Source: a virus
Direction: 5' to 3' (one strand)
Virus record (IMG/VR): IMGVR_UViG_3300048929_000769
Location: 1 to 47,873 of that record
Length of the DNA: 47,873 nucleotides
Below the pieces are notes generated by a model. That model had not been told where the DNA came from. It saw only the letters and a list, made by a program, of their open reading frames with translations, and made no database searches. Shown here piece by piece: positions 1 through 47,873 of this stretch. The position numbers were made by a program, and so were the translations under genes. Each line of letters starts with the position of its first letter. The first letter of the stretch is position 1.

Positions 1-1677
1 TTAAATAATATCCACACGGGCATCCGTGCGGTTAATACCTTTGGGACGATTAAACCCAAATCGAACTTTTACCTCAGCTTTTTTCTTTCTAAGACTACCG
101 TCTGGAGATTCATGAGTAATCACAATAATCTCTTTAACTAAAGTCATTACAATTTGCCGCTTAGTTTCGAATGATGGATCACCTTCGACTTTAGCACGAA
201 ATTCATTAAGTATTTTTTCTGCAGTAGTAAAGTGAAGAGTGATTAATTTGTCATTTTCGATTAGTTCATTTATATGTTGTATTCGATTCTGTAGGTTTAA
301 ACTCTCATCCATTATACTTTGTAACTGCTTTTCTACATCTAACGCAGTAATCATTTTTTGTCTATATAGATTTAATATGCTTTGTCTTTCATTCTCTTTG
401 TCAACAAGACTTTGAGTTACCAACTTTATTTCTTGTTGTAATTCTTCTTTCAGACTCTTCTTAGCATCTATACCTTGTTGCAGTTCTTTGACTGCATCAC
501 CTGGATTTAGAATAAACTCCTCGCATTCATTCCATACTAGATTTTCGATCCACTCAGCAGGTATATTTTTTGAAGGACATTTTTCAATGGGGCCTTTGTA
601 AACTGTTTTACCAGTACATCTATAAAATGGTTTTAACGTTCGTTTTCCAGTCTTACGAGATGTTGAGTTAAAAGCAACACCAACATAAGTAAGGCCACAG
701 CATCCACATTTAATCAACCCGCGTAATAAATAAGGCCTTGTTGAATTTCGAGCTGAATTAAGGCGGTTGTCTCGTAATGTTTGTTGTGCTGCATCCCAAA
801 TTTCCTCAGATACTATTGCCGGTACTTCTCTCACTATTATTTCACGCTCACGCTTTGAACGTTTACCATATTCATGGTAGCCCTTATAGGTTGTGTTTTT
901 AATTGTACTGCCAACTCTAGCAGGTCGCCAAATACCCGCAGTGTTCTCCTTACGTTTACCACGATCCCTTTTTAACTTTCGTCCGTGGATTGCATATGAT
1001 GGAGGAATTTTGAGGTCATTAAGGTAATCAGCAACTTGTATGGTAGACATTTTTTGATGAGCAATTAAATGATAGATTAATCTTATCACACCAGCTTCAG
1101 ATAAATATTCTTTACGAGGTAAGGGATCTTCATTTAATTCCAGAAAACCCTCGTTATTCACCCGATATCCATAAGGAACAATCCCACCTAACCATTTACC
1201 CAAACGTGCATGTCTATTAGCACCATGCCACATTGTCTCAATTAAAGTATCTCTATCAAACTCAGCTTGGCCAGCTAACAGTGTTATAACAAATCGGCCC
1301 ATTGGAGTACTAGTGTCAAAAGGCTCGGTCATTGATCTTATGGTTACTCCATACTGTTCAAGCTGATATACTGCATCTAATATAACCCGAGCTTTACGAC
1401 CTAAACGCTTCATATTATAAATCAGTACAAGCTTAATTTTTCCTGCTTTGGCATCCTCAATAAGACGATTACCATCAGGGCGTTCTTCGAGGGCATGGGC
1501 ATGTCCACTTACTCCATCATCTTTATATAAATCTACGATATTTATCTTGTGAAGATCAGCATATTTATGAGCATATTCAATTTGAGTTTCGATTGTTTCG
1601 CGTTCTTGCTGATCCTCTGAAGATACACGCGCATAAATAACAGCATCTTCAAAACCTTTACTTTCAAAATTAAACAT
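1..1677 (-). CDS. int: Large serine recombinase (phage integrase)
   Basis: Site-specific DNA recombinase expected to integrate and excise the phage through a covalent serine-DNA intermediate. The N-terminus (from about residue 13) has the resolvase signature YARVSS with the likely catalytic Ser19, followed by the GVSG and NMKRLGR segments of the catalytic domain. A recombinase domain follows (about residues 165-310), then a zinc ribbon (CGCCG ... YRCTG ... KCPSK, about 325-375) and a C-terminal coiled coil (about 400-490). At 558 aa it fits the large serine integrase class. I chose the ATG at 1677 because GAGGTG lies 6-7 bases upstream; a TTG at 1695 would have no ribosome binding site. It is last in the minus-strand lysogeny operon, and its stop codon touches the window edge, so attP/attL is probably just outside. 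Role well supported; the target site is unknown. Confidence 0.95.
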   Translation of the reverse strand: MFNFESKGFEDAVIYARVSSEDQQERETIETQIEYAHKYADLHKINIVDLYKDDGVSGHAHALEERPDGNRLIEDAKAGKIKLVLIYNMKRLGRKARVILDAVYQLEQYGVTIRSMTEPFDTSTPMGRFVITLLAGQAEFDRDTLIETMWHGANRHARLGKWLGGIVPYGYRVNNEGFLELNEDPLPRKEYLSEAGVIRLIYHLIAHQKMSTIQVADYLNDLKIPPSYAIHGRKLKRDRGKRKENTAGIWRPARVGSTIKNTTYKGYHEYGKRSKREREIIVREVPAIVSEEIWDAAQQTLRDNRLNSARNSTRPYLLRGLIKCGCCGLTYVGVAFNSTSRKTGKRTLKPFYRCTGKTVYKGPIEKCPSKNIPAEWIENLVWNECEEFILNPGDAVKELQQGIDAKKSLKEELQQEIKLVTQSLVDKENERQSILNLYRQKMITALDVEKQLQSIMDESLNLQNRIQHINELIENDKLITLHFTTAEKILNEFRAKVEGDPSFETKRQIVMTLVKEIIVITHESPDGSLRKKKAEVKVRFGFNRPKGINRTDARVDII

Positions 1678-1699
1678 ATCTAACACCTCAGTCAAATTA

Positions 1700-2344
1700 T
1701 TATTGTAAAAGTCCTTTATCTACATAGCCCGATAACCCCTTATTGATGAGCTGACGATCTAACTGGACTAATAATTTGTTAGTCTCGGATGACCACTGTG
1801 GGGGATGGGTAGACACTTTGTTGTGATTAACTTGAACAATTGCCTTATTCAAGCATCCTTGCATTATACGTCGTTGTATTTGCTCCACACGCTTCTTAGC
1901 AAAGGAGATTGGAACGTGAAAAGTTTCAGCAATATATGTAATAGAGTCAATTCGTGAATCAGGAATTGGAAGACGTGAAAATATAGAAAAGGGAATAGCA
2001 GCATACATAGCAAAATACTCTGCTTCATTCTCCTGAGCTACTGTAAAAGTTTCAGGCATAATGATTTGATTCCCAGCGTGACGCAACAAATGACAGAGTT
2101 CATGCAAAAAATCAGTCCACTGTTCTTCTTTAGATAGTTGACTATTTAAGATCATAGTAAGTATGCCAGGACCAATCTCTATGCCTTTACTTGGCATAGG
2201 TTTATAGTAATACCAAATGTTTAGCCGATAAGAGAACTCTTCTATATTAAGTTGATGAACTTCTGTTATATTTAAATCTTGATAAAGTTGTTCGACCCAA
2301 TCTTCTAAATTGGTCATATAGTAGTACTGAAATTCTGTCATCAT
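1700..2344 (-). CDS. ImmA/IrrE-type metallopeptidase
   Basis: A 214-aa protein with a zinc-protease HELCH motif (HExxH) in the middle and a downstream ENEAEYFA segment that supplies the third ligand/acidic region typical of ImmA/IrrE (COG2856). In ICEBs1 and related phages, such proteases cleave or inactivate the neighbouring XRE repressor to trigger induction, and the repressor here is two genes upstream. I chose the ATG at 2344 (ATGATG) because AAGGAGA sits just upstream; a longer frame to 2398 lacks a ribosome binding site. It is in the same minus-strand operon as repressor and integrase. Substrate is inferred from context only. Confidence 0.88.
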   Translation of the reverse strand: MMTEFQYYYMTNLEDWVEQLYQDLNITEVHQLNIEEFSYRLNIWYYYKPMPSKGIEIGPGILTMILNSQLSKEEQWTDFLHELCHLLRHAGNQIIMPETFTVAQENEAEYFAMYAAIPFSIFSRLPIPDSRIDSITYIAETFHVPISFAKKRVEQIQRRIMQGCLNKAIVQVNHNKVSTHPPQWSSETNKLLVQLDRQLINKGLSGYVDKGLLQ

Positions 2345-2413
2345 GGATGTCTCCTTCAGGGAACGTATGTTCTGTTTTGAGGTGAAAAGAAAAGCCATTG
2401 CTGGCTTTAAAAT

Positions 2414-2839
2414 TTAGTTAAAATGTTTATCTACAGAGTTTGGAATTTTGAGTGAACCACTGTAGTTATTATTTTGAATCTTCTTATAGTAGGGAATTCT
2501 CTTTACTAAAGTCGTAGAAATTTTAGTTATTTTTATTTTACTTAAATTAATATCACCATATGGAAGCCCAATTTCTATAATATTATTATCTGATAGAAGT
2601 GAATCATCCTTAATAAAATTGTCATGTTGGGAGTATCTTCTCTCCTTTGTTATGGAATAGATTATTGAACTAATCAATATAACTCCAAAAAGTATTATTA
2701 TTGCTTTTCCCCACCAAGAAAATTCCCATAAAAATAGTGCTGCTAATGCACTAAAAGCTAATGAAATGAAACTCTTAATCCCTTTGCCATACAGTAAAAC
2801 TACAATCAATATAATTATTAATATAACCAAAGTAATCAA
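2414..2839 (-). CDS. Small membrane protein in the lysogeny operon
   Basis: A 141-aa protein of unrecognised family. The first 65 residues hold two to three strongly hydrophobic segments (about 1-17, 25-42 and 46-63), followed by a hydrophilic C-terminal half with several Lys and Asn, probably cytoplasmic. Start is TTG at 2839 with a weak GGGGAT-like site. It lies between the repressor and the ImmA-like protease and is expected to be expressed in the lysogen. A position in the immunity operon plus membrane location is compatible with superinfection exclusion, but no sequence motif proves this. Confidence 0.6.
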   Translation of the reverse strand: MITLVILIIILIVVLLYGKGIKSFISLAFSALAALFLWEFSWWGKAIIILFGVILISSIIYSITKERRYSQHDNFIKDDSLLSDNNIIEIGLPYGDINLSKIKITKISTTLVKRIPYYKKIQNNNYSGSLKIPNSVDKHFN

Positions 2840-2872
2840 CCCATTAAATCCCCATCGGCTGAGGTATTTGCT

Positions 2873-3277
2873 CTATTCACCCTGTCTTTGACCAGGCTTT
2901 CGGTCCTTTTCTTTCTCAAGCAAAATTTTAAATATTTGACGCATTTCTTCACGACGTTCTTCTGGAGCATTTAAATAATCTTTGAAGAAGATCCCGTGTT
3001 CAGGATTGTTAATAAATTCTTCGAAGGCAGCTTGTTCTTTTTGATTAAAATCATCAATTTCATCTGATGAACGTGTTTTATTGCTTCGACCTAAAAGATA
3101 GTCTGTATTAACTTCATAGAGATCAGCGAGTTTAGTCAGCATTCCTGTATCAGGATCCCTATAATCCCGTTCATAATTAGAAAGAACAGAATTTGTAATT
3201 CCTAATCTTTCCGCAACATACATTTGAGACCAACCTTTTTTTTCACGTTCTTTTTTTAAACGATTTCCTAAACTCAT
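2873..3277 (-). CDS. XRE-family repressor (CI-like)
   Basis: A 134-aa protein with an N-terminal helix-turn-helix of the Cro/C1 class (about residues 8-60, including WSQMYVAERLGI and SNYERDYRDP) and a charged C-terminal region rich in Glu and Lys. It lacks a LexA-type peptidase domain, which fits inactivation by the ImmA-like protease downstream rather than RecA-stimulated self-cleavage. The start ATG at 3277 has GGCGG upstream. It is divergent from the Cro-like gene at 3440 across an operator region with three 15-bp dyads, the arrangement of a lysis/lysogeny switch. Confidence 0.9.
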   Translation of the reverse strand: MSLGNRLKKEREKKGWSQMYVAERLGITNSVLSNYERDYRDPDTGMLTKLADLYEVNTDYLLGRSNKTRSSDEIDDFNQKEQAAFEEFINNPEHGIFFKDYLNAPEERREEMRQIFKILLEKEKDRKPGQRQGE

Positions 3278-3310
3278 AATAATACCGCCTTATTTACTTT
3301 CTTGCTTAAT

Positions 3311-3339
3311 ATGATATCAGTGTTTCACTCTCCGTTAAA
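3311..3339 (-). promoter_or_regulatory. Candidate promoter for repressor operon
   Basis: On the minus strand, TTTAAC (3339-3334) and TATCAT (3316-3311) are separated by 17 bases and lie 30-60 bases upstream of the repressor start. Match to consensus is only moderate, but operator O1 (3345-3359) sits directly upstream, as expected for an autoregulated repressor promoter. Confidence 0.4.
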
Positions 3340-3344
3340 CAAAT

Positions 3345-3359
3345 TCAACTAAAAGTTGA
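3345..3359. promoter_or_regulatory. Operator O1 of the phage switch
   Basis: Perfect dyad TCAAC-TAAAA-GTTGA, 15 bp. It shares half-site type and spacing with three other dyads at 3374-3388, 3409-3423 and 3635-3649. Likely binding site for the XRE repressor and/or the Cro-like protein. Confidence 0.6.
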
Positions 3360-3367
3360 TAAATGTG

Positions 3368-3396
3368 TTGACTTACACGTAAAGTGTAATTATAAT
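3368..3396 (+). promoter_or_regulatory. Lytic promoter (PR-like) with embedded operator O2
   Basis: TTGACT (3368-3373) and TATAAT (3391-3396) with an exact 17-bp spacer make a near-consensus sigma-A promoter facing the Cro-like gene. The spacer is filled by the dyad TACAC-GTAAA-GTGTA (3374-3388), so repressor bound there would block RNA polymerase. The expected transcription start is near 3403. Confidence 0.85.
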
Positions 3397-3408
3397 AGGA
3401 ATAACAAA

Positions 3409-3423
3409 TCAACTTTACGTGTA
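3409..3423. promoter_or_regulatory. Operator O3, downstream of the lytic promoter
   Basis: Dyad TCAAC-TTTAC-GTGTA combines one half-site type from O1 (TCAAC) and one from O2 (GTGTA). It lies between the predicted transcription start and the GGGAGGTG ribosome binding site of the Cro-like gene. The stretch 3412-3424 is also the exact reverse complement of 3373-3385. Confidence 0.6.
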
Positions 3424-3439
3424 ATTGGGAGGTGCTTAG

Positions 3440-3643
3440 ATGGAATTATTTCAAAAAATAAAAAAGATTCGTCAGGCAAAAGGTGTTACACAAACCTTTG
3501 TTGCAACAGAAACTGGTATGACCATTTCAAATTATAATATGAAGGAAAATGGAAAACGAACAATTACGGCTCTTGAATTAGAATCAATTGCAAAAGCTAT
3601 TGGTGAACCAGTAGGAGTTTTTTTTGATGAAAAATCAACGTAA
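3440..3643 (+). CDS. Cro-like XRE regulator
   Basis: A 67-aa helix-turn-helix protein consisting of only the DNA-binding domain (TQTFVATETG and ENGKRTITALELESIAKA are helix-turn-helix-like). Single-domain size, divergent orientation from the larger repressor and position behind the operator-controlled promoter are typical of Cro. The ribosome binding site is GGGAGGTG. Its stop codon lies inside a fourth operator dyad (3635-3649), suggesting feedback on the downstream early operon. Confidence 0.85.
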   Translation: MELFQKIKKIRQAKGVTQTFVATETGMTISNYNMKENGKRTITALELESIAKAIGEPVGVFFDEKST

Positions 3644-3649
3644 AGTTGA
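3635..3649. promoter_or_regulatory. Operator O4 overlapping the end of the Cro-like gene
   Basis: Perfect dyad TCAAC-GTAAA-GTTGA with the same half-site as O1 and the same GTAAA centre as O2. It overlaps the stop codon of the Cro-like gene, so it may act as a roadblock or control a weak promoter for the early genes that follow. Confidence 0.5.
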
Positions 3650-3691
3650 ATTTTGATTAACTAACACTATCAAAACAAGGAGGTAGGGTAG

Positions 3692-3829
3692 ATGGAAATT
3701 CAGGATATTCGTGAAGTAAAAGAAACTCGTAATGCTGATGAAGCTACTAGATTAATTCGTGAAGGATGGATTCTTGACTATAGAGAACATGGCCAAGGCT
3801 ATTCACGATATATACTTATAAAATTTTAA
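3692..3829 (+). CDS. Small early protein, unknown (45 aa)
   Basis: An open frame of 45 codons starts with ATG at 3692, preceded by AAGGAGGTAGG, a very strong ribosome binding site. The peptide is charged, with EADEATRLIREGW-like helical spacing and an aromatic C-terminal part (GWILDYREHGQGYSRYIL, probably beta-strands). The pattern of 'helix, EGWIL, strands' is seen in small phage proteins of unknown function. It is first in the early operon after the Cro-like gene. Confidence 0.65.
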   Translation: MEIQDIREVKETRNADEATRLIREGWILDYREHGQGYSRYILIKF

Positions 3830-3841
3830 GGAGGGGTTTCC

Positions 3842-3979
3842 ATGGAACATCCTCCAGGTATCACTTATAAGGCGGAATATGAGCCAGATAGTGAAAGGAT
3901 GACTAAGGCACTCCAAATTTTAAAAGAAGCTCCTTTTCCAAAAGAAGAATCTCAGGAGGACATTCAAGAAGGAGCATAA
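3842..3979 (+). CDS. Small acidic early protein, unknown (45 aa)
   Basis: ATG at 3842 lies just downstream of AAGGAGGGG, and the frame stays open for 45 codons to TAA at 3977. The peptide is rich in Pro, Glu and Lys with no recognised domain. It starts 12 bases after the preceding small gene ends, so both are probably co-translated. Function unknown. Confidence 0.55.
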   Translation: MEHPPGITYKAEYEPDSERMTKALQILKEAPFPKEESQEDIQEGA

Positions 3980-4006
3980 ATTTAGATGCTTCTATATAGA
4001 AGAAAC

Positions 4007-4120
4007 CCGCTGAAGCTGTACTTGCAATCAGCGGATGAGGGGATCGGTAGGGGGAAACAACTTACAACTTAATACTACATTATGCCTCTGTCCGATAAAA
4101 CCCAATTAAACGGACAAAGG
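4007..4120 (+). promoter_or_regulatory. Non-coding leader with two inverted repeats
   Basis: The stretch between 3980 and 4133 has no convincing gene. It holds CCGCTGA (4007-4013) pairing with TCAGCGG (4028-4034), and TGTCCG (4089-4094) pairing with CGGACA (4111-4116). Extension of the second stem would pair an upstream CTC with the GGAG of the ribosome binding site for the 4134 gene. That could modulate its translation; no T-tract is present, so it is not a simple terminator. Confidence 0.35.
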
Positions 4121-4133
4121 AGCGATTCCAAAG

Positions 4134-4649
4134 TTGGCAATTGGACAATTCGGGACTGCACTTGATGCGGTCTTAAAACGTACAGGGAAAACACGAAATG
4201 AGGTTGGGCGCATTGCTCATGTTGACCCATCCTTAGTAGGGAAAATCGTAAAGGGTACTCGTAAGGCATCCACACCAGTAATGCAGGCTGCGGCTAATCA
4301 TTATGATGATGGACAACTATTTCTTGCAGCTGCAGCCGAAGTTACAGGCGGTGCATTTATCCCTTGGCTTGATAGAGCTGATCTTCATCGATCGGCAACT
4401 ACACTTAAAACACTTGAAGAAATTGATGAGGCAGAAGAAGCCTTGCAACGAGCACCGATTACAAAACGTCCTGATCAACTAGATAGTAAAGACAGGGCGG
4501 AAATTGAATTAGCTATAGTAGAGCAAATTGAAGCAGTAACAGCACTATTACATAACATCACAGTGTTATGTAGGGAATATGGCTTCTCATTCTCTCAAAT
4601 GTTTAAAGAGCATCGCGAAGAAATGAAGCTTAAAAAATATATGAAATGA
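4134..4649 (+). CDS. Helix-turn-helix early regulator
   Basis: A 171-aa protein. Residues about 8-50 look like an XRE-type helix-turn-helix (TGKTRNEVGRIAHVDPSLVG), and the remainder is helical, ending in a basic tail (KLKKYMK). The start codon is TTG at 4134 behind AAAGGAG. Early-operon position suggests a phage transcription regulator acting after the Cro-like protein, but the target is unknown. Confidence 0.65.
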   Translation: MAIGQFGTALDAVLKRTGKTRNEVGRIAHVDPSLVGKIVKGTRKASTPVMQAAANHYDDGQLFLAAAAEVTGGAFIPWLDRADLHRSATTLKTLEEIDEAEEALQRAPITKRPDQLDSKDRAEIELAIVEQIEAVTALLHNITVLCREYGFSFSQMFKEHREEMKLKKYMK

Positions 4650-4658
4650 GGGATTCAA

Positions 4659-4886
4659 ATGGATATTGTACAACAGCGAATAAATGAACTTGAAGCAATG
4701 CGAGGTCGATTGGAATTGACTCAAAAAAAGAATGGTGGTTGGGATTGGTTTTTGACCAATGAAATTGAAGAATTAAAAAATGCCCGTCTGGCAGGACGGA
4801 CACTTAGTTTGAGAACTCGACTAAAGTCTCTTGTGGTGTCTATTGTAGCTCATGACCCACAGAAGCGCAAGGGGGCAGGGGCATGA
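4659..4886 (+). CDS. Hypothetical early protein (75 aa)
   Basis: Starts at ATG 4659 behind GAGGGATT. The N-terminal half is a predicted amphipathic helix (NELEAMRGRLELTQKK), and the C-terminus is basic (HDPQKRKG). No family recognised. Its TGA overlaps the ATG of the next gene (ATGA at 4883), indicating translational coupling. Confidence 0.6.
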   Translation: MDIVQQRINELEAMRGRLELTQKKNGGWDWFLTNEIEELKNARLAGRTLSLRTRLKSLVVSIVAHDPQKRKGAGA

Positions 4887-5155
4887 ATACATTAACTGGA
4901 CAAGCCATGCAGGTGATTCAAAGGTTGACTGTAGTAAGTAATCCAACTCGTATTTTTGAGGTTGGTACTGAGCTTGATGGTCGTGAAGTCATTGAAATTA
5001 AACCAGTTGGAGAAGAGTGGCCTGATCGTATTCATTCAGAATTTTATGTACTAGATGAGAATAACAAATTAATTGCAAGTATCGAAAACGCTCCAGTCAT
5101 TATTGATTGGAAGACAATTGCTGAAGATGGACCTGTACCAGAAAATGAAAAATGA
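4883..5155 (+). CDS. Hypothetical early protein (90 aa)
   Basis: Coupled to the preceding gene by an ATGA overlap, with AGCGCAAGGGGG upstream as ribosome binding site. Sequence alternates hydrophobic and charged residues (RIFEVGTELDGREVIEIKPVG), suggesting a small beta-rich fold. Function unknown. Confidence 0.6.
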   Translation: MNTLTGQAMQVIQRLTVVSNPTRIFEVGTELDGREVIEIKPVGEEWPDRIHSEFYVLDENNKLIASIENAPVIIDWKTIAEDGPVPENEK

Positions 5156-5173
5156 CCTGCGGGAACAGGTCAT
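5152..5173. repeat. Perfect 8-bp inverted repeat
   Basis: ATGACCTG (5152-5159) and CAGGTCAT (5166-5173) flank a 6-base loop. It begins at the stop codon of the 4883 gene and lies 67 bases before the next start. No T-tract follows. It may be an mRNA processing/stability hairpin or a protein-binding dyad. Confidence 0.4.
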
Positions 5174-5239
5174 CAAAATTACTAATTTACTTGCCCTCAC
5201 TATAGCAGATGAGGGCGAAGCACACAAGGGGGAAAGACA

Positions 5240-5500
5240 TTGGGTACCGCTTATTCGGTTGATATTACTGATCAAAACATTGCTGTTGAGGTTAAACCTG
5301 AAAGTGCATTTAATTCTCCACTTCTTAGTATTAACGGTAAATTTGGTAGCTTTCAATTATTCGCTGTTGATGAACAACTTGCAGAAATCGAATATGCTCT
5401 CCGAACTTATCTAAACGGTATTCGTTACACTGAAGCACCAGATCAGCAAGCTATCTTAAACGATGAGTTGGCTCAATCAATTAAGGAGGAAATCGCATGA
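5240..5500 (+). CDS. Hypothetical early protein (86 aa)
   Basis: TTG start at 5240 with AAGGGGGAAAG upstream. The product is acidic, probably beta-strands first (VDITDQNIAVEVKPES) then a helix (EQLAEIEYALRTYL). No family recognised. It overlaps the next gene by four bases (ATGA). Confidence 0.6.
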   Translation: MGTAYSVDITDQNIAVEVKPESAFNSPLLSINGKFGSFQLFAVDEQLAEIEYALRTYLNGIRYTEAPDQQAILNDELAQSIKEEIA

Positions 5501-5841
5501 CAAAGCATATGACCAAGTTAGATATTATTAACCGTTTACTAGCATTACCTAAAGAGATTTCGACAGCAGAGAATGTTCTGTTATTAGCTAATAACGGCTT
5601 GTTATCAGCAAAAGATGTTCTTCAACGCAAGGAAGATGACTTATTGTTCGGAAATGTGATTGATGGTAAAAATGCTGAAATAAGATCAGCACAAATGCGT
5701 CAGGGCACTCAAACAGAACGTGAAAATTTAAGTACTGCTGAACGAGATGTAAAGAACGCTGCTGTTCGTCTTGGTGCTTTGCGTGATGAATTCAGAGCAT
5801 TACAGTCTGTAGCATTTTTACTGAAGGAGGACGTTGCATGA
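5497..5841 (+). CDS. Helical protein preceding the SbcC-like ATPase (114 aa)
   Basis: A largely helical, charged 114-aa protein with heptad-like Leu/Ala spacing and no visible catalytic motif. It begins within an ATGA overlap behind AAGGAGG and ends by ATGA overlap with the large ATPase gene. Tight coupling suggests an accessory subunit of the ATPase or a shared role in recombination; that is inference from position only. Confidence 0.6.
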   Translation: MTKHMTKLDIINRLLALPKEISTAENVLLLANNGLLSAKDVLQRKEDDLLFGNVIDGKNAEIRSAQMRQGTQTERENLSTAERDVKNAAVRLGALRDEFRALQSVAFLLKEDVA

Positions 5842-7850
5842 AAAAGATTGTGTTAGAACGTCTGACACTTCGGAATTTTAAAGGATTTAAAGAGTTTACT
5901 CTTAGCACCAATGGTGGTAATACGGACGCTTTTGGTGATAACGGTACTGGTAAGACAACTCTTTTTGATGGCTTTGTATGGTTGCTATTTGGTAAAGACA
6001 GTGCTAACCGGTCTGAACAATTATTTGAAATCAAGACATTAGATAGTGCTGGCAAAGTAAAGCAACACAAGTTAGATCATGAAGTCGAAGCGGATCTACT
6101 TATTAATGGACGCAGGAAAACATTCCGCAGAGTTTACAGTGAAAAGTGGACTAAAAAACGTGGTTCTGTAATTGCTTCTTTTGAAGGTCACACCACCGAT
6201 TTTTGTATTGATGGTGTACCAGTCAAGAAGAATGAATATGAAGCTGAAATTGATTCACTCATTAAAGAAGACCTGTTCAAACTTTTGACTTCACCTTCAT
6301 TTTTTAATGAGAAGTTAAAGATGGAGGAACGTCGCAAAGTGCTTTTAGAAATCTGCGGGGATGTCACAGATGCAGAAGTAATCCACTCAAATCCGTCTTT
6401 GCATAAACTTCAATCTATTTTAATTGATACGGACGTTGAGTCACACAAAAGAAAGATCGCTTCCAAATGTAAGGAGATCAATAAATCAATTCAAGAATTA
6501 CCTGTACGAATTTCGGAAGCACAACGAAATCAACCTGACATATCAGAGTTAGATGAGGAAATGCTTCAGGAGGACATTGATACTTTACGTAATCAAATTC
6601 AATTGAAGGAAAATGAATTGTCTCGCATCCAACATGGGAGCGAGACAGCAGTCAAAGAAAAGCGGATTCGTGAGATTGAAGCGGAGATGCTGGAATTCCA
6701 AAATCGATTGCAATTTGAAACATTGGACAAGGTTGCAATCAAACGTGATGAAGTCAATAAGTTACATGCTCAGGTTGATAGTTTACGCCGCAAGATTGAT
6801 GATAATCAGCATCGTATTAAGCAAAATGAGTTAACAATCACATCACGTAATCAAGAAGCTGAACAGCTTAGAAACAAATGGATGGAGACTAATAGTCAAG
6901 TATTTGAAAACCATCATGATACAAATTGTCCGACTTGTGGACAAGGCTTACCCGAAGATCAAGTACAAGCCGCTCATGACAAGGCATTAGCTGATTTTAA
7001 CCGTGGCAAAGCCCGACGTTTGGAACAGATTAGTACTGAAGGGAAACAAGCCAAGGAACAAGTTTCACAGGCCGAGCAAACAAATATTCGTTTGCAGGGT
7101 GAAATTGAACAACTCACTGAACAATTAAATTCTGAACAATCTGCGCTATCGATTGCTGAATTTGAACTTACTGAGTTACGTTCAGGCATTCAAAGCCTTG
7201 ATAGTGATCCAGATTATCAACGACTGATGGAAGAAAAAGAAGCTGTGCGACAAGCAATTTCGCAAGTTCAAAGTTCACAACAAGAAGCATGTTCACAAGT
7301 TCGGGCTGAAATTTCTAATATTCAACAGGAACTTAGAGCTTTGGATGAAGAGTTTGCTAAATTCGCTCAGTATCGAAAGATTGAGAAACGTATTGCTGAA
7401 CTGGAGGGCGAAGAAAGGAAGCTTGCTGCTGAATATGAACGTCTCCAAGAGGAATTATTCCTCACAGAAGAGTTCACACGTTCTAAGGTGGCCTTGCTTG
7501 ATTCAAAGATTAACTCCAAATTCAAACTTGCTAGATTCAGACTCTTTAAGGATCAAATCAATGGCGGTGTGGATGAGGTTTGTGACACGTTGTATAACGG
7601 TGTTCCATATGGTGGTGGATTGAATAATGCGGCTCGTATCAATGTCGGCTTAGACATCATTAATACACTTGGCCAACATTATGGATTCTCTGCACCAATC
7701 TTTATTGATAATGCAGAAGCAGTTACTAAGCTGATAGATACGGATGCGCAAGTCATTCGACTAATAGTAAGTGAAAGGGATAAACGTTTGCGTCTGGAGA
7801 CAACATCAGACAGCAATTTAATTCCAGTAAATATTGAGGTGATCGCATGA
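5838..7850 (+). CDS. SbcC/Rad50-like AAA ATPase
   Basis: A 670-aa SMC-type ATPase. The N-terminal ABC-ATPase half has Walker A GDNGTGKTT (33-41). Long coiled-coil arms (about 200-560) flank a zinc hook CPTCG at 364-368, as in Rad50/SbcC. The C-terminal half has a Walker B-like segment PIFIDNAEAV, with Asn in the position after Asp where SbcC usually has Glu. SbcC-family proteins tether DNA ends and drive an SbcD nuclease, but no SbcD-like phosphodiesterase is in this window. The gene is coupled at both ends by ATGA overlaps and stands next to a probable annealing protein, so a role in phage DNA end processing is likely. Confidence 0.88.
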   Translation: MKKIVLERLTLRNFKGFKEFTLSTNGGNTDAFGDNGTGKTTLFDGFVWLLFGKDSANRSEQLFEIKTLDSAGKVKQHKLDHEVEADLLINGRRKTFRRVYSEKWTKKRGSVIASFEGHTTDFCIDGVPVKKNEYEAEIDSLIKEDLFKLLTSPSFFNEKLKMEERRKVLLEICGDVTDAEVIHSNPSLHKLQSILIDTDVESHKRKIASKCKEINKSIQELPVRISEAQRNQPDISELDEEMLQEDIDTLRNQIQLKENELSRIQHGSETAVKEKRIREIEAEMLEFQNRLQFETLDKVAIKRDEVNKLHAQVDSLRRKIDDNQHRIKQNELTITSRNQEAEQLRNKWMETNSQVFENHHDTNCPTCGQGLPEDQVQAAHDKALADFNRGKARRLEQISTEGKQAKEQVSQAEQTNIRLQGEIEQLTEQLNSEQSALSIAEFELTELRSGIQSLDSDPDYQRLMEEKEAVRQAISQVQSSQQEACSQVRAEISNIQQELRALDEEFAKFAQYRKIEKRIAELEGEERKLAAEYERLQEELFLTEEFTRSKVALLDSKINSKFKLARFRLFKDQINGGVDEVCDTLYNGVPYGGGLNNAARINVGLDIINTLGQHYGFSAPIFIDNAEAVTKLIDTDAQVIRLIVSERDKRLRLETTSDSNLIPVNIEVIA

Positions 7851-8095
7851 GTGAAGTTGTAATAGTAAAGGTCATCACAGGGGAAGGCTGGGAAGGCTAT
7901 TGTCGTGAGAGATTAGAAATCGATGGTAGTGAAGTCATGTCTGTAGGACCACTATCAGAATGTCCAGAAGATGCAATTTTAGAACGAGATTTGGTTGGTC
8001 CTTCTGATTTTGCTAGTTTGTTAAAAAGCTTTCTAGTTGAGCATCAAGGAAAGAAAGTCAGATTTGTTTATGAAGACGAGGGGGATGAAGAATGA
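7847..8095 (+). CDS. Hypothetical acidic protein in recombination cassette (82 aa)
   Basis: Small acidic protein of unrecognised family, joined by ATGA overlaps to the ATPase upstream and the probable annealing protein downstream. It ends in an acidic tail (YEDEGDEE). Its strict position in the cassette suggests a linked role, but no motif shows what it is. Confidence 0.6.
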   Translation: MSEVVIVKVITGEGWEGYCRERLEIDGSEVMSVGPLSECPEDAILERDLVGPSDFASLLKSFLVEHQGKKVRFVYEDEGDEE

Positions 8096-9186
8096 GTGAT
8101 TTTTCAACAGTACTATCAAAGGTGAACGACAACTATTTTCCAATGATTGAGCGTCAGCTTACTGGGAACGGTATAAAGATGGATGAGTACTCCAAGTCAT
8201 GCGTTATCAATGCTATTTCAGCAATCAATAATGCAATGGATGCCAAATTAATTAGCTGGAATGATGATCAGCTTGATAAGAGCAATATCACACAAACGTT
8301 AATTCAAGTTGCTTCTTTAAAACTAAATGCCGCGGCAAGCCCTCGTGAAGTTTACTTTCAAATCCGAAATGTCAAAGCAAAAGGAAAAGTGGATGGTAAA
8401 GAGGTTGAAATTTGGAAGAAGCAAGTTGAGATGGGCATCGAGGGGGATGGCAACGATGCTATCCTTGCCCGCTTTGGACGAGATGTAAAAAAAGTTGGAC
8501 AGTTTTGGTTAGTTCGTGAAGATGATGAGTTTACTTATCCTGTTTACACAGGTTTTGATGTTGAACCACCAACTTGGAAACCGACAGGAAAGGGCGATGT
8601 TGTTAGAATTGTGTACCCTATCATGAAGACAGACGGAACTATAGAATATCACATTTCTGAACGTGATGATGTAGTTCGTAATCTAATTGCTCATATGAAC
8701 AATAACATGATGAATGAAACCTTTGGAGTATGTACTGATCGTTTCAAAGCAACTCCAGATCAACGGAAACAGATTGCTATTAAGAAAGCAGAAGTCTTGA
8801 ACAAAGCCAAGTCATTAGGATTAGGTGCTTTAGATGATACTGACTTGCAACAGTATATCAGCCCTGCTTGGACAGAACATCAAAGTCGTGAATCTATGAT
8901 TATTCGTAAAATGAGAAACAACGTAGTTAAGAAGATCCCGAAGGATTTTGGTAATGCCTTTGTGGAGTTAACTTATACAGAAGCTACGGATGAATCCTAT
9001 GCAGAAGTTAAACGCGAAATTGCAGAACATGCGAATGCGACTGTGATTGATGTAGAACCTTCAAGTCCACAAGAAACTGAATCAAAGAATTCGTTAGATG
9101 ATCAACCTAACGGAAAGGAAGATCAAGGGGTTGAAGATATGGAAAGCGATATTCCACCTATTGGAGCGGAAGGGCCTGATTTCTAA
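8092..9186 (+). CDS. Probable single-strand annealing protein (RecT-like)
   Basis: A 364-aa protein with an alpha/beta core. The N-terminal segment about 65-85 (TLIQVASLKLNAAASPREVY) resembles the 'LGLNP...YLIPR' region of RecT-family annealing proteins. The C-terminal 60 residues are acidic and disordered, as in many phage annealing proteins that recruit SSB or partners. It sits between an SbcC-like ATPase and an MBL-fold enzyme, the usual early recombination position. RecT membership is a judgement from pattern and context; a different DNA-binding fold is possible. Confidence 0.5.
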   Translation: MSDFSTVLSKVNDNYFPMIERQLTGNGIKMDEYSKSCVINAISAINNAMDAKLISWNDDQLDKSNITQTLIQVASLKLNAAASPREVYFQIRNVKAKGKVDGKEVEIWKKQVEMGIEGDGNDAILARFGRDVKKVGQFWLVREDDEFTYPVYTGFDVEPPTWKPTGKGDVVRIVYPIMKTDGTIEYHISERDDVVRNLIAHMNNNMMNETFGVCTDRFKATPDQRKQIAIKKAEVLNKAKSLGLGALDDTDLQQYISPAWTEHQSRESMIIRKMRNNVVKKIPKDFGNAFVELTYTEATDESYAEVKREIAEHANATVIDVEPSSPQETESKNSLDDQPNGKEDQGVEDMESDIPPIGAEGPDF

Positions 9187-9893
9187 TGATCGATATTAAA
9201 TGCTTGGGTTCCAGCAGTGCAGGAAATGCCTATCGAATTACAGATGGGCATACCTCACTTTTAATAGAGGCAGGCTTTCCTTTTAAAGAGATTCAAAAGG
9301 CTTTAAATTTCAGAATGTCTGACATTGCAGGTTGCCTTATAACACACGAACACCAAGATCACAGCAAGGCAGCAAAGGACGTAATGAAGGTGGGGATACC
9401 TGTTTATACAAGCAAAGGTACCGCAGAAGCTCTTAATCTATCAGGGCATCGTTTAAAGCCAATCAAGGCACATCAGCAGTTTGTTATTGGAACGTGGACT
9501 ATTAAACCATTTGAAGTAGAACACGATGCAGAAGAAGCCCTTGGATTTGTCTTAGCTAATACAGAAGGAGACAGACTTGTATTTTTAACTGACACCTATT
9601 ACTGCAGATATAAATTTACTGGTCTAACTCACATCATGGTGGAGTGCAATTATTCAATTGATATCGTAAATCAACGCATTGTCGCTGGTGAGTTACATCC
9701 AGGACAAAAGAAACGCTTGCTAAGGTCACATTTTGGATTAGAGCATGTAAAAGGTTTTCTGAAAGCTAATGACATTAGTAAGGTACAGGAGATATGGTTG
9801 TTGCATTTATCAGATGGTAATAGTGACGCTGCTAGATTTAAAACAGAGATTCAAGAGACTACTGGCAAGTTAGTACACGTAGCAGACCGATGA
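9186..9893 (+). CDS. MBL-fold metallohydrolase
   Basis: A 235-aa metallo-beta-lactamase-fold protein. The metal-binding motif HEHQDH (residues 54-59, HxHxDH) follows an N-terminal GSSSAGNAYRI turn seen in phage and YycJ/WalJ-like MBL proteins, and further ligands are probably His113 (VEHDAEEA) and Asp136 (FLTDTYYC). Family members are hydrolases or nucleases on nucleic acid. Its start overlaps the stop of the annealing protein (TAATG), and its end overlaps the next gene. In this cassette it may be the nuclease partner of the SbcC-like ATPase and annealing protein, which is inference. Confidence 0.85.
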   Translation: MIDIKCLGSSSAGNAYRITDGHTSLLIEAGFPFKEIQKALNFRMSDIAGCLITHEHQDHSKAAKDVMKVGIPVYTSKGTAEALNLSGHRLKPIKAHQQFVIGTWTIKPFEVEHDAEEALGFVLANTEGDRLVFLTDTYYCRYKFTGLTHIMVECNYSIDIVNQRIVAGELHPGQKKRLLRSHFGLEHVKGFLKANDISKVQEIWLLHLSDGNSDAARFKTEIQETTGKLVHVADR

Positions 9894-10078
9894 TCGAGGA
9901 AAAACCATTACTAAAAAGTATGATGGGTGCTCAAATTTGGCGGTTGATGAAACCTAACCCTGATGAGTTCAAACGTCAAACAATATCTTACTTTGAAAGA
10001 GGTTACCCAGGTTGGACAGTAGTTAGGGTTAAGTATCCATTTGTGTTTCTAAGGGATGATAGGAGGCCACAAGGATGA
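9890..10078 (+). CDS. Hypothetical early protein (62 aa)
   Basis: Coupled by ATGA overlap to the MBL gene. The product has a basic N-terminal half and an aromatic, strand-like C-terminal half (GWTVVRVKYPFVFLRD). No family recognised. Confidence 0.6.
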   Translation: MIEEKPLLKSMMGAQIWRLMKPNPDEFKRQTISYFERGYPGWTVVRVKYPFVFLRDDRRPQG

Positions 10079-10302
10079 GTGATGTTGTACAGCTTGATTT
10101 GTTTTCGTTAGTCAATGATTCATTACCTCAGAAAGAACCTATTAGCTCAGCAACTAAGGTATTAAACGGTATGTACTATGAACGCTCAACTAAAAAATTT
10201 GTCTCTTATATACAAGGGAGACGTCACTTTGAAATAATACCTAGTCGCTGTTTAGGCGACAAGGAATGGAAAGAGAAAACGATGAGGGAGCGTGCTATAT
10301 GA
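10075..10302 (+). CDS. Hypothetical early protein (75 aa)
   Basis: ATGA overlap with the preceding gene, AGGAGGCCACAAGG upstream. The N-terminus (VQLDLFSLV) is hydrophobic-acidic and could be a short interaction motif such as a sliding-clamp-binding peptide (Q-L-D-L-F resembles QLxLF). That suggestion is inference. The rest is basic. Confidence 0.6.
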   Translation: MSDVVQLDLFSLVNDSLPQKEPISSATKVLNGMYYERSTKKFVSYIQGRRHFEIIPSRCLGDKEWKEKTMRERAI

Positions 10303-10580
10303 GCCAAATGACAGATGAAGAGTTGATTAAAAGATCAACAGATATCGTAGATTTTCTTAGTGAAAAAGATGAGGAAGCCAGAAAACTCGGAGAAGATCAG
10401 CACATTCATTTTTATACATCTGTAGCACATACATTAGGAGCTCTAGCAGGTTTTGATTTTAAAGCTCAAGGATACGGGCCAATGATGAGTGTGCTAATCG
10501 AAGCTATGACAGATGGACTTCAAACTGCTATGCAGGCTAAGGGAATCAATGGAACCATAATTAAGGTTAAGAAAGAATAG
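10299..10580 (+). CDS. Hypothetical early protein (93 aa)
   Basis: I chose ATG at 10299 because it forms an ATGA overlap with the gene before and has GAGGGAG 7 bases upstream; a longer in-frame ATG at 10266 would overlap the neighbour by 37 bases without a ribosome binding site. The protein is helical and acidic at first, then has a Gly/Met-rich central part. Function unknown. Confidence 0.6.
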   Translation: MSQMTDEELIKRSTDIVDFLSEKDEEARKLGEDQHIHFYTSVAHTLGALAGFDFKAQGYGPMMSVLIEAMTDGLQTAMQAKGINGTIIKVKKE

Positions 10581-10597
10581 TTTAGGGGATGAAATTA

Positions 10598-11557
10598 ATG
10601 CCCGAAGGCAGTTACTCTTTTCCGATTTATTCTGGAATCTTGGAACATAGACATTACAAAAAAATAGGGTCAGCAATATGGCTGTTCCTTTGGTGCATCA
10701 GCTCCACGACATCCGAAAAGGAAAAGGACGGTACTGTCTGGGGCGTCGTCCTTGGAAATAAGCCTATAAAAATTAGTGAATTAATAGAAGAGTTCGGAGT
10801 TTCAGATCGAACAATTCGATCATGGATTAAGACGCTTGAAGATAACCACTACATACGAGTCACCAGAGCGCCTTATGGTCTGATATTCACAGTTCGAAAC
10901 TCCAAAAAGTTCAAAAATAGATCGGTAGTAAGCTTCCAGTCTGAGCAAGGAGAACGGCAAGATTCTACCGATCAGAATAGTAGAGAACGGCAAGTAATTG
11001 CCGATCACTCGGAAGAAAACTGCCGATCTAATAAAGATATTACAGAGATATTGATTGATAGATGGATTAAAGGTTTGCCAGAAGATGAACAAAAAGAGTT
11101 GAGTTCAAGGTCCGGGGTTCTGTCGTCCGCTGTGGGTTCCGTCTCCACAGGCCAAATAGTCCTTGATAAACCGACAATTGAACAGCGTGTACACCTAATC
11201 GAAAGATATTACATGCAGCAGAACGGCTTACTTAATCCAGTATCCGTTGATTGGGAACATGTTAGGGAAGTTGCGAATGAGGCCATTCCATTGGATCTCA
11301 TAAACTTTTTCATTGATCTGGCCATTGCGCGCAAGAAGGCTACACGAAAAAGGCCTTCAGACAAAATTAGGCTCTTTTCTTATTGCAAAACCGTAATTTT
11401 TAATTGCTGGGATGACCTATCGGCCTATCTTGAAGATACTCATAAACAAAAATCAGCTATTAAACACAGGCCAGTTAGTAAAATGACAAAACAAGAAAAA
11501 GAAATTGCTGAACTTGAAAAGTTCATCGAGGAGGAGAAAAAGCGTGGAAGTGGTTGA
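10598..11557 (+). CDS. Replication initiator with winged helix domain
   Basis: A 319-aa protein whose N-terminal 105 residues form a winged helix-turn-helix (KISELIEEFGVSDRTIRSWI, then a beta wing LIFTVRNSKKF). A variable linker follows (about 110-190), then a helical C-terminal domain (about 200-300). It lies directly before a helicase loader and DnaB helicase, the classic place of a phage replisome organiser. The linker-coding DNA carries a cluster of short repeats (10920-11028) that probably is the origin it binds. ATG at 10598 is favoured over 10589 for spacing from TAGGGG. Confidence 0.8.
   Translation: MPEGSYSFPIYSGILEHRHYKKIGSAIWLFLWCISSTTSEKEKDGTVWGVVLGNKPIKISELIEEFGVSDRTIRSWIKTLEDNHYIRVTRAPYGLIFTVRNSKKFKNRSVVSFQSEQGERQDSTDQNSRERQVIADHSEENCRSNKDITEILIDRWIKGLPEDEQKELSSRSGVLSSAVGSVSTGQIVLDKPTIEQRVHLIERYYMQQNGLLNPVSVDWEHVREVANEAIPLDLINFFIDLAIARKKATRKRPSDKIRLFSYCKTVIFNCWDDLSAYLEDTHKQKSAIKHRPVSKMTKQEKEIAELEKFIEEEKKRGSG
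10920..11028. repeat. Iteron cluster, candidate replication origin
   Basis: Six copies of a 9-10 bp motif close to GATCGGCAA occur in 109 bp: GATCGGTAG (10920-10928), GAACGGCAAG (10952-10961), CTACCGATC inverted (10965-10973), GAACGGCAAG (10985-10994), ATTGCCGATC inverted (10997-11006) and CTGCCGATC inverted (11020-11028). Two of them form the perfect dyad CGGCAA-GTAA-TTGCCG. The cluster lies inside the initiator gene, in its low-constraint linker, as in lambda O and several Gram-positive phage initiators. Confidence 0.6.
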
Positions 11558-11897
11558 AATAGCCGAACTGTATAAGCATGTCAAAAAACATTTCCCGTTT
11601 TTTGACGCTTCAATCGATAAGGTCAAAGAAGATTACAAGTACCTCAAAGATTTCCCCAAGGAGACGGCTTGGGAGAATGTAGATCAGCACATTTTGACTG
11701 AGACGGTTACACCAACCATTGCTCATATTCGTGGACGTCTCGGTGAACAAATTGAACGTGAACGGATGAGAACCGCCACAGATCAGTATTTTGCCGAACG
11801 TGAGGAAGCCAAGAAACACGCTTGTTCACCGCCTCCAGGATGGAAGGAGGGCATATATGCAAAGCTTGGAAAACATGCTACCAGAGCTACCGAATGA
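11544..11897 (+). CDS. G39P-like helicase loader
   Basis: A 117-aa protein, start GTG at 11544 behind GAGGAGGAG. The N-terminal 75 residues are helical (IAELYKHVKKHFPFFD ... WENVDQHILTETVTPTIAHIRG), matching the pattern of the SPP1 G39P loader/inhibitor domain. The C-terminal tail is charged and probably disordered, also as in G39P. Such proteins bring DnaB-type helicase to initiator-bound origin. The gene overlaps the helicase gene by 41 bases, and initiator, loader and helicase are consecutive. Confidence 0.75.
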   Translation: MEVVEIAELYKHVKKHFPFFDASIDKVKEDYKYLKDFPKETAWENVDQHILTETVTPTIAHIRGRLGEQIERERMRTATDQYFAEREEAKKHACSPPPGWKEGIYAKLGKHATRATE

Positions 11898-13269
11898 TTT
11901 AGCAGCGGAATGTTCTGTAATTGGGGCAATTTTGATTGATTCAACGGTGTATGAACATGCTGAAGCACTCATTCCTAAGTCTTTTTATCATTCTGGGCAC
12001 CAAATCATTTTTAAACGGATTGCTGAACTCGCTGATGAAGGTTCACCCATTGACTTAGTGACACTAACTTCAAAATTGCAGGACAACGGAGAGTTAGAAG
12101 ACATTGGGGGAGTAAGTTATTTATCCAAGTTAGCTCATGCAGTACCCACAGCATCCAACGTTGATTATTACGTCGAATCTGTACAAAACAAATTCATGGT
12201 TCGTGAATATATACGGTCTAGTATGGCGGGTATTCAAGCGGCAGCATCGGGCGAAGACATCAGGCTTCTTGTTTCTTCGGCTCAACAAATTGCAACCACA
12301 TTAGCAGATCGATCAGCACCTAAAAGTGACTTTAGACCAATAGGTGAATTGCTAATTGAGTCAGTAGAATCCACTGAGAACAAAAGTGAAGCATTTAAAA
12401 CAGGCAAGGTTACAGGATTAGAGACAGGATATACAGACCTTGACGGTATGCTTGGTGGATTACAGAACACAGATTTAATCATTGTTGCAGCTCGTCCTTC
12501 TGTTGGAAAGACTGCATTTGCGCTGAATATCGCTCAAAATGTTGCTAAAAATTCTGGTGAAGTTGTAGCCCTATTTAGTTTAGAAATGTCAGAACTTCAA
12601 CTAGTTAACCGTATGATCAGTGCAGAAGGTAATATTGAGGCTAGCAAATTGAAAATAGGTGACATGGGAGAAGATGACTGGATGAAGATGTCTAATGCAG
12701 TTGCAATATTGGGTGATACAAATATTCATATTGACGCTTCACCAGGTATCACTGCTTATGAAATACGTGCCAAGTGTAGACGTTTGAAAAAACAACAAGG
12801 ACTAGGGCTTATCATCATTGATTACTTGCAACTTATTAGTGGGGCTAAAAGTGGAAAATCTGCTGAGAATCGTCAGCAAGAAGTATCCGAAATTTCACGA
12901 ATATTGAAACAAACAGCTATGGAATTAGAAGTGCCTGTTATCGCCTTATCTCAGCTTAGCAGGGGCGTAGAACAACGTCAGGACAAGCGTCCAATGATGT
13001 CTGACCTTCGGGAATCAGGCTCCATTGAACAAGATGCTGATATTGTTGCTTTCTTGTATCGGGATGATTATTACAACCAGGAGACTGAGAAGAAAAACAT
13101 CATTGAGATTATCATTGCGAAGCAACGGAACGGACCAGTCGGAACAGTCGAATTGGTGTTCTTGAAAAATATTAATAAGTTTGCGAATTACGAACGGAAT
13201 CATTCAGAGTCGCCACCACCGTCAAAACCAAATAAAGTGACTAATTTTCAAAAACGCCAATGGGCATAG
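11857..13269 (+). CDS. dnaB: Replicative DNA helicase, DnaB family
   Basis: A 470-aa hexameric helicase: N-terminal DnaB domain (about 10-110), linker, then RecA-like motor with Walker A ARPSVGKT (212-219), motif SLEMS, Walker B-like LIIIDYLQLI and the SQLSRGVEQR / LRESGSIEQDAD segments diagnostic of DnaB. I chose ATG at 11857, preceded by AAGGAGG; the open frame extends upstream to 11791 inside the loader gene without signals. It unwinds phage DNA at the fork after loading by the gene before. Confidence 0.95.
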   Translation: MQSLENMLPELPNDLAAECSVIGAILIDSTVYEHAEALIPKSFYHSGHQIIFKRIAELADEGSPIDLVTLTSKLQDNGELEDIGGVSYLSKLAHAVPTASNVDYYVESVQNKFMVREYIRSSMAGIQAAASGEDIRLLVSSAQQIATTLADRSAPKSDFRPIGELLIESVESTENKSEAFKTGKVTGLETGYTDLDGMLGGLQNTDLIIVAARPSVGKTAFALNIAQNVAKNSGEVVALFSLEMSELQLVNRMISAEGNIEASKLKIGDMGEDDWMKMSNAVAILGDTNIHIDASPGITAYEIRAKCRRLKKQQGLGLIIIDYLQLISGAKSGKSAENRQQEVSEISRILKQTAMELEVPVIALSQLSRGVEQRQDKRPMMSDLRESGSIEQDADIVAFLYRDDYYNQETEKKNIIEIIIAKQRNGPVGTVELVFLKNINKFANYERNHSESPPPSKPNKVTNFQKRQWA

Positions 13270-13281
13270 GGAGGGAATAAC

Positions 13282-13563
13282 GTGGATGAAACAAATGAGA
13301 AGTTTTACGCATATTGTTTTCCAGAAATAGATGGTTGGCACACACCAGCGGTTGAACTTGATAGTGCTGAGGATATTTATCGATATACGAAACTTCATGG
13401 AAGAACAGGGATGTTTCAAGAAATAAAGGTCACTGATAAAGATAATTTTACAGTAGTTCAAATGATTAATGGAAAATACACTTGGCCTGAAGAATGGAAA
13501 ATTTTAAACAAGGAGGCAATACAGTATGGGGAAAATGACACGACCTACCAAGCCAACACGTAA
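13282..13563 (+). CDS. Hypothetical protein (93 aa)
   Basis: GTG start at 13282 behind AGGGAGGGAA. The product is acidic with aromatic residues (KFYAYCFPEIDGWH) and no family I can name. It overlaps the next small gene by 38 bases. Confidence 0.6.
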   Translation: MDETNEKFYAYCFPEIDGWHTPAVELDSAEDIYRYTKLHGRTGMFQEIKVTDKDNFTVVQMINGKYTWPEEWKILNKEAIQYGENDTTYQANT

Positions 13564-13693
13564 ACAAAAAATCGAAATGAAGGCTTGGAAGCTTGATCCT
13601 GGGAACTGGCTTGTAATAAGTGATACACCTTCTGAATTATCTCTCATTAGCAAGGAAGGCCTAAAGAAGAGATATATTAAGCGTGGTGCATGA
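13526..13693 (+). CDS. DUF6906-like small protein (55 aa)
   Basis: ATG at 13526 has AAGGAGG 9 bases upstream, and the 55-residue product follows the pattern of the DUF6906 phage family: a basic N-terminus (RPTKPTRKQK), then LDPGNWLVISDTPSEL and a strand/basic end. The family is small and of unknown function, common in Firmicutes phage early regions. It ends by overlapping the next start (ATGATG at 13690). Confidence 0.7.
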   Translation: MGKMTRPTKPTRKQKIEMKAWKLDPGNWLVISDTPSELSLISKEGLKKRYIKRGA

Positions 13694-13911
13694 TGGGTGA
13701 ACCTATTAGTTGTTGGACACGTTGGTCAGTGTACGAATACATGAAACATCGTTTTGTTCGTACTGGGCATGTTCCTAATCAAGCAGAGTTGCAGGAAGAA
13801 TTTCAGGGGATTAATCAAACTGAGCTCCTTGAGGGAATTGCTGAGTTCGGGACCATTGCTAATGGATGGCCAGAGTTGGAGGCACAACATGCAACAGCGA
13901 AAGCTGATTGA
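13690..13911 (+). CDS. Hypothetical protein (73 aa)
   Basis: Starts in an ATGA overlap with the DUF6906-like gene (ATG 13690; a second ATG at 13693 is equally possible). Helical, acidic (NQAELQEEFQGINQTELLEG), possibly a small helix-turn-helix-type fold. No family recognised. Confidence 0.55.
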   Translation: MMGEPISCWTRWSVYEYMKHRFVRTGHVPNQAELQEEFQGINQTELLEGIAEFGTIANGWPELEAQHATAKAD

Positions 13912-14101
13912 TCCTTATTTTCAAGATGTGCCATGGGAAATCGTATATGACGATAATGGCAGGGTGATAGGTGAGGTCTTTATTTTATTTGGAAGCTCGG
14001 TGAATGGGAAATATGAAAGTTATGGGAATAGACCACGGAACAAATTATGCAGGATGGGCACTCATGGAAAAAGGAGAACCTCTAGAGTTCGGCCTTCGTG
14101 A
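13889..14101 (+). CDS. Hypothetical short ORF overlapping the resolvase gene
   Basis: ATG at 13889 is preceded by GTTGGAGG, and the first 40 residues (PWEIVYDDNGRVIGEV) look like real protein. But the last 32 codons overlap the resolvase gene in another frame and give a basic, low-quality tail. Overlap of 98 bases is far longer than elsewhere here. Either a real gene with an extended tail, or one whose original stop was lost. Confidence 0.4.
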   Translation: MQQRKLIDPYFQDVPWEIVYDDNGRVIGEVFILFGSSVNGKYESYGNRPRNKLCRMGTHGKRRTSRVRPS

Positions 14102-14543
14102 TTATACCAAAATAAAAATGCCCCAGGTGTTAGAAGCAATCTATCAAGATTCGATCGACTTAATAGAGAAGAAACGCCCCAAAGTAATTGTTTTAGAAAG
14201 ACCTGTACACTTTAAAAATGCTAATAGCGTTATTGCTTTAGTTGGGGCTTATTCAATGGTTACGTTAGCTGCCTTGCATTTAAATAAAAAGATTGTTGAG
14301 ATTCGTCCTTCAGAACTTAAGATGCAAACGGGCAAAGGAAATGCGGATAAGGAAACAGTAGCGACCGAGATGCAAATGCTATTTGATTTAGACTATGACC
14401 AATTAGCAATACCAGTACTTTACGCAAAGGATGATCCAAAAGGTAAATACAAAAAGGGAGAAATTAAACAAAGGCTGTTTGACCCTTCAGATGCTTTAGC
14501 ACTTTGTTGGGCTTTTAATCAAAAATTTATTAAGGGAGTGTAA
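14004..14543 (+). CDS. RuvC-like Holliday junction resolvase
   Basis: A 179-aa RNase H-fold nuclease related to RuvC/YqgF: first acidic residue in MGIDHG (Asp10), second in VIVLERP, last pair in DPSDALALCWAF near the C-terminus. Phage RuvC-like enzymes resolve branched DNA during recombination and before packaging. The start may be ATG 14004 or 14013. A basic insertion (KGKYKKGEIKQR) precedes the final acidic motif. Confidence 0.85.
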   Translation: MGNMKVMGIDHGTNYAGWALMEKGEPLEFGLRDYTKIKMPQVLEAIYQDSIDLIEKKRPKVIVLERPVHFKNANSVIALVGAYSMVTLAALHLNKKIVEIRPSELKMQTGKGNADKETVATEMQMLFDLDYDQLAIPVLYAKDDPKGKYKKGEIKQRLFDPSDALALCWAFNQKFIKGV

Positions 14544-14548
14544 TAACA

Positions 14549-15376
14549 ATGGCAGATCACGCAAAATTCACAGCTGAAATTTCAAAGGGAATCAATATCA
14601 AGGAATCAAACGTTGAAGTGAAATTATTAATTCCTCTTAAGACTGCACAACAACATCTTATTTTTCTAAGTAGCAACCAAGGTGAAAAAGTAAATGTATT
14701 TTTAGGGGATCCACAGGTATCAATGAATTTCTCTGATGAAGAAGAGGATGCAATGTATCAGAAGTTTACTGGTAGATATGTGACTACGGATGCTTCAGGT
14801 GTTGTAACCAAAGTTGAGGAAAAAGAAGAAGATGAGAACCAAGTCGAATTGTTTGATGAAAATGGAGAGCCAGTGATTGCTTCAGAAGGTCAAGAAGATG
14901 TTGAGGGTGGAAATACAGACGAAACCGATCAGCAAGATGATGAAGGTACCGCAGAAGGTGCAACTGAAGGAGACGGAGATGGTCTAGGGGATGACCTACC
15001 TGATTGGATGAAAGACGGTAATGGTCCAGAAATGAATTTTGATAAAGATGGCCAAGGTTCTCCAACTCCTGAAGAACACGATGAACATGAACAACCTGCA
15101 GGAGAAACTGAACCAGGACAACCTGAAGGTGAAGAACAACAAGAAGCTACTGGTGAAATTACGAAGGAACAACTTGAGGAATATATTCTTAATTTAAAAC
15201 CTTCTTTTCCGGATATTGATCTTGATTTCCCTAACTTAGTTGAAAAGCGTCGTAATGGTGAAACGTGGTTAGGATTGTCGCAACAATTAGGTATTCCAAG
15301 TAGTCAATTAAGCTCTAAGTACCGTAAGTATAAGGATAAAGTGAAGGATTTAATGCAGGGTGCAGGCGTAGCATAA
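14549..15376 (+). CDS. Acidic-linker protein, unknown function
   Basis: A 275-aa three-part protein: an N-terminal domain (1-80) with alternating strands, a very acidic disordered linker (about 85-205, rich in Glu, Asp, Gly and Gln), and a C-terminal domain (about 208-270) that resembles a small DNA-binding helix-turn-helix (TWLGLSQQLGIPSSQLSSKY). The combination of a DNA-binding-like tail with a DNA-mimicking acidic linker is notable. It follows the resolvase by 5 bases and ends before a hairpin. Function unknown. Confidence 0.65.
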   Translation: MADHAKFTAEISKGINIKESNVEVKLLIPLKTAQQHLIFLSSNQGEKVNVFLGDPQVSMNFSDEEEDAMYQKFTGRYVTTDASGVVTKVEEKEEDENQVELFDENGEPVIASEGQEDVEGGNTDETDQQDDEGTAEGATEGDGDGLGDDLPDWMKDGNGPEMNFDKDGQGSPTPEEHDEHEQPAGETEPGQPEGEEQQEATGEITKEQLEEYILNLKPSFPDIDLDFPNLVEKRRNGETWLGLSQQLGIPSSQLSSKYRKYKDKVKDLMQGAGVA

Positions 15377-15395
15377 CACCAGGTAGTTGATCTGT

Positions 15396-15416
15396 AAGGG
15401 GCGTTCTCGCCCCTTT
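15396..15416. terminator. Hairpin after the acidic-linker gene
   Basis: AAGGGGCG (15396-15403), loop TTCT, CGCCCCTT (15408-15415): perfect 8-bp GC-rich stem located 20 bases after a stop codon. Only three T follow, so termination on the plus strand may be weak. It lies between a plus-strand gene and a converging minus-strand gene, fitting a shared barrier. Confidence 0.5.
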
Positions 15417-15446
15417 AACCGAACGTACGATCTTGTTTTTTATGTA

Positions 15447-15749
15447 TTAATCTTCTGTAAGCTTAACATCTATTAGGTGTTTACAATTGTGGCATTTGGT
15501 TGTCAGTGTAAAAGTTTTCTTCTCATTGATGGCAAGTAACGATAAAAATTGTATAAATAATCCTGGTAATGAAAGTCCAGCTAGAATGAGAGCAATTCTA
15601 TTCATAATTGCTGTGTTTGTAACTACTTGATCATCCATAAAAGCCATATATAACATAAGACCCAATAATCCAAAAAATCCTACAATTGAAAAAATAAATA
15701 GCATACCCCAAAAGATTTTGACCCAACGTTTTATTTTAATAGTTTTCAA
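15447..15749 (-). CDS. Minus-strand small membrane protein with zinc-ribbon-like tail (moron candidate)
   Basis: A 100-aa protein, TTG start at 15749 with GAGGTGAT upstream; longer upstream extension would run into the next plus-strand gene. A basic N-terminus (KTIKIKRW) precedes two transmembrane helices (about 12-35 and 50-75), and the tail carries CHNCKH, a possible metal-binding pair. It is transcribed against the early operon and flanked by intergenic DNA, which suggests independent expression. No family recognised. Confidence 0.65.
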   Translation of the reverse strand: MKTIKIKRWVKIFWGMLFIFSIVGFFGLLGLMLYMAFMDDQVVTNTAIMNRIALILAGLSLPGLFIQFLSLLAINEKKTFTLTTKCHNCKHLIDVKLTED

Positions 15750-15821
15750 AAAAATCACCTCATATTCTACTACGTAAAATATAGAAAATAGATTCAATAT
15801 AAATGCAGGAGGTATTGAAGT

Positions 15822-16058
15822 ATGAAAAATACAATGGGAGATTTGAACAATCATCTATTTGCCCAACTTGAACGATTGAATGATGAAGAGTTAAAGGGAG
15901 ATAAATTATCTGAGGAAATTAACAGGGCTAGGGCTATAACTGAAGTAGCGACTCAGATTATTTCAAATGGTTCTCTAGTATTAAAAGCAGCTAAGCTTTC
16001 TGATGATCGGATGAGTGCAGATACAGTTGTTCCTAAAATGTTAAAAGGTGAGAGCTGA
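15822..16058 (+). CDS. Conserved-type phage protein before HNH nuclease (78 aa)
   Basis: AGGAGGTATT precedes ATG 15822. The peptide is helical with an N-terminal [18 protein letters not shown] and later [15 protein letters not shown], a pattern I recognise from small proteins upstream of HNH nucleases in Gram-positive phages. Function unknown. It overlaps the HNH gene start by one base (TGATG). Confidence 0.6.
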
Positions 16059-16846
16059 TGTTGAAATATACGCCTGAACAGAGAGAATTTATTCATGAAA
16101 ATGCTCCAGGTAGATATAACTCAGAAATTGCTGAATTGTTTAAGGCTAAGTTCAATATCGAAATTTCAGAAAGTCAGATAAAAAGCTTTAAAACAAATCA
16201 CAAAATTAGAAGTAATGTTCCACGTAAATGCACAACTGGTGATGAAGGATTGTTCACGCAAGAACAAAAAGAGTTCATCAGACAAAATGTTGAAGGTAGA
16301 TTTAATCAGGAGCTTGCTGATCTAGTCAATGAAAGGTTTGATATGCAGATCACAGCAAAACAAATGAATACTTACAAAAAAAATCATGGTTTAGTAAGTG
16401 GTTTGGATTGTAGGTTTTCAAAGGGTTCTACCCCAGTAAATAAAGGAACTAAGGGACTGTACAATGTTGGTGGCAATAAAACTTCGTTTAAGAAGGGACA
16501 ACGTTCATCAAATTACAAGCCTGTTGGCAGCGAACGAATTGATCGTGATGGGTACATGCTAATTAAAGTTTCAGATGATGGACCTTGGCATAAACGATGG
16601 AGACACAAGCACAAAGTGCTATGGGAGGAAAAGAACGGTCCAATACCTAAAGGACATGCATTACTTTTTGCAGATCAAAACAAACAAAATATTCAAATTG
16701 ATAACTTAATTTTGATAACAAGAAGTCAGCTAGCAATATTAAATACTAAACAATTACTGCACAATGATGCGGATCTGAATAAAACAGGAATTATTATGGC
16801 TGACCTCATTAAAAAAATTAGTGATAGGGGGCGCAAGAAGAAATGA
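16058..16846 (+). CDS. HNH endonuclease with two N-terminal HTH repeats
   Basis: A 262-aa nuclease. Residues 1-55 and 65-120 are two copies of a helix-turn-helix-like repeat (YTPEQREFIHENAPGRYNSE and FTQEQKEFIRQNVEGRFNQE). The HNH domain follows (about 175-245): HKRWRHKHKVLWEE, GHALLFADQNKQNIQIDNL. Such stand-alone HNH proteins occur widely in phages, some as homing endonucleases, others aiding packaging. Position in the early region gives no direct hint of which. Confidence 0.85.
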   Translation: MLKYTPEQREFIHENAPGRYNSEIAELFKAKFNIEISESQIKSFKTNHKIRSNVPRKCTTGDEGLFTQEQKEFIRQNVEGRFNQELADLVNERFDMQITAKQMNTYKKNHGLVSGLDCRFSKGSTPVNKGTKGLYNVGGNKTSFKKGQRSSNYKPVGSERIDRDGYMLIKVSDDGPWHKRWRHKHKVLWEEKNGPIPKGHALLFADQNKQNIQIDNLILITRSQLAILNTKQLLHNDADLNKTGIIMADLIKKISDRGRKKK

Positions 16847-17064
16847 CGGATAGAAAAGAAGGCTATGCGGCCTTGCTGAGTGTGGCTGTTGAGATAGCGT
16901 TAGATCATGCGCTTCGTGAAAGTAGACTTAAAACTATAAGCATTGAAATAGATGAGGCATTGGACAACAAGGACAAAGAAGCTTTTATGCGATTGACTGA
17001 TGAAATGAAACAACTTGATCAAAATAATGATATTCAAGGCAAGGAGCAAGCCAATGAAGGATAA
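16843..17064 (+). CDS. IDEAL-domain protein
   Basis: A 73-aa protein with the motif IEIDEALDNKDKEAFMRL (about 33-50), matching the IDEAL domain (named for ID-x-ALD) found in short Firmicutes proteins such as ComK-binding and YpiB-like factors. Known members mediate small protein-protein contacts. The N-terminal half is a helix. Overlaps the HNH gene (ATGA) and the LexA-like gene. Confidence 0.7.
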   Translation: MTDRKEGYAALLSVAVEIALDHALRESRLKTISIEIDEALDNKDKEAFMRLTDEMKQLDQNNDIQGKEQANEG

Positions 17065-17425
17065 ACCATTAACTCGACGCCAGGCAGAGGCACTGGATTT
17101 CATAAAATCATTTGTATCTCGAAATAACTATCCTCCAACGATCAGGGAGATAGCAGATCATATGAACTATGCTTCAACTTCTACAGCATTTAATGTGTTA
17201 GAAATGTTGGTTCGTAAAGGATTTATTAAGAAAGGTAATGGGCCTCGTGAATTACAAATTATTGGTTGTGAGTCCATGGCAGAAAAGGATGCACAGATTA
17301 ATAGGTTGAGTGAAGCCTTGGAACGCATAGCTGGTATGGACATTATTGGGAGTAATGCAATAACGATGAAGAGTATTGCACAAAAGGCACTCATCCCAAA
17401 AGGCGGTGAAACTCAATGCTCATGA
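17054..17425 (+). CDS. LexA-like DNA-binding protein without peptidase domain
   Basis: A 123-aa protein. Residues 1-70 are a LexA-type winged helix (LTRRQAEALDFIKSFVSRNN, PPTIREIADHMNYASTSTAF). The C-terminal 45 residues are helical and carry no Ser-Lys peptidase dyad, so it cannot self-cleave like LexA. ATG 17054 follows AAGGAGC. It may compete with host LexA at SOS boxes or control phage genes; this is inference. Confidence 0.8.
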   Translation: MKDKPLTRRQAEALDFIKSFVSRNNYPPTIREIADHMNYASTSTAFNVLEMLVRKGFIKKGNGPRELQIIGCESMAEKDAQINRLSEALERIAGMDIIGSNAITMKSIAQKALIPKGGETQCS

Positions 17426-17886
17426 AAGCAATAACCATTCATCAACCTTGGGCAACACTCATGGCTTTATGTGAGAAATTACTTGAAACACGTAGTTGGG
17501 CAACAAAGTATCGTGGAAAGATAGCTATACATGCAGGAAAGAAGATAGACAAAGCAGCTTGCGAGGAACCTGAAATCAAAGCAGCTTTGGCACGTCATGG
17601 GTATACGGTTGATAACCTTCCGACTGGCGCAGTGGTAGCAATAGCCAATCTCAAGGATATCTGGAGTATAAACCGTCCTTATGGTCCTGATGGGCTGGTT
17701 AAAAAAACAAGTCATGATACAGGCATATCTAATATATGGGGTGGTATGAAGCCTTCTGAATATCACTTTGGCGACTATAGCGATGGTAGATTTGCATGGG
17801 AAACGGATAACGTCAGGCTGCTTGCTACTCCAATCGCAGCAAAAGGACAGCAAGGTCTATGGAATTGGAGTGGTCATGTTGCATGA
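17416..17886 (+). CDS. ASCH-domain protein
   Basis: A 156-aa protein of the ASCH superfamily (PUA-like fold): ITIHQPWATLM, LETRSWATKYRGKIAIHAGK, GAVVAIANLKDI and FAWETDNVRLL fit the order of its conserved strands. ASCH proteins bind RNA or act on nucleic-acid components; some are nucleotide amidohydrolases. ATG 17416 is best spaced from GGCGGTG; ATG 17422 would form an ATGA overlap with the preceding gene. Confidence 0.8.
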   Translation: MLMKAITIHQPWATLMALCEKLLETRSWATKYRGKIAIHAGKKIDKAACEEPEIKAALARHGYTVDNLPTGAVVAIANLKDIWSINRPYGPDGLVKKTSHDTGISNIWGGMKPSEYHFGDYSDGRFAWETDNVRLLATPIAAKGQQGLWNWSGHVA

Positions 17887-18034
17887 TAACAGTGTAAAGA
17901 CAGAAAAATGGCCTAAGGAAAAGATTGACGCTCACCTTAAAAAGATAGGAGCAGACAAGCCACCTGAACCACGTAATCAATATGAAAGCAAAATTACAGC
18001 TCCTAAACAAAGTCGTTGGGGCAAGTATTTATAA
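17876..18034 (+). CDS. Hypothetical basic protein (52 aa)
   Basis: ATG at 17876 follows GGAG closely; the frame is open for 52 codons. The product is basic with a Pro-rich centre (DKPPEPRNQYES) and ends in SRWGKYL. It overlaps the ASCH gene end by 11 bases. No family recognised. Confidence 0.5.
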   Translation: MLHDNSVKTEKWPKEKIDAHLKKIGADKPPEPRNQYESKITAPKQSRWGKYL

Positions 18035-18048
18035 GAGGGGGTCAAAAA

Positions 18049-18216
18049 TTGATCTACGAAGCTAAGTTTGAGAATGGTGAAAAAACCATAACGGCAGATT
18101 TTAATCACATAGCTGCTTATGTAAGGGATACAAGTAATAGCGCAGAAGTGAGCGTATGGAGTGGTGGAAATCCTATTGCTACTGTTTCAATTGATATTAG
18201 GAGAGTTGGCCAATGA
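18049..18216 (+). CDS. Hypothetical protein (55 aa)
   Basis: TTG at 18049 is preceded by AGAGGGGG with 7-base spacing, which decides the start. The product (55 aa) is predicted mostly beta (ITADFNHIAAYVR, SAEVSVWSGG). Last gene before the hairpin at 18220. Function unknown. Confidence 0.5.
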   Translation: MIYEAKFENGEKTITADFNHIAAYVRDTSNSAEVSVWSGGNPIATVSIDIRRVGQ

Positions 18217-18219
18217 ATA

Positions 18220-18260
18220 TTACAAAGCCCCTATTTCCTTGGTCGGGCAGGGGCTTGTAA
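18220..18260 (+). promoter_or_regulatory. Inverted repeat upstream of the ArpU-type gene
   Basis: TTACAAAGCCCCT (18220-18232) pairs with AGGGGCTTGTAA (18249-18260) with one unpaired A, around a 16-base loop. No T-tract follows. It separates the early operon from the late regulator, so it could be a weak terminator, an RNA-processing site or a binding site for a regulator. Confidence 0.5.
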
Positions 18261-18314
18261 AGGTAAATCATTCCTCTTGACATTATAGCACAAAGGGGAA
18301 TGAGGGGAATGGCG

Positions 18315-18800
18315 ATGGTATGGGGACAAGGGGAACTATTCGCTTCAGCAACTGAGCAGGAGATCCAACGGACAAAATTCCTGCTCAGTAAATATACACA
18401 TATGATTGCACTTATGCAGGATTTTGAACGATTTGAAGAGGATCTAAAGCAAGTTGCTATAGATGGCGAAGTAGCTCGTCGCATCGATCAGGAAGATTTG
18501 CATGCTGATAAGACAGCTAATGCCACCATATTGATTGAAAAGCAACGATGGGTGTATCAGCAGTATAAATTCTATATTAAGCAGTTAGATCGAGCTTTTG
18601 CACTAATACGAGACGTTGAAGCAAGTCGTGCTGTGGAGTATAGATTCATTAAGGGCTATTCATACTCAGAGACATTGCTGTTCTTCCGCAGAAGTCTGAG
18701 TGACAGCACTATTAGGCGCAAGATGGATGAAGGTGTTGAAAGTATGGCTAACAGCTTAAAACTGATGGGATTCTTTGAACAAGATGATGCAGAGTTTTGA
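18315..18800 (+). CDS. ArpU-family late transcription regulator
   Basis: A 161-aa protein with the size, mostly helical makeup and sigma-factor-region-4-like C-terminal helix-turn-helix (EYRFIKGYSYSETLLFFRRS, LSDSTIRRKMDEGV) of the ArpU/RinA-type phage regulators. These switch on packaging and structural genes. Starts at 18300, 18309 and 18315 are in frame; GAGGGG (18302-18307) is spaced well only for 18315. It is the last gene before a strong terminator and the accessory region. Confidence 0.75.
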   Translation: MVWGQGELFASATEQEIQRTKFLLSKYTHMIALMQDFERFEEDLKQVAIDGEVARRIDQEDLHADKTANATILIEKQRWVYQQYKFYIKQLDRAFALIRDVEASRAVEYRFIKGYSYSETLLFFRRSLSDSTIRRKMDEGVESMANSLKLMGFFEQDDAEF

Positions 18801-18813
18801 GAAAAATGAAAAA

Positions 18814-18866
18814 GAAAGCGCCGAACTAAGACATTATTTCGTATTTAGTCGGGCGCTTTCTTTTTA
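18814..18866 (+). terminator. Rho-independent terminator after the ArpU-type gene
   Basis: GAAAGCGCC-GAACTAA (18814 on) pairs with TTAGTC-GGGCGCTTTC (to 18860), with one or two mismatches, followed by TTTTT. It ends the early operon. Confidence 0.85.
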
Positions 18867-18932
18867 ATAAGAGCCCAGTTGTTCATATGTAATCACGCAT
18901 ATCTTGTTAAATATAGAAGGGATGATCTATTT

Positions 18933-19646
18933 ATGAAAAAGAAAACATGGAGATTGGCTGTGCCATTACCAACAAAGAAAAATGTAAAGATATCTGCTTC
19001 GTACCGAAAAATTACAATTCGTCTGCAAGAGGCGATTGTTGACGAAGCAAGGCCAGCGACGTTATATTTTTATCTCGATAGTAGATTCACCGCAGAGCAA
19101 GAAGAAGCGATCAAACGTATACTCTTGATAACGATTTATAGCTGGGGTGAATATTTCGATGAAGTCAGTAATAATGGCACGTCAAGTTTAAAGATGTGCG
19201 CCCAAAAATATGCTCGATTTAATCTCTCTCCTGTTTGGTTCGACGAAAAGTTGGCCAACGGCGGTGTAGCGGTCGACATCATGATGAGCGCTTTCACGAC
19301 CGCCTTCTTGGCCAACGGCTTCGGACGTTCGGCCAAGGCATATATCATCTATGAAATACCGAAAAAAGGATCTAGCTTTACGATAAAAGCAGCCAACAGC
19401 TCGGATCCGGAAAAATCATCGCTATCCGTCACTGTCAATCCGCAAATGCTTGAAAATATTGCCCTTCCGGACGGAGTGCTCGCAGGTTCTTTATGGCATG
19501 CATGGATGCACAGGCTGGGTTACCGTCATCCTGTAGGAAAATATGCTGGTTATTTTATCGGCGAAGTACCTTTATGCATCATGAGGGGCTATCTTGAGAA
19601 ACAACCTACCAGAAAAGACAGTAGGTTTACTCATTATTTAGATTAA
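18933..19646 (+). CDS. Accessory protein with metzincin-like motif lacking catalytic Glu
   Basis: A 237-aa protein of unrecognised family with no signal peptide. Residues 189-200 read HAWMHRLGYRHP, the metzincin zinc motif HExxHxxGxxHP except that the catalytic Glu is Ala190. The three His ligands are kept, so zinc binding without hydrolysis is possible, or the match is chance. The N-terminal part is basic (KKKTWRLAVPLPTKKNVK). Internal stretches 19250-19350 and 19380-19500 are clearly more GC-rich than neighbours, and TTGGCCAACGGC occurs twice (19251 and 19308), signs of recent transfer. I chose ATG 18933 behind GAAGGGATG. Stop and next start overlap (TAATG). Confidence 0.65.
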   Translation: MKKKTWRLAVPLPTKKNVKISASYRKITIRLQEAIVDEARPATLYFYLDSRFTAEQEEAIKRILLITIYSWGEYFDEVSNNGTSSLKMCAQKYARFNLSPVWFDEKLANGGVAVDIMMSAFTTAFLANGFGRSAKAYIIYEIPKKGSSFTIKAANSSDPEKSSLSVTVNPQMLENIALPDGVLAGSLWHAWMHRLGYRHPVGKYAGYFIGEVPLCIMRGYLEKQPTRKDSRFTHYLD

Positions 19647-20068
19647 TGCAAACTAAGAAAATTATCGCTTACGCAGCACAATTCGTTGGAATTCAGTTTA
19701 AGAAAAATGCTTCGCGCAGAAACATAGATTGTTCATCCTTCGTTCAAATGGTATACAAAAAAAATTGCATCACATTGCCTCGTACAGCAATCCTACAATC
19801 TCAAGTGGGAATTTATGTCCCCAGAGAAGAATTGCAGCCATGTGATTTGTTGTTTTTTTACGTACCTGACAAATATGCTACTAACGACATCGTTGGTCAT
19901 GTTGGAATTTATGCTGGGAAGCAGAAAATGATCCACTGTATCCCAACTTCTAATATATTCCTCACAAGCATTAATAAGCCTCATTGGAATAAAACGTTTC
20001 TCATGGCTAGAAGAGTAATTAATGAAAAACAAGTGATGAATGAAGTGCGAACCAAGTGTGATTTTTGA
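19646..20068 (+). CDS. NlpC/P60-family cysteine peptidase
   Basis: A 140-aa single-domain NlpC/P60 protein: catalytic Cys29 in DCSSF, His85 in GHVGIY, third polar residue probably His97 (MIHCI). The family cleaves gamma-D-Glu-diaminopimelate or related bonds in peptidoglycan, or acts as acyltransferase/amidase. There is no signal peptide or binding domain, and it is far from the lysis genes, so a housekeeping endolysin role is unlikely. It is translationally coupled to the preceding gene with the motif HAWMHRLG; the pair may form a toxin/effector or host-takeover unit. Its 3' end runs into a repeat that looks like an insertion-sequence end. Confidence 0.8.
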   Translation: MQTKKIIAYAAQFVGIQFKKNASRRNIDCSSFVQMVYKKNCITLPRTAILQSQVGIYVPREELQPCDLLFFYVPDKYATNDIVGHVGIYAGKQKMIHCIPTSNIFLTSINKPHWNKTFLMARRVINEKQVMNEVRTKCDF

Positions 20069-20116
20069 CCACAAAATGAGCATAACCTGAACGTAATTTG
20101 GACCTAAGTTGAGCAC
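20067..20116. mobile_element. Possible insertion-sequence end remnant
   Basis: Two related direct repeats, GACCACAAAATGAGCA (20067-20082) and GACCTAAGTTGAGCAC (20101-20116), lie 34 bases apart at the end of the NlpC/P60 gene. IS21-family elements carry several such repeats at each end. No transposase gene is present, so at most this is a scar. Confidence 0.3.
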
Positions 20117-20151
20117 CACATGACAGTTTTTACGTGATAGTATGTAAGCAT

Positions 20152-20227
20152 AGAAAAAGGCGAGAATGACACGCACGACTGCATAAGTGCAGTACTTACC
20201 GAGGCGTACCTCTTCTCGCTTTTTCTA
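20152..20227. ncRNA. Candidate structured RNA / bidirectional terminator with three-way junction
   Basis: AGAAAAAGGCGAGAA (20152-20166) pairs with TTCTCGCTTTTTCT (20213-20226) with one bulged base. Inside lie two further perfect hairpins, CTGCA-TAAG-TGCAG (20179-20192) and GAGG-CGTA-CCTC (20201-20212). The outer stem has A and T runs that would serve as terminator in both directions, but the internal hairpins exceed what a terminator needs. It could be a small RNA, a regulatory element or a miniature mobile element. Confidence 0.4.
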
Positions 20228-20284
20228 AAGTTAAGATCCAATTTCAAAATAGTTGAAGGTGCATGATTAGGAGGTTTTAGTTCA

Positions 20285-20431
20285 TTGGACTTCTGGCAAC
20301 TATTAATTGTATGGATAGGAGTAATTTGTTGGAGTGTTACTTATAAGGATAGAATAAGTAAATGGATACTATATCCTGTATCTCTGGTTTCTATATTTGG
20401 AACTCTGATTTATTGGATGTTCAATCAATAA
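20285..20431 (+). CDS. Small two-helix membrane protein (48 aa)
   Basis: TTG at 20285 follows AGGAGG by 10 bases, and the frame is open for 48 codons. Two hydrophobic helices (about 3-19 and 27-45) with a short charged loop (KDRISK) give the look of a holin-like or toxin-like membrane peptide. It stands alone in the accessory region with no neighbour in the same transcript close by. Function unknown. Confidence 0.5.
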   Translation: MDFWQLLIVWIGVICWSVTYKDRISKWILYPVSLVSIFGTLIYWMFNQ

Positions 20432-20748
20432 ACTGAGAAAGCCTATGAAATCAGAAGTTATCACTAAGTTAATGAGGTTTAATCAAGTTTTTAGGTTTTG
20501 ACTTCCAGTTCTATAGGTCGTTAAAATGGTCTTGTTCTTCCTCTCTAGTAACTAAGTACAACTGCTTTTAAACAAAGAGCAAGGCGATTTTGTAGCGTAC
20601 TTGTACGCCCGAATCTAAGAATTGTAGTAATAGCAGCAGCATTTGTTTTTTTTATTTAAAATCGCTATTTATTTCGTAAATATCGTACATAAATCAATCT
20701 AAGTCGTTCCTATCGGATCGGCTTTTTTACGTTCAAAGGAGTGGAATT
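20432..20748. other. Intergenic stretch with a nested inverted repeat
   Basis: No gene is visible in these 317 bases. The stretch holds GCGATTTT (20584-20591) matched by AAAATCGC (20658-20665) and, inside the left part, GCGTAC-TT-GTACGC (20595-20608). CAGCAGCA and poly-T runs lie between the arms. The layout resembles a small non-coding repeat element rather than a terminator. Confidence 0.4.
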
Positions 20749-20835
20749 ATGAGAATCATAAATTGGCTTGTGAAGGTGACATATGGAAGATCAGCAGAGA
20801 ATAGGAGTGATCGTCGTGGGCAAAAGGAAAAATAA
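20749..20835 (+). CDS. Very short ORF (28 aa), doubtful
   Basis: ATG 20749 has AAAGGAG upstream, and the frame runs 28 codons, basic (RSAENRSDRRGQKEK). It overlaps the following Cys-rich gene by 53 bases. It may be a leader peptide for translational coupling rather than a functional protein. Confidence 0.25.
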   Translation: MRIINWLVKVTYGRSAENRSDRRGQKEK

Positions 20836-20962
20836 GCTCAAGCGTCCTTGTGTTGAACCTAAACAGCCTACTAAGTGTAAAGGTTGTGTGTGGGGGAGAT
20901 GGGATGGGGTTAAACAGTTTTGTAGTAGACAGCAGTGTGTAAAGAAGGGAAATACTTCCTGA
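20783..20962 (+). CDS. Small cysteine-rich zinc-finger-like protein (59 aa)
   Basis: The core KRPCVEPKQPTKCKGCVW ... FCSRQQCVKKG has five Cys with CxxC and CxxxxC spacing, suggesting one zinc knuckle, in a strongly basic protein. Possible starts are ATG 20783 (GAAGGTGA upstream) and GTG 20816 (AGGAGTGA upstream, good spacing). Likely nucleic-acid binding; function not known. Confidence 0.55.
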   Translation: MEDQQRIGVIVVGKRKNKLKRPCVEPKQPTKCKGCVWGRWDGVKQFCSRQQCVKKGNTS

Positions 20963-21012
20963 AGATAGAATCAACATTTTAAGATACTATTTTAATTTAG
21001 GGGTGATTCGAT

Positions 21013-21237
21013 TTGAAATTACATGCAGAAGAAGTGAGATCAGGCAATATTAAAGGTAAAATGTATACAGCCTTTTTTGCAGCTTTGCCTACTGGTCAAT
21101 TTATGGCGTCCATTGTTGGGAATGAAACTGAGGAAAATGGATTTGGAGGGCATATTACAAAGGTATGTGCTAATAAAGAAGAAGCTATAACAGCAATTAA
21201 CGAGGCATGGGCTGAACTTGAACGTAGTATTAATTGA
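21013..21237 (+). CDS. Hypothetical protein (74 aa)
   Basis: TTG start at 21013 behind AGGGGTGATT. Small globular-looking protein with strands (GKMYTAFFAALPTGQFMASI) and a C-terminal helix (EEAITAINEAWAELER). No family recognised. Alone between two non-coding stretches of the accessory region. Confidence 0.55.
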   Translation: MKLHAEEVRSGNIKGKMYTAFFAALPTGQFMASIVGNETEENGFGGHITKVCANKEEAITAINEAWAELERSIN

Positions 21238-21348
21238 ATATGCATATGTTCTTACTGTTTAACAATTAGACGAAATGTAAGCCAATTTCAGGAACATTCA
21301 TTTTTAACGTCCAATTACAGGTGTAACAGAATAGAACGTCAGGAAAGA

Positions 21349-21379
21349 AGCCGTAGCTTCGTTGTACGGCTCTATTTTT
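21349..21379 (+). terminator. Probable terminator before the coiled-coil gene
   Basis: AGCCGT (21349-21354) and ACGGCT (21366-21371) form a 6-bp stem with 11-base loop, followed by CTATTTTTA. It probably ends the transcript of the 21013 gene; the rest of the 21238-21450 gap shows nothing else. Confidence 0.55.
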
Positions 21380-21450
21380 ATGCTTGCGTATGTGGAAACC
21401 AACTTAACACAAATGGGGGAGGATGAATAAAAAGAATAATAATTACCTAC

Positions 21451-21456
21451 TATAAT
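21451..21456 (+). promoter_or_regulatory. -10 box of the coiled-coil gene
   Basis: TATAAT at 21451-21456 lies 28 bases before ATG 21485. No good -35 is visible 17 bases upstream, so the promoter is provisional. With terminators on both sides, it would make the coiled-coil gene a stand-alone transcription unit. Confidence 0.45.
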
Positions 21457-21484
21457 TAAGAAATTTGAATGGAGGTAATAGGCT

Positions 21485-22357
21485 ATGGGACTGAAAAATA
21501 TTAAAATGTCTGCAAATACTGTTACAAATGCAGCGCGTGAATTTACTAAAAATCCAAGTGAAGCAACTGCAAGAACAGCTGCAAGCGCGTCCAGAAGACT
21601 TGGAAGAGATTCACAAAAACTAGTAGAAGATGCAAGGAAAAGAGCAGCAGCGGCAAAGAAAAAAGCAGCAGCAGAAGCAGCAGCAGCAGCAGAAGCAGCA
21701 GCAGAAGAATTGAAAAAGAAAGCACTTGAAGCTGAAGAAGCTGCAAAAGCTAGAGCAGCCGCTGAACTTGAAGCTGCAGCAAAAGATTTAAGGGAGAAAA
21801 CAGAAGCTTTAATTAAAAACCAGGTAAATAACGCTCTCTCAAACTTAGAACAAGATCTTAGTACACTTTCTGAGCAAGGAAAACAATTAGTATCCAAGCT
21901 TGAAGAACTACGAGATTTAACTGACTTAAATAAACTTAAAGCCGAAGTATTGAACAGAGCTGAGCAACTTGGAGAAGAATATTTAAAAGAAAAATTAGCT
22001 CCAATTGAAAATCAACTTTCAATTGTTGCAATTCCTGATCTTGAACTCAATTTAGATAAGTCAACTTTACTGGTGCAGCTTAACATATACTTTATGCTCC
22101 CAGATGACCGTGATAAATCAACCATTGAATTTGCAATTGCATCAATAAATTCGGAAGTCTCACAATCTATAACACAACTAACCGCTCCAAGTGTTTCGGC
22201 AAAATTTGTATTTAATCAGGATAGAATATCCGGTTTAATAAAAAATGAAATCGAATCACAAAAGGATAAGCTTATACAAATGTTTTTTGAAATGTTTTTT
22301 TCTGAATATTTAACAGTATTCAAAAAAATTCAAGAGGTAATACCTGATCTTTTTTAA
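21485..22357 (+). CDS. Ala-rich coiled-coil protein (moron candidate)
   Basis: A 290-aa protein of unrecognised family; ATG 21485 behind GGAGGT. Residues about 40-145 are a long Ala/Glu/Lys-rich helix, strongly coiled-coil. About 155-290 is a different domain with alternating hydrophobic segments (LSIVAIPDLELNLDKSTLLVQLNI, PSVSAKFVF) ending in an aromatic-rich helix (MFFEMFFSEYLTVF) that could contact membrane. It has its own -10 box and is bracketed by terminators (21349, 22373), in the accessory block between the late regulator and packaging genes. Independent expression suggests lysogenic conversion, defence or exclusion; no motif confirms it. Confidence 0.65.
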   Translation: MGLKNIKMSANTVTNAAREFTKNPSEATARTAASASRRLGRDSQKLVEDARKRAAAAKKKAAAEAAAAAEAAAEELKKKALEAEEAAKARAAAELEAAAKDLREKTEALIKNQVNNALSNLEQDLSTLSEQGKQLVSKLEELRDLTDLNKLKAEVLNRAEQLGEEYLKEKLAPIENQLSIVAIPDLELNLDKSTLLVQLNIYFMLPDDRDKSTIEFAIASINSEVSQSITQLTAPSVSAKFVFNQDRISGLIKNEIESQKDKLIQMFFEMFFSEYLTVFKKIQEVIPDLF

Positions 22358-22372
22358 AATAGTTATGAAGAG

Positions 22373-22402
22373 ACAGTCCCCATATTAAGGGGGCTGTTTT
22401 AT
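22373..22402 (+). terminator. Rho-independent terminator after coiled-coil gene
   Basis: ACAGTCCCC (22373-22381) pairs with GGGGGCTGT (22389-22397) through a G-U, then TTTTATTT. It ends 12 bases before the next start. Confidence 0.75.
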
Positions 22403-22414
22403 TTGGAGGTAATC

Positions 22415-22951
22415 ATGGAAATCAGAATCGTACCAATAGATCAGATCAACGCAGCAGCCTATAACCCTAGAGTTGATCTTCAAGCGGGTGACCTTGAATA
22501 TGAGAAGCTCAAACGTAGCATTGAACAGTTTGGATACATAGACCCTATCGTCTGGAATGAGCGTACAGGTAATATGGTAGGCGGTCACCAACGATATAAG
22601 GTCATGGTAAATGAGCATGGTAGCACTGAACTAATGGTATCTGTTGTTGATCTGGACGATCAGCAGGAACGGCTATTAAACGTTGCCCTTAATAAAGTGT
22701 CAGGACAATGGGATGATGAAGCCCTGGCTAACTTGTTAAGCCAGCTTCAAGAGAATGGAGCAGAGTTATCACTAACAGGCTTTGATGATGATGAAATATC
22801 TAAGTTGATTGCAGAATTTACGGAACCACCAGAGGATCAGTTAGGGGATTTCGCTAATAAAGAATTGGATGTGTCTGACTTTGATGAATCCAATTTTGAT
22901 TGTAAATGTCCTCGATGCGGTTTTGTTTTTAACCAGGACGATGTGTCATGA
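22415..22951 (+). CDS. ParB/Srx-like nuclease-domain protein with zinc ribbon
   Basis: A 178-aa protein, ATG 22415 behind GGAGGT. Residues 1-90 follow the ParB N-terminal domain (IRIVPIDQINAAAYNPR, LKRSIEQFGYIDPIVWN, MVGGHQRYKV) with the GGHQR motif that in the ParB/sulfiredoxin superfamily binds nucleotide or DNA. An acidic linker and a C-terminal zinc ribbon (CKCPRCGFVF) follow. Phages often pair such a protein with a DNA methyltransferase, as here with ATGA overlap. It probably binds DNA in support of methylation or packaging. Confidence 0.85.
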   Translation: MEIRIVPIDQINAAAYNPRVDLQAGDLEYEKLKRSIEQFGYIDPIVWNERTGNMVGGHQRYKVMVNEHGSTELMVSVVDLDDQQERLLNVALNKVSGQWDDEALANLLSQLQENGAELSLTGFDDDEISKLIAEFTEPPEDQLGDFANKELDVSDFDESNFDCKCPRCGFVFNQDDVS

Positions 22952-23979
22952 AACAGCCATCATGGGATTGGAAACTTGCTGATTTAAAGCATGTCCAACA
23001 AAACGGTCATACAGTGTTTTCCTGCTTCTCGTGCGGTGGCGGTTCCACAATGGGTTACAAGTTAGCTGGATATAAGGTATTAGGGAATGTGGAGATTGAT
23101 CCACAAATGATGCGTATCTATCGTCAAAATCATAATCCGCAGTATCCTTTTATGATACCTATCCAAGACTTCAAAAATATTCCCATTAGCGAGTTGCCGG
23201 CAGAACTGTTAAACCTGAGCATATTGGACGGTTCACCGCCATGTAGTGTGTTCTCAACTGCCGGTGATCGTGAAGATAAATGGGGTGGAGAATATGCTTT
23301 TAGAGAAGGACAAGCCGTTCAAAGGTTAGATGATCTATTCTTTGAATATCTAGACGTAGCTAATAAACTCAAACCTCGTGTGCTTGTAGCTGAAAATGTT
23401 AGGGGAATGCTTATTGGTAAAGCTAAGGGGTTTGTGAGCCTGGTATTATCAAGAATGCGAGAGATCGGCTATAGACCACAACTGTTCCTACTCAACTCGG
23501 CGGGCGTGCCACAGAAGCGTGAGCGCGTCTTTTTTGTTGCTTCCAGAGAAGATTTATCACTACCGCCTTTGAAACTAGATTTTAAAGAACCTCCAATTTT
23601 GTATCGTGATGTTCGTAGTGGTACTGGAAAGGTGATTACTTCAAGCAGCAGAACGTTCCAACGTTGGCATAAGAAGCGTCCACCGGATCTAAACATGGGA
23701 GATGTAACTGAACGTGAAGAGGGGAAGATGAGTAATTTTAATACTATACTGCTTAAGGATCAGAAAGTGGCCAATACCCTTGCTAGTTCATCTGTTTTCC
23801 TGCGTGATGATGTACCTGAGCACATTTCTGATACAGACATTATTCGCTTGCAGACATTTCCGAGTGACTATGACTTCATGGATGCAAATGTGCAATATGT
23901 ATGTGGCATGAGCGTTCCTCCTATAATGATGCACAGAATTGCTGAGCAGATACAGATTCAGTGGCTTAGTAAAATGTAA
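22948..23979 (+). CDS. Orphan C5-cytosine DNA methyltransferase
   Basis: A 343-aa DNA (cytosine-5) methyltransferase: motif I-like FSCFSCGGGSTMGYKLAGY, motif IV PPCS with catalytic Cys99, motif VI ENV (VLVAENVRGM), motif VIII QKRERVFFVA, target-recognition region about 210-290, and motif IX/X RLQTFPSDYDF, VCGMSVPP. No restriction enzyme gene is near, so it is an orphan methyltransferase, likely protecting phage DNA from host restriction. Translationally coupled to the ParB-like gene. Target sequence cannot be read from here. Confidence 0.92.
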   Translation: MKQPSWDWKLADLKHVQQNGHTVFSCFSCGGGSTMGYKLAGYKVLGNVEIDPQMMRIYRQNHNPQYPFMIPIQDFKNIPISELPAELLNLSILDGSPPCSVFSTAGDREDKWGGEYAFREGQAVQRLDDLFFEYLDVANKLKPRVLVAENVRGMLIGKAKGFVSLVLSRMREIGYRPQLFLLNSAGVPQKRERVFFVASREDLSLPPLKLDFKEPPILYRDVRSGTGKVITSSSRTFQRWHKKRPPDLNMGDVTEREEGKMSNFNTILLKDQKVANTLASSSVFLRDDVPEHISDTDIIRLQTFPSDYDFMDANVQYVCGMSVPPIMMHRIAEQIQIQWLSKM

Positions 23980-23982
23980 AAA

Positions 23983-24078
23983 GGAGGACGCGCTAACGTC
24001 CTCCTGACACCAGGGGTGCTTCCCCATGGCTGAGATAGCGGTGCGCCACGCGTGGCATTTACAGTCGTCCGCTATCTC
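23983..24078. repeat. Three consecutive inverted repeats before terS (candidate cos/pac or regulatory element)
   Basis: GGAGGACG-CGCTAA-CGTCCTCC (23983-24004); GGGG/CCCC around TGCTT (24010-24029); and GAGATAGCGG (24032-24041) matched by CCGCTATCTC (24069-24078) with the 12-bp palindrome GCCACGCGTGGC (24045-24056) inside. No T-tract follows any of them. The cluster lies between the methyltransferase and the packaging genes. Confidence 0.45.
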
Positions 24079-24114
24079 GTATTCCATATTAACGGAAAGC
24101 CCAGGGGAACAGCA

Positions 24115-24327
24115 ATGAGAACAGAGGAACAACAAGAATTACTGCTACAGCACGAACTTGAGGTTATGGAAGGAATACTTGAATCTAAAGAGCAGTACCG
24201 CAGAATCGTTAAAGCTAGTATAGCCCAGTGGGTTAAAGACCTACAGGCTGGACATATAAAGATGCAGAGCGTTCAGGATTTGGAACGATTGATTGAATTG
24301 GATATTAAGTTACAGAAGGATGAATAA
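24115..24327 (+). CDS. Hypothetical helical protein before terminase (70 aa)
   Basis: ATG 24115 follows AGGGGAAC. The product is a charged all-helical protein (QQELLLQHELEVMEGILESK). The pattern resembles small proteins near terminase genes of Gram-positive phages. The longer frame from 24052 would run into the palindrome region and has no ribosome binding site. Confidence 0.6.
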   Translation: MRTEEQQELLLQHELEVMEGILESKEQYRRIVKASIAQWVKDLQAGHIKMQSVQDLERLIELDIKLQKDE

Positions 24328-24328
24328 T

Positions 24329-24868
24329 TTATTTACTATGTTCTTTTAAGACATCCTCAATAATAATTAAATGTTTGCTAACTAACACATCTATCTTGTT
24401 TTTGAAAGACGCTGCTATTAAAGGAATTAATATAGTAGCTCCGACCAGTAAAGAAAGGAAAAACGAAAAAAGTAACATTTTTAGATAAACATCTATTAAT
24501 TCATTACTATTATCTTTAAACACGTTTATGGAAAATGTGATAGCGACAGTAATTAAAGGTAATAATACGCTTAATAGTTTTAGTGGGCCTTCAGAAGAAT
24601 TGAATTCTACAGGTTTTTTAAAAAGTATATTTAGTTCAAGGTGGGCTAAATTAAAATCTTCAATAGAATCATTATAGAGTTGAGAGTAAGCTTTTCTTAA
24701 TAGGACTGTTTGATTAGTAATCTGGGAATATTTCGAATGGACTGTTACCTGCTGTATTGGCAGTTCTATTCCCACCGTTATTTTTTTGTATTTTTTAAAT
24801 TCCATATATGCAATGTAACTAATGAGACAGACAAATAAGATTAAAGAAATGACAAAAGTTAAGTTCAT
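24329..24868 (-). CDS. Minus-strand membrane protein (moron / exclusion candidate)
   Basis: A 179-aa protein, ATG 24868 behind AAGGAGGAG. It has an N-terminal transmembrane helix (about 4-22), a cytoplasmic or exposed helical stretch (about 40-95), then two more transmembrane helices (about 97-118 and 128-155) and a helical tail. TATAAT lies on the minus strand at 24892-24887, close to the ribosome binding site. It faces against the packaging operon and ends 2 bases after the stop of the converging plus-strand gene. No family recognised. Confidence 0.7.
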   Translation of the reverse strand: MNLTFVISLILFVCLISYIAYMEFKKYKKITVGIELPIQQVTVHSKYSQITNQTVLLRKAYSQLYNDSIEDFNLAHLELNILFKKPVEFNSSEGPLKLLSVLLPLITVAITFSINVFKDNSNELIDVYLKMLLFSFFLSLLVGATILIPLIAASFKNKIDVLVSKHLIIIEDVLKEHSK

Positions 24869-24939
24869 AATTCTCCTCCTTATTGTATTATATCGGAAAT
24901 GTCTTGATAATCGTTAACCTTGGAGGTGGTGATAATGTA

Positions 24940-25821
24940 ATGGCTAGGGAACGAAGCCCAGAACGAGACAAAGCCAAACAAATGTGGTTAGAGAGCAGCG
25001 GAACGATGAAGTTAAAAGACATCGCCGATGCTCTTTTTATTCCTGAAAGTAGAGTCCGAAAATGGAAGTCAATGGACTGTTGGGAAGCTGAATTGAAAGG
25101 GAGCGTTTTTGACCCATCCAATGGGAACGTTCCAAATGGAACGAAAGGGAACGCTCCAAAATCAAGGGGAGCGCCTTTAGGCAACCGCAATGCTGTAAAT
25201 AATAAAGGCGGTGCTCCGCTTGGCAACCAAAACGCCAAGGGCAACAAGGGCGGTCACGGTGGCCCATATCGCAATAAAAAAGCGTTGAAGCACGGTCTAT
25301 ATGAAACTATCTTTCTTGATACGTTAGATGAGGATGAGCAAGCCTTGTTTGATGCTATTGAGGTTGATACTTTAGATGAGCTTAAACGGACATTGAAAAC
25401 TTTAGTGCTATCTGAGCGTAGGTTTATGCGGCGAATCAAAGCTTTAGAATCTGGCTTAACGGATGAGGAAAAACGAATCAAGGAAGAACTACATCAACGT
25501 AAAGACAAAGTGCCTTATACAAGCCCGAAGTCAGGTAAACAGATTAATATAGCTGTTGAAACTGAGGGAATGAAGGTCACAGAGGTTACGACAGTTGTTG
25601 CTTCTAAGTTGGATAAGATTCTTAAACAAGAGGATCAGCTCACTAAAGTTCGAGATAAAAAAATACGTGTGCTTACTCAGATTGAATCTATTGAGCAGGA
25701 ACGTGAAAAACTTGCTATTGCTCGTGAACGATTAGAACTGGAACGATTCAAAGTGTTAGGTCGAGGAGATGAGGAAGGGGATGAGGACAATGAAGATGAT
25801 GAGGATGATTTAGGATGGTGA
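24940..25821 (+). CDS. xtmA: Terminase small subunit
   Basis: A 293-aa DNA-recognition subunit of the packaging motor. The N-terminal helix-turn-helix (MKLKDIADALFIPESRVRKW) is followed by a low-complexity Gly/Asn linker (GAPLGNRNA, GAPLGNQNA) typical of Gram-positive phage TerS, then a coiled-coil C-terminal half and an acidic tail. I chose ATG 24940 with GGAGGTGGTG upstream. It overlaps terL by 7 bases, confirming the pair. Confidence 0.88.
   Translation: MARERSPERDKAKQMWLESSGTMKLKDIADALFIPESRVRKWKSMDCWEAELKGSVFDPSNGNVPNGTKGNAPKSRGAPLGNRNAVNNKGGAPLGNQNAKGNKGGHGGPYRNKKALKHGLYETIFLDTLDEDEQALFDAIEVDTLDELKRTLKTLVLSERRFMRRIKALESGLTDEEKRIKEELHQRKDKVPYTSPKSGKQINIAVETEGMKVTEVTTVVASKLDKILKQEDQLTKVRDKKIRVLTQIESIEQEREKLAIARERLELERFKVLGRGDEEGDEDNEDDEDDLGW
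25099..25173. repeat. Repeated GGGARCG motif inside terS (candidate pac site)
   Basis: GGGA(A/G)CG occurs at 25099, 25123 and 25147 with exact 24-base spacing and again at 25167. The second and third copies extend to GGGAACG(T/C)TCCAAA, and GGAACGTTCC is a perfect palindrome. Part of the repetition follows from repeated amino acids (NGN, KGN). Confidence 0.35.
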
Positions 25822-27506
25822 TATCAGTTGCTAAAGAGCATCAGCGACGAATTAAGCGTAAGCTTCAGCAAAGGCCTGAAAAGTTAGAAGAATTAAAAGG
25901 AATAATTTCAGACTTTGAGCAGTTTTGCTTACGCATGCTGAAGATAAAGAATAAATTAGGGAAGATGGTTCCATTAGCTCTCAATGATGCACAGCGTCGT
26001 TATGTAATGCAAGTGTTGGCTAGTCTTGAGGCAGGTAAACCTGTACGAATCATTATTCTGAAAGCTCGGCAAATGGGGTTTTCAACAGTGACAGAAGCAT
26101 TAATATACTATTTCACTTCGCTACAGGAAGCGAAAAATGCTTTTATCGTTGCTCAATCTTCGGATGCTTCTAGTAACTTATTCGATATGTTTCAACTCTA
26201 CTATGAACGTGTTCCTGCCATCATACAGCCTATGACCAGGAAGAATAATGCCAAAAAGCTAACGTTCGAGAATCCGACGATCCGGACGGCAGACCGCCGA
26301 AGGAATCCAGGATTGAAATCAAAAATCACTGTACAAACAGCGGAGAGCAGAGTGCTTGCACGTTCTGACACGATTCATTATTTGCATGCTTCCGAGGTGG
26401 CCTTTTGGCCTGCTAAGAAAAAGAAGAAGCATTTACTGTCACTGTTAGCCGCCTTGTCAAAGGAACCTGGTAGTATAGGCATTATAGAATCTACCGCTAA
26501 TGGGATGGAAGAATTCAAACAAATGTGGGATGCAGCCGTTAAGGGCGAGAGTGACTTTACTCCGCTTTTTTTTGCGTGGTTTGAGATGCCTGATTATCGT
26601 AAACCTGTGCCACCTGAATTCGAGCCAACTGAAGAAGAGATGGAACTAAAAAAAAAGTATGACCTAGATAATGAACAGTTACAGTGGCGACGCTATACGA
26701 TCCGAAATGATTGTGGCGGGGATTCAAGGCAGTTTGATCAGGAGTATCCTTCCGAACCTGACGAAGCGTTCTTGCTATCTGGTGAAAGCATCTTTGATAA
26801 CAAGTTTATTAAACGCCTGAAGGAAGCAATTAGCCTTAAGGGCACTATTCATGAAATTGACTTTGTGAAGAACAAAATAAGTCAATCACATGCAGGAGAA
26901 CTTGTAATATATCATAAGCCAGAACCGGGTAAACGGTATGTTCTTGCCGCCGATACTGCTAAGGGTAAAGAAGACGGGGATTATGATGCTGCTTATGTGA
27001 TCGATGCGCGGACAGGTGAAATGTGTGCTTCTCTACATGGAAAATGGGACACTGACCTATACGGTAAGAAACTGAACACTTTAGGCTTATATTACAATAC
27101 AGCCCTGCTTGCAGTGGAAAATAATAATACAGGTGAATCAGTGCTAAATACATTATTCAACACATGCCATTATCCACTTTTATATATGCACAAGAAGGCT
27201 GCATTGGGATGGCATACGAACCAAGCCACACGCCCTGTGATGATCAGCGACTTCAAGGAAGCGATTCGCGACCAGCTCTATGACATTTACTGTCCTGAGT
27301 TGTACAGCGAGTGTATGACGCTCATCGATAACAACGGTAAAGCTGAAGCAGATAGTGGTTGTCACGATGACCGTATCATGGCATATGCCATTGCTTTACA
27401 GGTAAGGCAAGTAGCTGATAAATGGTTTGAATGGTTCAAGAAAAAACAACAGCAACAGGAGGAATCGGAGCATGAAGAACACAATGGGGGAGCGGGGTGG
27501 ATTTAA
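25815..27506 (+). CDS. xtmB: Terminase large subunit
   Basis: A 563-aa packaging ATPase/nuclease. The ATPase half has KARQMGFSTV as P-loop-like element and YLHASEVAFW as Walker B region with acidic residue. The nuclease half starts with AADTAKGKEDGDYDAAYVI and ends with CHDDRIMAYAIA, the RNase H-type acidic residues. It cuts concatemers and pumps DNA through the portal. Overlap with terS, and portal one base downstream, match PBSX order. Confidence 0.93.
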   Translation: MVISVAKEHQRRIKRKLQQRPEKLEELKGIISDFEQFCLRMLKIKNKLGKMVPLALNDAQRRYVMQVLASLEAGKPVRIIILKARQMGFSTVTEALIYYFTSLQEAKNAFIVAQSSDASSNLFDMFQLYYERVPAIIQPMTRKNNAKKLTFENPTIRTADRRRNPGLKSKITVQTAESRVLARSDTIHYLHASEVAFWPAKKKKKHLLSLLAALSKEPGSIGIIESTANGMEEFKQMWDAAVKGESDFTPLFFAWFEMPDYRKPVPPEFEPTEEEMELKKKYDLDNEQLQWRRYTIRNDCGGDSRQFDQEYPSEPDEAFLLSGESIFDNKFIKRLKEAISLKGTIHEIDFVKNKISQSHAGELVIYHKPEPGKRYVLAADTAKGKEDGDYDAAYVIDARTGEMCASLHGKWDTDLYGKKLNTLGLYYNTALLAVENNNTGESVLNTLFNTCHYPLLYMHKKAALGWHTNQATRPVMISDFKEAIRDQLYDIYCPELYSECMTLIDNNGKAEADSGCHDDRIMAYAIALQVRQVADKWFEWFKKKQQQQEESEHEEHNGGAGWI

Positions 27507-28994
27507 TTGAGTGAAGGCAATGCGACATGGGTTCCGTTTGCTAAAGAAGAGGGGAAGCACATTCCGTCCAGTGCCCAGCTTCCTGATGTATTCGACAAGC
27601 TTTATGATGCTCATGGTTTGCTACCATTTGATTTAGGGAATGACCCTGCTTCATGTAGGCAACTGGTTAAAAACAGCAATATAATTCCTCAGTGTATCGA
27701 AGCATATCGGCGCAATATTGCTGGACATGGGATTGCATTGGAATACTTACCTGGGGAAAGTGATGAAACGGCTAAAGACGAATGGAATCGGGCTGAACGA
27801 TTCTTGGAAACGTGCAACCTTGAAGATAATCCCGAAGAGATCATAGGTCAACTCATTGAAGATTTGGAAAGTACGGGCATGGCTAATGTTGAAGTTGCTT
27901 GGCCAACAGGTAGTGAGTTCCCTACGATATTTCGTATGGACCCGAAATATGTACGTTATACACGTGAGAGTAATAAAACAATCATTAAACGTAAACGGCG
28001 GATAAGTTCAACTAAAAAGGTTGAAGAATTTTCGCAAGAGGTATGGACGAGAAGATACGCTATGAAGCGTAGTGCTTCAGTTGTTTGGTTTAGATTGTTT
28101 GGTACTGAAGGCGAAGAAGGAGAAAATGAGATTATTCCTTTGCGTATTGGTAATAATGAGGCCTATGGTGAACCACGTTGGTTTGGTAATGCTCCTGGTG
28201 TAGTTGGAAGTCGTGAAGCTGAAGAACTGAATGTTTCTTATTTTTCCAATGGTCGAATGCTTTCTATGATCTTGACGGTGACAAATGGCCGTCTAACAAA
28301 AGAATCCATGGAATTATTAAAAAAAGTTAAGGGTTCCCAGTCGCAAGGTGGTATTCTTTATCTTGAAGCTAAAGGGCAAGAAACAGGTGGTCCCATGGAT
28401 GAAAAGGTGGAGAAGGTAGCAATTAAGTTGGACAAGCTGAATGATCTTTTACAACAAGATGCGCTTTTCCTTGATTATGGTAAGGAGAAAAAGGCCGACA
28501 TTCTTTCATCTTTCCGTTTACCGCCGATTCTTGTTGGCCAAAGTTCAGACTATAACCGAGCAACAGCTCAGGCGGCACTTCAATTTGCTGAGGAGCAAGT
28601 GTTTTCACCTTATCGCAAATGGATTATGTCGGAAATCTTTAATAAGCGTTTATTTCCTGCACTAGGTATTTTTCGAGTACGGGCTGTTTTGCGTGGGCCA
28701 AAAATCATTGACCCTGCTGATCGTAAAGCTATGTTAGACTTTATCGCTGATCGAGGTATTATGTTGGTTCGTGATCTCATCCCTATTGCTGAGGATGTAT
28801 TGGGTACGACGGTGGATGAAAGTAAGTTCGCTATTGAGTACCTTGATACACCGATTGCACAATTAGCCTTTAATCAGCCAACAATCCTTGACCCTGAAAA
28901 GGATAGTGATACAGATGATCTGCAAGATCGTGTCGCTGTCATTGCAAAACGCTTGTTAAAACAAGCAGACAAGGAAGCTAATATTCATGTGTGA
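27507..28994 (+). CDS. xkdE: Portal protein
   Basis: A 495-aa portal of the PBSX/XkdE type: N-terminal NSNIIPQCIEAYRRNIAGHG, central DPKYVRYTRE and LDYGKEKKADILSSFRLP, then QSSDYNRATAQAALQF, all typical of this family. TTG start at 27507 immediately follows the terL stop. Forms the ring at the unique head vertex through which DNA passes. Confidence 0.92.
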   Translation: MSEGNATWVPFAKEEGKHIPSSAQLPDVFDKLYDAHGLLPFDLGNDPASCRQLVKNSNIIPQCIEAYRRNIAGHGIALEYLPGESDETAKDEWNRAERFLETCNLEDNPEEIIGQLIEDLESTGMANVEVAWPTGSEFPTIFRMDPKYVRYTRESNKTIIKRKRRISSTKKVEEFSQEVWTRRYAMKRSASVVWFRLFGTEGEEGENEIIPLRIGNNEAYGEPRWFGNAPGVVGSREAEELNVSYFSNGRMLSMILTVTNGRLTKESMELLKKVKGSQSQGGILYLEAKGQETGGPMDEKVEKVAIKLDKLNDLLQQDALFLDYGKEKKADILSSFRLPPILVGQSSDYNRATAQAALQFAEEQVFSPYRKWIMSEIFNKRLFPALGIFRVRAVLRGPKIIDPADRKAMLDFIADRGIMLVRDLIPIAEDVLGTTVDESKFAIEYLDTPIAQLAFNQPTILDPEKDSDTDDLQDRVAVIAKRLLKQADKEANIHV

Positions 28995-29817
28995 GTCGTG
29001 CTGGGCGTTGATCGCAAAGGCTGATGATGATGAGTTTTTAGACAGTCTTGAACTTACTTATGTGGAGCGTAAGGTTTTAGAAGAGCTGTACAAACAGGGT
29101 GAGGATCGCATCATAGAGATCCTAGAGTTACAAGGACAAGAACTCCAGGATGCTATTGGCCAACTAAGTGAGGAAGTATTAGGAGAAATTGGAGAGTTAG
29201 CAAAAGTACTTATTTCTCTTCATACATCTGATGTATTTGCTGATTTATTCGAAGAGGCAGTACAAGAAGCATTTGAACCTTTATTCCAGCTGGCAGGCGA
29301 GACGGAATTACTTGGTTTAAACGAAGATAAAGCATGGAATATCAAGAACAAGGCGGCACAACGCTTCGTAAAAAATATTAAAGCGTTGGTTCCTGATATG
29401 AACACTTCTTCCACTGATACTTTATTGAGAAGTTTTGAAAAGGCAATTGAAGCAGGAAAAACACCATCGGAAAGAGCGTTGCTAGTGCAAGAGATAAGCA
29501 ATCAAGCTTCTACAGGTGAAGATGGTCCATTCTCCATGCAACGTGCTCAACGGGTTTCGCGCACAATGAGTACGGCTGCTGCTAATGGTGGTAAGTTGGA
29601 AGGGTGGAAACAATCTGAGGTTGCCAAGGGTAAAAGGTGGCGATCTGCAGGAGGCACAAGGACACGAAAAAGCCACCGCAAGGCAAATGGTCAAGTTGTT
29701 GACCTAGATAAGCCGTTTACGGTGGGCTCCAGTAAATTAATGTATCCTGGTGATCCGGTAGGTGAAGCAAAGGAAATCGTCAACTGTCGATGCACAATGC
29801 AATTAGTTTTGAATTAG
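28987..29817 (+). CDS. Minor head / head morphogenesis protein
   Basis: A 276-aa protein in the place of SPP1 gp7/YqbB. The C-terminal domain carries TRKSHRKANGQVVDLDKPFT and VNCRCTMQ, the diagnostic end of Mu F-like head morphogenesis proteins. Overlaps the portal by 8 bases. Its stop overlaps by four bases the stop of the minus-strand gene 29814-30098. Confidence 0.88.
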   Translation: MCESCWALIAKADDDEFLDSLELTYVERKVLEELYKQGEDRIIEILELQGQELQDAIGQLSEEVLGEIGELAKVLISLHTSDVFADLFEEAVQEAFEPLFQLAGETELLGLNEDKAWNIKNKAAQRFVKNIKALVPDMNTSSTDTLLRSFEKAIEAGKTPSERALLVQEISNQASTGEDGPFSMQRAQRVSRTMSTAAANGGKLEGWKQSEVAKGKRWRSAGGTRTRKSHRKANGQVVDLDKPFTVGSSKLMYPGDPVGEAKEIVNCRCTMQLVLN

Positions 29818-30098
29818 TACTTGTAGCAGTTTTCCCAAGCAAATTCATCAGCATGTTCGGGAGTGGCGTTTCCTGAAACAATGTCATCCATTCTGCGAAT
29901 ATGTTGTGCAATTGTATTTTCAGCATCCTTAACCTTACTAACTCTTGCACTAAATATTTTAAGGTGATCGTCGTTCATTAGTTTTACTGCACACTTCTTA
30001 GAAGCTGGAATACTATCCTGACCTTGTTTAAGTAAGTCTCTGTAATCAGGCAGTATTCCTACAATTTTAGCATTTTCAATGGGGGTCCAAGTAGCCAT
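29814..30098 (-). CDS. Minus-strand small protein in head operon (moron candidate)
   Basis: A 94-aa soluble, mixed-charge protein of unrecognised family (ATWTPIENAKIVGILPDYRD; WENCYKY at the end). ATG 30098 has AAGGAGTG upstream and an extended -10 promoter (30134-30126). It converges on the minor head gene with a 4-base stop overlap and lies in the middle of the head operon. This architecture indicates separate, lysogen-phase expression. Confidence 0.7.
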   Translation of the reverse strand: MATWTPIENAKIVGILPDYRDLLKQGQDSIPASKKCAVKLMNDDHLKIFSARVSKVKDAENTIAQHIRRMDDIVSGNATPEHADEFAWENCYKY

Positions 30099-30125
30099 GA
30101 AATCACTCCTTATATATTTTGGGGT

Positions 30126-30134
30126 ATTATACCA
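30126..30134 (-). promoter_or_regulatory. Extended -10 promoter for the antisense gene
   Basis: TGGTATAAT on the minus strand (30134-30126), a perfect TGnTATAAT extended -10 that needs no -35. Transcription would start near 30119, 21 bases before the ATG. Confidence 0.6.
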
Positions 30135-30163
30135 TTTTTCCATGAGAGGAGGTGAATAAAAAA

Positions 30164-31393
30164 ATGACACATAAACTGAAGGATGCAAAGATCACACACT
30201 TGTCGCTAGTAGATAAGGGTGCTAATGGTGTACCGTTTGCCATCATTAAGGCAGCAGGCAAGAATGCTATTCAGAAGCAAGTCCAGATTGCCAAAATGGA
30301 TGATACGAAGCACATTGTAATCGGTGTGGTTTATCAACCTGATATTGAGGATGCCCATGGTGATATGATGGATGCGGTTGAGATTGAAAAGGCAGCTCAC
30401 TTGTTTATGGAGAATCAACACACGTATAACATCGATAAGCAACACGATTTGGATACTGATAAGGGTTATGTAGTTGAATCCTACGTTGCACCATGCGATA
30501 TGGAAATTGGTGAACAAGTGATTGCAAAAGGCTCATGGGTTGCAGGTGTCAAAGTTACAGACGATGATACTTGGGAAGACATCCAGAAAGGTGAAATTAC
30601 AGGTTTTTCGATGTGGGGCATAGGTAAGCGTGAGGAAGTCGAAGATGATACTGAAGTATCCAAGGGGCTTCTGCATAACATCAAAAAAGCAATTAATGCA
30701 GCCTTGTCGCCCATCATTAAAGGTGCTGTAGCTGACAAATACAATAAGAACCGAAAGAACCGTGAATTTTGGGCAGCGCAAGATGCCTTGAACGCGGTTC
30801 TTTTTCGTTGGGACTCATGGGAATCAGGAATGGAAACTGACTCAGAAATTATTCGAGAAGCCTTGCAAGATTTTGTTGAGATTGCCCAAGAGGTTTTGCT
30901 GCAAGAAGACATTGTTAAAGCAATTGGAAAACCAACTGAACAAATTGCTAAGGCAGGTAAAAAGCTCTCGAGCGGCAATTCCAAGCATTTAGATGATGCT
31001 ATTGCTGCTTTAACAACACTTAAAAATAATACGGCTGAAGAAGAGCCAGTGGAGGATGACGATTTGAAAGCAGAGGACATTGCAAAAGCTGTACAAATTG
31101 CTGTAGCACCTATTGTTAAACAAGTGGAGAACTTAGCTGCTGACGTAACAGAATTGAAGAAGCAGGATGGTGAGGGAATTGAACCAGGCGTTAATGCAGA
31201 AGGTGAAGTTACACCGCAACCTGATGCTTTGACTGATGCCATCACAAAAGCGCTTGCTCCGTTGACGGAACAAATGAGTACGTTGGCTGCGGATGTACAA
31301 CTTGTAAAAAATAGTCGTGGCGGTTCTGCTCAAGGTGGAGCTATTGACGATATTCAAAAATCTAACGGAGTAAGCTTCAGCGGTTTGCTGTAG
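30164..31393 (+). CDS. xkdF: XkdF-type head maturation protease / scaffold
   Basis: A 409-aa protein. The N-terminal 165 residues match the XkdF putative serine protease domain (ITHLSLVDKGANGVPF, GVVYQPDIEDAHGDMM, NIDKQHD, GEITGFSMWG). The C-terminal half is helical and charged, scaffold-like. Such fusion proteins shape the procapsid, then process it. ATG 30164 is spaced well from GAGGAGG; a GTG at 30152 overlaps that site. It is next to the major capsid gene. Confidence 0.88.
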   Translation: MTHKLKDAKITHLSLVDKGANGVPFAIIKAAGKNAIQKQVQIAKMDDTKHIVIGVVYQPDIEDAHGDMMDAVEIEKAAHLFMENQHTYNIDKQHDLDTDKGYVVESYVAPCDMEIGEQVIAKGSWVAGVKVTDDDTWEDIQKGEITGFSMWGIGKREEVEDDTEVSKGLLHNIKKAINAALSPIIKGAVADKYNKNRKNREFWAAQDALNAVLFRWDSWESGMETDSEIIREALQDFVEIAQEVLLQEDIVKAIGKPTEQIAKAGKKLSSGNSKHLDDAIAALTTLKNNTAEEEPVEDDDLKAEDIAKAVQIAVAPIVKQVENLAADVTELKKQDGEGIEPGVNAEGEVTPQPDALTDAITKALAPLTEQMSTLAADVQLVKNSRGGSAQGGAIDDIQKSNGVSFSGLL

Positions 31394-31427
31394 TTTAATC
31401 CAAATTTGAGAGGAGATTAATAATTTT

Positions 31428-32360
31428 ATGAGAACTAACGGACAAATTGCTAAATCAACCACTGTTACAACGATGGACCAACCTGCACTTAACTATGAGC
31501 AAGTAGATGCATTTATGACCATGGCTTATGAATCTACGGAGTTCCTGAAAGGAATTCGTACTATTACTCGTGATAGTGCTAAAGGTACAATTGATAAAAT
31601 TGGTGTCACTGGCCGCAATCTTCGGGGCAAGGTAGAAAACAACATGGCTACCAATATCACAGGTCCAACATTCCCACAAGTACCTTATGCTGTATCACCT
31701 GTTGTACTTCCTTTCGAAATTACTGAAGAATTTATTCGTCAGACGCAACGTGTTCGTGGGCAAGATGCCGAGAGTATCATCATGACGGCCATGACGAAGA
31801 ACTACGGTGATAATATGCAGGACTTGGGCTTTAACGGGGATACTGATACACTAAACACTGATCCAGATTACGACTTTTTGAAAATTAATGATGGATGGTT
31901 GAAAGTCGCAAAGGCAAAAGGCAATGTCATTGACTGGTCAACACTTCCAGTCGATAAAAAGGTGGGTATCTTCTTTGAACTGGAACGTTCTATTCCGACG
32001 CGTCTACGTGCAGCTGGGATATTCAAATATTTTATGCATCCTAACACGTTTTCTGAACGACTTCAGAAGCTGGCTGAGAAAGATACCAGTGCATCGATTC
32101 AATTGCAAATCCTTGGTGGGGTAAAGAAGATCAACTCATATGAGGTTGAGGAAGTAGCACATATGCCTGAAGGTTCGGTGATCTTTACGTATCATCAGAA
32201 CTTTGCATTGGTGAATACCTATGACATGCAGATCAGAAAAACAACTGAAGGTAAAGAAGCTATTTACGCAGACAAACGTTTTTATGCTATCCATTCTGAT
32301 CTTGATTCTATTTTTGAAGAACCTGCAGCAGTAGGTTATGCGGAAGGGGTGACGTTCTGA
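31428..32360 (+). CDS. xkdG: Major capsid protein
   Basis: A 310-aa HK97-fold-type capsid protein in the XkdG/YqbE position. Features are QPALNYEQVDAFMTMAYEST at the N-terminus and IIMTAMTKNYGDNMQDLGFN and MHPNTFSERLQKLAEK further on. It is preceded by GAGAGGAG and followed directly by the head-completion genes. Builds the shell. Confidence 0.9.
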   Translation: MRTNGQIAKSTTVTTMDQPALNYEQVDAFMTMAYESTEFLKGIRTITRDSAKGTIDKIGVTGRNLRGKVENNMATNITGPTFPQVPYAVSPVVLPFEITEEFIRQTQRVRGQDAESIIMTAMTKNYGDNMQDLGFNGDTDTLNTDPDYDFLKINDGWLKVAKAKGNVIDWSTLPVDKKVGIFFELERSIPTRLRAAGIFKYFMHPNTFSERLQKLAEKDTSASIQLQILGGVKKINSYEVEEVAHMPEGSVIFTYHQNFALVNTYDMQIRKTTEGKEAIYADKRFYAIHSDLDSIFEEPAAVGYAEGVTF

Positions 32361-32707
32361 TGCCATACATCACATACCGCGGAACCAATGCATCCCTAAT
32401 GCTTCATGGGATCCGTTTCATAGCCAACACTCCTGTTTTAGTCCAAAGTGAATCAGTGACTAAACTTTTTCGTGATCGGAATGATTTTGATGTTGAAGAG
32501 AACAAGACTGTTCCGATTGAAGAAATGACTGTACCACAGCTTAAGGAAAAGGCTAAGTTAGCTGGAATTGAGGGCTTTGCTGACATGAAAAAGGCAGAGT
32601 TGATAACTGCACTGACAGGTGATGACACACCGCCAGCAGATGAATTGAACAAAAAGCAGGGAGCTGACGGTAAAAATGCTGACAGCAACAATCCTCCAAC
32701 AGCGTAG
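32360..32707 (+). CDS. YqbF-like protein with HeH/Rho-N-like domain
   Basis: A 115-aa protein with strands first and, at about 53-83, MTVPQLKEKAKLAGIEGFAD ... KKAELITAL, a HeH/SAP/Rho-N-like helix-extension-helix that may bind nucleic acid. YqbF of the skin element has the same place and domain. Overlaps the capsid gene stop (TGATG). Confidence 0.75.
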   Translation: MPYITYRGTNASLMLHGIRFIANTPVLVQSESVTKLFRDRNDFDVEENKTVPIEEMTVPQLKEKAKLAGIEGFADMKKAELITALTGDDTPPADELNKKQGADGKNADSNNPPTA

Positions 32708-33062
32708 TCGTGTAACGCCAATTCAGGAGGCGTCTGAAGAACTCCTTAAACAGTACATTGATGACGCCCAAGTACGAATTGAATTGTACTTGCCCATACC
32801 GTTTCCCGAAGTTGTAGATCGACAACTCATGTTAGCTTGGGTGAAATTAGCTGAAGGGCTTGCTCTACAGGACAGTGAGGAATACTTGGCTGCTGTAGCT
32901 CGTAATTATGCATCTGAGAGTGATGGAGCTTGGACATATACAAGGCAAGCAATTGCAGGTAAAACCACAGGTAACCCGGATGTGGATGCAATACTATTCC
33001 TTTGGGTGAAAAAGCAGCAAGAAGGCCCTGACGATGGTAACATCAGGGCTTATTTGTTATGA
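32676..33062 (+). CDS. Head-tail adaptor, YqbG-like
   Basis: A 128-aa helical protein (PIQEASEELLKQYIDDAQVRIELYL) in the position of YqbG/DUF3199, first head-completion protein attached to the portal. Overlaps the YqbF-like gene by 32 bases and the next by 4. Confidence 0.72.
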   Translation: MLTATILQQRSRVTPIQEASEELLKQYIDDAQVRIELYLPIPFPEVVDRQLMLAWVKLAEGLALQDSEEYLAAVARNYASESDGAWTYTRQAIAGKTTGNPDVDAILFLWVKKQQEGPDDGNIRAYLL

Positions 33063-33382
33063 ATCATCGTCTTAAAATACCGCTTGCTGTTTATCGGGTG
33101 GGAAGCAAGCGGGATGATGATAATCTGTTCAACAATAGAAAAAGCAGTAAAATTGCTGATTTGAAATGTTTTGTTGTTAAAACAGAGACAACGCAGAAAT
33201 TAGACTCTAACCCAGTAGTATACATCGTTAAGAAAACTATTGGTGTGGCTAAGACAGCAGATGTGCAACTTAGTGATGAGGTAGTACTTTTTGGTAGGAG
33301 ATATTTAGTCATTGATTCAAACCCGCGTCGTTACTGGCGTGAATTGCTTGTGACATGTGAGGTGAAGGGCAATGATCGTTAA
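33059..33382 (+). CDS. xkdH: Head closure protein, XkdH/YqbH-like
   Basis: A 107-aa beta-rich protein (KIPLAVYRV, TADVQLSDEVVLFGRRYLVI) in the XkdH (DUF3599) slot. Expected to close the connector and hold packaged DNA. Coupled by overlaps on both sides. Confidence 0.72.
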   Translation: MNHRLKIPLAVYRVGSKRDDDNLFNNRKSSKIADLKCFVVKTETTQKLDSNPVVYIVKKTIGVAKTADVQLSDEVVLFGRRYLVIDSNPRRYWRELLVTCEVKGNDR

Positions 33383-33890
33383 TGATTTTGATGGAGTGTC
33401 CAAACGATTTAAAGAAATTGCTGACAGAGGCATGAAGCAAATATTGACGAACATTGCTGAAGCTTTAGGCGAAAGCTTGTTGAATGTAATTATCGATGAA
33501 GTATACAATCAGGAATTAATTGATTCAGGTACAATGTGGAATTCATTCTCTCGTGGGGATAAAAACAATGTATGGGAATGGGACATTGATCGAAATGCTG
33601 TTACCTTGGAAGTTGGCTCAAATTTAGGTACCGCAGATACAGAGGCATGGAGTTACCCTCGATTAGTGAACGAGGGATACACAATTCATAAGGCCCACTT
33701 TGTACCTGGTTATTGGAATAGTGGTGGCTCCTTTGTTTATGATCGTAACGCAAAAGGTGGATTTATAGCCAAACCAAGGACTTTCATTGGTAGACACTAT
33801 TTTGATATTGCCATCGATGAATTTAAGGGCGGTATGAATGAATTAATCCTAGAACGATTAGAAAAAGAACTAGAGAGGATGTTGCATTGA
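33372..33890 (+). CDS. xkdI: Tail completion protein, XkdI/HK97 gp10-like
   Basis: A 172-aa protein. The N-terminus FDGVSKRFKEIADRGMKQIL and central GTMWNSFSRGD and later FIGRHYFDIAIDEF follow the HK97 gp10/XkdI pattern. Acts at head-tail joining. Overlaps neighbours by 11 and 4 bases. Confidence 0.75.
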   Translation: MIVNDFDGVSKRFKEIADRGMKQILTNIAEALGESLLNVIIDEVYNQELIDSGTMWNSFSRGDKNNVWEWDIDRNAVTLEVGSNLGTADTEAWSYPRLVNEGYTIHKAHFVPGYWNSGGSFVYDRNAKGGFIAKPRTFIGRHYFDIAIDEFKGGMNELILERLEKELERMLH

Positions 33891-34351
33891 TGGACGTTGG
33901 TTTGAAAGTATGGGCTGAAATTGTGCGACAAGTTTATCCTGATCTATCTATTCTAAGAGACCGTTCGCAATGGTTAGCGGGGGACTTTGAACTACCTTCA
34001 GTATTTATTGAAACAGATTTAGTATCGGATCGGGTCCATACTCCACGTGCTGACCGCATCATTGAAGATGTTGGACTTGTCTTTCACTTTGATAAAGAAC
34101 GTGTGACGGAAGAGGATGAAGGGGAACCCATCCCCTTCGATCTAACACCGTTTTTCACCTTTCTACGTCAGCAACGTTTTAACTATGCTTCGAAGAAATT
34201 TGGCATTGCTATGGTCATAGAACCACCAAGAACTAGACCACATAAGGATAAAGTAGAAGTCACATTTCGCTATTCGTATCTTTTGAATGTACCGAAAATA
34301 TCAGTGCAAAAAATTAATGAATTTAATATCGCTTATGAGAAAGGAGTTTGA
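33887..34351 (+). CDS. xkdJ: Tail terminator-like protein, XkdJ/YqbJ-like
   Basis: A 154-aa protein in XkdJ position with GLKVWAEIVRQVYPDLSI and strands RPHKDKVEVTFRYSYLL. Expected to cap the tail tube at the head end. Starts in an ATGATG overlap with the preceding gene. Confidence 0.72.
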   Translation: MMDVGLKVWAEIVRQVYPDLSILRDRSQWLAGDFELPSVFIETDLVSDRVHTPRADRIIEDVGLVFHFDKERVTEEDEGEPIPFDLTPFFTFLRQQRFNYASKKFGIAMVIEPPRTRPHKDKVEVTFRYSYLLNVPKISVQKINEFNIAYEKGV

Positions 34352-34354
34352 ATC

Positions 34355-34600
34355 ATGAGCACCACACGCAAAGAGAAGTTTCCAACTACACCAAAAGAGT
34401 TGGATAAGCGGACTAAAAAAGAATGGATTGAGGGCGCTGTCGCCTTGAAGCATGAACGCTTTGAGGTGGCGGGCGCCCTTTTTAATTGCAATCCAGATGA
34501 ACTACTGTCACAACAAGAAGTTGAAAAGCGTTTGGATGCATATTTAAATCCAACAGTAACTCAAAGGGAGGAAATAGTAGATGTCAATTCAAAGGAATAG
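34355..34600 (+). CDS. YqzN/YkzM-like small tail protein
   Basis: An 81-aa protein between XkdJ- and XkdK-like genes, exactly where skin and PBSX carry yqzN/ykzM. The core EWIEGAVALKHERFEVAGALF with a later QQEVEKRLDAYL matches that small domain pattern. Function unknown. Overlaps the sheath gene by 20 bases. Confidence 0.65.
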   Translation: MSTTRKEKFPTTPKELDKRTKKEWIEGAVALKHERFEVAGALFNCNPDELLSQQEVEKRLDAYLNPTVTQREEIVDVNSKE

Positions 34601-35933
34601 AGCTGGTGGTTATGTTGATTTGATTGCTCTTGCAAAATCAAGAGTGACTCCAGTAACAGGTAGGGTTTTAATTCCCTATCAAAGTGAGTGGGGAGCGCCT
34701 AACCAAGCTGTGGACATGGCCAATACAGCCGAACGTTTAAAAGAGTCAGGTCTATTGGTAGATGAGCTGGAGTTAGCATCAGAAACTGGGGCTACTGTAG
34801 TAGGGTATCGTGTTACGAATGGTGAAGAAAAGGTTGCATCAGTTACTGTGGCTGATAGCTACACGATCGAAGCTCGTTATCCTGGATTGCGCGGAAACGA
34901 CTTTGAATATATGATTCGTGCAAGTTTGGTTGATGCAAGCAAAAAAGAAATCATTATTCGAGACATTAAAGGCATCTACGATACAGAGACATTTCTTGTG
35001 ACAGATAAAGTGACGGCTGGGGAAACATTGAAGAAGTCTAATATGGTTCGTTTTAAATCTATTGGTTCAGTGGATTTAGTTGACGTAGCTTTTACACAAC
35101 TTTCAGGTGCAGTAACTGGCACAGCGATCATAACAGCGTCTGATTGGAGTCGCATTTTTAATCGCATCGATGGATTAGTTTTTGATGTGGTGTATTTACC
35201 TTCAACAAATGCTGCTGTACAAGCTGCCGCTAAACAATGGCTCCTTGATCGCCGTACAAAAGCTCGTAGGCTTGCTCAGTTAGTTGTGGCCGGTCTTGAT
35301 TTAGACGATACCGACATTGAAAAACATAATGCTCGAAGTCGTGCGATGAATGCTAGATTCATCGTCAATTGTTCCATTGCTGGTACACATACCAACGGAA
35401 AAACATATAATTCTGTGCAATGGGCTGCTTGGTTAGCAGGTTTGATGGCGGGTACACCTGCAAATAAATCTTTTACTGGTGTTAAGGTTCCAATGACTCA
35501 GGCTGTTATCGATTGGAGTCATAGTGAGGTCATGAAAGGTCTTGCAGAGGGTACGCTAATGGCAACACGAGATGGCTATGATTACATCATTGAGTCTGCG
35601 GTCAATACATTGACAACATTGGCTGAGGGTGAGCGTGAGGATTACGGTAAAATTCGTGTATCAATGACGATAGATCAAATTCTCAATGACATTTATGGCG
35701 CTGCTAAAAAACAAAAAGCAAAGCTAGATAATGATAAGGGTGGCAGAGGAATGTTTATAGCTACCGTCCTAGAATATTTAGCTATCCGCAGAGGCCAGAA
35801 AGCAATTGATGAAGGATACACATTTATAGAAGACCCTGACCAAACAAGTGACTTCGATTATGCGTACTTCAAATTATTGGCTAAACCGCTTGATGCTATT
35901 GAAGCATTCTATATCAAATGGGAGGTAGCATAG
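34581..35933 (+). CDS. xkdK: Tail sheath protein
   Basis: A 450-aa contractile sheath protein, XkdK type: N-terminal RVTPVTGRVLIPYQSEWGAP, long beta/alpha middle, C-terminal DPDQTSDFDYAYFKLLAKPL. Presence of sheath proves a myovirus-type contractile tail. GGGAGGAAATAG precedes ATG 34581. Confidence 0.92.
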   Translation: MSIQRNRAGGYVDLIALAKSRVTPVTGRVLIPYQSEWGAPNQAVDMANTAERLKESGLLVDELELASETGATVVGYRVTNGEEKVASVTVADSYTIEARYPGLRGNDFEYMIRASLVDASKKEIIIRDIKGIYDTETFLVTDKVTAGETLKKSNMVRFKSIGSVDLVDVAFTQLSGAVTGTAIITASDWSRIFNRIDGLVFDVVYLPSTNAAVQAAAKQWLLDRRTKARRLAQLVVAGLDLDDTDIEKHNARSRAMNARFIVNCSIAGTHTNGKTYNSVQWAAWLAGLMAGTPANKSFTGVKVPMTQAVIDWSHSEVMKGLAEGTLMATRDGYDYIIESAVNTLTTLAEGEREDYGKIRVSMTIDQILNDIYGAAKKQKAKLDNDKGGRGMFIATVLEYLAIRRGQKAIDEGYTFIEDPDQTSDFDYAYFKLLAKPLDAIEAFYIKWEVA

Positions 35934-35936
35934 TAG

Positions 35937-36380
35937 ATGGAAAGAGAACTTATTGGACGAAACTTATCTGCACAGGATGATAATGGGGATGACATTCAAA
36001 CAATTAAGGAAGTTGAAGTCCTCTTGAAACCTGAAAACTTGGATATTGTTCGAGCCGGGCGTATGGCTAAAACAAAGCAACTAACAGGCTATGAAATTTC
36101 CGTCAAGTTAGTTATGTCTAAATTAGAGTCACGACTACGGTATCGGCTTTTGGATGACTTTAAGGCAGGGAAAACAATGTTTCTTGAACGAATTACTGGA
36201 TCACTTGAGGATAAAATTACAAGCAATGTAGAACGTGTACTGATTACAGGTATTCATATTCATGGTGATATTGATATTTTGGTGGCTAAGATAGACGAAA
36301 ATAACGGTATTGATATTACATTAGAGGGTACTGCTACAGACTTCGATTTTGTAGACAAATTCCCTGACTATATGGCATAG
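35937..36380 (+). CDS. xkdM: Tail tube protein
   Basis: A 147-aa XkdM-type tube subunit directly after sheath (AGRMAKTKQLTGYEISVKLV; ESRLRYRLLDDFKAGKT). It polymerises around the tape measure protein. A strong terminator overlaps its stop codon, so it probably sets high expression of sheath and tube relative to what follows. Confidence 0.9.
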   Translation: MERELIGRNLSAQDDNGDDIQTIKEVEVLLKPENLDIVRAGRMAKTKQLTGYEISVKLVMSKLESRLRYRLLDDFKAGKTMFLERITGSLEDKITSNVERVLITGIHIHGDIDILVAKIDENNGIDITLEGTATDFDFVDKFPDYMA

Positions 36381-36407
36381 AGAACGGTTCTTCCGTTCTC
36401 TTTTTTT
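36379..36407 (+). terminator. Strong terminator after the tube gene
   Basis: AGAGAACGG (36379-36387), loop TTCTT, CCGTTCTCT (36393-36401), then T7. Perfect 9-bp stem and T-tract. Transcripts for the tail genes downstream must read through or start anew. Confidence 0.92.
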
Positions 36408-36439
36408 ATATCCTAAATAAAACACTGGAGGAATTTATA

Positions 36440-36850
36440 ATGAGCGACAAATTGCAAAAATACTTATCTGCTGGAACAAAATCTGATAAACCTGAGCAAA
36501 TTGAAGTAACTGTTGATGGTGAAAAGTGGTCTGTACGTCGTCTTACAACAATGGATATTCGCCGTTGTTATGATGTTTCATTCTATGAGGACGGATCTGC
36601 TAAAGAAACTTTTAATGAGATTGACGCCATGATTGTTCGTGCGACAGAACATGATTTTGACTGGAACAATACAGAGCTTTTAAAAGCGTTTAATTGCATT
36701 AATAAAAATGAGCTTCCGCCACGAATGTTAAGTAATCCTGATGATTATGCTGTATTGTCCAAGGCTGTTCGCAACTTCCAAGAAACAAAGGAAGAGTTGC
36801 TTAAAGAAGCAAAAAACTCATCAGGCGAGACGGAGAAGCAAGCTGGATAG
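36440..36850 (+). CDS. xkdN: Tail assembly chaperone (short form)
   Basis: A 136-aa XkdN-type protein; ATG 36440 behind TGGAGGAATT. N-terminal half is strands (KPEQIEVTVDGEKWSVRRL), C-terminal half helical. It binds the tape measure protein during tail assembly. Near its end is the heptamer A-AAA-AAC in phase, producing a longer frameshift form (see separate entry). Confidence 0.85.
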   Translation: MSDKLQKYLSAGTKSDKPEQIEVTVDGEKWSVRRLTTMDIRRCYDVSFYEDGSAKETFNEIDAMIVRATEHDFDWNNTELLKAFNCINKNELPPRMLSNPDDYAVLSKAVRNFQETKEELLKEAKNSSGETEKQAG

Positions 36851-36984
36851 CGTCCTTTTGGATTAATCAGAAGAAATTGCCTGCGGAAGTCTTGCCTTAT
36901 GAAATCAATTTGAATCGGCAGTACTATTTTTGTTTGGCCGCATCCATGTTAGCAGAAGAAGAACAAAAGAAATTAAATAGATAG
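36440..36984 (+). CDS. Tail assembly chaperone, -1 frameshift fusion
   Basis: A -1 shift at A-AAA-AAC (36811-36817) bypasses the stop at 36848-36850 and adds 55 codons ending at TAG 36982-36984, giving 181 aa. The added part is coherent protein: SWIASFWINQKKLPAEVLPY then a helix CLAASMLAEEEQKKLN. It fills the gap up to the tape measure gene, with no start codon and ribosome site of its own. Length, position and slippery site match the G/GT-type chaperone frameshift conserved in tailed phages. Stimulating structure downstream was not identified. Confidence 0.82.
36811..36817 (+). other. Slippery heptamer A-AAA-AAC
   Basis: Zero-frame codons are GCA AAA AAC, so the X-XXY-YYZ rule is met exactly. 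Slippage by -1 opens the downstream frame from CTC at 36817. Confidence 0.85.
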
Positions 36985-36987
36985 GGG

Positions 36988-39900
36988 GTGAAAGTCATAG
37001 CAAACACAGCTAGAATATCAGTCCCTATATCTTTGCAAGACCTTGTAACTGGTCCACTTAAAAAAGTTGAAAAACAATTTCAGCATACACAAGATGATGT
37101 TGTTGGTTTACGAAGAGAAACCGATAAGACCAGCAGAGAAATGATCTCAGGCAATCGAAAAGCTGAAACGACTATAAAAAGTTTAGGGAAAGAGATTGGT
37201 AAAACTTCTGATAAAACTAAAGAGCTTGGAAGATCAAAGGTTTCAAGCATATTTACTAGAGCTAAAAGAGGTGCGGATCAGCTTTATTCTTCTGTTGGTC
37301 GTACAGCTAGTCGTATTAAAGGTATGGCAAGTAATGCGCGTGTCAATTTACGAGCAAATGATAATATTAGTCCTGCCATTGATGGGATATCTTCTAAGTT
37401 AGCGACATTAGCTGCTACAGCAGGAGGTATTGTTTTAGGTGGAGGAATAAAAGATTCTCTATTTGGTGGAGTGACAGACTATTACTCAGAGGTTGCGCGG
37501 AGTGCGGCTTTATTGCCTGAGGATATTAGAACACCTGCTGTGAAAAACGTGGATGATCTCTATAAACAAGGGCTCTTTGCATCAAGAAGTGAAGGTGTAC
37601 AGCAGTTAGCAAATGCAGCTCCTTTGGTTAGAGATAAAAGCAAAATGAACGATTTTGTCAATGAATCAGCCAAGATTCAATATATTAGACCTGATTCCGG
37701 AGCGGAAGAAATTAACAGAGCATTAGCCCAATCAGCAGACACATTCAAAGAATCCTACAGCCAAGTTGCAGACAGTATGATGTATGCCTACAAAGAAGTA
37801 GGCGATAGGCAACAGGATTTATTTGATACGTTTTGGGAGTATTCTGGATATTTTAAAAATGCAGGAACAACATCAGGACAAATGTCTAACTTTTTAGTTA
37901 AAAGTGTACAGGATGGTGCCTTTAACTTTGACAAGCCTGGGGACTTTTTTAAAGAAGTCTTTGGGGTTAAAGCATTGAATCAATCTGACATGGCAAGCTA
38001 CTTTACATCAAGAGGGGCTGGATCAGAGGAAGCCGATCGACAAGCAACTGCATTTAGTGCAGACATCAACTCAGGTGATCAACAACGGATGAAAGGTGCA
38101 TTAGCCGCTTTTATTGGTGATTTAGCTAGTCAAACAGAGGACCAGTTAAAACAATCTTTGGTGACATTGGGTTCCGCTACTGCTGAAGATAACGGATTGG
38201 CAGCACTTAAAAACTATCGTACTGCTTTTGAAGCCGCACCGAGTGATGTTGTAGGTACAACAGATCGCCTTGTTACAGCACAAAAAGAAGCTAATCCTAT
38301 GCAGTCTAGCATCGAAGCCAGGAGACAAGTTGATTTACAGATGCAAGACATTGGTGCTAATTTGTCTACTGCTGCACTTCCAGCACTTCAAGAGTTTAAT
38401 AAATTGATTACTGAGAATAAGGATAGTATTCAAACCTTTGGTTCTACCATTGCTGGATTTATTTCTGGTTTAACTGGTTTTTATAAAGATCATTTTAATG
38501 TCATCAATGGCGTTTTAGGAACTCTTGGAGCAGGATTCTTAGCTAAAAAGGGTTGGGACGGATTTCAAAAGGGAAAGAATGTTGTTGGAAATATTGTAGG
38601 TTTGTTTACTGGTAAAAAAAATAAAAATAAACCAGGCTCAGGTTTGGGTGGTTTGGGAGACATGTTATCACCATCATCTGGTATGACTATTAATGCTAGT
38701 GTTGTATATCTTAACGGTAGCATTGGTGGTGGAATGGGTGGTGATTTTTTTGATGATTTTGATGGGGGTAGTGACAGAAAAAGAGGTAAGGGTACAAGAA
38801 CAAAAAGAACTCGTAGACGTGGCAGAAATAGAAGAAGAGGCATGGGATTTGGCTCAAGGCTAGTATCTGGATTTAAAAATGCAACTGGTGGATTTATGGG
38901 TAATAGAGGCACTTCAATTCTTCAATCCATTGGTAGAGGTACAAAAGCTGGGGGCAATTGGCTATCCAATCTTGGTAAGGGTCTTTTAGGTGGAGGTGGC
39001 AAAGTTCTGAAAGGGGCTGCTCCTATTCTTAAGGGGGTAGTCAAGGGTGCAGGAATTGCGGGAACTATTGCTAATGTAGGTATGAGTGCCTATGATTTAT
39101 ATCAAACTGCCAAAGACAAAGGGATAAGAGAAGCAATCTCAACAAGGGGCGGATCTGTCGCTGGTAGTATCGGTGGTGGAGCAGTTGGGGGTGCTATTGG
39201 CTCATTAGCTGGCCCAATTGGTACAGCAGCAGGTGCAGCAGTCGGAAGCTGGGTTGGAGAGAAACTGGGTAGCTTAGCTGATTCAAGTGGAGCGACTAGG
39301 TGGGTAGTAGATAAAACAGTAGAACTAAAAGATTCTGTTGTTTCCTTAGCCAATAATGTAGGAGATAAATTCAAAAACTTTTTTGGATTTGGTAGTAAGA
39401 AAGAAGAGCCTTCAGTTAATCCTACCGTTAGAAATAAAGTGATTAAGCCTGATTTTAATGTTTCTAATGCGAAGGAAGCTGAAAAGGGTGTTGCTGTTGT
39501 AGGAATTGCGGCCACATTGACTGCTAATAAAACAACTGCAATAGGACAAAAGTCAAAGAAAAGCTTTACAGAGGTTATGAATGGATCTCAAAAAGCAGGT
39601 AAGAGCTTTTCTAATGTCAGTGCTGCCGCGCTTAAGGAATCCAACCAAACAAAACAATATTTAATGAGCTTGAAGAATATTGTCAGCCAAGGCTCTCTAT
39701 GGGGTAGTAATTTAATTTCCATGATGGCTTCAGGGATGCGCAATAGCTTTCCAACTCTAAACAATGCTGTAGGAGCAGCCGCAGGTGTAATTCAAAACTT
39801 TTTAGGCTTCCATTCACCAACTAAAGAAGGTCCTGCATCTGACTCCGATCGATGGGCAGGTAATTTTGTAACGATGTTTGCAGGAGGGTTACGTGCTGAT

Positions 39901-40200
39901 CCAATCAGACAACGTATGAGTTTAATTGCACGTTCAGTTCGTAACAGTATAGAAGGCATAGAAGGAACAAACTTGTCTAATGGAAGTATTCCCGTTCGGA
40001 CGACCCCATTAACTGGACAAGCTACACCAGGTAGTAAGTCTGTTGCCATTGGAAATATTACTCTGGACTTTGGAACATTAGCTTCAGGCATTACAGACTT
40101 TCAATCGTTTGCCAAAGCCTTGACTAGTCCAGAAGGTCGAGCACTCATTAGAAATGTATTTGGCGAAGAATTATATAAAGCTTTAGAGGTAGGAGGGTAA
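36988..40200 (+). CDS. xkdO: Tape measure protein
   Basis: A 1070-aa tail length determinant. N-terminal 130 residues are coiled coil. Hydrophobic Gly/Ala-rich membrane-like segments occur near 140-155 and around 680-770, and a basic RGKGTRTKRTRRRGR-type stretch lies near 600. The C-terminus holds the conserved FLGFHSPTKEGPASDSDRWA segment. GTG at 36988 overlaps the ribosome-site-like GGGGGTGA, so the exact start is uncertain (an ATA nine bases later would be better spaced). It is directly after the chaperone frameshift product, as expected. Confidence 0.93.
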   Translation: MKVIANTARISVPISLQDLVTGPLKKVEKQFQHTQDDVVGLRRETDKTSREMISGNRKAETTIKSLGKEIGKTSDKTKELGRSKVSSIFTRAKRGADQLYSSVGRTASRIKGMASNARVNLRANDNISPAIDGISSKLATLAATAGGIVLGGGIKDSLFGGVTDYYSEVARSAALLPEDIRTPAVKNVDDLYKQGLFASRSEGVQQLANAAPLVRDKSKMNDFVNESAKIQYIRPDSGAEEINRALAQSADTFKESYSQVADSMMYAYKEVGDRQQDLFDTFWEYSGYFKNAGTTSGQMSNFLVKSVQDGAFNFDKPGDFFKEVFGVKALNQSDMASYFTSRGAGSEEADRQATAFSADINSGDQQRMKGALAAFIGDLASQTEDQLKQSLVTLGSATAEDNGLAALKNYRTAFEAAPSDVVGTTDRLVTAQKEANPMQSSIEARRQVDLQMQDIGANLSTAALPALQEFNKLITENKDSIQTFGSTIAGFISGLTGFYKDHFNVINGVLGTLGAGFLAKKGWDGFQKGKNVVGNIVGLFTGKKNKNKPGSGLGGLGDMLSPSSGMTINASVVYLNGSIGGGMGGDFFDDFDGGSDRKRGKGTRTKRTRRRGRNRRRGMGFGSRLVSGFKNATGGFMGNRGTSILQSIGRGTKAGGNWLSNLGKGLLGGGGKVLKGAAPILKGVVKGAGIAGTIANVGMSAYDLYQTAKDKGIREAISTRGGSVAGSIGGGAVGGAIGSLAGPIGTAAGAAVGSWVGEKLGSLADSSGATRWVVDKTVELKDSVVSLANNVGDKFKNFFGFGSKKEEPSVNPTVRNKVIKPDFNVSNAKEAEKGVAVVGIAATLTANKTTAIGQKSKKSFTEVMNGSQKAGKSFSNVSAAALKESNQTKQYLMSLKNIVSQGSLWGSNLISMMASGMRNSFPTLNNAVGAAAGVIQNFLGFHSPTKEGPASDSDRWAGNFVTMFAGGLRADPIRQRMSLIARSVRNSIEGIEGTNLSNGSIPVRTTPLTGQATPGSKSVAIGNITLDFGTLASGITDFQSFAKALTSPEGRALIRNVFGEELYKALEVGG

Positions 40201-40203
40201 ATC

Positions 40204-40836
40204 ATGTTGACACTATCGCAAGGTGAAATTTGCCTAACCTTCCCCATCACTCCAGCAGAGATTCAAATTACATCCGGAAATGAAGTGGAAACCTTTACTG
40301 TCATTACTGGACAAGAACGAACAGGGAAACCTTCTGCTAAATTGCAGAGGGTTTCTTTTGCATCTATTTTACCTAGAGCTTGGGAGGATATTTGGGATAA
40401 GTCTGAGAAGCAGACAGTAACATATAAAACTCCAGAGGTCACATGGAAGTTATTGAATCAATGGCTCAGTAAGCCTGTTGTACTTAATTTCGATGGTTTA
40501 TTTAGCCAAACAATGCTCTTCGAAAATATGGAGCATACGTATAAAGATGGTCAAGGTAATCTGCATTATACCTACTCATTTGTAGAATACAATCCTGTCA
40601 AAATTGTCTCTTATTCTAACAGTAAACAGGTTCTTAAACCTGGTACCATTATCACTAAATCATCCAAGAGTCGACCTAATACCACAGCCAAAAAATCAAA
40701 AAAGAATGCTAAAAAGAGTACTAAAAAGGGAGCGAATGCAAAGGCAAAAAAAGCGGATAAAAACGCTAAGGGTTCTTTTGATTACACTGCTCAAAAAAAT
40801 AAAATATCTAATAAAGTGAGGGCACAACCATATTAG
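40204..40836 (+). CDS. xkdP: XkdP-like baseplate protein with Lys-rich tail instead of LysM
   Basis: A 210-aa protein. Residues 1-140 match XkdP's N-terminal domain (TFPITPAEIQITSGNEVETF; FASILPRAWEDIWDK). PBSX XkdP continues with LysM, but here the C-terminal 65 residues are Lys/Ala/Asn/Ser repeats (KKSKKNAKKSTKKGANAKAK), likely disordered and basic. It may bind acidic cell-wall polymers or phage DNA. It lies between the tape measure and hub genes. Confidence 0.8.
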   Translation: MLTLSQGEICLTFPITPAEIQITSGNEVETFTVITGQERTGKPSAKLQRVSFASILPRAWEDIWDKSEKQTVTYKTPEVTWKLLNQWLSKPVVLNFDGLFSQTMLFENMEHTYKDGQGNLHYTYSFVEYNPVKIVSYSNSKQVLKPGTIITKSSKSRPNTTAKKSKKNAKKSTKKGANAKAKKADKNAKGSFDYTAQKNKISNKVRAQPY

Positions 40837-40848
40837 AGGTGGATTGTA

Positions 40849-41829
40849 ATGAACGATTTTGCAATTATCTACGGTAAGCATAACGCTCGTCAGGAGTTAA
40901 CTGACGCAGTAGAAGAACTATCATGGTCATCTTCAAGGGATGAAATCGCTCGTAGTGCTACAGTGCGGTTGCGGGGCGCTAAAGATATTAAGATAGCCGG
41001 TATGCTGATGTGCTTTTCTCATAAAATAGGCCAAGCCCTCTTGCACCATAAAAATCAATTCTTTCATGGCGTTATAGTTAAATATGATCAGGATGAGTTT
41101 TCTAACGCTTGGGACATCGAAGCAAGGGAACTCGCCTGGTATCTATCGAAAAACAAAGGAACTAGGCCATATTTAAATGGTGAAGCTGGGGCTGAACTAC
41201 AACGTTATATCAAGACAACTGGAATTGATTTTCGTTGTCCCAAGCTAGGGTTTAACATTGATGAGCGATATGGTACAATGACCCACTCTGAATTGATATT
41301 AGACGTTTTGCAAAAGGCATATGAGCGTAGTGGCTACCGTTATCACGTTGACACTGTACGCACAGAAAGCGGATTTTATATACAAGTGGTAAGAGAAGGA
41401 ACCAATTTAACGGTTCCTATTTTTTTGCCCGAACAAATGGAATCAAGTACTGAGGGACTGTCTATTGAAGAAACGTATACAGTTGTGACAGCCCAAAAGT
41501 GGAAAGATGACAAATTAGCTTCTTCTGTTACTAAATCTAGCAGTGATGCAATAAATACCTTTGGCCGAATGGAGGAAATTATTGAAGTTGAGGAAGATGA
41601 AAACCCAACGACAATTGCAACGCAGAGATTGAAACAAATGTCAGAGGGCAAACGCACCAAAAAAATTACTGTTAAACATGAGGACCATAACTTAACTGGA
41701 TTACGTGCCGGTTGGCTAGTGTTGATAAAAACAGATCATGTAAGCAAGTGGATTGTTGAATCAGCGGAAAGCAACTTTAAAAACGGCGTCTATACAGTAA
41801 AATTGGAGCTTGAAAGGAGGGAAGCGTGA
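40849..41829 (+). CDS. xkdQ: Baseplate hub protein, XkdQ-like
   Basis: A 326-aa XkdQ-type hub related to T4 gp27/Mu gp44: DAVEELSWSSSRDEIARSAT, ARELAWYLSKNKGT, YTVVTAQKWKDDK, then TGLRAGWLVLIKTDHVSKWI. It links tube to spike complex. Followed with overlap by XkdR- and XkdS-like genes. Confidence 0.87.
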   Translation: MNDFAIIYGKHNARQELTDAVEELSWSSSRDEIARSATVRLRGAKDIKIAGMLMCFSHKIGQALLHHKNQFFHGVIVKYDQDEFSNAWDIEARELAWYLSKNKGTRPYLNGEAGAELQRYIKTTGIDFRCPKLGFNIDERYGTMTHSELILDVLQKAYERSGYRYHVDTVRTESGFYIQVVREGTNLTVPIFLPEQMESSTEGLSIEETYTVVTAQKWKDDKLASSVTKSSSDAINTFGRMEEIIEVEEDENPTTIATQRLKQMSEGKRTKKITVKHEDHNLTGLRAGWLVLIKTDHVSKWIVESAESNFKNGVYTVKLELERREA

Positions 41830-42152
41830 TGCTGCAAGATGCGCTTAAAATGATTCAAGAAAAAGCGAAACGCAATATCGATGCTAGAGACACAGAACGT
41901 GCAACCTTACTGAGTTGGCCAAATGTCAAAATAGAGGTTGATGGTGATCCGTATCCGTATGAATCGGCAAGTTTGGTTGTTGCTGACTACCTTCAAGAAC
42001 GTGAACTGGAAGTGATCTTTGATGTAACAGAACCTATTCCAACAACGATGAAGGGAAAGCTTCTAATTCCAAGCCCGCTACAGGTTGGGGATCGACTTTT
42101 GGTATCTCGTATGACTGGCCAACGCTACTACGTATTAGGTAAGGAGAGGTAG
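41826..42152 (+). CDS. xkdR: Baseplate protein, XkdR/DUF2577-like
   Basis: A 108-aa protein. The segment LIPSPLQVGDRLLVSRMTGQ with a terminal YYVLGKE is diagnostic for DUF2577. Start ATGATG at 41826/41829. Overlaps the hub gene stop. Small beta-barrel, probably bound to the hub. Confidence 0.8.
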   Translation: MMLQDALKMIQEKAKRNIDARDTERATLLSWPNVKIEVDGDPYPYESASLVVADYLQERELEVIFDVTEPIPTTMKGKLLIPSPLQVGDRLLVSRMTGQRYYVLGKER

Positions 42153-42156
42153 GGTT

Positions 42157-42600
42157 ATGGCTGAGCAAGATAATTATTTTCCAGAGATTGAATTGAGTGA
42201 AGTTGATGTTACTGACCTAATTGATTCCATACCATCTGCAACCAAGTGGACATATAAGATAGATTACCGTAATCGTAGGGCTGTGTTGGATGAATATGGC
42301 CATCCTGTACGTACCAAAACATATGAAGAATTTCTAGTTGAGACCGCAATGAAAATACTTTGTACTGAACGATTTCAATATGTTGTATACGGCGAAGATA
42401 TGGGCGTTGAAAAATCTGAATGGGCAAGTTGGGAAGATGCAGAGATAATGAGAGATATAGAGGAAGCATTAACTGCTCATCCTGAGATACAACAAGCAGA
42501 AGTTAAATTCTTGACGCGTGTTGATCGTGGTTTAGACCTAACTATTCAGATTATAGGGCTAGCAGGGATTGTTGAATTAAATGAGGTGATTGATATATGA
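42157..42600 (+). CDS. xkdS: Baseplate protein, XkdS/DUF2634-like
   Basis: A 147-aa gp25-type baseplate wedge protein. It shows YRNRRAVLDEYGHPVRTKTY, then a helix in LVETAMKILCTERFQYVVYG, as in DUF2634. Overlaps XkdT by four bases (ATGA). Confidence 0.82.
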   Translation: MAEQDNYFPEIELSEVDVTDLIDSIPSATKWTYKIDYRNRRAVLDEYGHPVRTKTYEEFLVETAMKILCTERFQYVVYGEDMGVEKSEWASWEDAEIMRDIEEALTAHPEIQQAEVKFLTRVDRGLDLTIQIIGLAGIVELNEVIDI

Positions 42601-43421
42601 GTTTAACCATTAATGATCTGCCTAAGTTTCCGTCCATGCCGGTACTTGAAGAAACGCCTGAAATGATTTATCAACGTTGGGTCAATCGTGCAATTGGGCT
42701 CGCCAATGAACGTGGGTTACCGCCGCCACCAGTAAGTGAAGGTGAATTTTTTTATGATATGTGGTACCCCATTGCTCAGGAATTGGCCGAACAACAAGAA
42801 TTATGGGGTTATGGTGTACTACAATCAAGTGCGATTTGGGCAGACGATGAATTTTTAGATGCGCATGGTTGGGCGGATGGGATTGTCCGAAAAAGTGGAG
42901 AGTTGGATGATGATTATCGATTAAGAATATTGGAACGTGCTTTTTCCGAGGAAGGCAGTGGACGTCGTAAAGATTATGAGAGTTGGGCCAAAGAGATTCA
43001 AGGGGTAGGCGGTGCAGTAGCAGTTGAGAAGGACCGTCATGATAACTCTATCGATGTATATCTAATGGATATGAACGGTCAACCGATTACAGAAGAGTTT
43101 GCTGAGAAAGTCAAAGAATTGATGTGGGAGGATTATCGTATTGCAGGTCATGATTTGGCTGTGCATCCAGCTCCTGTGTTCATGGTAAGTGTGAAAGCGA
43201 CGTTGGAGACCACACAAGATTTGCAACAGTTAACTGAGCTAATTAAGCAGCGTATAACCAACTATGCAAATGGGCGAAAAACACTATTGTATAACTACAT
43301 TGCAGCTCTATTACTTGTGCCAGGAGTAGAAAACTATAGTGACTTTACATTAAATAATGACAATCAGGATGTCGAGATCCCGCTTGTATCGCTCTTACAA
43401 GTCGAGGTGATTTTAACATGA
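42597..43421 (+). CDS. xkdT: Baseplate J-like protein, XkdT-like
   Basis: A 274-aa baseplate wedge protein: AIWADDEFLDAHGWADGIVR and SGELDDDYRLRILERAFSEE, then KDYESWAKEIQGVGGAVAVE, the baseplate J pattern. It is shorter than the roughly 350 aa of PBSX XkdT, mainly at the N-terminal side. Forms the star-shaped baseplate ring. Confidence 0.88.
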   Translation: MSLTINDLPKFPSMPVLEETPEMIYQRWVNRAIGLANERGLPPPPVSEGEFFYDMWYPIAQELAEQQELWGYGVLQSSAIWADDEFLDAHGWADGIVRKSGELDDDYRLRILERAFSEEGSGRRKDYESWAKEIQGVGGAVAVEKDRHDNSIDVYLMDMNGQPITEEFAEKVKELMWEDYRIAGHDLAVHPAPVFMVSVKATLETTQDLQQLTELIKQRITNYANGRKTLLYNYIAALLLVPGVENYSDFTLNNDNQDVEIPLVSLLQVEVILT

Positions 43422-44077
43422 TTCCTGTTCGATACCGGGAAGTACTACCACCTTATTGGTATGAAAATGAGGTGGCTGGGTGGCACTTTGGAGTAATGGA
43501 GGAAGAGATTGATCTTCGTAAAAACAAGATGGACGATCTTGTAAATCAAGTTATATTACAACGTTCTACGTGGGGGCTTAGCCTGTGGGAGTGGATCTAT
43601 TTTCGTGAGGAACAGGTCGGCTCGTTGGCGGACAGACGTGAAGCTATCCGTAGGAAACGATTAGCTAAAAAGCCGTTTAAACTTCCTATACTCCGTCAAA
43701 TTGGCGCACAATATGGGAAGCTTTTAAAAGTGACAGAATCGTTTGAATCTAAGGAAATATATTTTGAGTATGAGGCGAGTTCTTCAATAAATATTGAGGG
43801 GCTTTTTAATGATTTCGAATATATTCGCCCTGTCCATATCAAGAGAGCAATGCCAGTTATTCAAGCACCAAAATCTACTATTACATTAAGTTCAAAATCA
43901 TATTCATATAGATTGGATTTTCCTATCTGTGGTTTAGAAATGCCACTTGAACCAGGAACTAGTGGATTGATGGCATCTGAAAATATAATAGTAGGATTAA
44001 CAACAATACGTGCTCAAATTGATAATCCAATCACAGGTTTTGAAATACCGATACAAGGAGGACAACATAATGGCTGA
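43418..44077 (+). CDS. xkdU: Tail protein, XkdU/YmfQ-like
   Basis: A 219-aa DUF2313/YmfQ-type protein joining baseplate to fibres. It contains QRSTWGLSLWEWIYFREEQ and ADRREAIRRKRLAKKPF, the family's helical core. Overlaps XkdT (ATGA) and the next gene by 8 bases. Confidence 0.85.
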   Translation: MIPVRYREVLPPYWYENEVAGWHFGVMEEEIDLRKNKMDDLVNQVILQRSTWGLSLWEWIYFREEQVGSLADRREAIRRKRLAKKPFKLPILRQIGAQYGKLLKVTESFESKEIYFEYEASSSINIEGLFNDFEYIRPVHIKRAMPVIQAPKSTITLSSKSYSYRLDFPICGLEMPLEPGTSGLMASENIIVGLTTIRAQIDNPITGFEIPIQGGQHNG

Positions 44078-44390
44078 TGTTATTCAACCGTTGTTGCTGG
44101 ATAAAGTGGTGAATAGTGTGGATTCATATTTTGATCATGCACTTGTTAATGTAAGTGGGCAACTTGTGAAATATCCCATTCATAATACAGTTATTTCAGG
44201 CCGTACTGTGAGAAAATATATTTTTTTAAAGGATACTGAACTTATTGGAAAACAAATTTTAGGAGCATCCTTGATGGATACAGAAGGTAAAACATTAGCA
44301 AATCAAATCATGAATATTGTAAAAAATGACCGTGGCTTTCTGATCGGATTTGAGTTTAATGTCAAACTGGAGGGGAAAACAAATGTATAA
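44070..44390 (+). CDS. Small tail protein before the fibre (106 aa)
   Basis: ATG 44070 behind AAGGAGG; longer frame to 44010 has no signal. The product is beta-rich (DHALVNVSGQLVKYPIHNTV, then FLKDTELIGKQILGASLMD). No family named by me, but its position suggests a baseplate-fibre adaptor. It overlaps the fibre gene by 8 bases. Confidence 0.65.
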   Translation: MADVIQPLLLDKVVNSVDSYFDHALVNVSGQLVKYPIHNTVISGRTVRKYIFLKDTELIGKQILGASLMDTEGKTLANQIMNIVKNDRGFLIGFEFNVKLEGKTNV

Positions 44391-46341
44391 CAAACAAGAG
44401 TGGAAAGACGAGATTCCTGATCTGACACGCCCTATACTTGATAGCAATGGAAAACAGAAGACAGACCCACAAACAGGACGACCGCTGTTCGAACTTGTCC
44501 AGGAGGGGACTAGAATTACATCCACCAGGTTAAATACAATGGAAGGCGGAATTGAAAATGCTCATACATTAATAGAACATCTCGCTAAAGAAATAGGTGG
44601 GAACTTTGTAGCTACAATTAACGGTGTGATGGGCTTATCTTGCACTGCACAAGGTTTAAAAGCTACTTGGACGGCTGGTGTGGCATATGTAGGCGGAAGG
44701 AGATATGAAGTGTCATCAGGGGAAATGGCACTGAATCCGACACAAGGTCAATATTTATATGTGGATGTCGATGGTGCAGTCAAAAAGACAACATCTGAAG
44801 CAACAGCCAAAACAGGTTTGTTGCTTTTTTATGTAGCTACAGACACCAGTGCTGTAATTTCTTCTAAAGACCGTCGTCAAAATATCAACCTAGAAGAGCT
44901 AATTAAAAGAGTAGAATCTGTTGAAATACCTGAAGATTTAATAAATCAAGTGCAACAAATCCCAAGGGATTACGTTCGTTACCCTGCCTTTGCAACTACC
45001 CAAGGGACACCTGCTGCTTACACCGTTACATTAAATCCTGCACCATTAGCATCCCCAGGTCTGCCAGAAGGAATGGGAATAACAATTGTTCCGCACAGAA
45101 TAAACACTGCAAACCCTACGTTAAAAATAAATGACTTTAGTGCAATGCCTTTAAGAAATGTAAACGGTCAGGCACTTAAAAGTTCGGAACTTAAAGCAGG
45201 AATACCACAAATGTTCAGATATATGAATGGGGCATTTGTGGCAGTTAGTCCAGTTGAAACTGCAGAGGCTTTGAAATTTGCAGCCTCTAATGGAATGACG
45301 TCTACAAATGTACAAGATGCAATTATAGAGGCTTTTCAATCTGGCAGTGAGTTTAAGTCTAAGCTCGCAGAAGTAATCACTGCCAAAGGACAACCAACTT
45401 CTGCAATAGATAGTTTATCAACTTTCATAACTAACATTGAATCAATTGGACTAGGTATAACTTGGATATCTCGTACAAGTGCTACTGACAATGCTTGGAT
45501 GAGTGTAACATATGGTAATGGAATGTTTGTTGCTGTGGCAAATACTGGTACTGGTAATCGTGTAATGACCTCACCAAATGGTATAACTTGGACATCTCGC
45601 ACAAGTGCTGCTGACAATGATTGGGCGAGTGTAACATATGGTAATGGAATGTTTGTTGCTGTGGCAAGTAGTGGTACTGGTAATCGTGTAATGACCTCAC
45701 CAAATGGTATAACTTGGACATCTCGTACAAGTGCTGCTGACAATGCTTGGAGATGTGTAACATATGGGAATGGAATGTTTGTTGCTGTGGCAAGTAGTGG
45801 TACTGGTAATCGTGTAATGACCTCACTAGATGGTATAACTTGGACATCTCGTACAAGTGCTGCTGACAATGATTGGATGAGTGTAACATATGGTAATGGA
45901 ATGTTTGTTGCTGTGGCAAATACTGGTACTGGTAATCGTGTAATGACCTCACCAAATGGTATAACTTGGACATCTCGCACAAGTGCTGCTGACAACAGTT
46001 GGATGGGTGTAACTTACGGTAATGGAATGTTTGTTGCTGTGGCAAGTAGTGGTACTGGTAATCGTGTAATGACCTCACTAGATGGTATAACTTGGACATC
46101 TCGTACAAGTGCTGCTGACAATAGTTGGGGATGTGTAACATATGGGAATGGAATGTTTGTTGCTGTTGCTTATGTTGGTACTGGTAATCGTGTAATGACC
46201 TCACCAAATGGTATAACTTGGACATCTCGTACAAGTGCTTATAGCAATACTTGGAGATGTGTAACATATGGTAATGGAATGTTTGTTGCTGTTGCTTTTG
46301 CTGGCGATGGTAATCGTGTAATGACATCTTCCCCAATATAA
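44383..46341 (+). CDS. Tail fibre / receptor-binding protein with seven-repeat propeller
   Basis: A 652-aa protein. The first 60 residues (QEWKDEIPDLTRPILD, GTRITSTRLNTMEGGIENAH) attach to the baseplate as in other Gram-positive phage fibres. A middle part with beta-helical or shaft character follows (70-350). Residues 361-652 are seven tandem 42-aa repeats (WTSRTSAADNxWxxVTYGNG, MFVAVAxxGTGNRVMTSPNG), predicted to fold as a seven-bladed beta-propeller at the tip. Variable positions cluster in loops, as expected for receptor contact. ATG 44383 behind GGAGGGG. Confidence 0.85.
   Translation: MYNKQEWKDEIPDLTRPILDSNGKQKTDPQTGRPLFELVQEGTRITSTRLNTMEGGIENAHTLIEHLAKEIGGNFVATINGVMGLSCTAQGLKATWTAGVAYVGGRRYEVSSGEMALNPTQGQYLYVDVDGAVKKTTSEATAKTGLLLFYVATDTSAVISSKDRRQNINLEELIKRVESVEIPEDLINQVQQIPRDYVRYPAFATTQGTPAAYTVTLNPAPLASPGLPEGMGITIVPHRINTANPTLKINDFSAMPLRNVNGQALKSSELKAGIPQMFRYMNGAFVAVSPVETAEALKFAASNGMTSTNVQDAIIEAFQSGSEFKSKLAEVITAKGQPTSAIDSLSTFITNIESIGLGITWISRTSATDNAWMSVTYGNGMFVAVANTGTGNRVMTSPNGITWTSRTSAADNDWASVTYGNGMFVAVASSGTGNRVMTSPNGITWTSRTSAADNAWRCVTYGNGMFVAVASSGTGNRVMTSLDGITWTSRTSAADNDWMSVTYGNGMFVAVANTGTGNRVMTSPNGITWTSRTSAADNSWMGVTYGNGMFVAVASSGTGNRVMTSLDGITWTSRTSAADNSWGCVTYGNGMFVAVAYVGTGNRVMTSPNGITWTSRTSAYSNTWRCVTYGNGMFVAVAFAGDGNRVMTSSPI
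45463..46338 (+). repeat. Seven tandem 126-bp coding repeats
   Basis: Units start at 45463, 45589, 45715, 45841, 45967, 46093 and 46219; the last is slightly short. They are nearly identical at DNA level apart from a few codons, mainly the DN-x-W-x-x-V and VA-x-x-G positions. Repeats also create long spurious open frames on the minus strand. Confidence 0.95.
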
Positions 46342-46424
46342 TAAAAATATTAGTTAGCTTCATTGTTTCTCTGAGCCGATCAGGGGGCTATTCCCCTATC
46401 TCATAACAAAAAGGAGGCAAACCC

Positions 46425-46703
46425 ATGGACCCCACAGCAATCTTCGCCGTCATTACCGCCCTCAGCGGCATGGCGCTGGGCTGGCTTGGTCGGACACGCA
46501 CAATTAAACAAGATGCCGCGCATGATGCAGGAACAGTGACAGCATTACAAACTGACCTTGAGTACATTAGACGTGGTGTGGACGATATTAGGCTTGACCA
46601 AAAAGTACAAGGACAACAGATTGTAGCTTTAGGTGAGAGAATAGCGAGACTTGAAGAGGCGTATAAGTCTTTACGTCAGAGAGTAGATAAAATAGAAGAG
46701 TAG
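46425..46703 (+). CDS. Membrane-anchored coiled-coil lysis-cassette protein (XhlA-like)
   Basis: A 92-aa protein with one N-terminal transmembrane helix (about 3-22, IFAVITALSGMALGWLG) and a coiled-coil remainder (QQIVALGERIARLEEAYKSL). XhlA of PBSX also combines coiled coil and membrane helix, but with the helix at the C-terminus. Start ATG 46425 behind AAGGAGG. It precedes amidase and holin, so it probably assists lysis. Confidence 0.68.
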   Translation: MDPTAIFAVITALSGMALGWLGRTRTIKQDAAHDAGTVTALQTDLEYIRRGVDDIRLDQKVQGQQIVALGERIARLEEAYKSLRQRVDKIEE

Positions 46704-46714
46704 GAGGATTAACC

Positions 46715-47629
46715 TTGGACAAAACTAAATATAAAATAGAACGCCGTTATATTACAAAGCGTCCCAACACAAGACCAGGAACCCGACTTAAAACGGGTAG
46801 TCCGGTCTTTTTTGTTGCACACGATACAGGTAATCCAGGAGCTTCAGCTTTAAATCACTTCAACTATTTTGACAAGTTGGTGGGTAGATCAGCATCAGCT
46901 CACGTTTTTATTGACGACAAAATGATTATTGAAATCATCCCAACAGGTACAAGCAATGACCCTGCCGAAAAAGCTTGGCACGTACTTTACAACGTGACAA
47001 CGGATAATGAACGCTTTGGCTACGACAGCAATGATGCTGCTTTAGGGATTGAATTATGTTATGGGTCTAATAAAAACAACAGTATTAATTTCGAAGAAGC
47101 CTATAAACGCTTTGTTTGGTACTTGGCATTTTGCTGTGATAAGTGGGGGAAGAATCCTTTTGTACACATTCCATCCCACAAACAGTTAGACCCAGCCCGC
47201 AAGCGTGATGTAGATCAGGCTTTGGCTCTCTATGGTAAGACCTTAAAGGACTTATTAAACGACGTAGCTGCTGAGCTTAAAGCAGTACCGCAAGTTACGT
47301 TGGACTTTGTGCCATTGGATAAAGGTATGGCTGAGTCATTGATTAAGGACTATGTATCTCCTGCGTGGTTTGCTTACGCTGGGGATCAGGAAGGGCAGAC
47401 ACACTTTAATAACCTGGCTAATAATTTGCGGCTAAATGCTGGATTGCCAGTCAATGGAGTTACTGGACCATTAACCAAGCTGCATAAGAGCAACGTACAA
47501 GAGATCATTTTTAGGTGGCTATCTCCTGCATGGTTTGTAGCCAAGGCAGAAGGTAAAGGCGATCTAGCCAAACAATTAAATGCTACAGCTAACGCACTAA
47601 GGCGAGCTGCTGGATTGCAAATAGAGTAA
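46715..47629 (+). CDS. N-acetylmuramoyl-L-alanine amidase (endolysin)
   Basis: A 304-aa endolysin. The N-terminal amidase_2 domain (about 25-170) has zinc-ligand His in VAHDTGNPG and in SASAHVFID, and the closing HKQLDPARKRD. The C-terminal half contains two copies of a wall-binding-like repeat (YVSPAWFAYAGDQEGQTHFN and WLSPAWFVAKAEGKGDLAKQ). TTG start 46715 behind AGGAGGATT. Cleaves the stem peptide from glycan after the holin opens the membrane. Confidence 0.9.
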   Translation: MDKTKYKIERRYITKRPNTRPGTRLKTGSPVFFVAHDTGNPGASALNHFNYFDKLVGRSASAHVFIDDKMIIEIIPTGTSNDPAEKAWHVLYNVTTDNERFGYDSNDAALGIELCYGSNKNNSINFEEAYKRFVWYLAFCCDKWGKNPFVHIPSHKQLDPARKRDVDQALALYGKTLKDLLNDVAAELKAVPQVTLDFVPLDKGMAESLIKDYVSPAWFAYAGDQEGQTHFNNLANNLRLNAGLPVNGVTGPLTKLHKSNVQEIIFRWLSPAWFVAKAEGKGDLAKQLNATANALRRAAGLQIE

Positions 47630-47651
47630 CTAAATTGAGAGGATGATTTGA

Positions 47652-47873
47652 ATGAACAAGAAAAGATGGCGTAACTATGCTTTATGGGTGAGTGTCGTAT
47701 CACAGGTGCTATTGTTGGTGCAGTTGATCGGCAGTATTACAGGAGCATTTGCATTGACGGATATTATGCGTGAGGATATATTGACAATTACTAACGTATT
47801 TTTAGGACTGCTAGCTACACTTGGGATTATAAGCAATCCAACTAAACCTGACAGTGGTGGGTATAACTTGTGA
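47652..47873 (+). CDS. Holin, phi LC3 family
   Basis: A 73-aa protein with two transmembrane helices (about 10-34 and 44-61) and the C-terminal NPTKPDSGGYNL motif typical of phi LC3-type class II holins. ATG 47652 behind GAGAGGATG. Its stop is the last base of the window. Confidence 0.9.
   Translation: MNKKRWRNYALWVSVVSQVLLLVQLIGSITGAFALTDIMREDILTITNVFLGLLATLGIISNPTKPDSGGYNL

Follow-up and report, generated by a model that had tools for sequence, protein, structure and literature searches.

Frameshifted tail assembly chaperones are well known in tailed phages and belong to textbook knowledge. In lambda G/GT, the binding partner of the G part is the tape measure protein and that of the T part is the tube protein, with a ratio of 30:1 (PMC5009743), and the frameshift is conserved among tail chaperones (Levin 1993; Xu, Hendrix & Duda 2004, as summarised in PMC5009743). 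Antonov et al. (PMC3711429) measured 6-7% frameshifting in HK97-like tail chaperone genes. Among phages of Bacillota, SPP1 gp17.5/17.5* is likewise a predicted -1 frameshift chaperone, but its slip site is UUUUUUC and the phage is a siphovirus (PMC6316719). For Paenibacillus larvae phages, which share the host genus, a translational frameshift between the two genes preceding the tape measure gene has been described, assigned by synteny in other phage groups (PMC6070908). No report of frameshifting in XkdN-type chaperones was found in the open-access literature.

We analysed a window of 47,873 nucleotides, positions 1 to 47,873 of the IMG/VR virus record IMGVR_UViG_3300048929_000769. The window also carries integrase, terminase, portal and baseplate genes, and the phage is therefore a temperate, contractile-tailed phage; it is of Paenibacillaceae type. 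The tail genes, all on the + strand, follow the order sheath, tube, chaperone and tape measure. The sheath gene (34581..35933) matches phrog_279 (E 7.8e-74) and Pfam Phage_sheath_1, and the XkdM-like tube gene (35937..36380) matches phrog_365 (E 1.2e-19) and the Pfam family DUF2001, phage tail tube protein. The chaperone gene starts at 36440, between the XkdM-type tube gene and a large, tape-measure-like ORF ending at 40200. Direct profile matches of this ORF, to phrog_33360 (E 4.6e-4; tail length tape measure protein) and to phrog_1047 (E 6e-10; tail associated lysin), are weak; its identity as the tape measure gene follows from its size and synteny.

The gene at 36440..36850 is a tail assembly chaperone of XkdN type, whose short, 0-frame form has 136 aa. 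Residues 2-126 match phrog_389, tail protein XkdN-like (E 2.5e-14), while the Pfam family Phage_TAC_5 (PF08890) scores 25.6 bits over residues 29-125, slightly below the cut-off of 27 bits; a relative of the same family, L130, on a contig shared with L058, passes that cut-off with 30.6 bits. The AlphaFold model, built for the 0-frame protein and not for the fusion, is confident (pLDDT 88.5), and its best PDB match is YqbN of B. subtilis (3klu; probability 1.00, E 7e-3), the XkdN relative whose structure has been solved, with moderate TM-scores of 0.48/0.54. The least confident stretch of the model is residues 130-136, past the slip site. XkdN-like chaperones, including PBSX/skin YqbN and those of phiC2, EJ-1 and the Brevibacillus phages Davies/Osiris, belong to the same family as the window gene and occupy the same place in the tail operon.

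This chaperone gene of a contractile-tailed phage almost certainly contains a programmed -1 ribosomal frameshift, by which a short and a long form would be made from one gene. The slippery heptamer A AAA AAC lies at 36811..36817 (+ strand) in X_XXY_YYZ phase, with the codons GCA AAA AAC. Behind a TAA at 36802-36804, the -1 frame stays open over 36805-36981, so that the extension (36817..36984, + strand) has 55 codons followed by the TAG stop at 36982-36984, and the fusion would be 181 aa long, 55 of them from the -1 frame. All of this agrees with the first-pass annotation, which had proposed the in-phase heptamer, the 55-codon open frame, the 181-aa product and a region at 36851-36984 that would otherwise be unexplained; indeed, no other ORF of at least 50 aa covers this region on either strand. 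The extension alone matched no PHROG or Pfam family in profile searches. The finding confirms an annotation that is missed by gene finders.

The mechanism is the known lambda G/GT type. As in lambda gpG/gpGT, an in-phase heptamer stands near the 3' end of the gene, followed by a C-terminal -1 extension without a start of its own, and the lambda-type heptamer G GGA AAG is used by one set of relatives of the window. Unlike lambda, the window phage is contractile-tailed, the N-terminal family is XkdN-type, the slip site is A AAA AAC and the extension is short, with 55 codons. We infer the occurrence of slipping at this site, its rate and the binding partner of the extension. Most ribosomes would read through to the 0-frame TAG at 36848..36850 (+ strand), producing the 136-aa chaperone, and a minority, with tRNA-Lys and tRNA-Asn on A AAA AAC, would slip back one base, re-pair on AAA AAA and read 55 more codons to the TAG at 36982, producing the rare 181-aa fusion. 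If lambda G/GT is a guide, the shared N-terminal domain may coat the tape measure protein, tube subunits may be recruited by the rare C-terminal extension, and the slip rate would set the ratio of the short to the long form.

Taken alone, the signal in the window is weak evidence and not beyond chance. When the 0 frame was synonymously shuffled and the real downstream sequence was retained, an A_AAA_AAC opening at least 40 codons appeared in 6.9% of the shuffles and any such heptamer in 10.6%. Three other ORFs of the window (ORFs of at least 60 aa, both strands) show a heptamer with a -1 overhang of at least 20 codons, and these are probably spurious.

Conservation across relatives makes the signal far more than a chance occurrence. 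We collected relatives by two IMG/VR scans and one GTDB genome scan, which provided prophage loci of Paenibacillus, Aneurinibacillus and Brevibacillus; the minus-strand loci L128, L129, L131, L133 and L135 were left out. The search patterns were made from the protein, including its extension, and were not derived from the heptamer, so the presence of the heptamer was not built into the set of relatives. Of 74 distinct loci, 72 showed an in-phase heptamer that opens a -1 extension 51-60 codons long, a count from which extension-less loci could have escaped through these patterns. This supports the G/GT-type reading of the first-pass annotation, which had suggested heptamer conservation in relatives as a check. 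The 72 loci comprise 64 with A_AAA_AAC, two with A_AAA_AAA and six with G_GGA_AAG. As for the two exceptions, the contig of L028 ends just beyond the 0-frame stop, with G_GGA_AAG present, and in L055 (Paenibacillus albidus, locus 3001-3535) a stop codon ends the 0 frame after 45 codons although the remainder matches the family, so this prophage copy of the chaperone looks broken or misassembled.

The heptamer stays constant among the relatives while the 0-frame stop shifts, lying 7, 10, 37, 40, 52 or 82 nt past the heptamer start, and the extension motif 'LI..DGEA' is kept as the stop moves. In the Aneurinibacillus-type loci (L021-L025, L027 and L028), G GGA AAG is found 3 nt upstream of the usual site and the extension is kept. 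This lineage is a clean natural test, indicating that it is the slip that is selected, not the A run.

The tblastn search with the fusion against named phages gave no matches, and the wider family was reached from the canonical XkdN gene of a P. macerans prophage, yielding 15 annotated phage records. A AAA AAC was in phase, with an open -1 frame behind it, in 14 of these 15 records, and the records sharing the signal include phiC2, Davies, Osiris, PBP180, Lj771, JD033 and phiOH2. The extension was measured in 13 records and was 53-65 codons long, and a slippage join is annotated in none of the 15 public records. Thus, the XkdN family typically has A AAA AAC as its slip site, swapped for G GGA AAG in one lineage. 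Most of these annotated phages have A AAA AAC TAA, with the stop directly after the heptamer, whereas the window group has TCA in place of TAA, and consequently its 0 frame extends ten codons further. In the -1 frame this change is silent, falling on the third position of a Leu codon (CTA to CTC). Several GenBank records label XkdN-like chaperone genes 'portal protein', including L148 (Psychrobacillus phage PVJ1, locus 801-1199).

Streptococcus phage EJ-1 (NC_005294.1; L136, ~1185-1195) carries an additional A upstream of its heptamer (GAAGAAAGC, compared with GAAGAAGC in MismyG), by which the chaperone and the extension form a single 198-aa ORF; the MismyG gene is near-identical to that of EJ-1 and is without the extra A. 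The one-frame ORF of EJ-1 reflects either a sequencing error or a loss of frameshifting in nature, and, barring the former, it implies that not every relative strictly depends on frameshifting.

Codon usage around the slip site and the substitution pattern behind it point in the same direction. Among the 55 closest relatives, 49 have Ala before the slip, and all 49 encode it by GCA, versus 28% GCA among the other Ala codons of the gene; these 49 also use AAA for the slip-site Lys, and AAG is confined to the six G_GGA_AAG loci, in which it completes the heptamer. In the Brevibacillus-type set, the pre-slip codon is often Leu CTA or TTA, again ending in A. Between the heptamer and the 0-frame stop, the 0-frame third positions are nearly frozen, and pN/pS in this overlap is 0.249 for the -1 reading, which is constrained, versus 0.701 for the 0-frame tail, which is much less so. 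Past the 0-frame stop, the extension has a pN/pS of 0.217 when read in the -1 frame, versus 1.10 and 2.19 for the remaining frames; the 0-frame body has 0.260. The extension evolves as a protein under purifying selection in the -1 frame only, and after the slip the protein that matters is the -1 one.

The -1 frame might instead be a separate small gene with its own start, reached by re-initiation or from the TTG at 36877. The first-pass annotation had stated that this frame has no independent start, which is literally incorrect, since TTG codons at 36877, 36892, 36910 and 36934 and an ATG at 36946 lie in it, and some related records do annotate short downstream ORFs as genes of their own (for example Davies gp18, PBP180 ORF21 and JD033_31). 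However, within the first 30 codons of the extension no start codon is preceded by a Shine-Dalgarno sequence in any of the 55 relatives, and the codon at 36877 is TTG in only nine of the 55. Furthermore, the conserved -1 coding, LI(R/K)xDGEA, begins at the heptamer, upstream of any start, and a separate gene would leave the heptamer codons GCA AAA AAC unexplained. We consider a separate gene very improbable. Slippage of the RNA polymerase on the A6 run, by which some mRNAs would join both frames, is just as hard to sustain. The heptamer does contain six consecutive A, but this is short for polymerase slippage, and six distinct relatives have G GGA AAG instead, in the corresponding position and phase and without any run of more than three; the conserved feature is the X_XXY_YYZ phase and not the run length. 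Chance overlap, a decayed gene or a sequencing error has a negligible probability and was rejected on the conservation among the relatives and the frame-specific selection, for although a heptamer is expected by chance in 7-11% for one genome and a single additional base puts the two parts of EJ-1 into one frame, the same frame break recurs in 72 distinct loci and both segments are selected, each in its own frame.

For the programmed ribosomal frameshift, we also searched for stimulatory elements, which are not present at every known slip site. Pseudoknot-free single-sequence folding downstream of the heptamer gave z-scores near zero (-0.48 to +0.86), so that a stem-loop was dropped as a candidate, and RNAalifold, likewise pseudoknot-free, found no conserved downstream structure better than column shuffles. 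A well-spaced Shine-Dalgarno-like stimulator was not found upstream; AGGA occurs 22 nt upstream in 42 of the 55 relatives, and it was dropped as a candidate, being too distant by the dnaX spacing standard.

The tape measure gene directly behind the extension probably starts at an AUA codon, 36997-36999 (gene 36997..40200, + strand), and not at the GTG at 36988 chosen by the ORF finder. The GTG falls within the Shine-Dalgarno sequence AGGGGGTGA (36983..36991, + strand), the proposed ATA follows this strong Shine-Dalgarno sequence by 6-7 nt, and the conserved N-terminus of the protein begins at the ATA. A GG(A/G)GG core precedes the start in 44 relatives. At the start-codon position of 44 distinct loci, ATA was found in 29, among them the window, ATG in 11, ATC in three and ACG in one, and in 17 loci (16 with ATA and one with ATC) the stretch from this codon back to the preceding in-frame stop contains no ATG, GTG or TTG. 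These start counts, the 17 loci without an upstream canonical start and the position of the GTG inside the Shine-Dalgarno sequence make AUA initiation at 36997 likely. In L086, a canonical start is not reached until 44 codons further downstream. According to the tree, ATA is kept in 28 of 29 rows of one large group.

AUA is a codon normally rejected by initiation, and no earlier report on AUA starts was found in the open-access literature. We find it fairly likely that AUA, or AUC in one clade, initiates the tape measure protein of these Paenibacillus phages and has been kept throughout a deep clade, possibly because it holds this protein scarce relative to the chaperone; the regulatory meaning of such a start is a guess. 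If true, two consecutive translational controls, the slip rate and the weak start, would fix the tail stoichiometry. Confirmation of the AUA start would make it a rare example of AUA initiation in nature, one that suggests how the amounts of tape measure protein and chaperone are balanced. In six loci (L017, L024, L027, L032, L050 and L091), the -1 stop is followed by unrelated or spacer sequence and not directly by a tape measure start.
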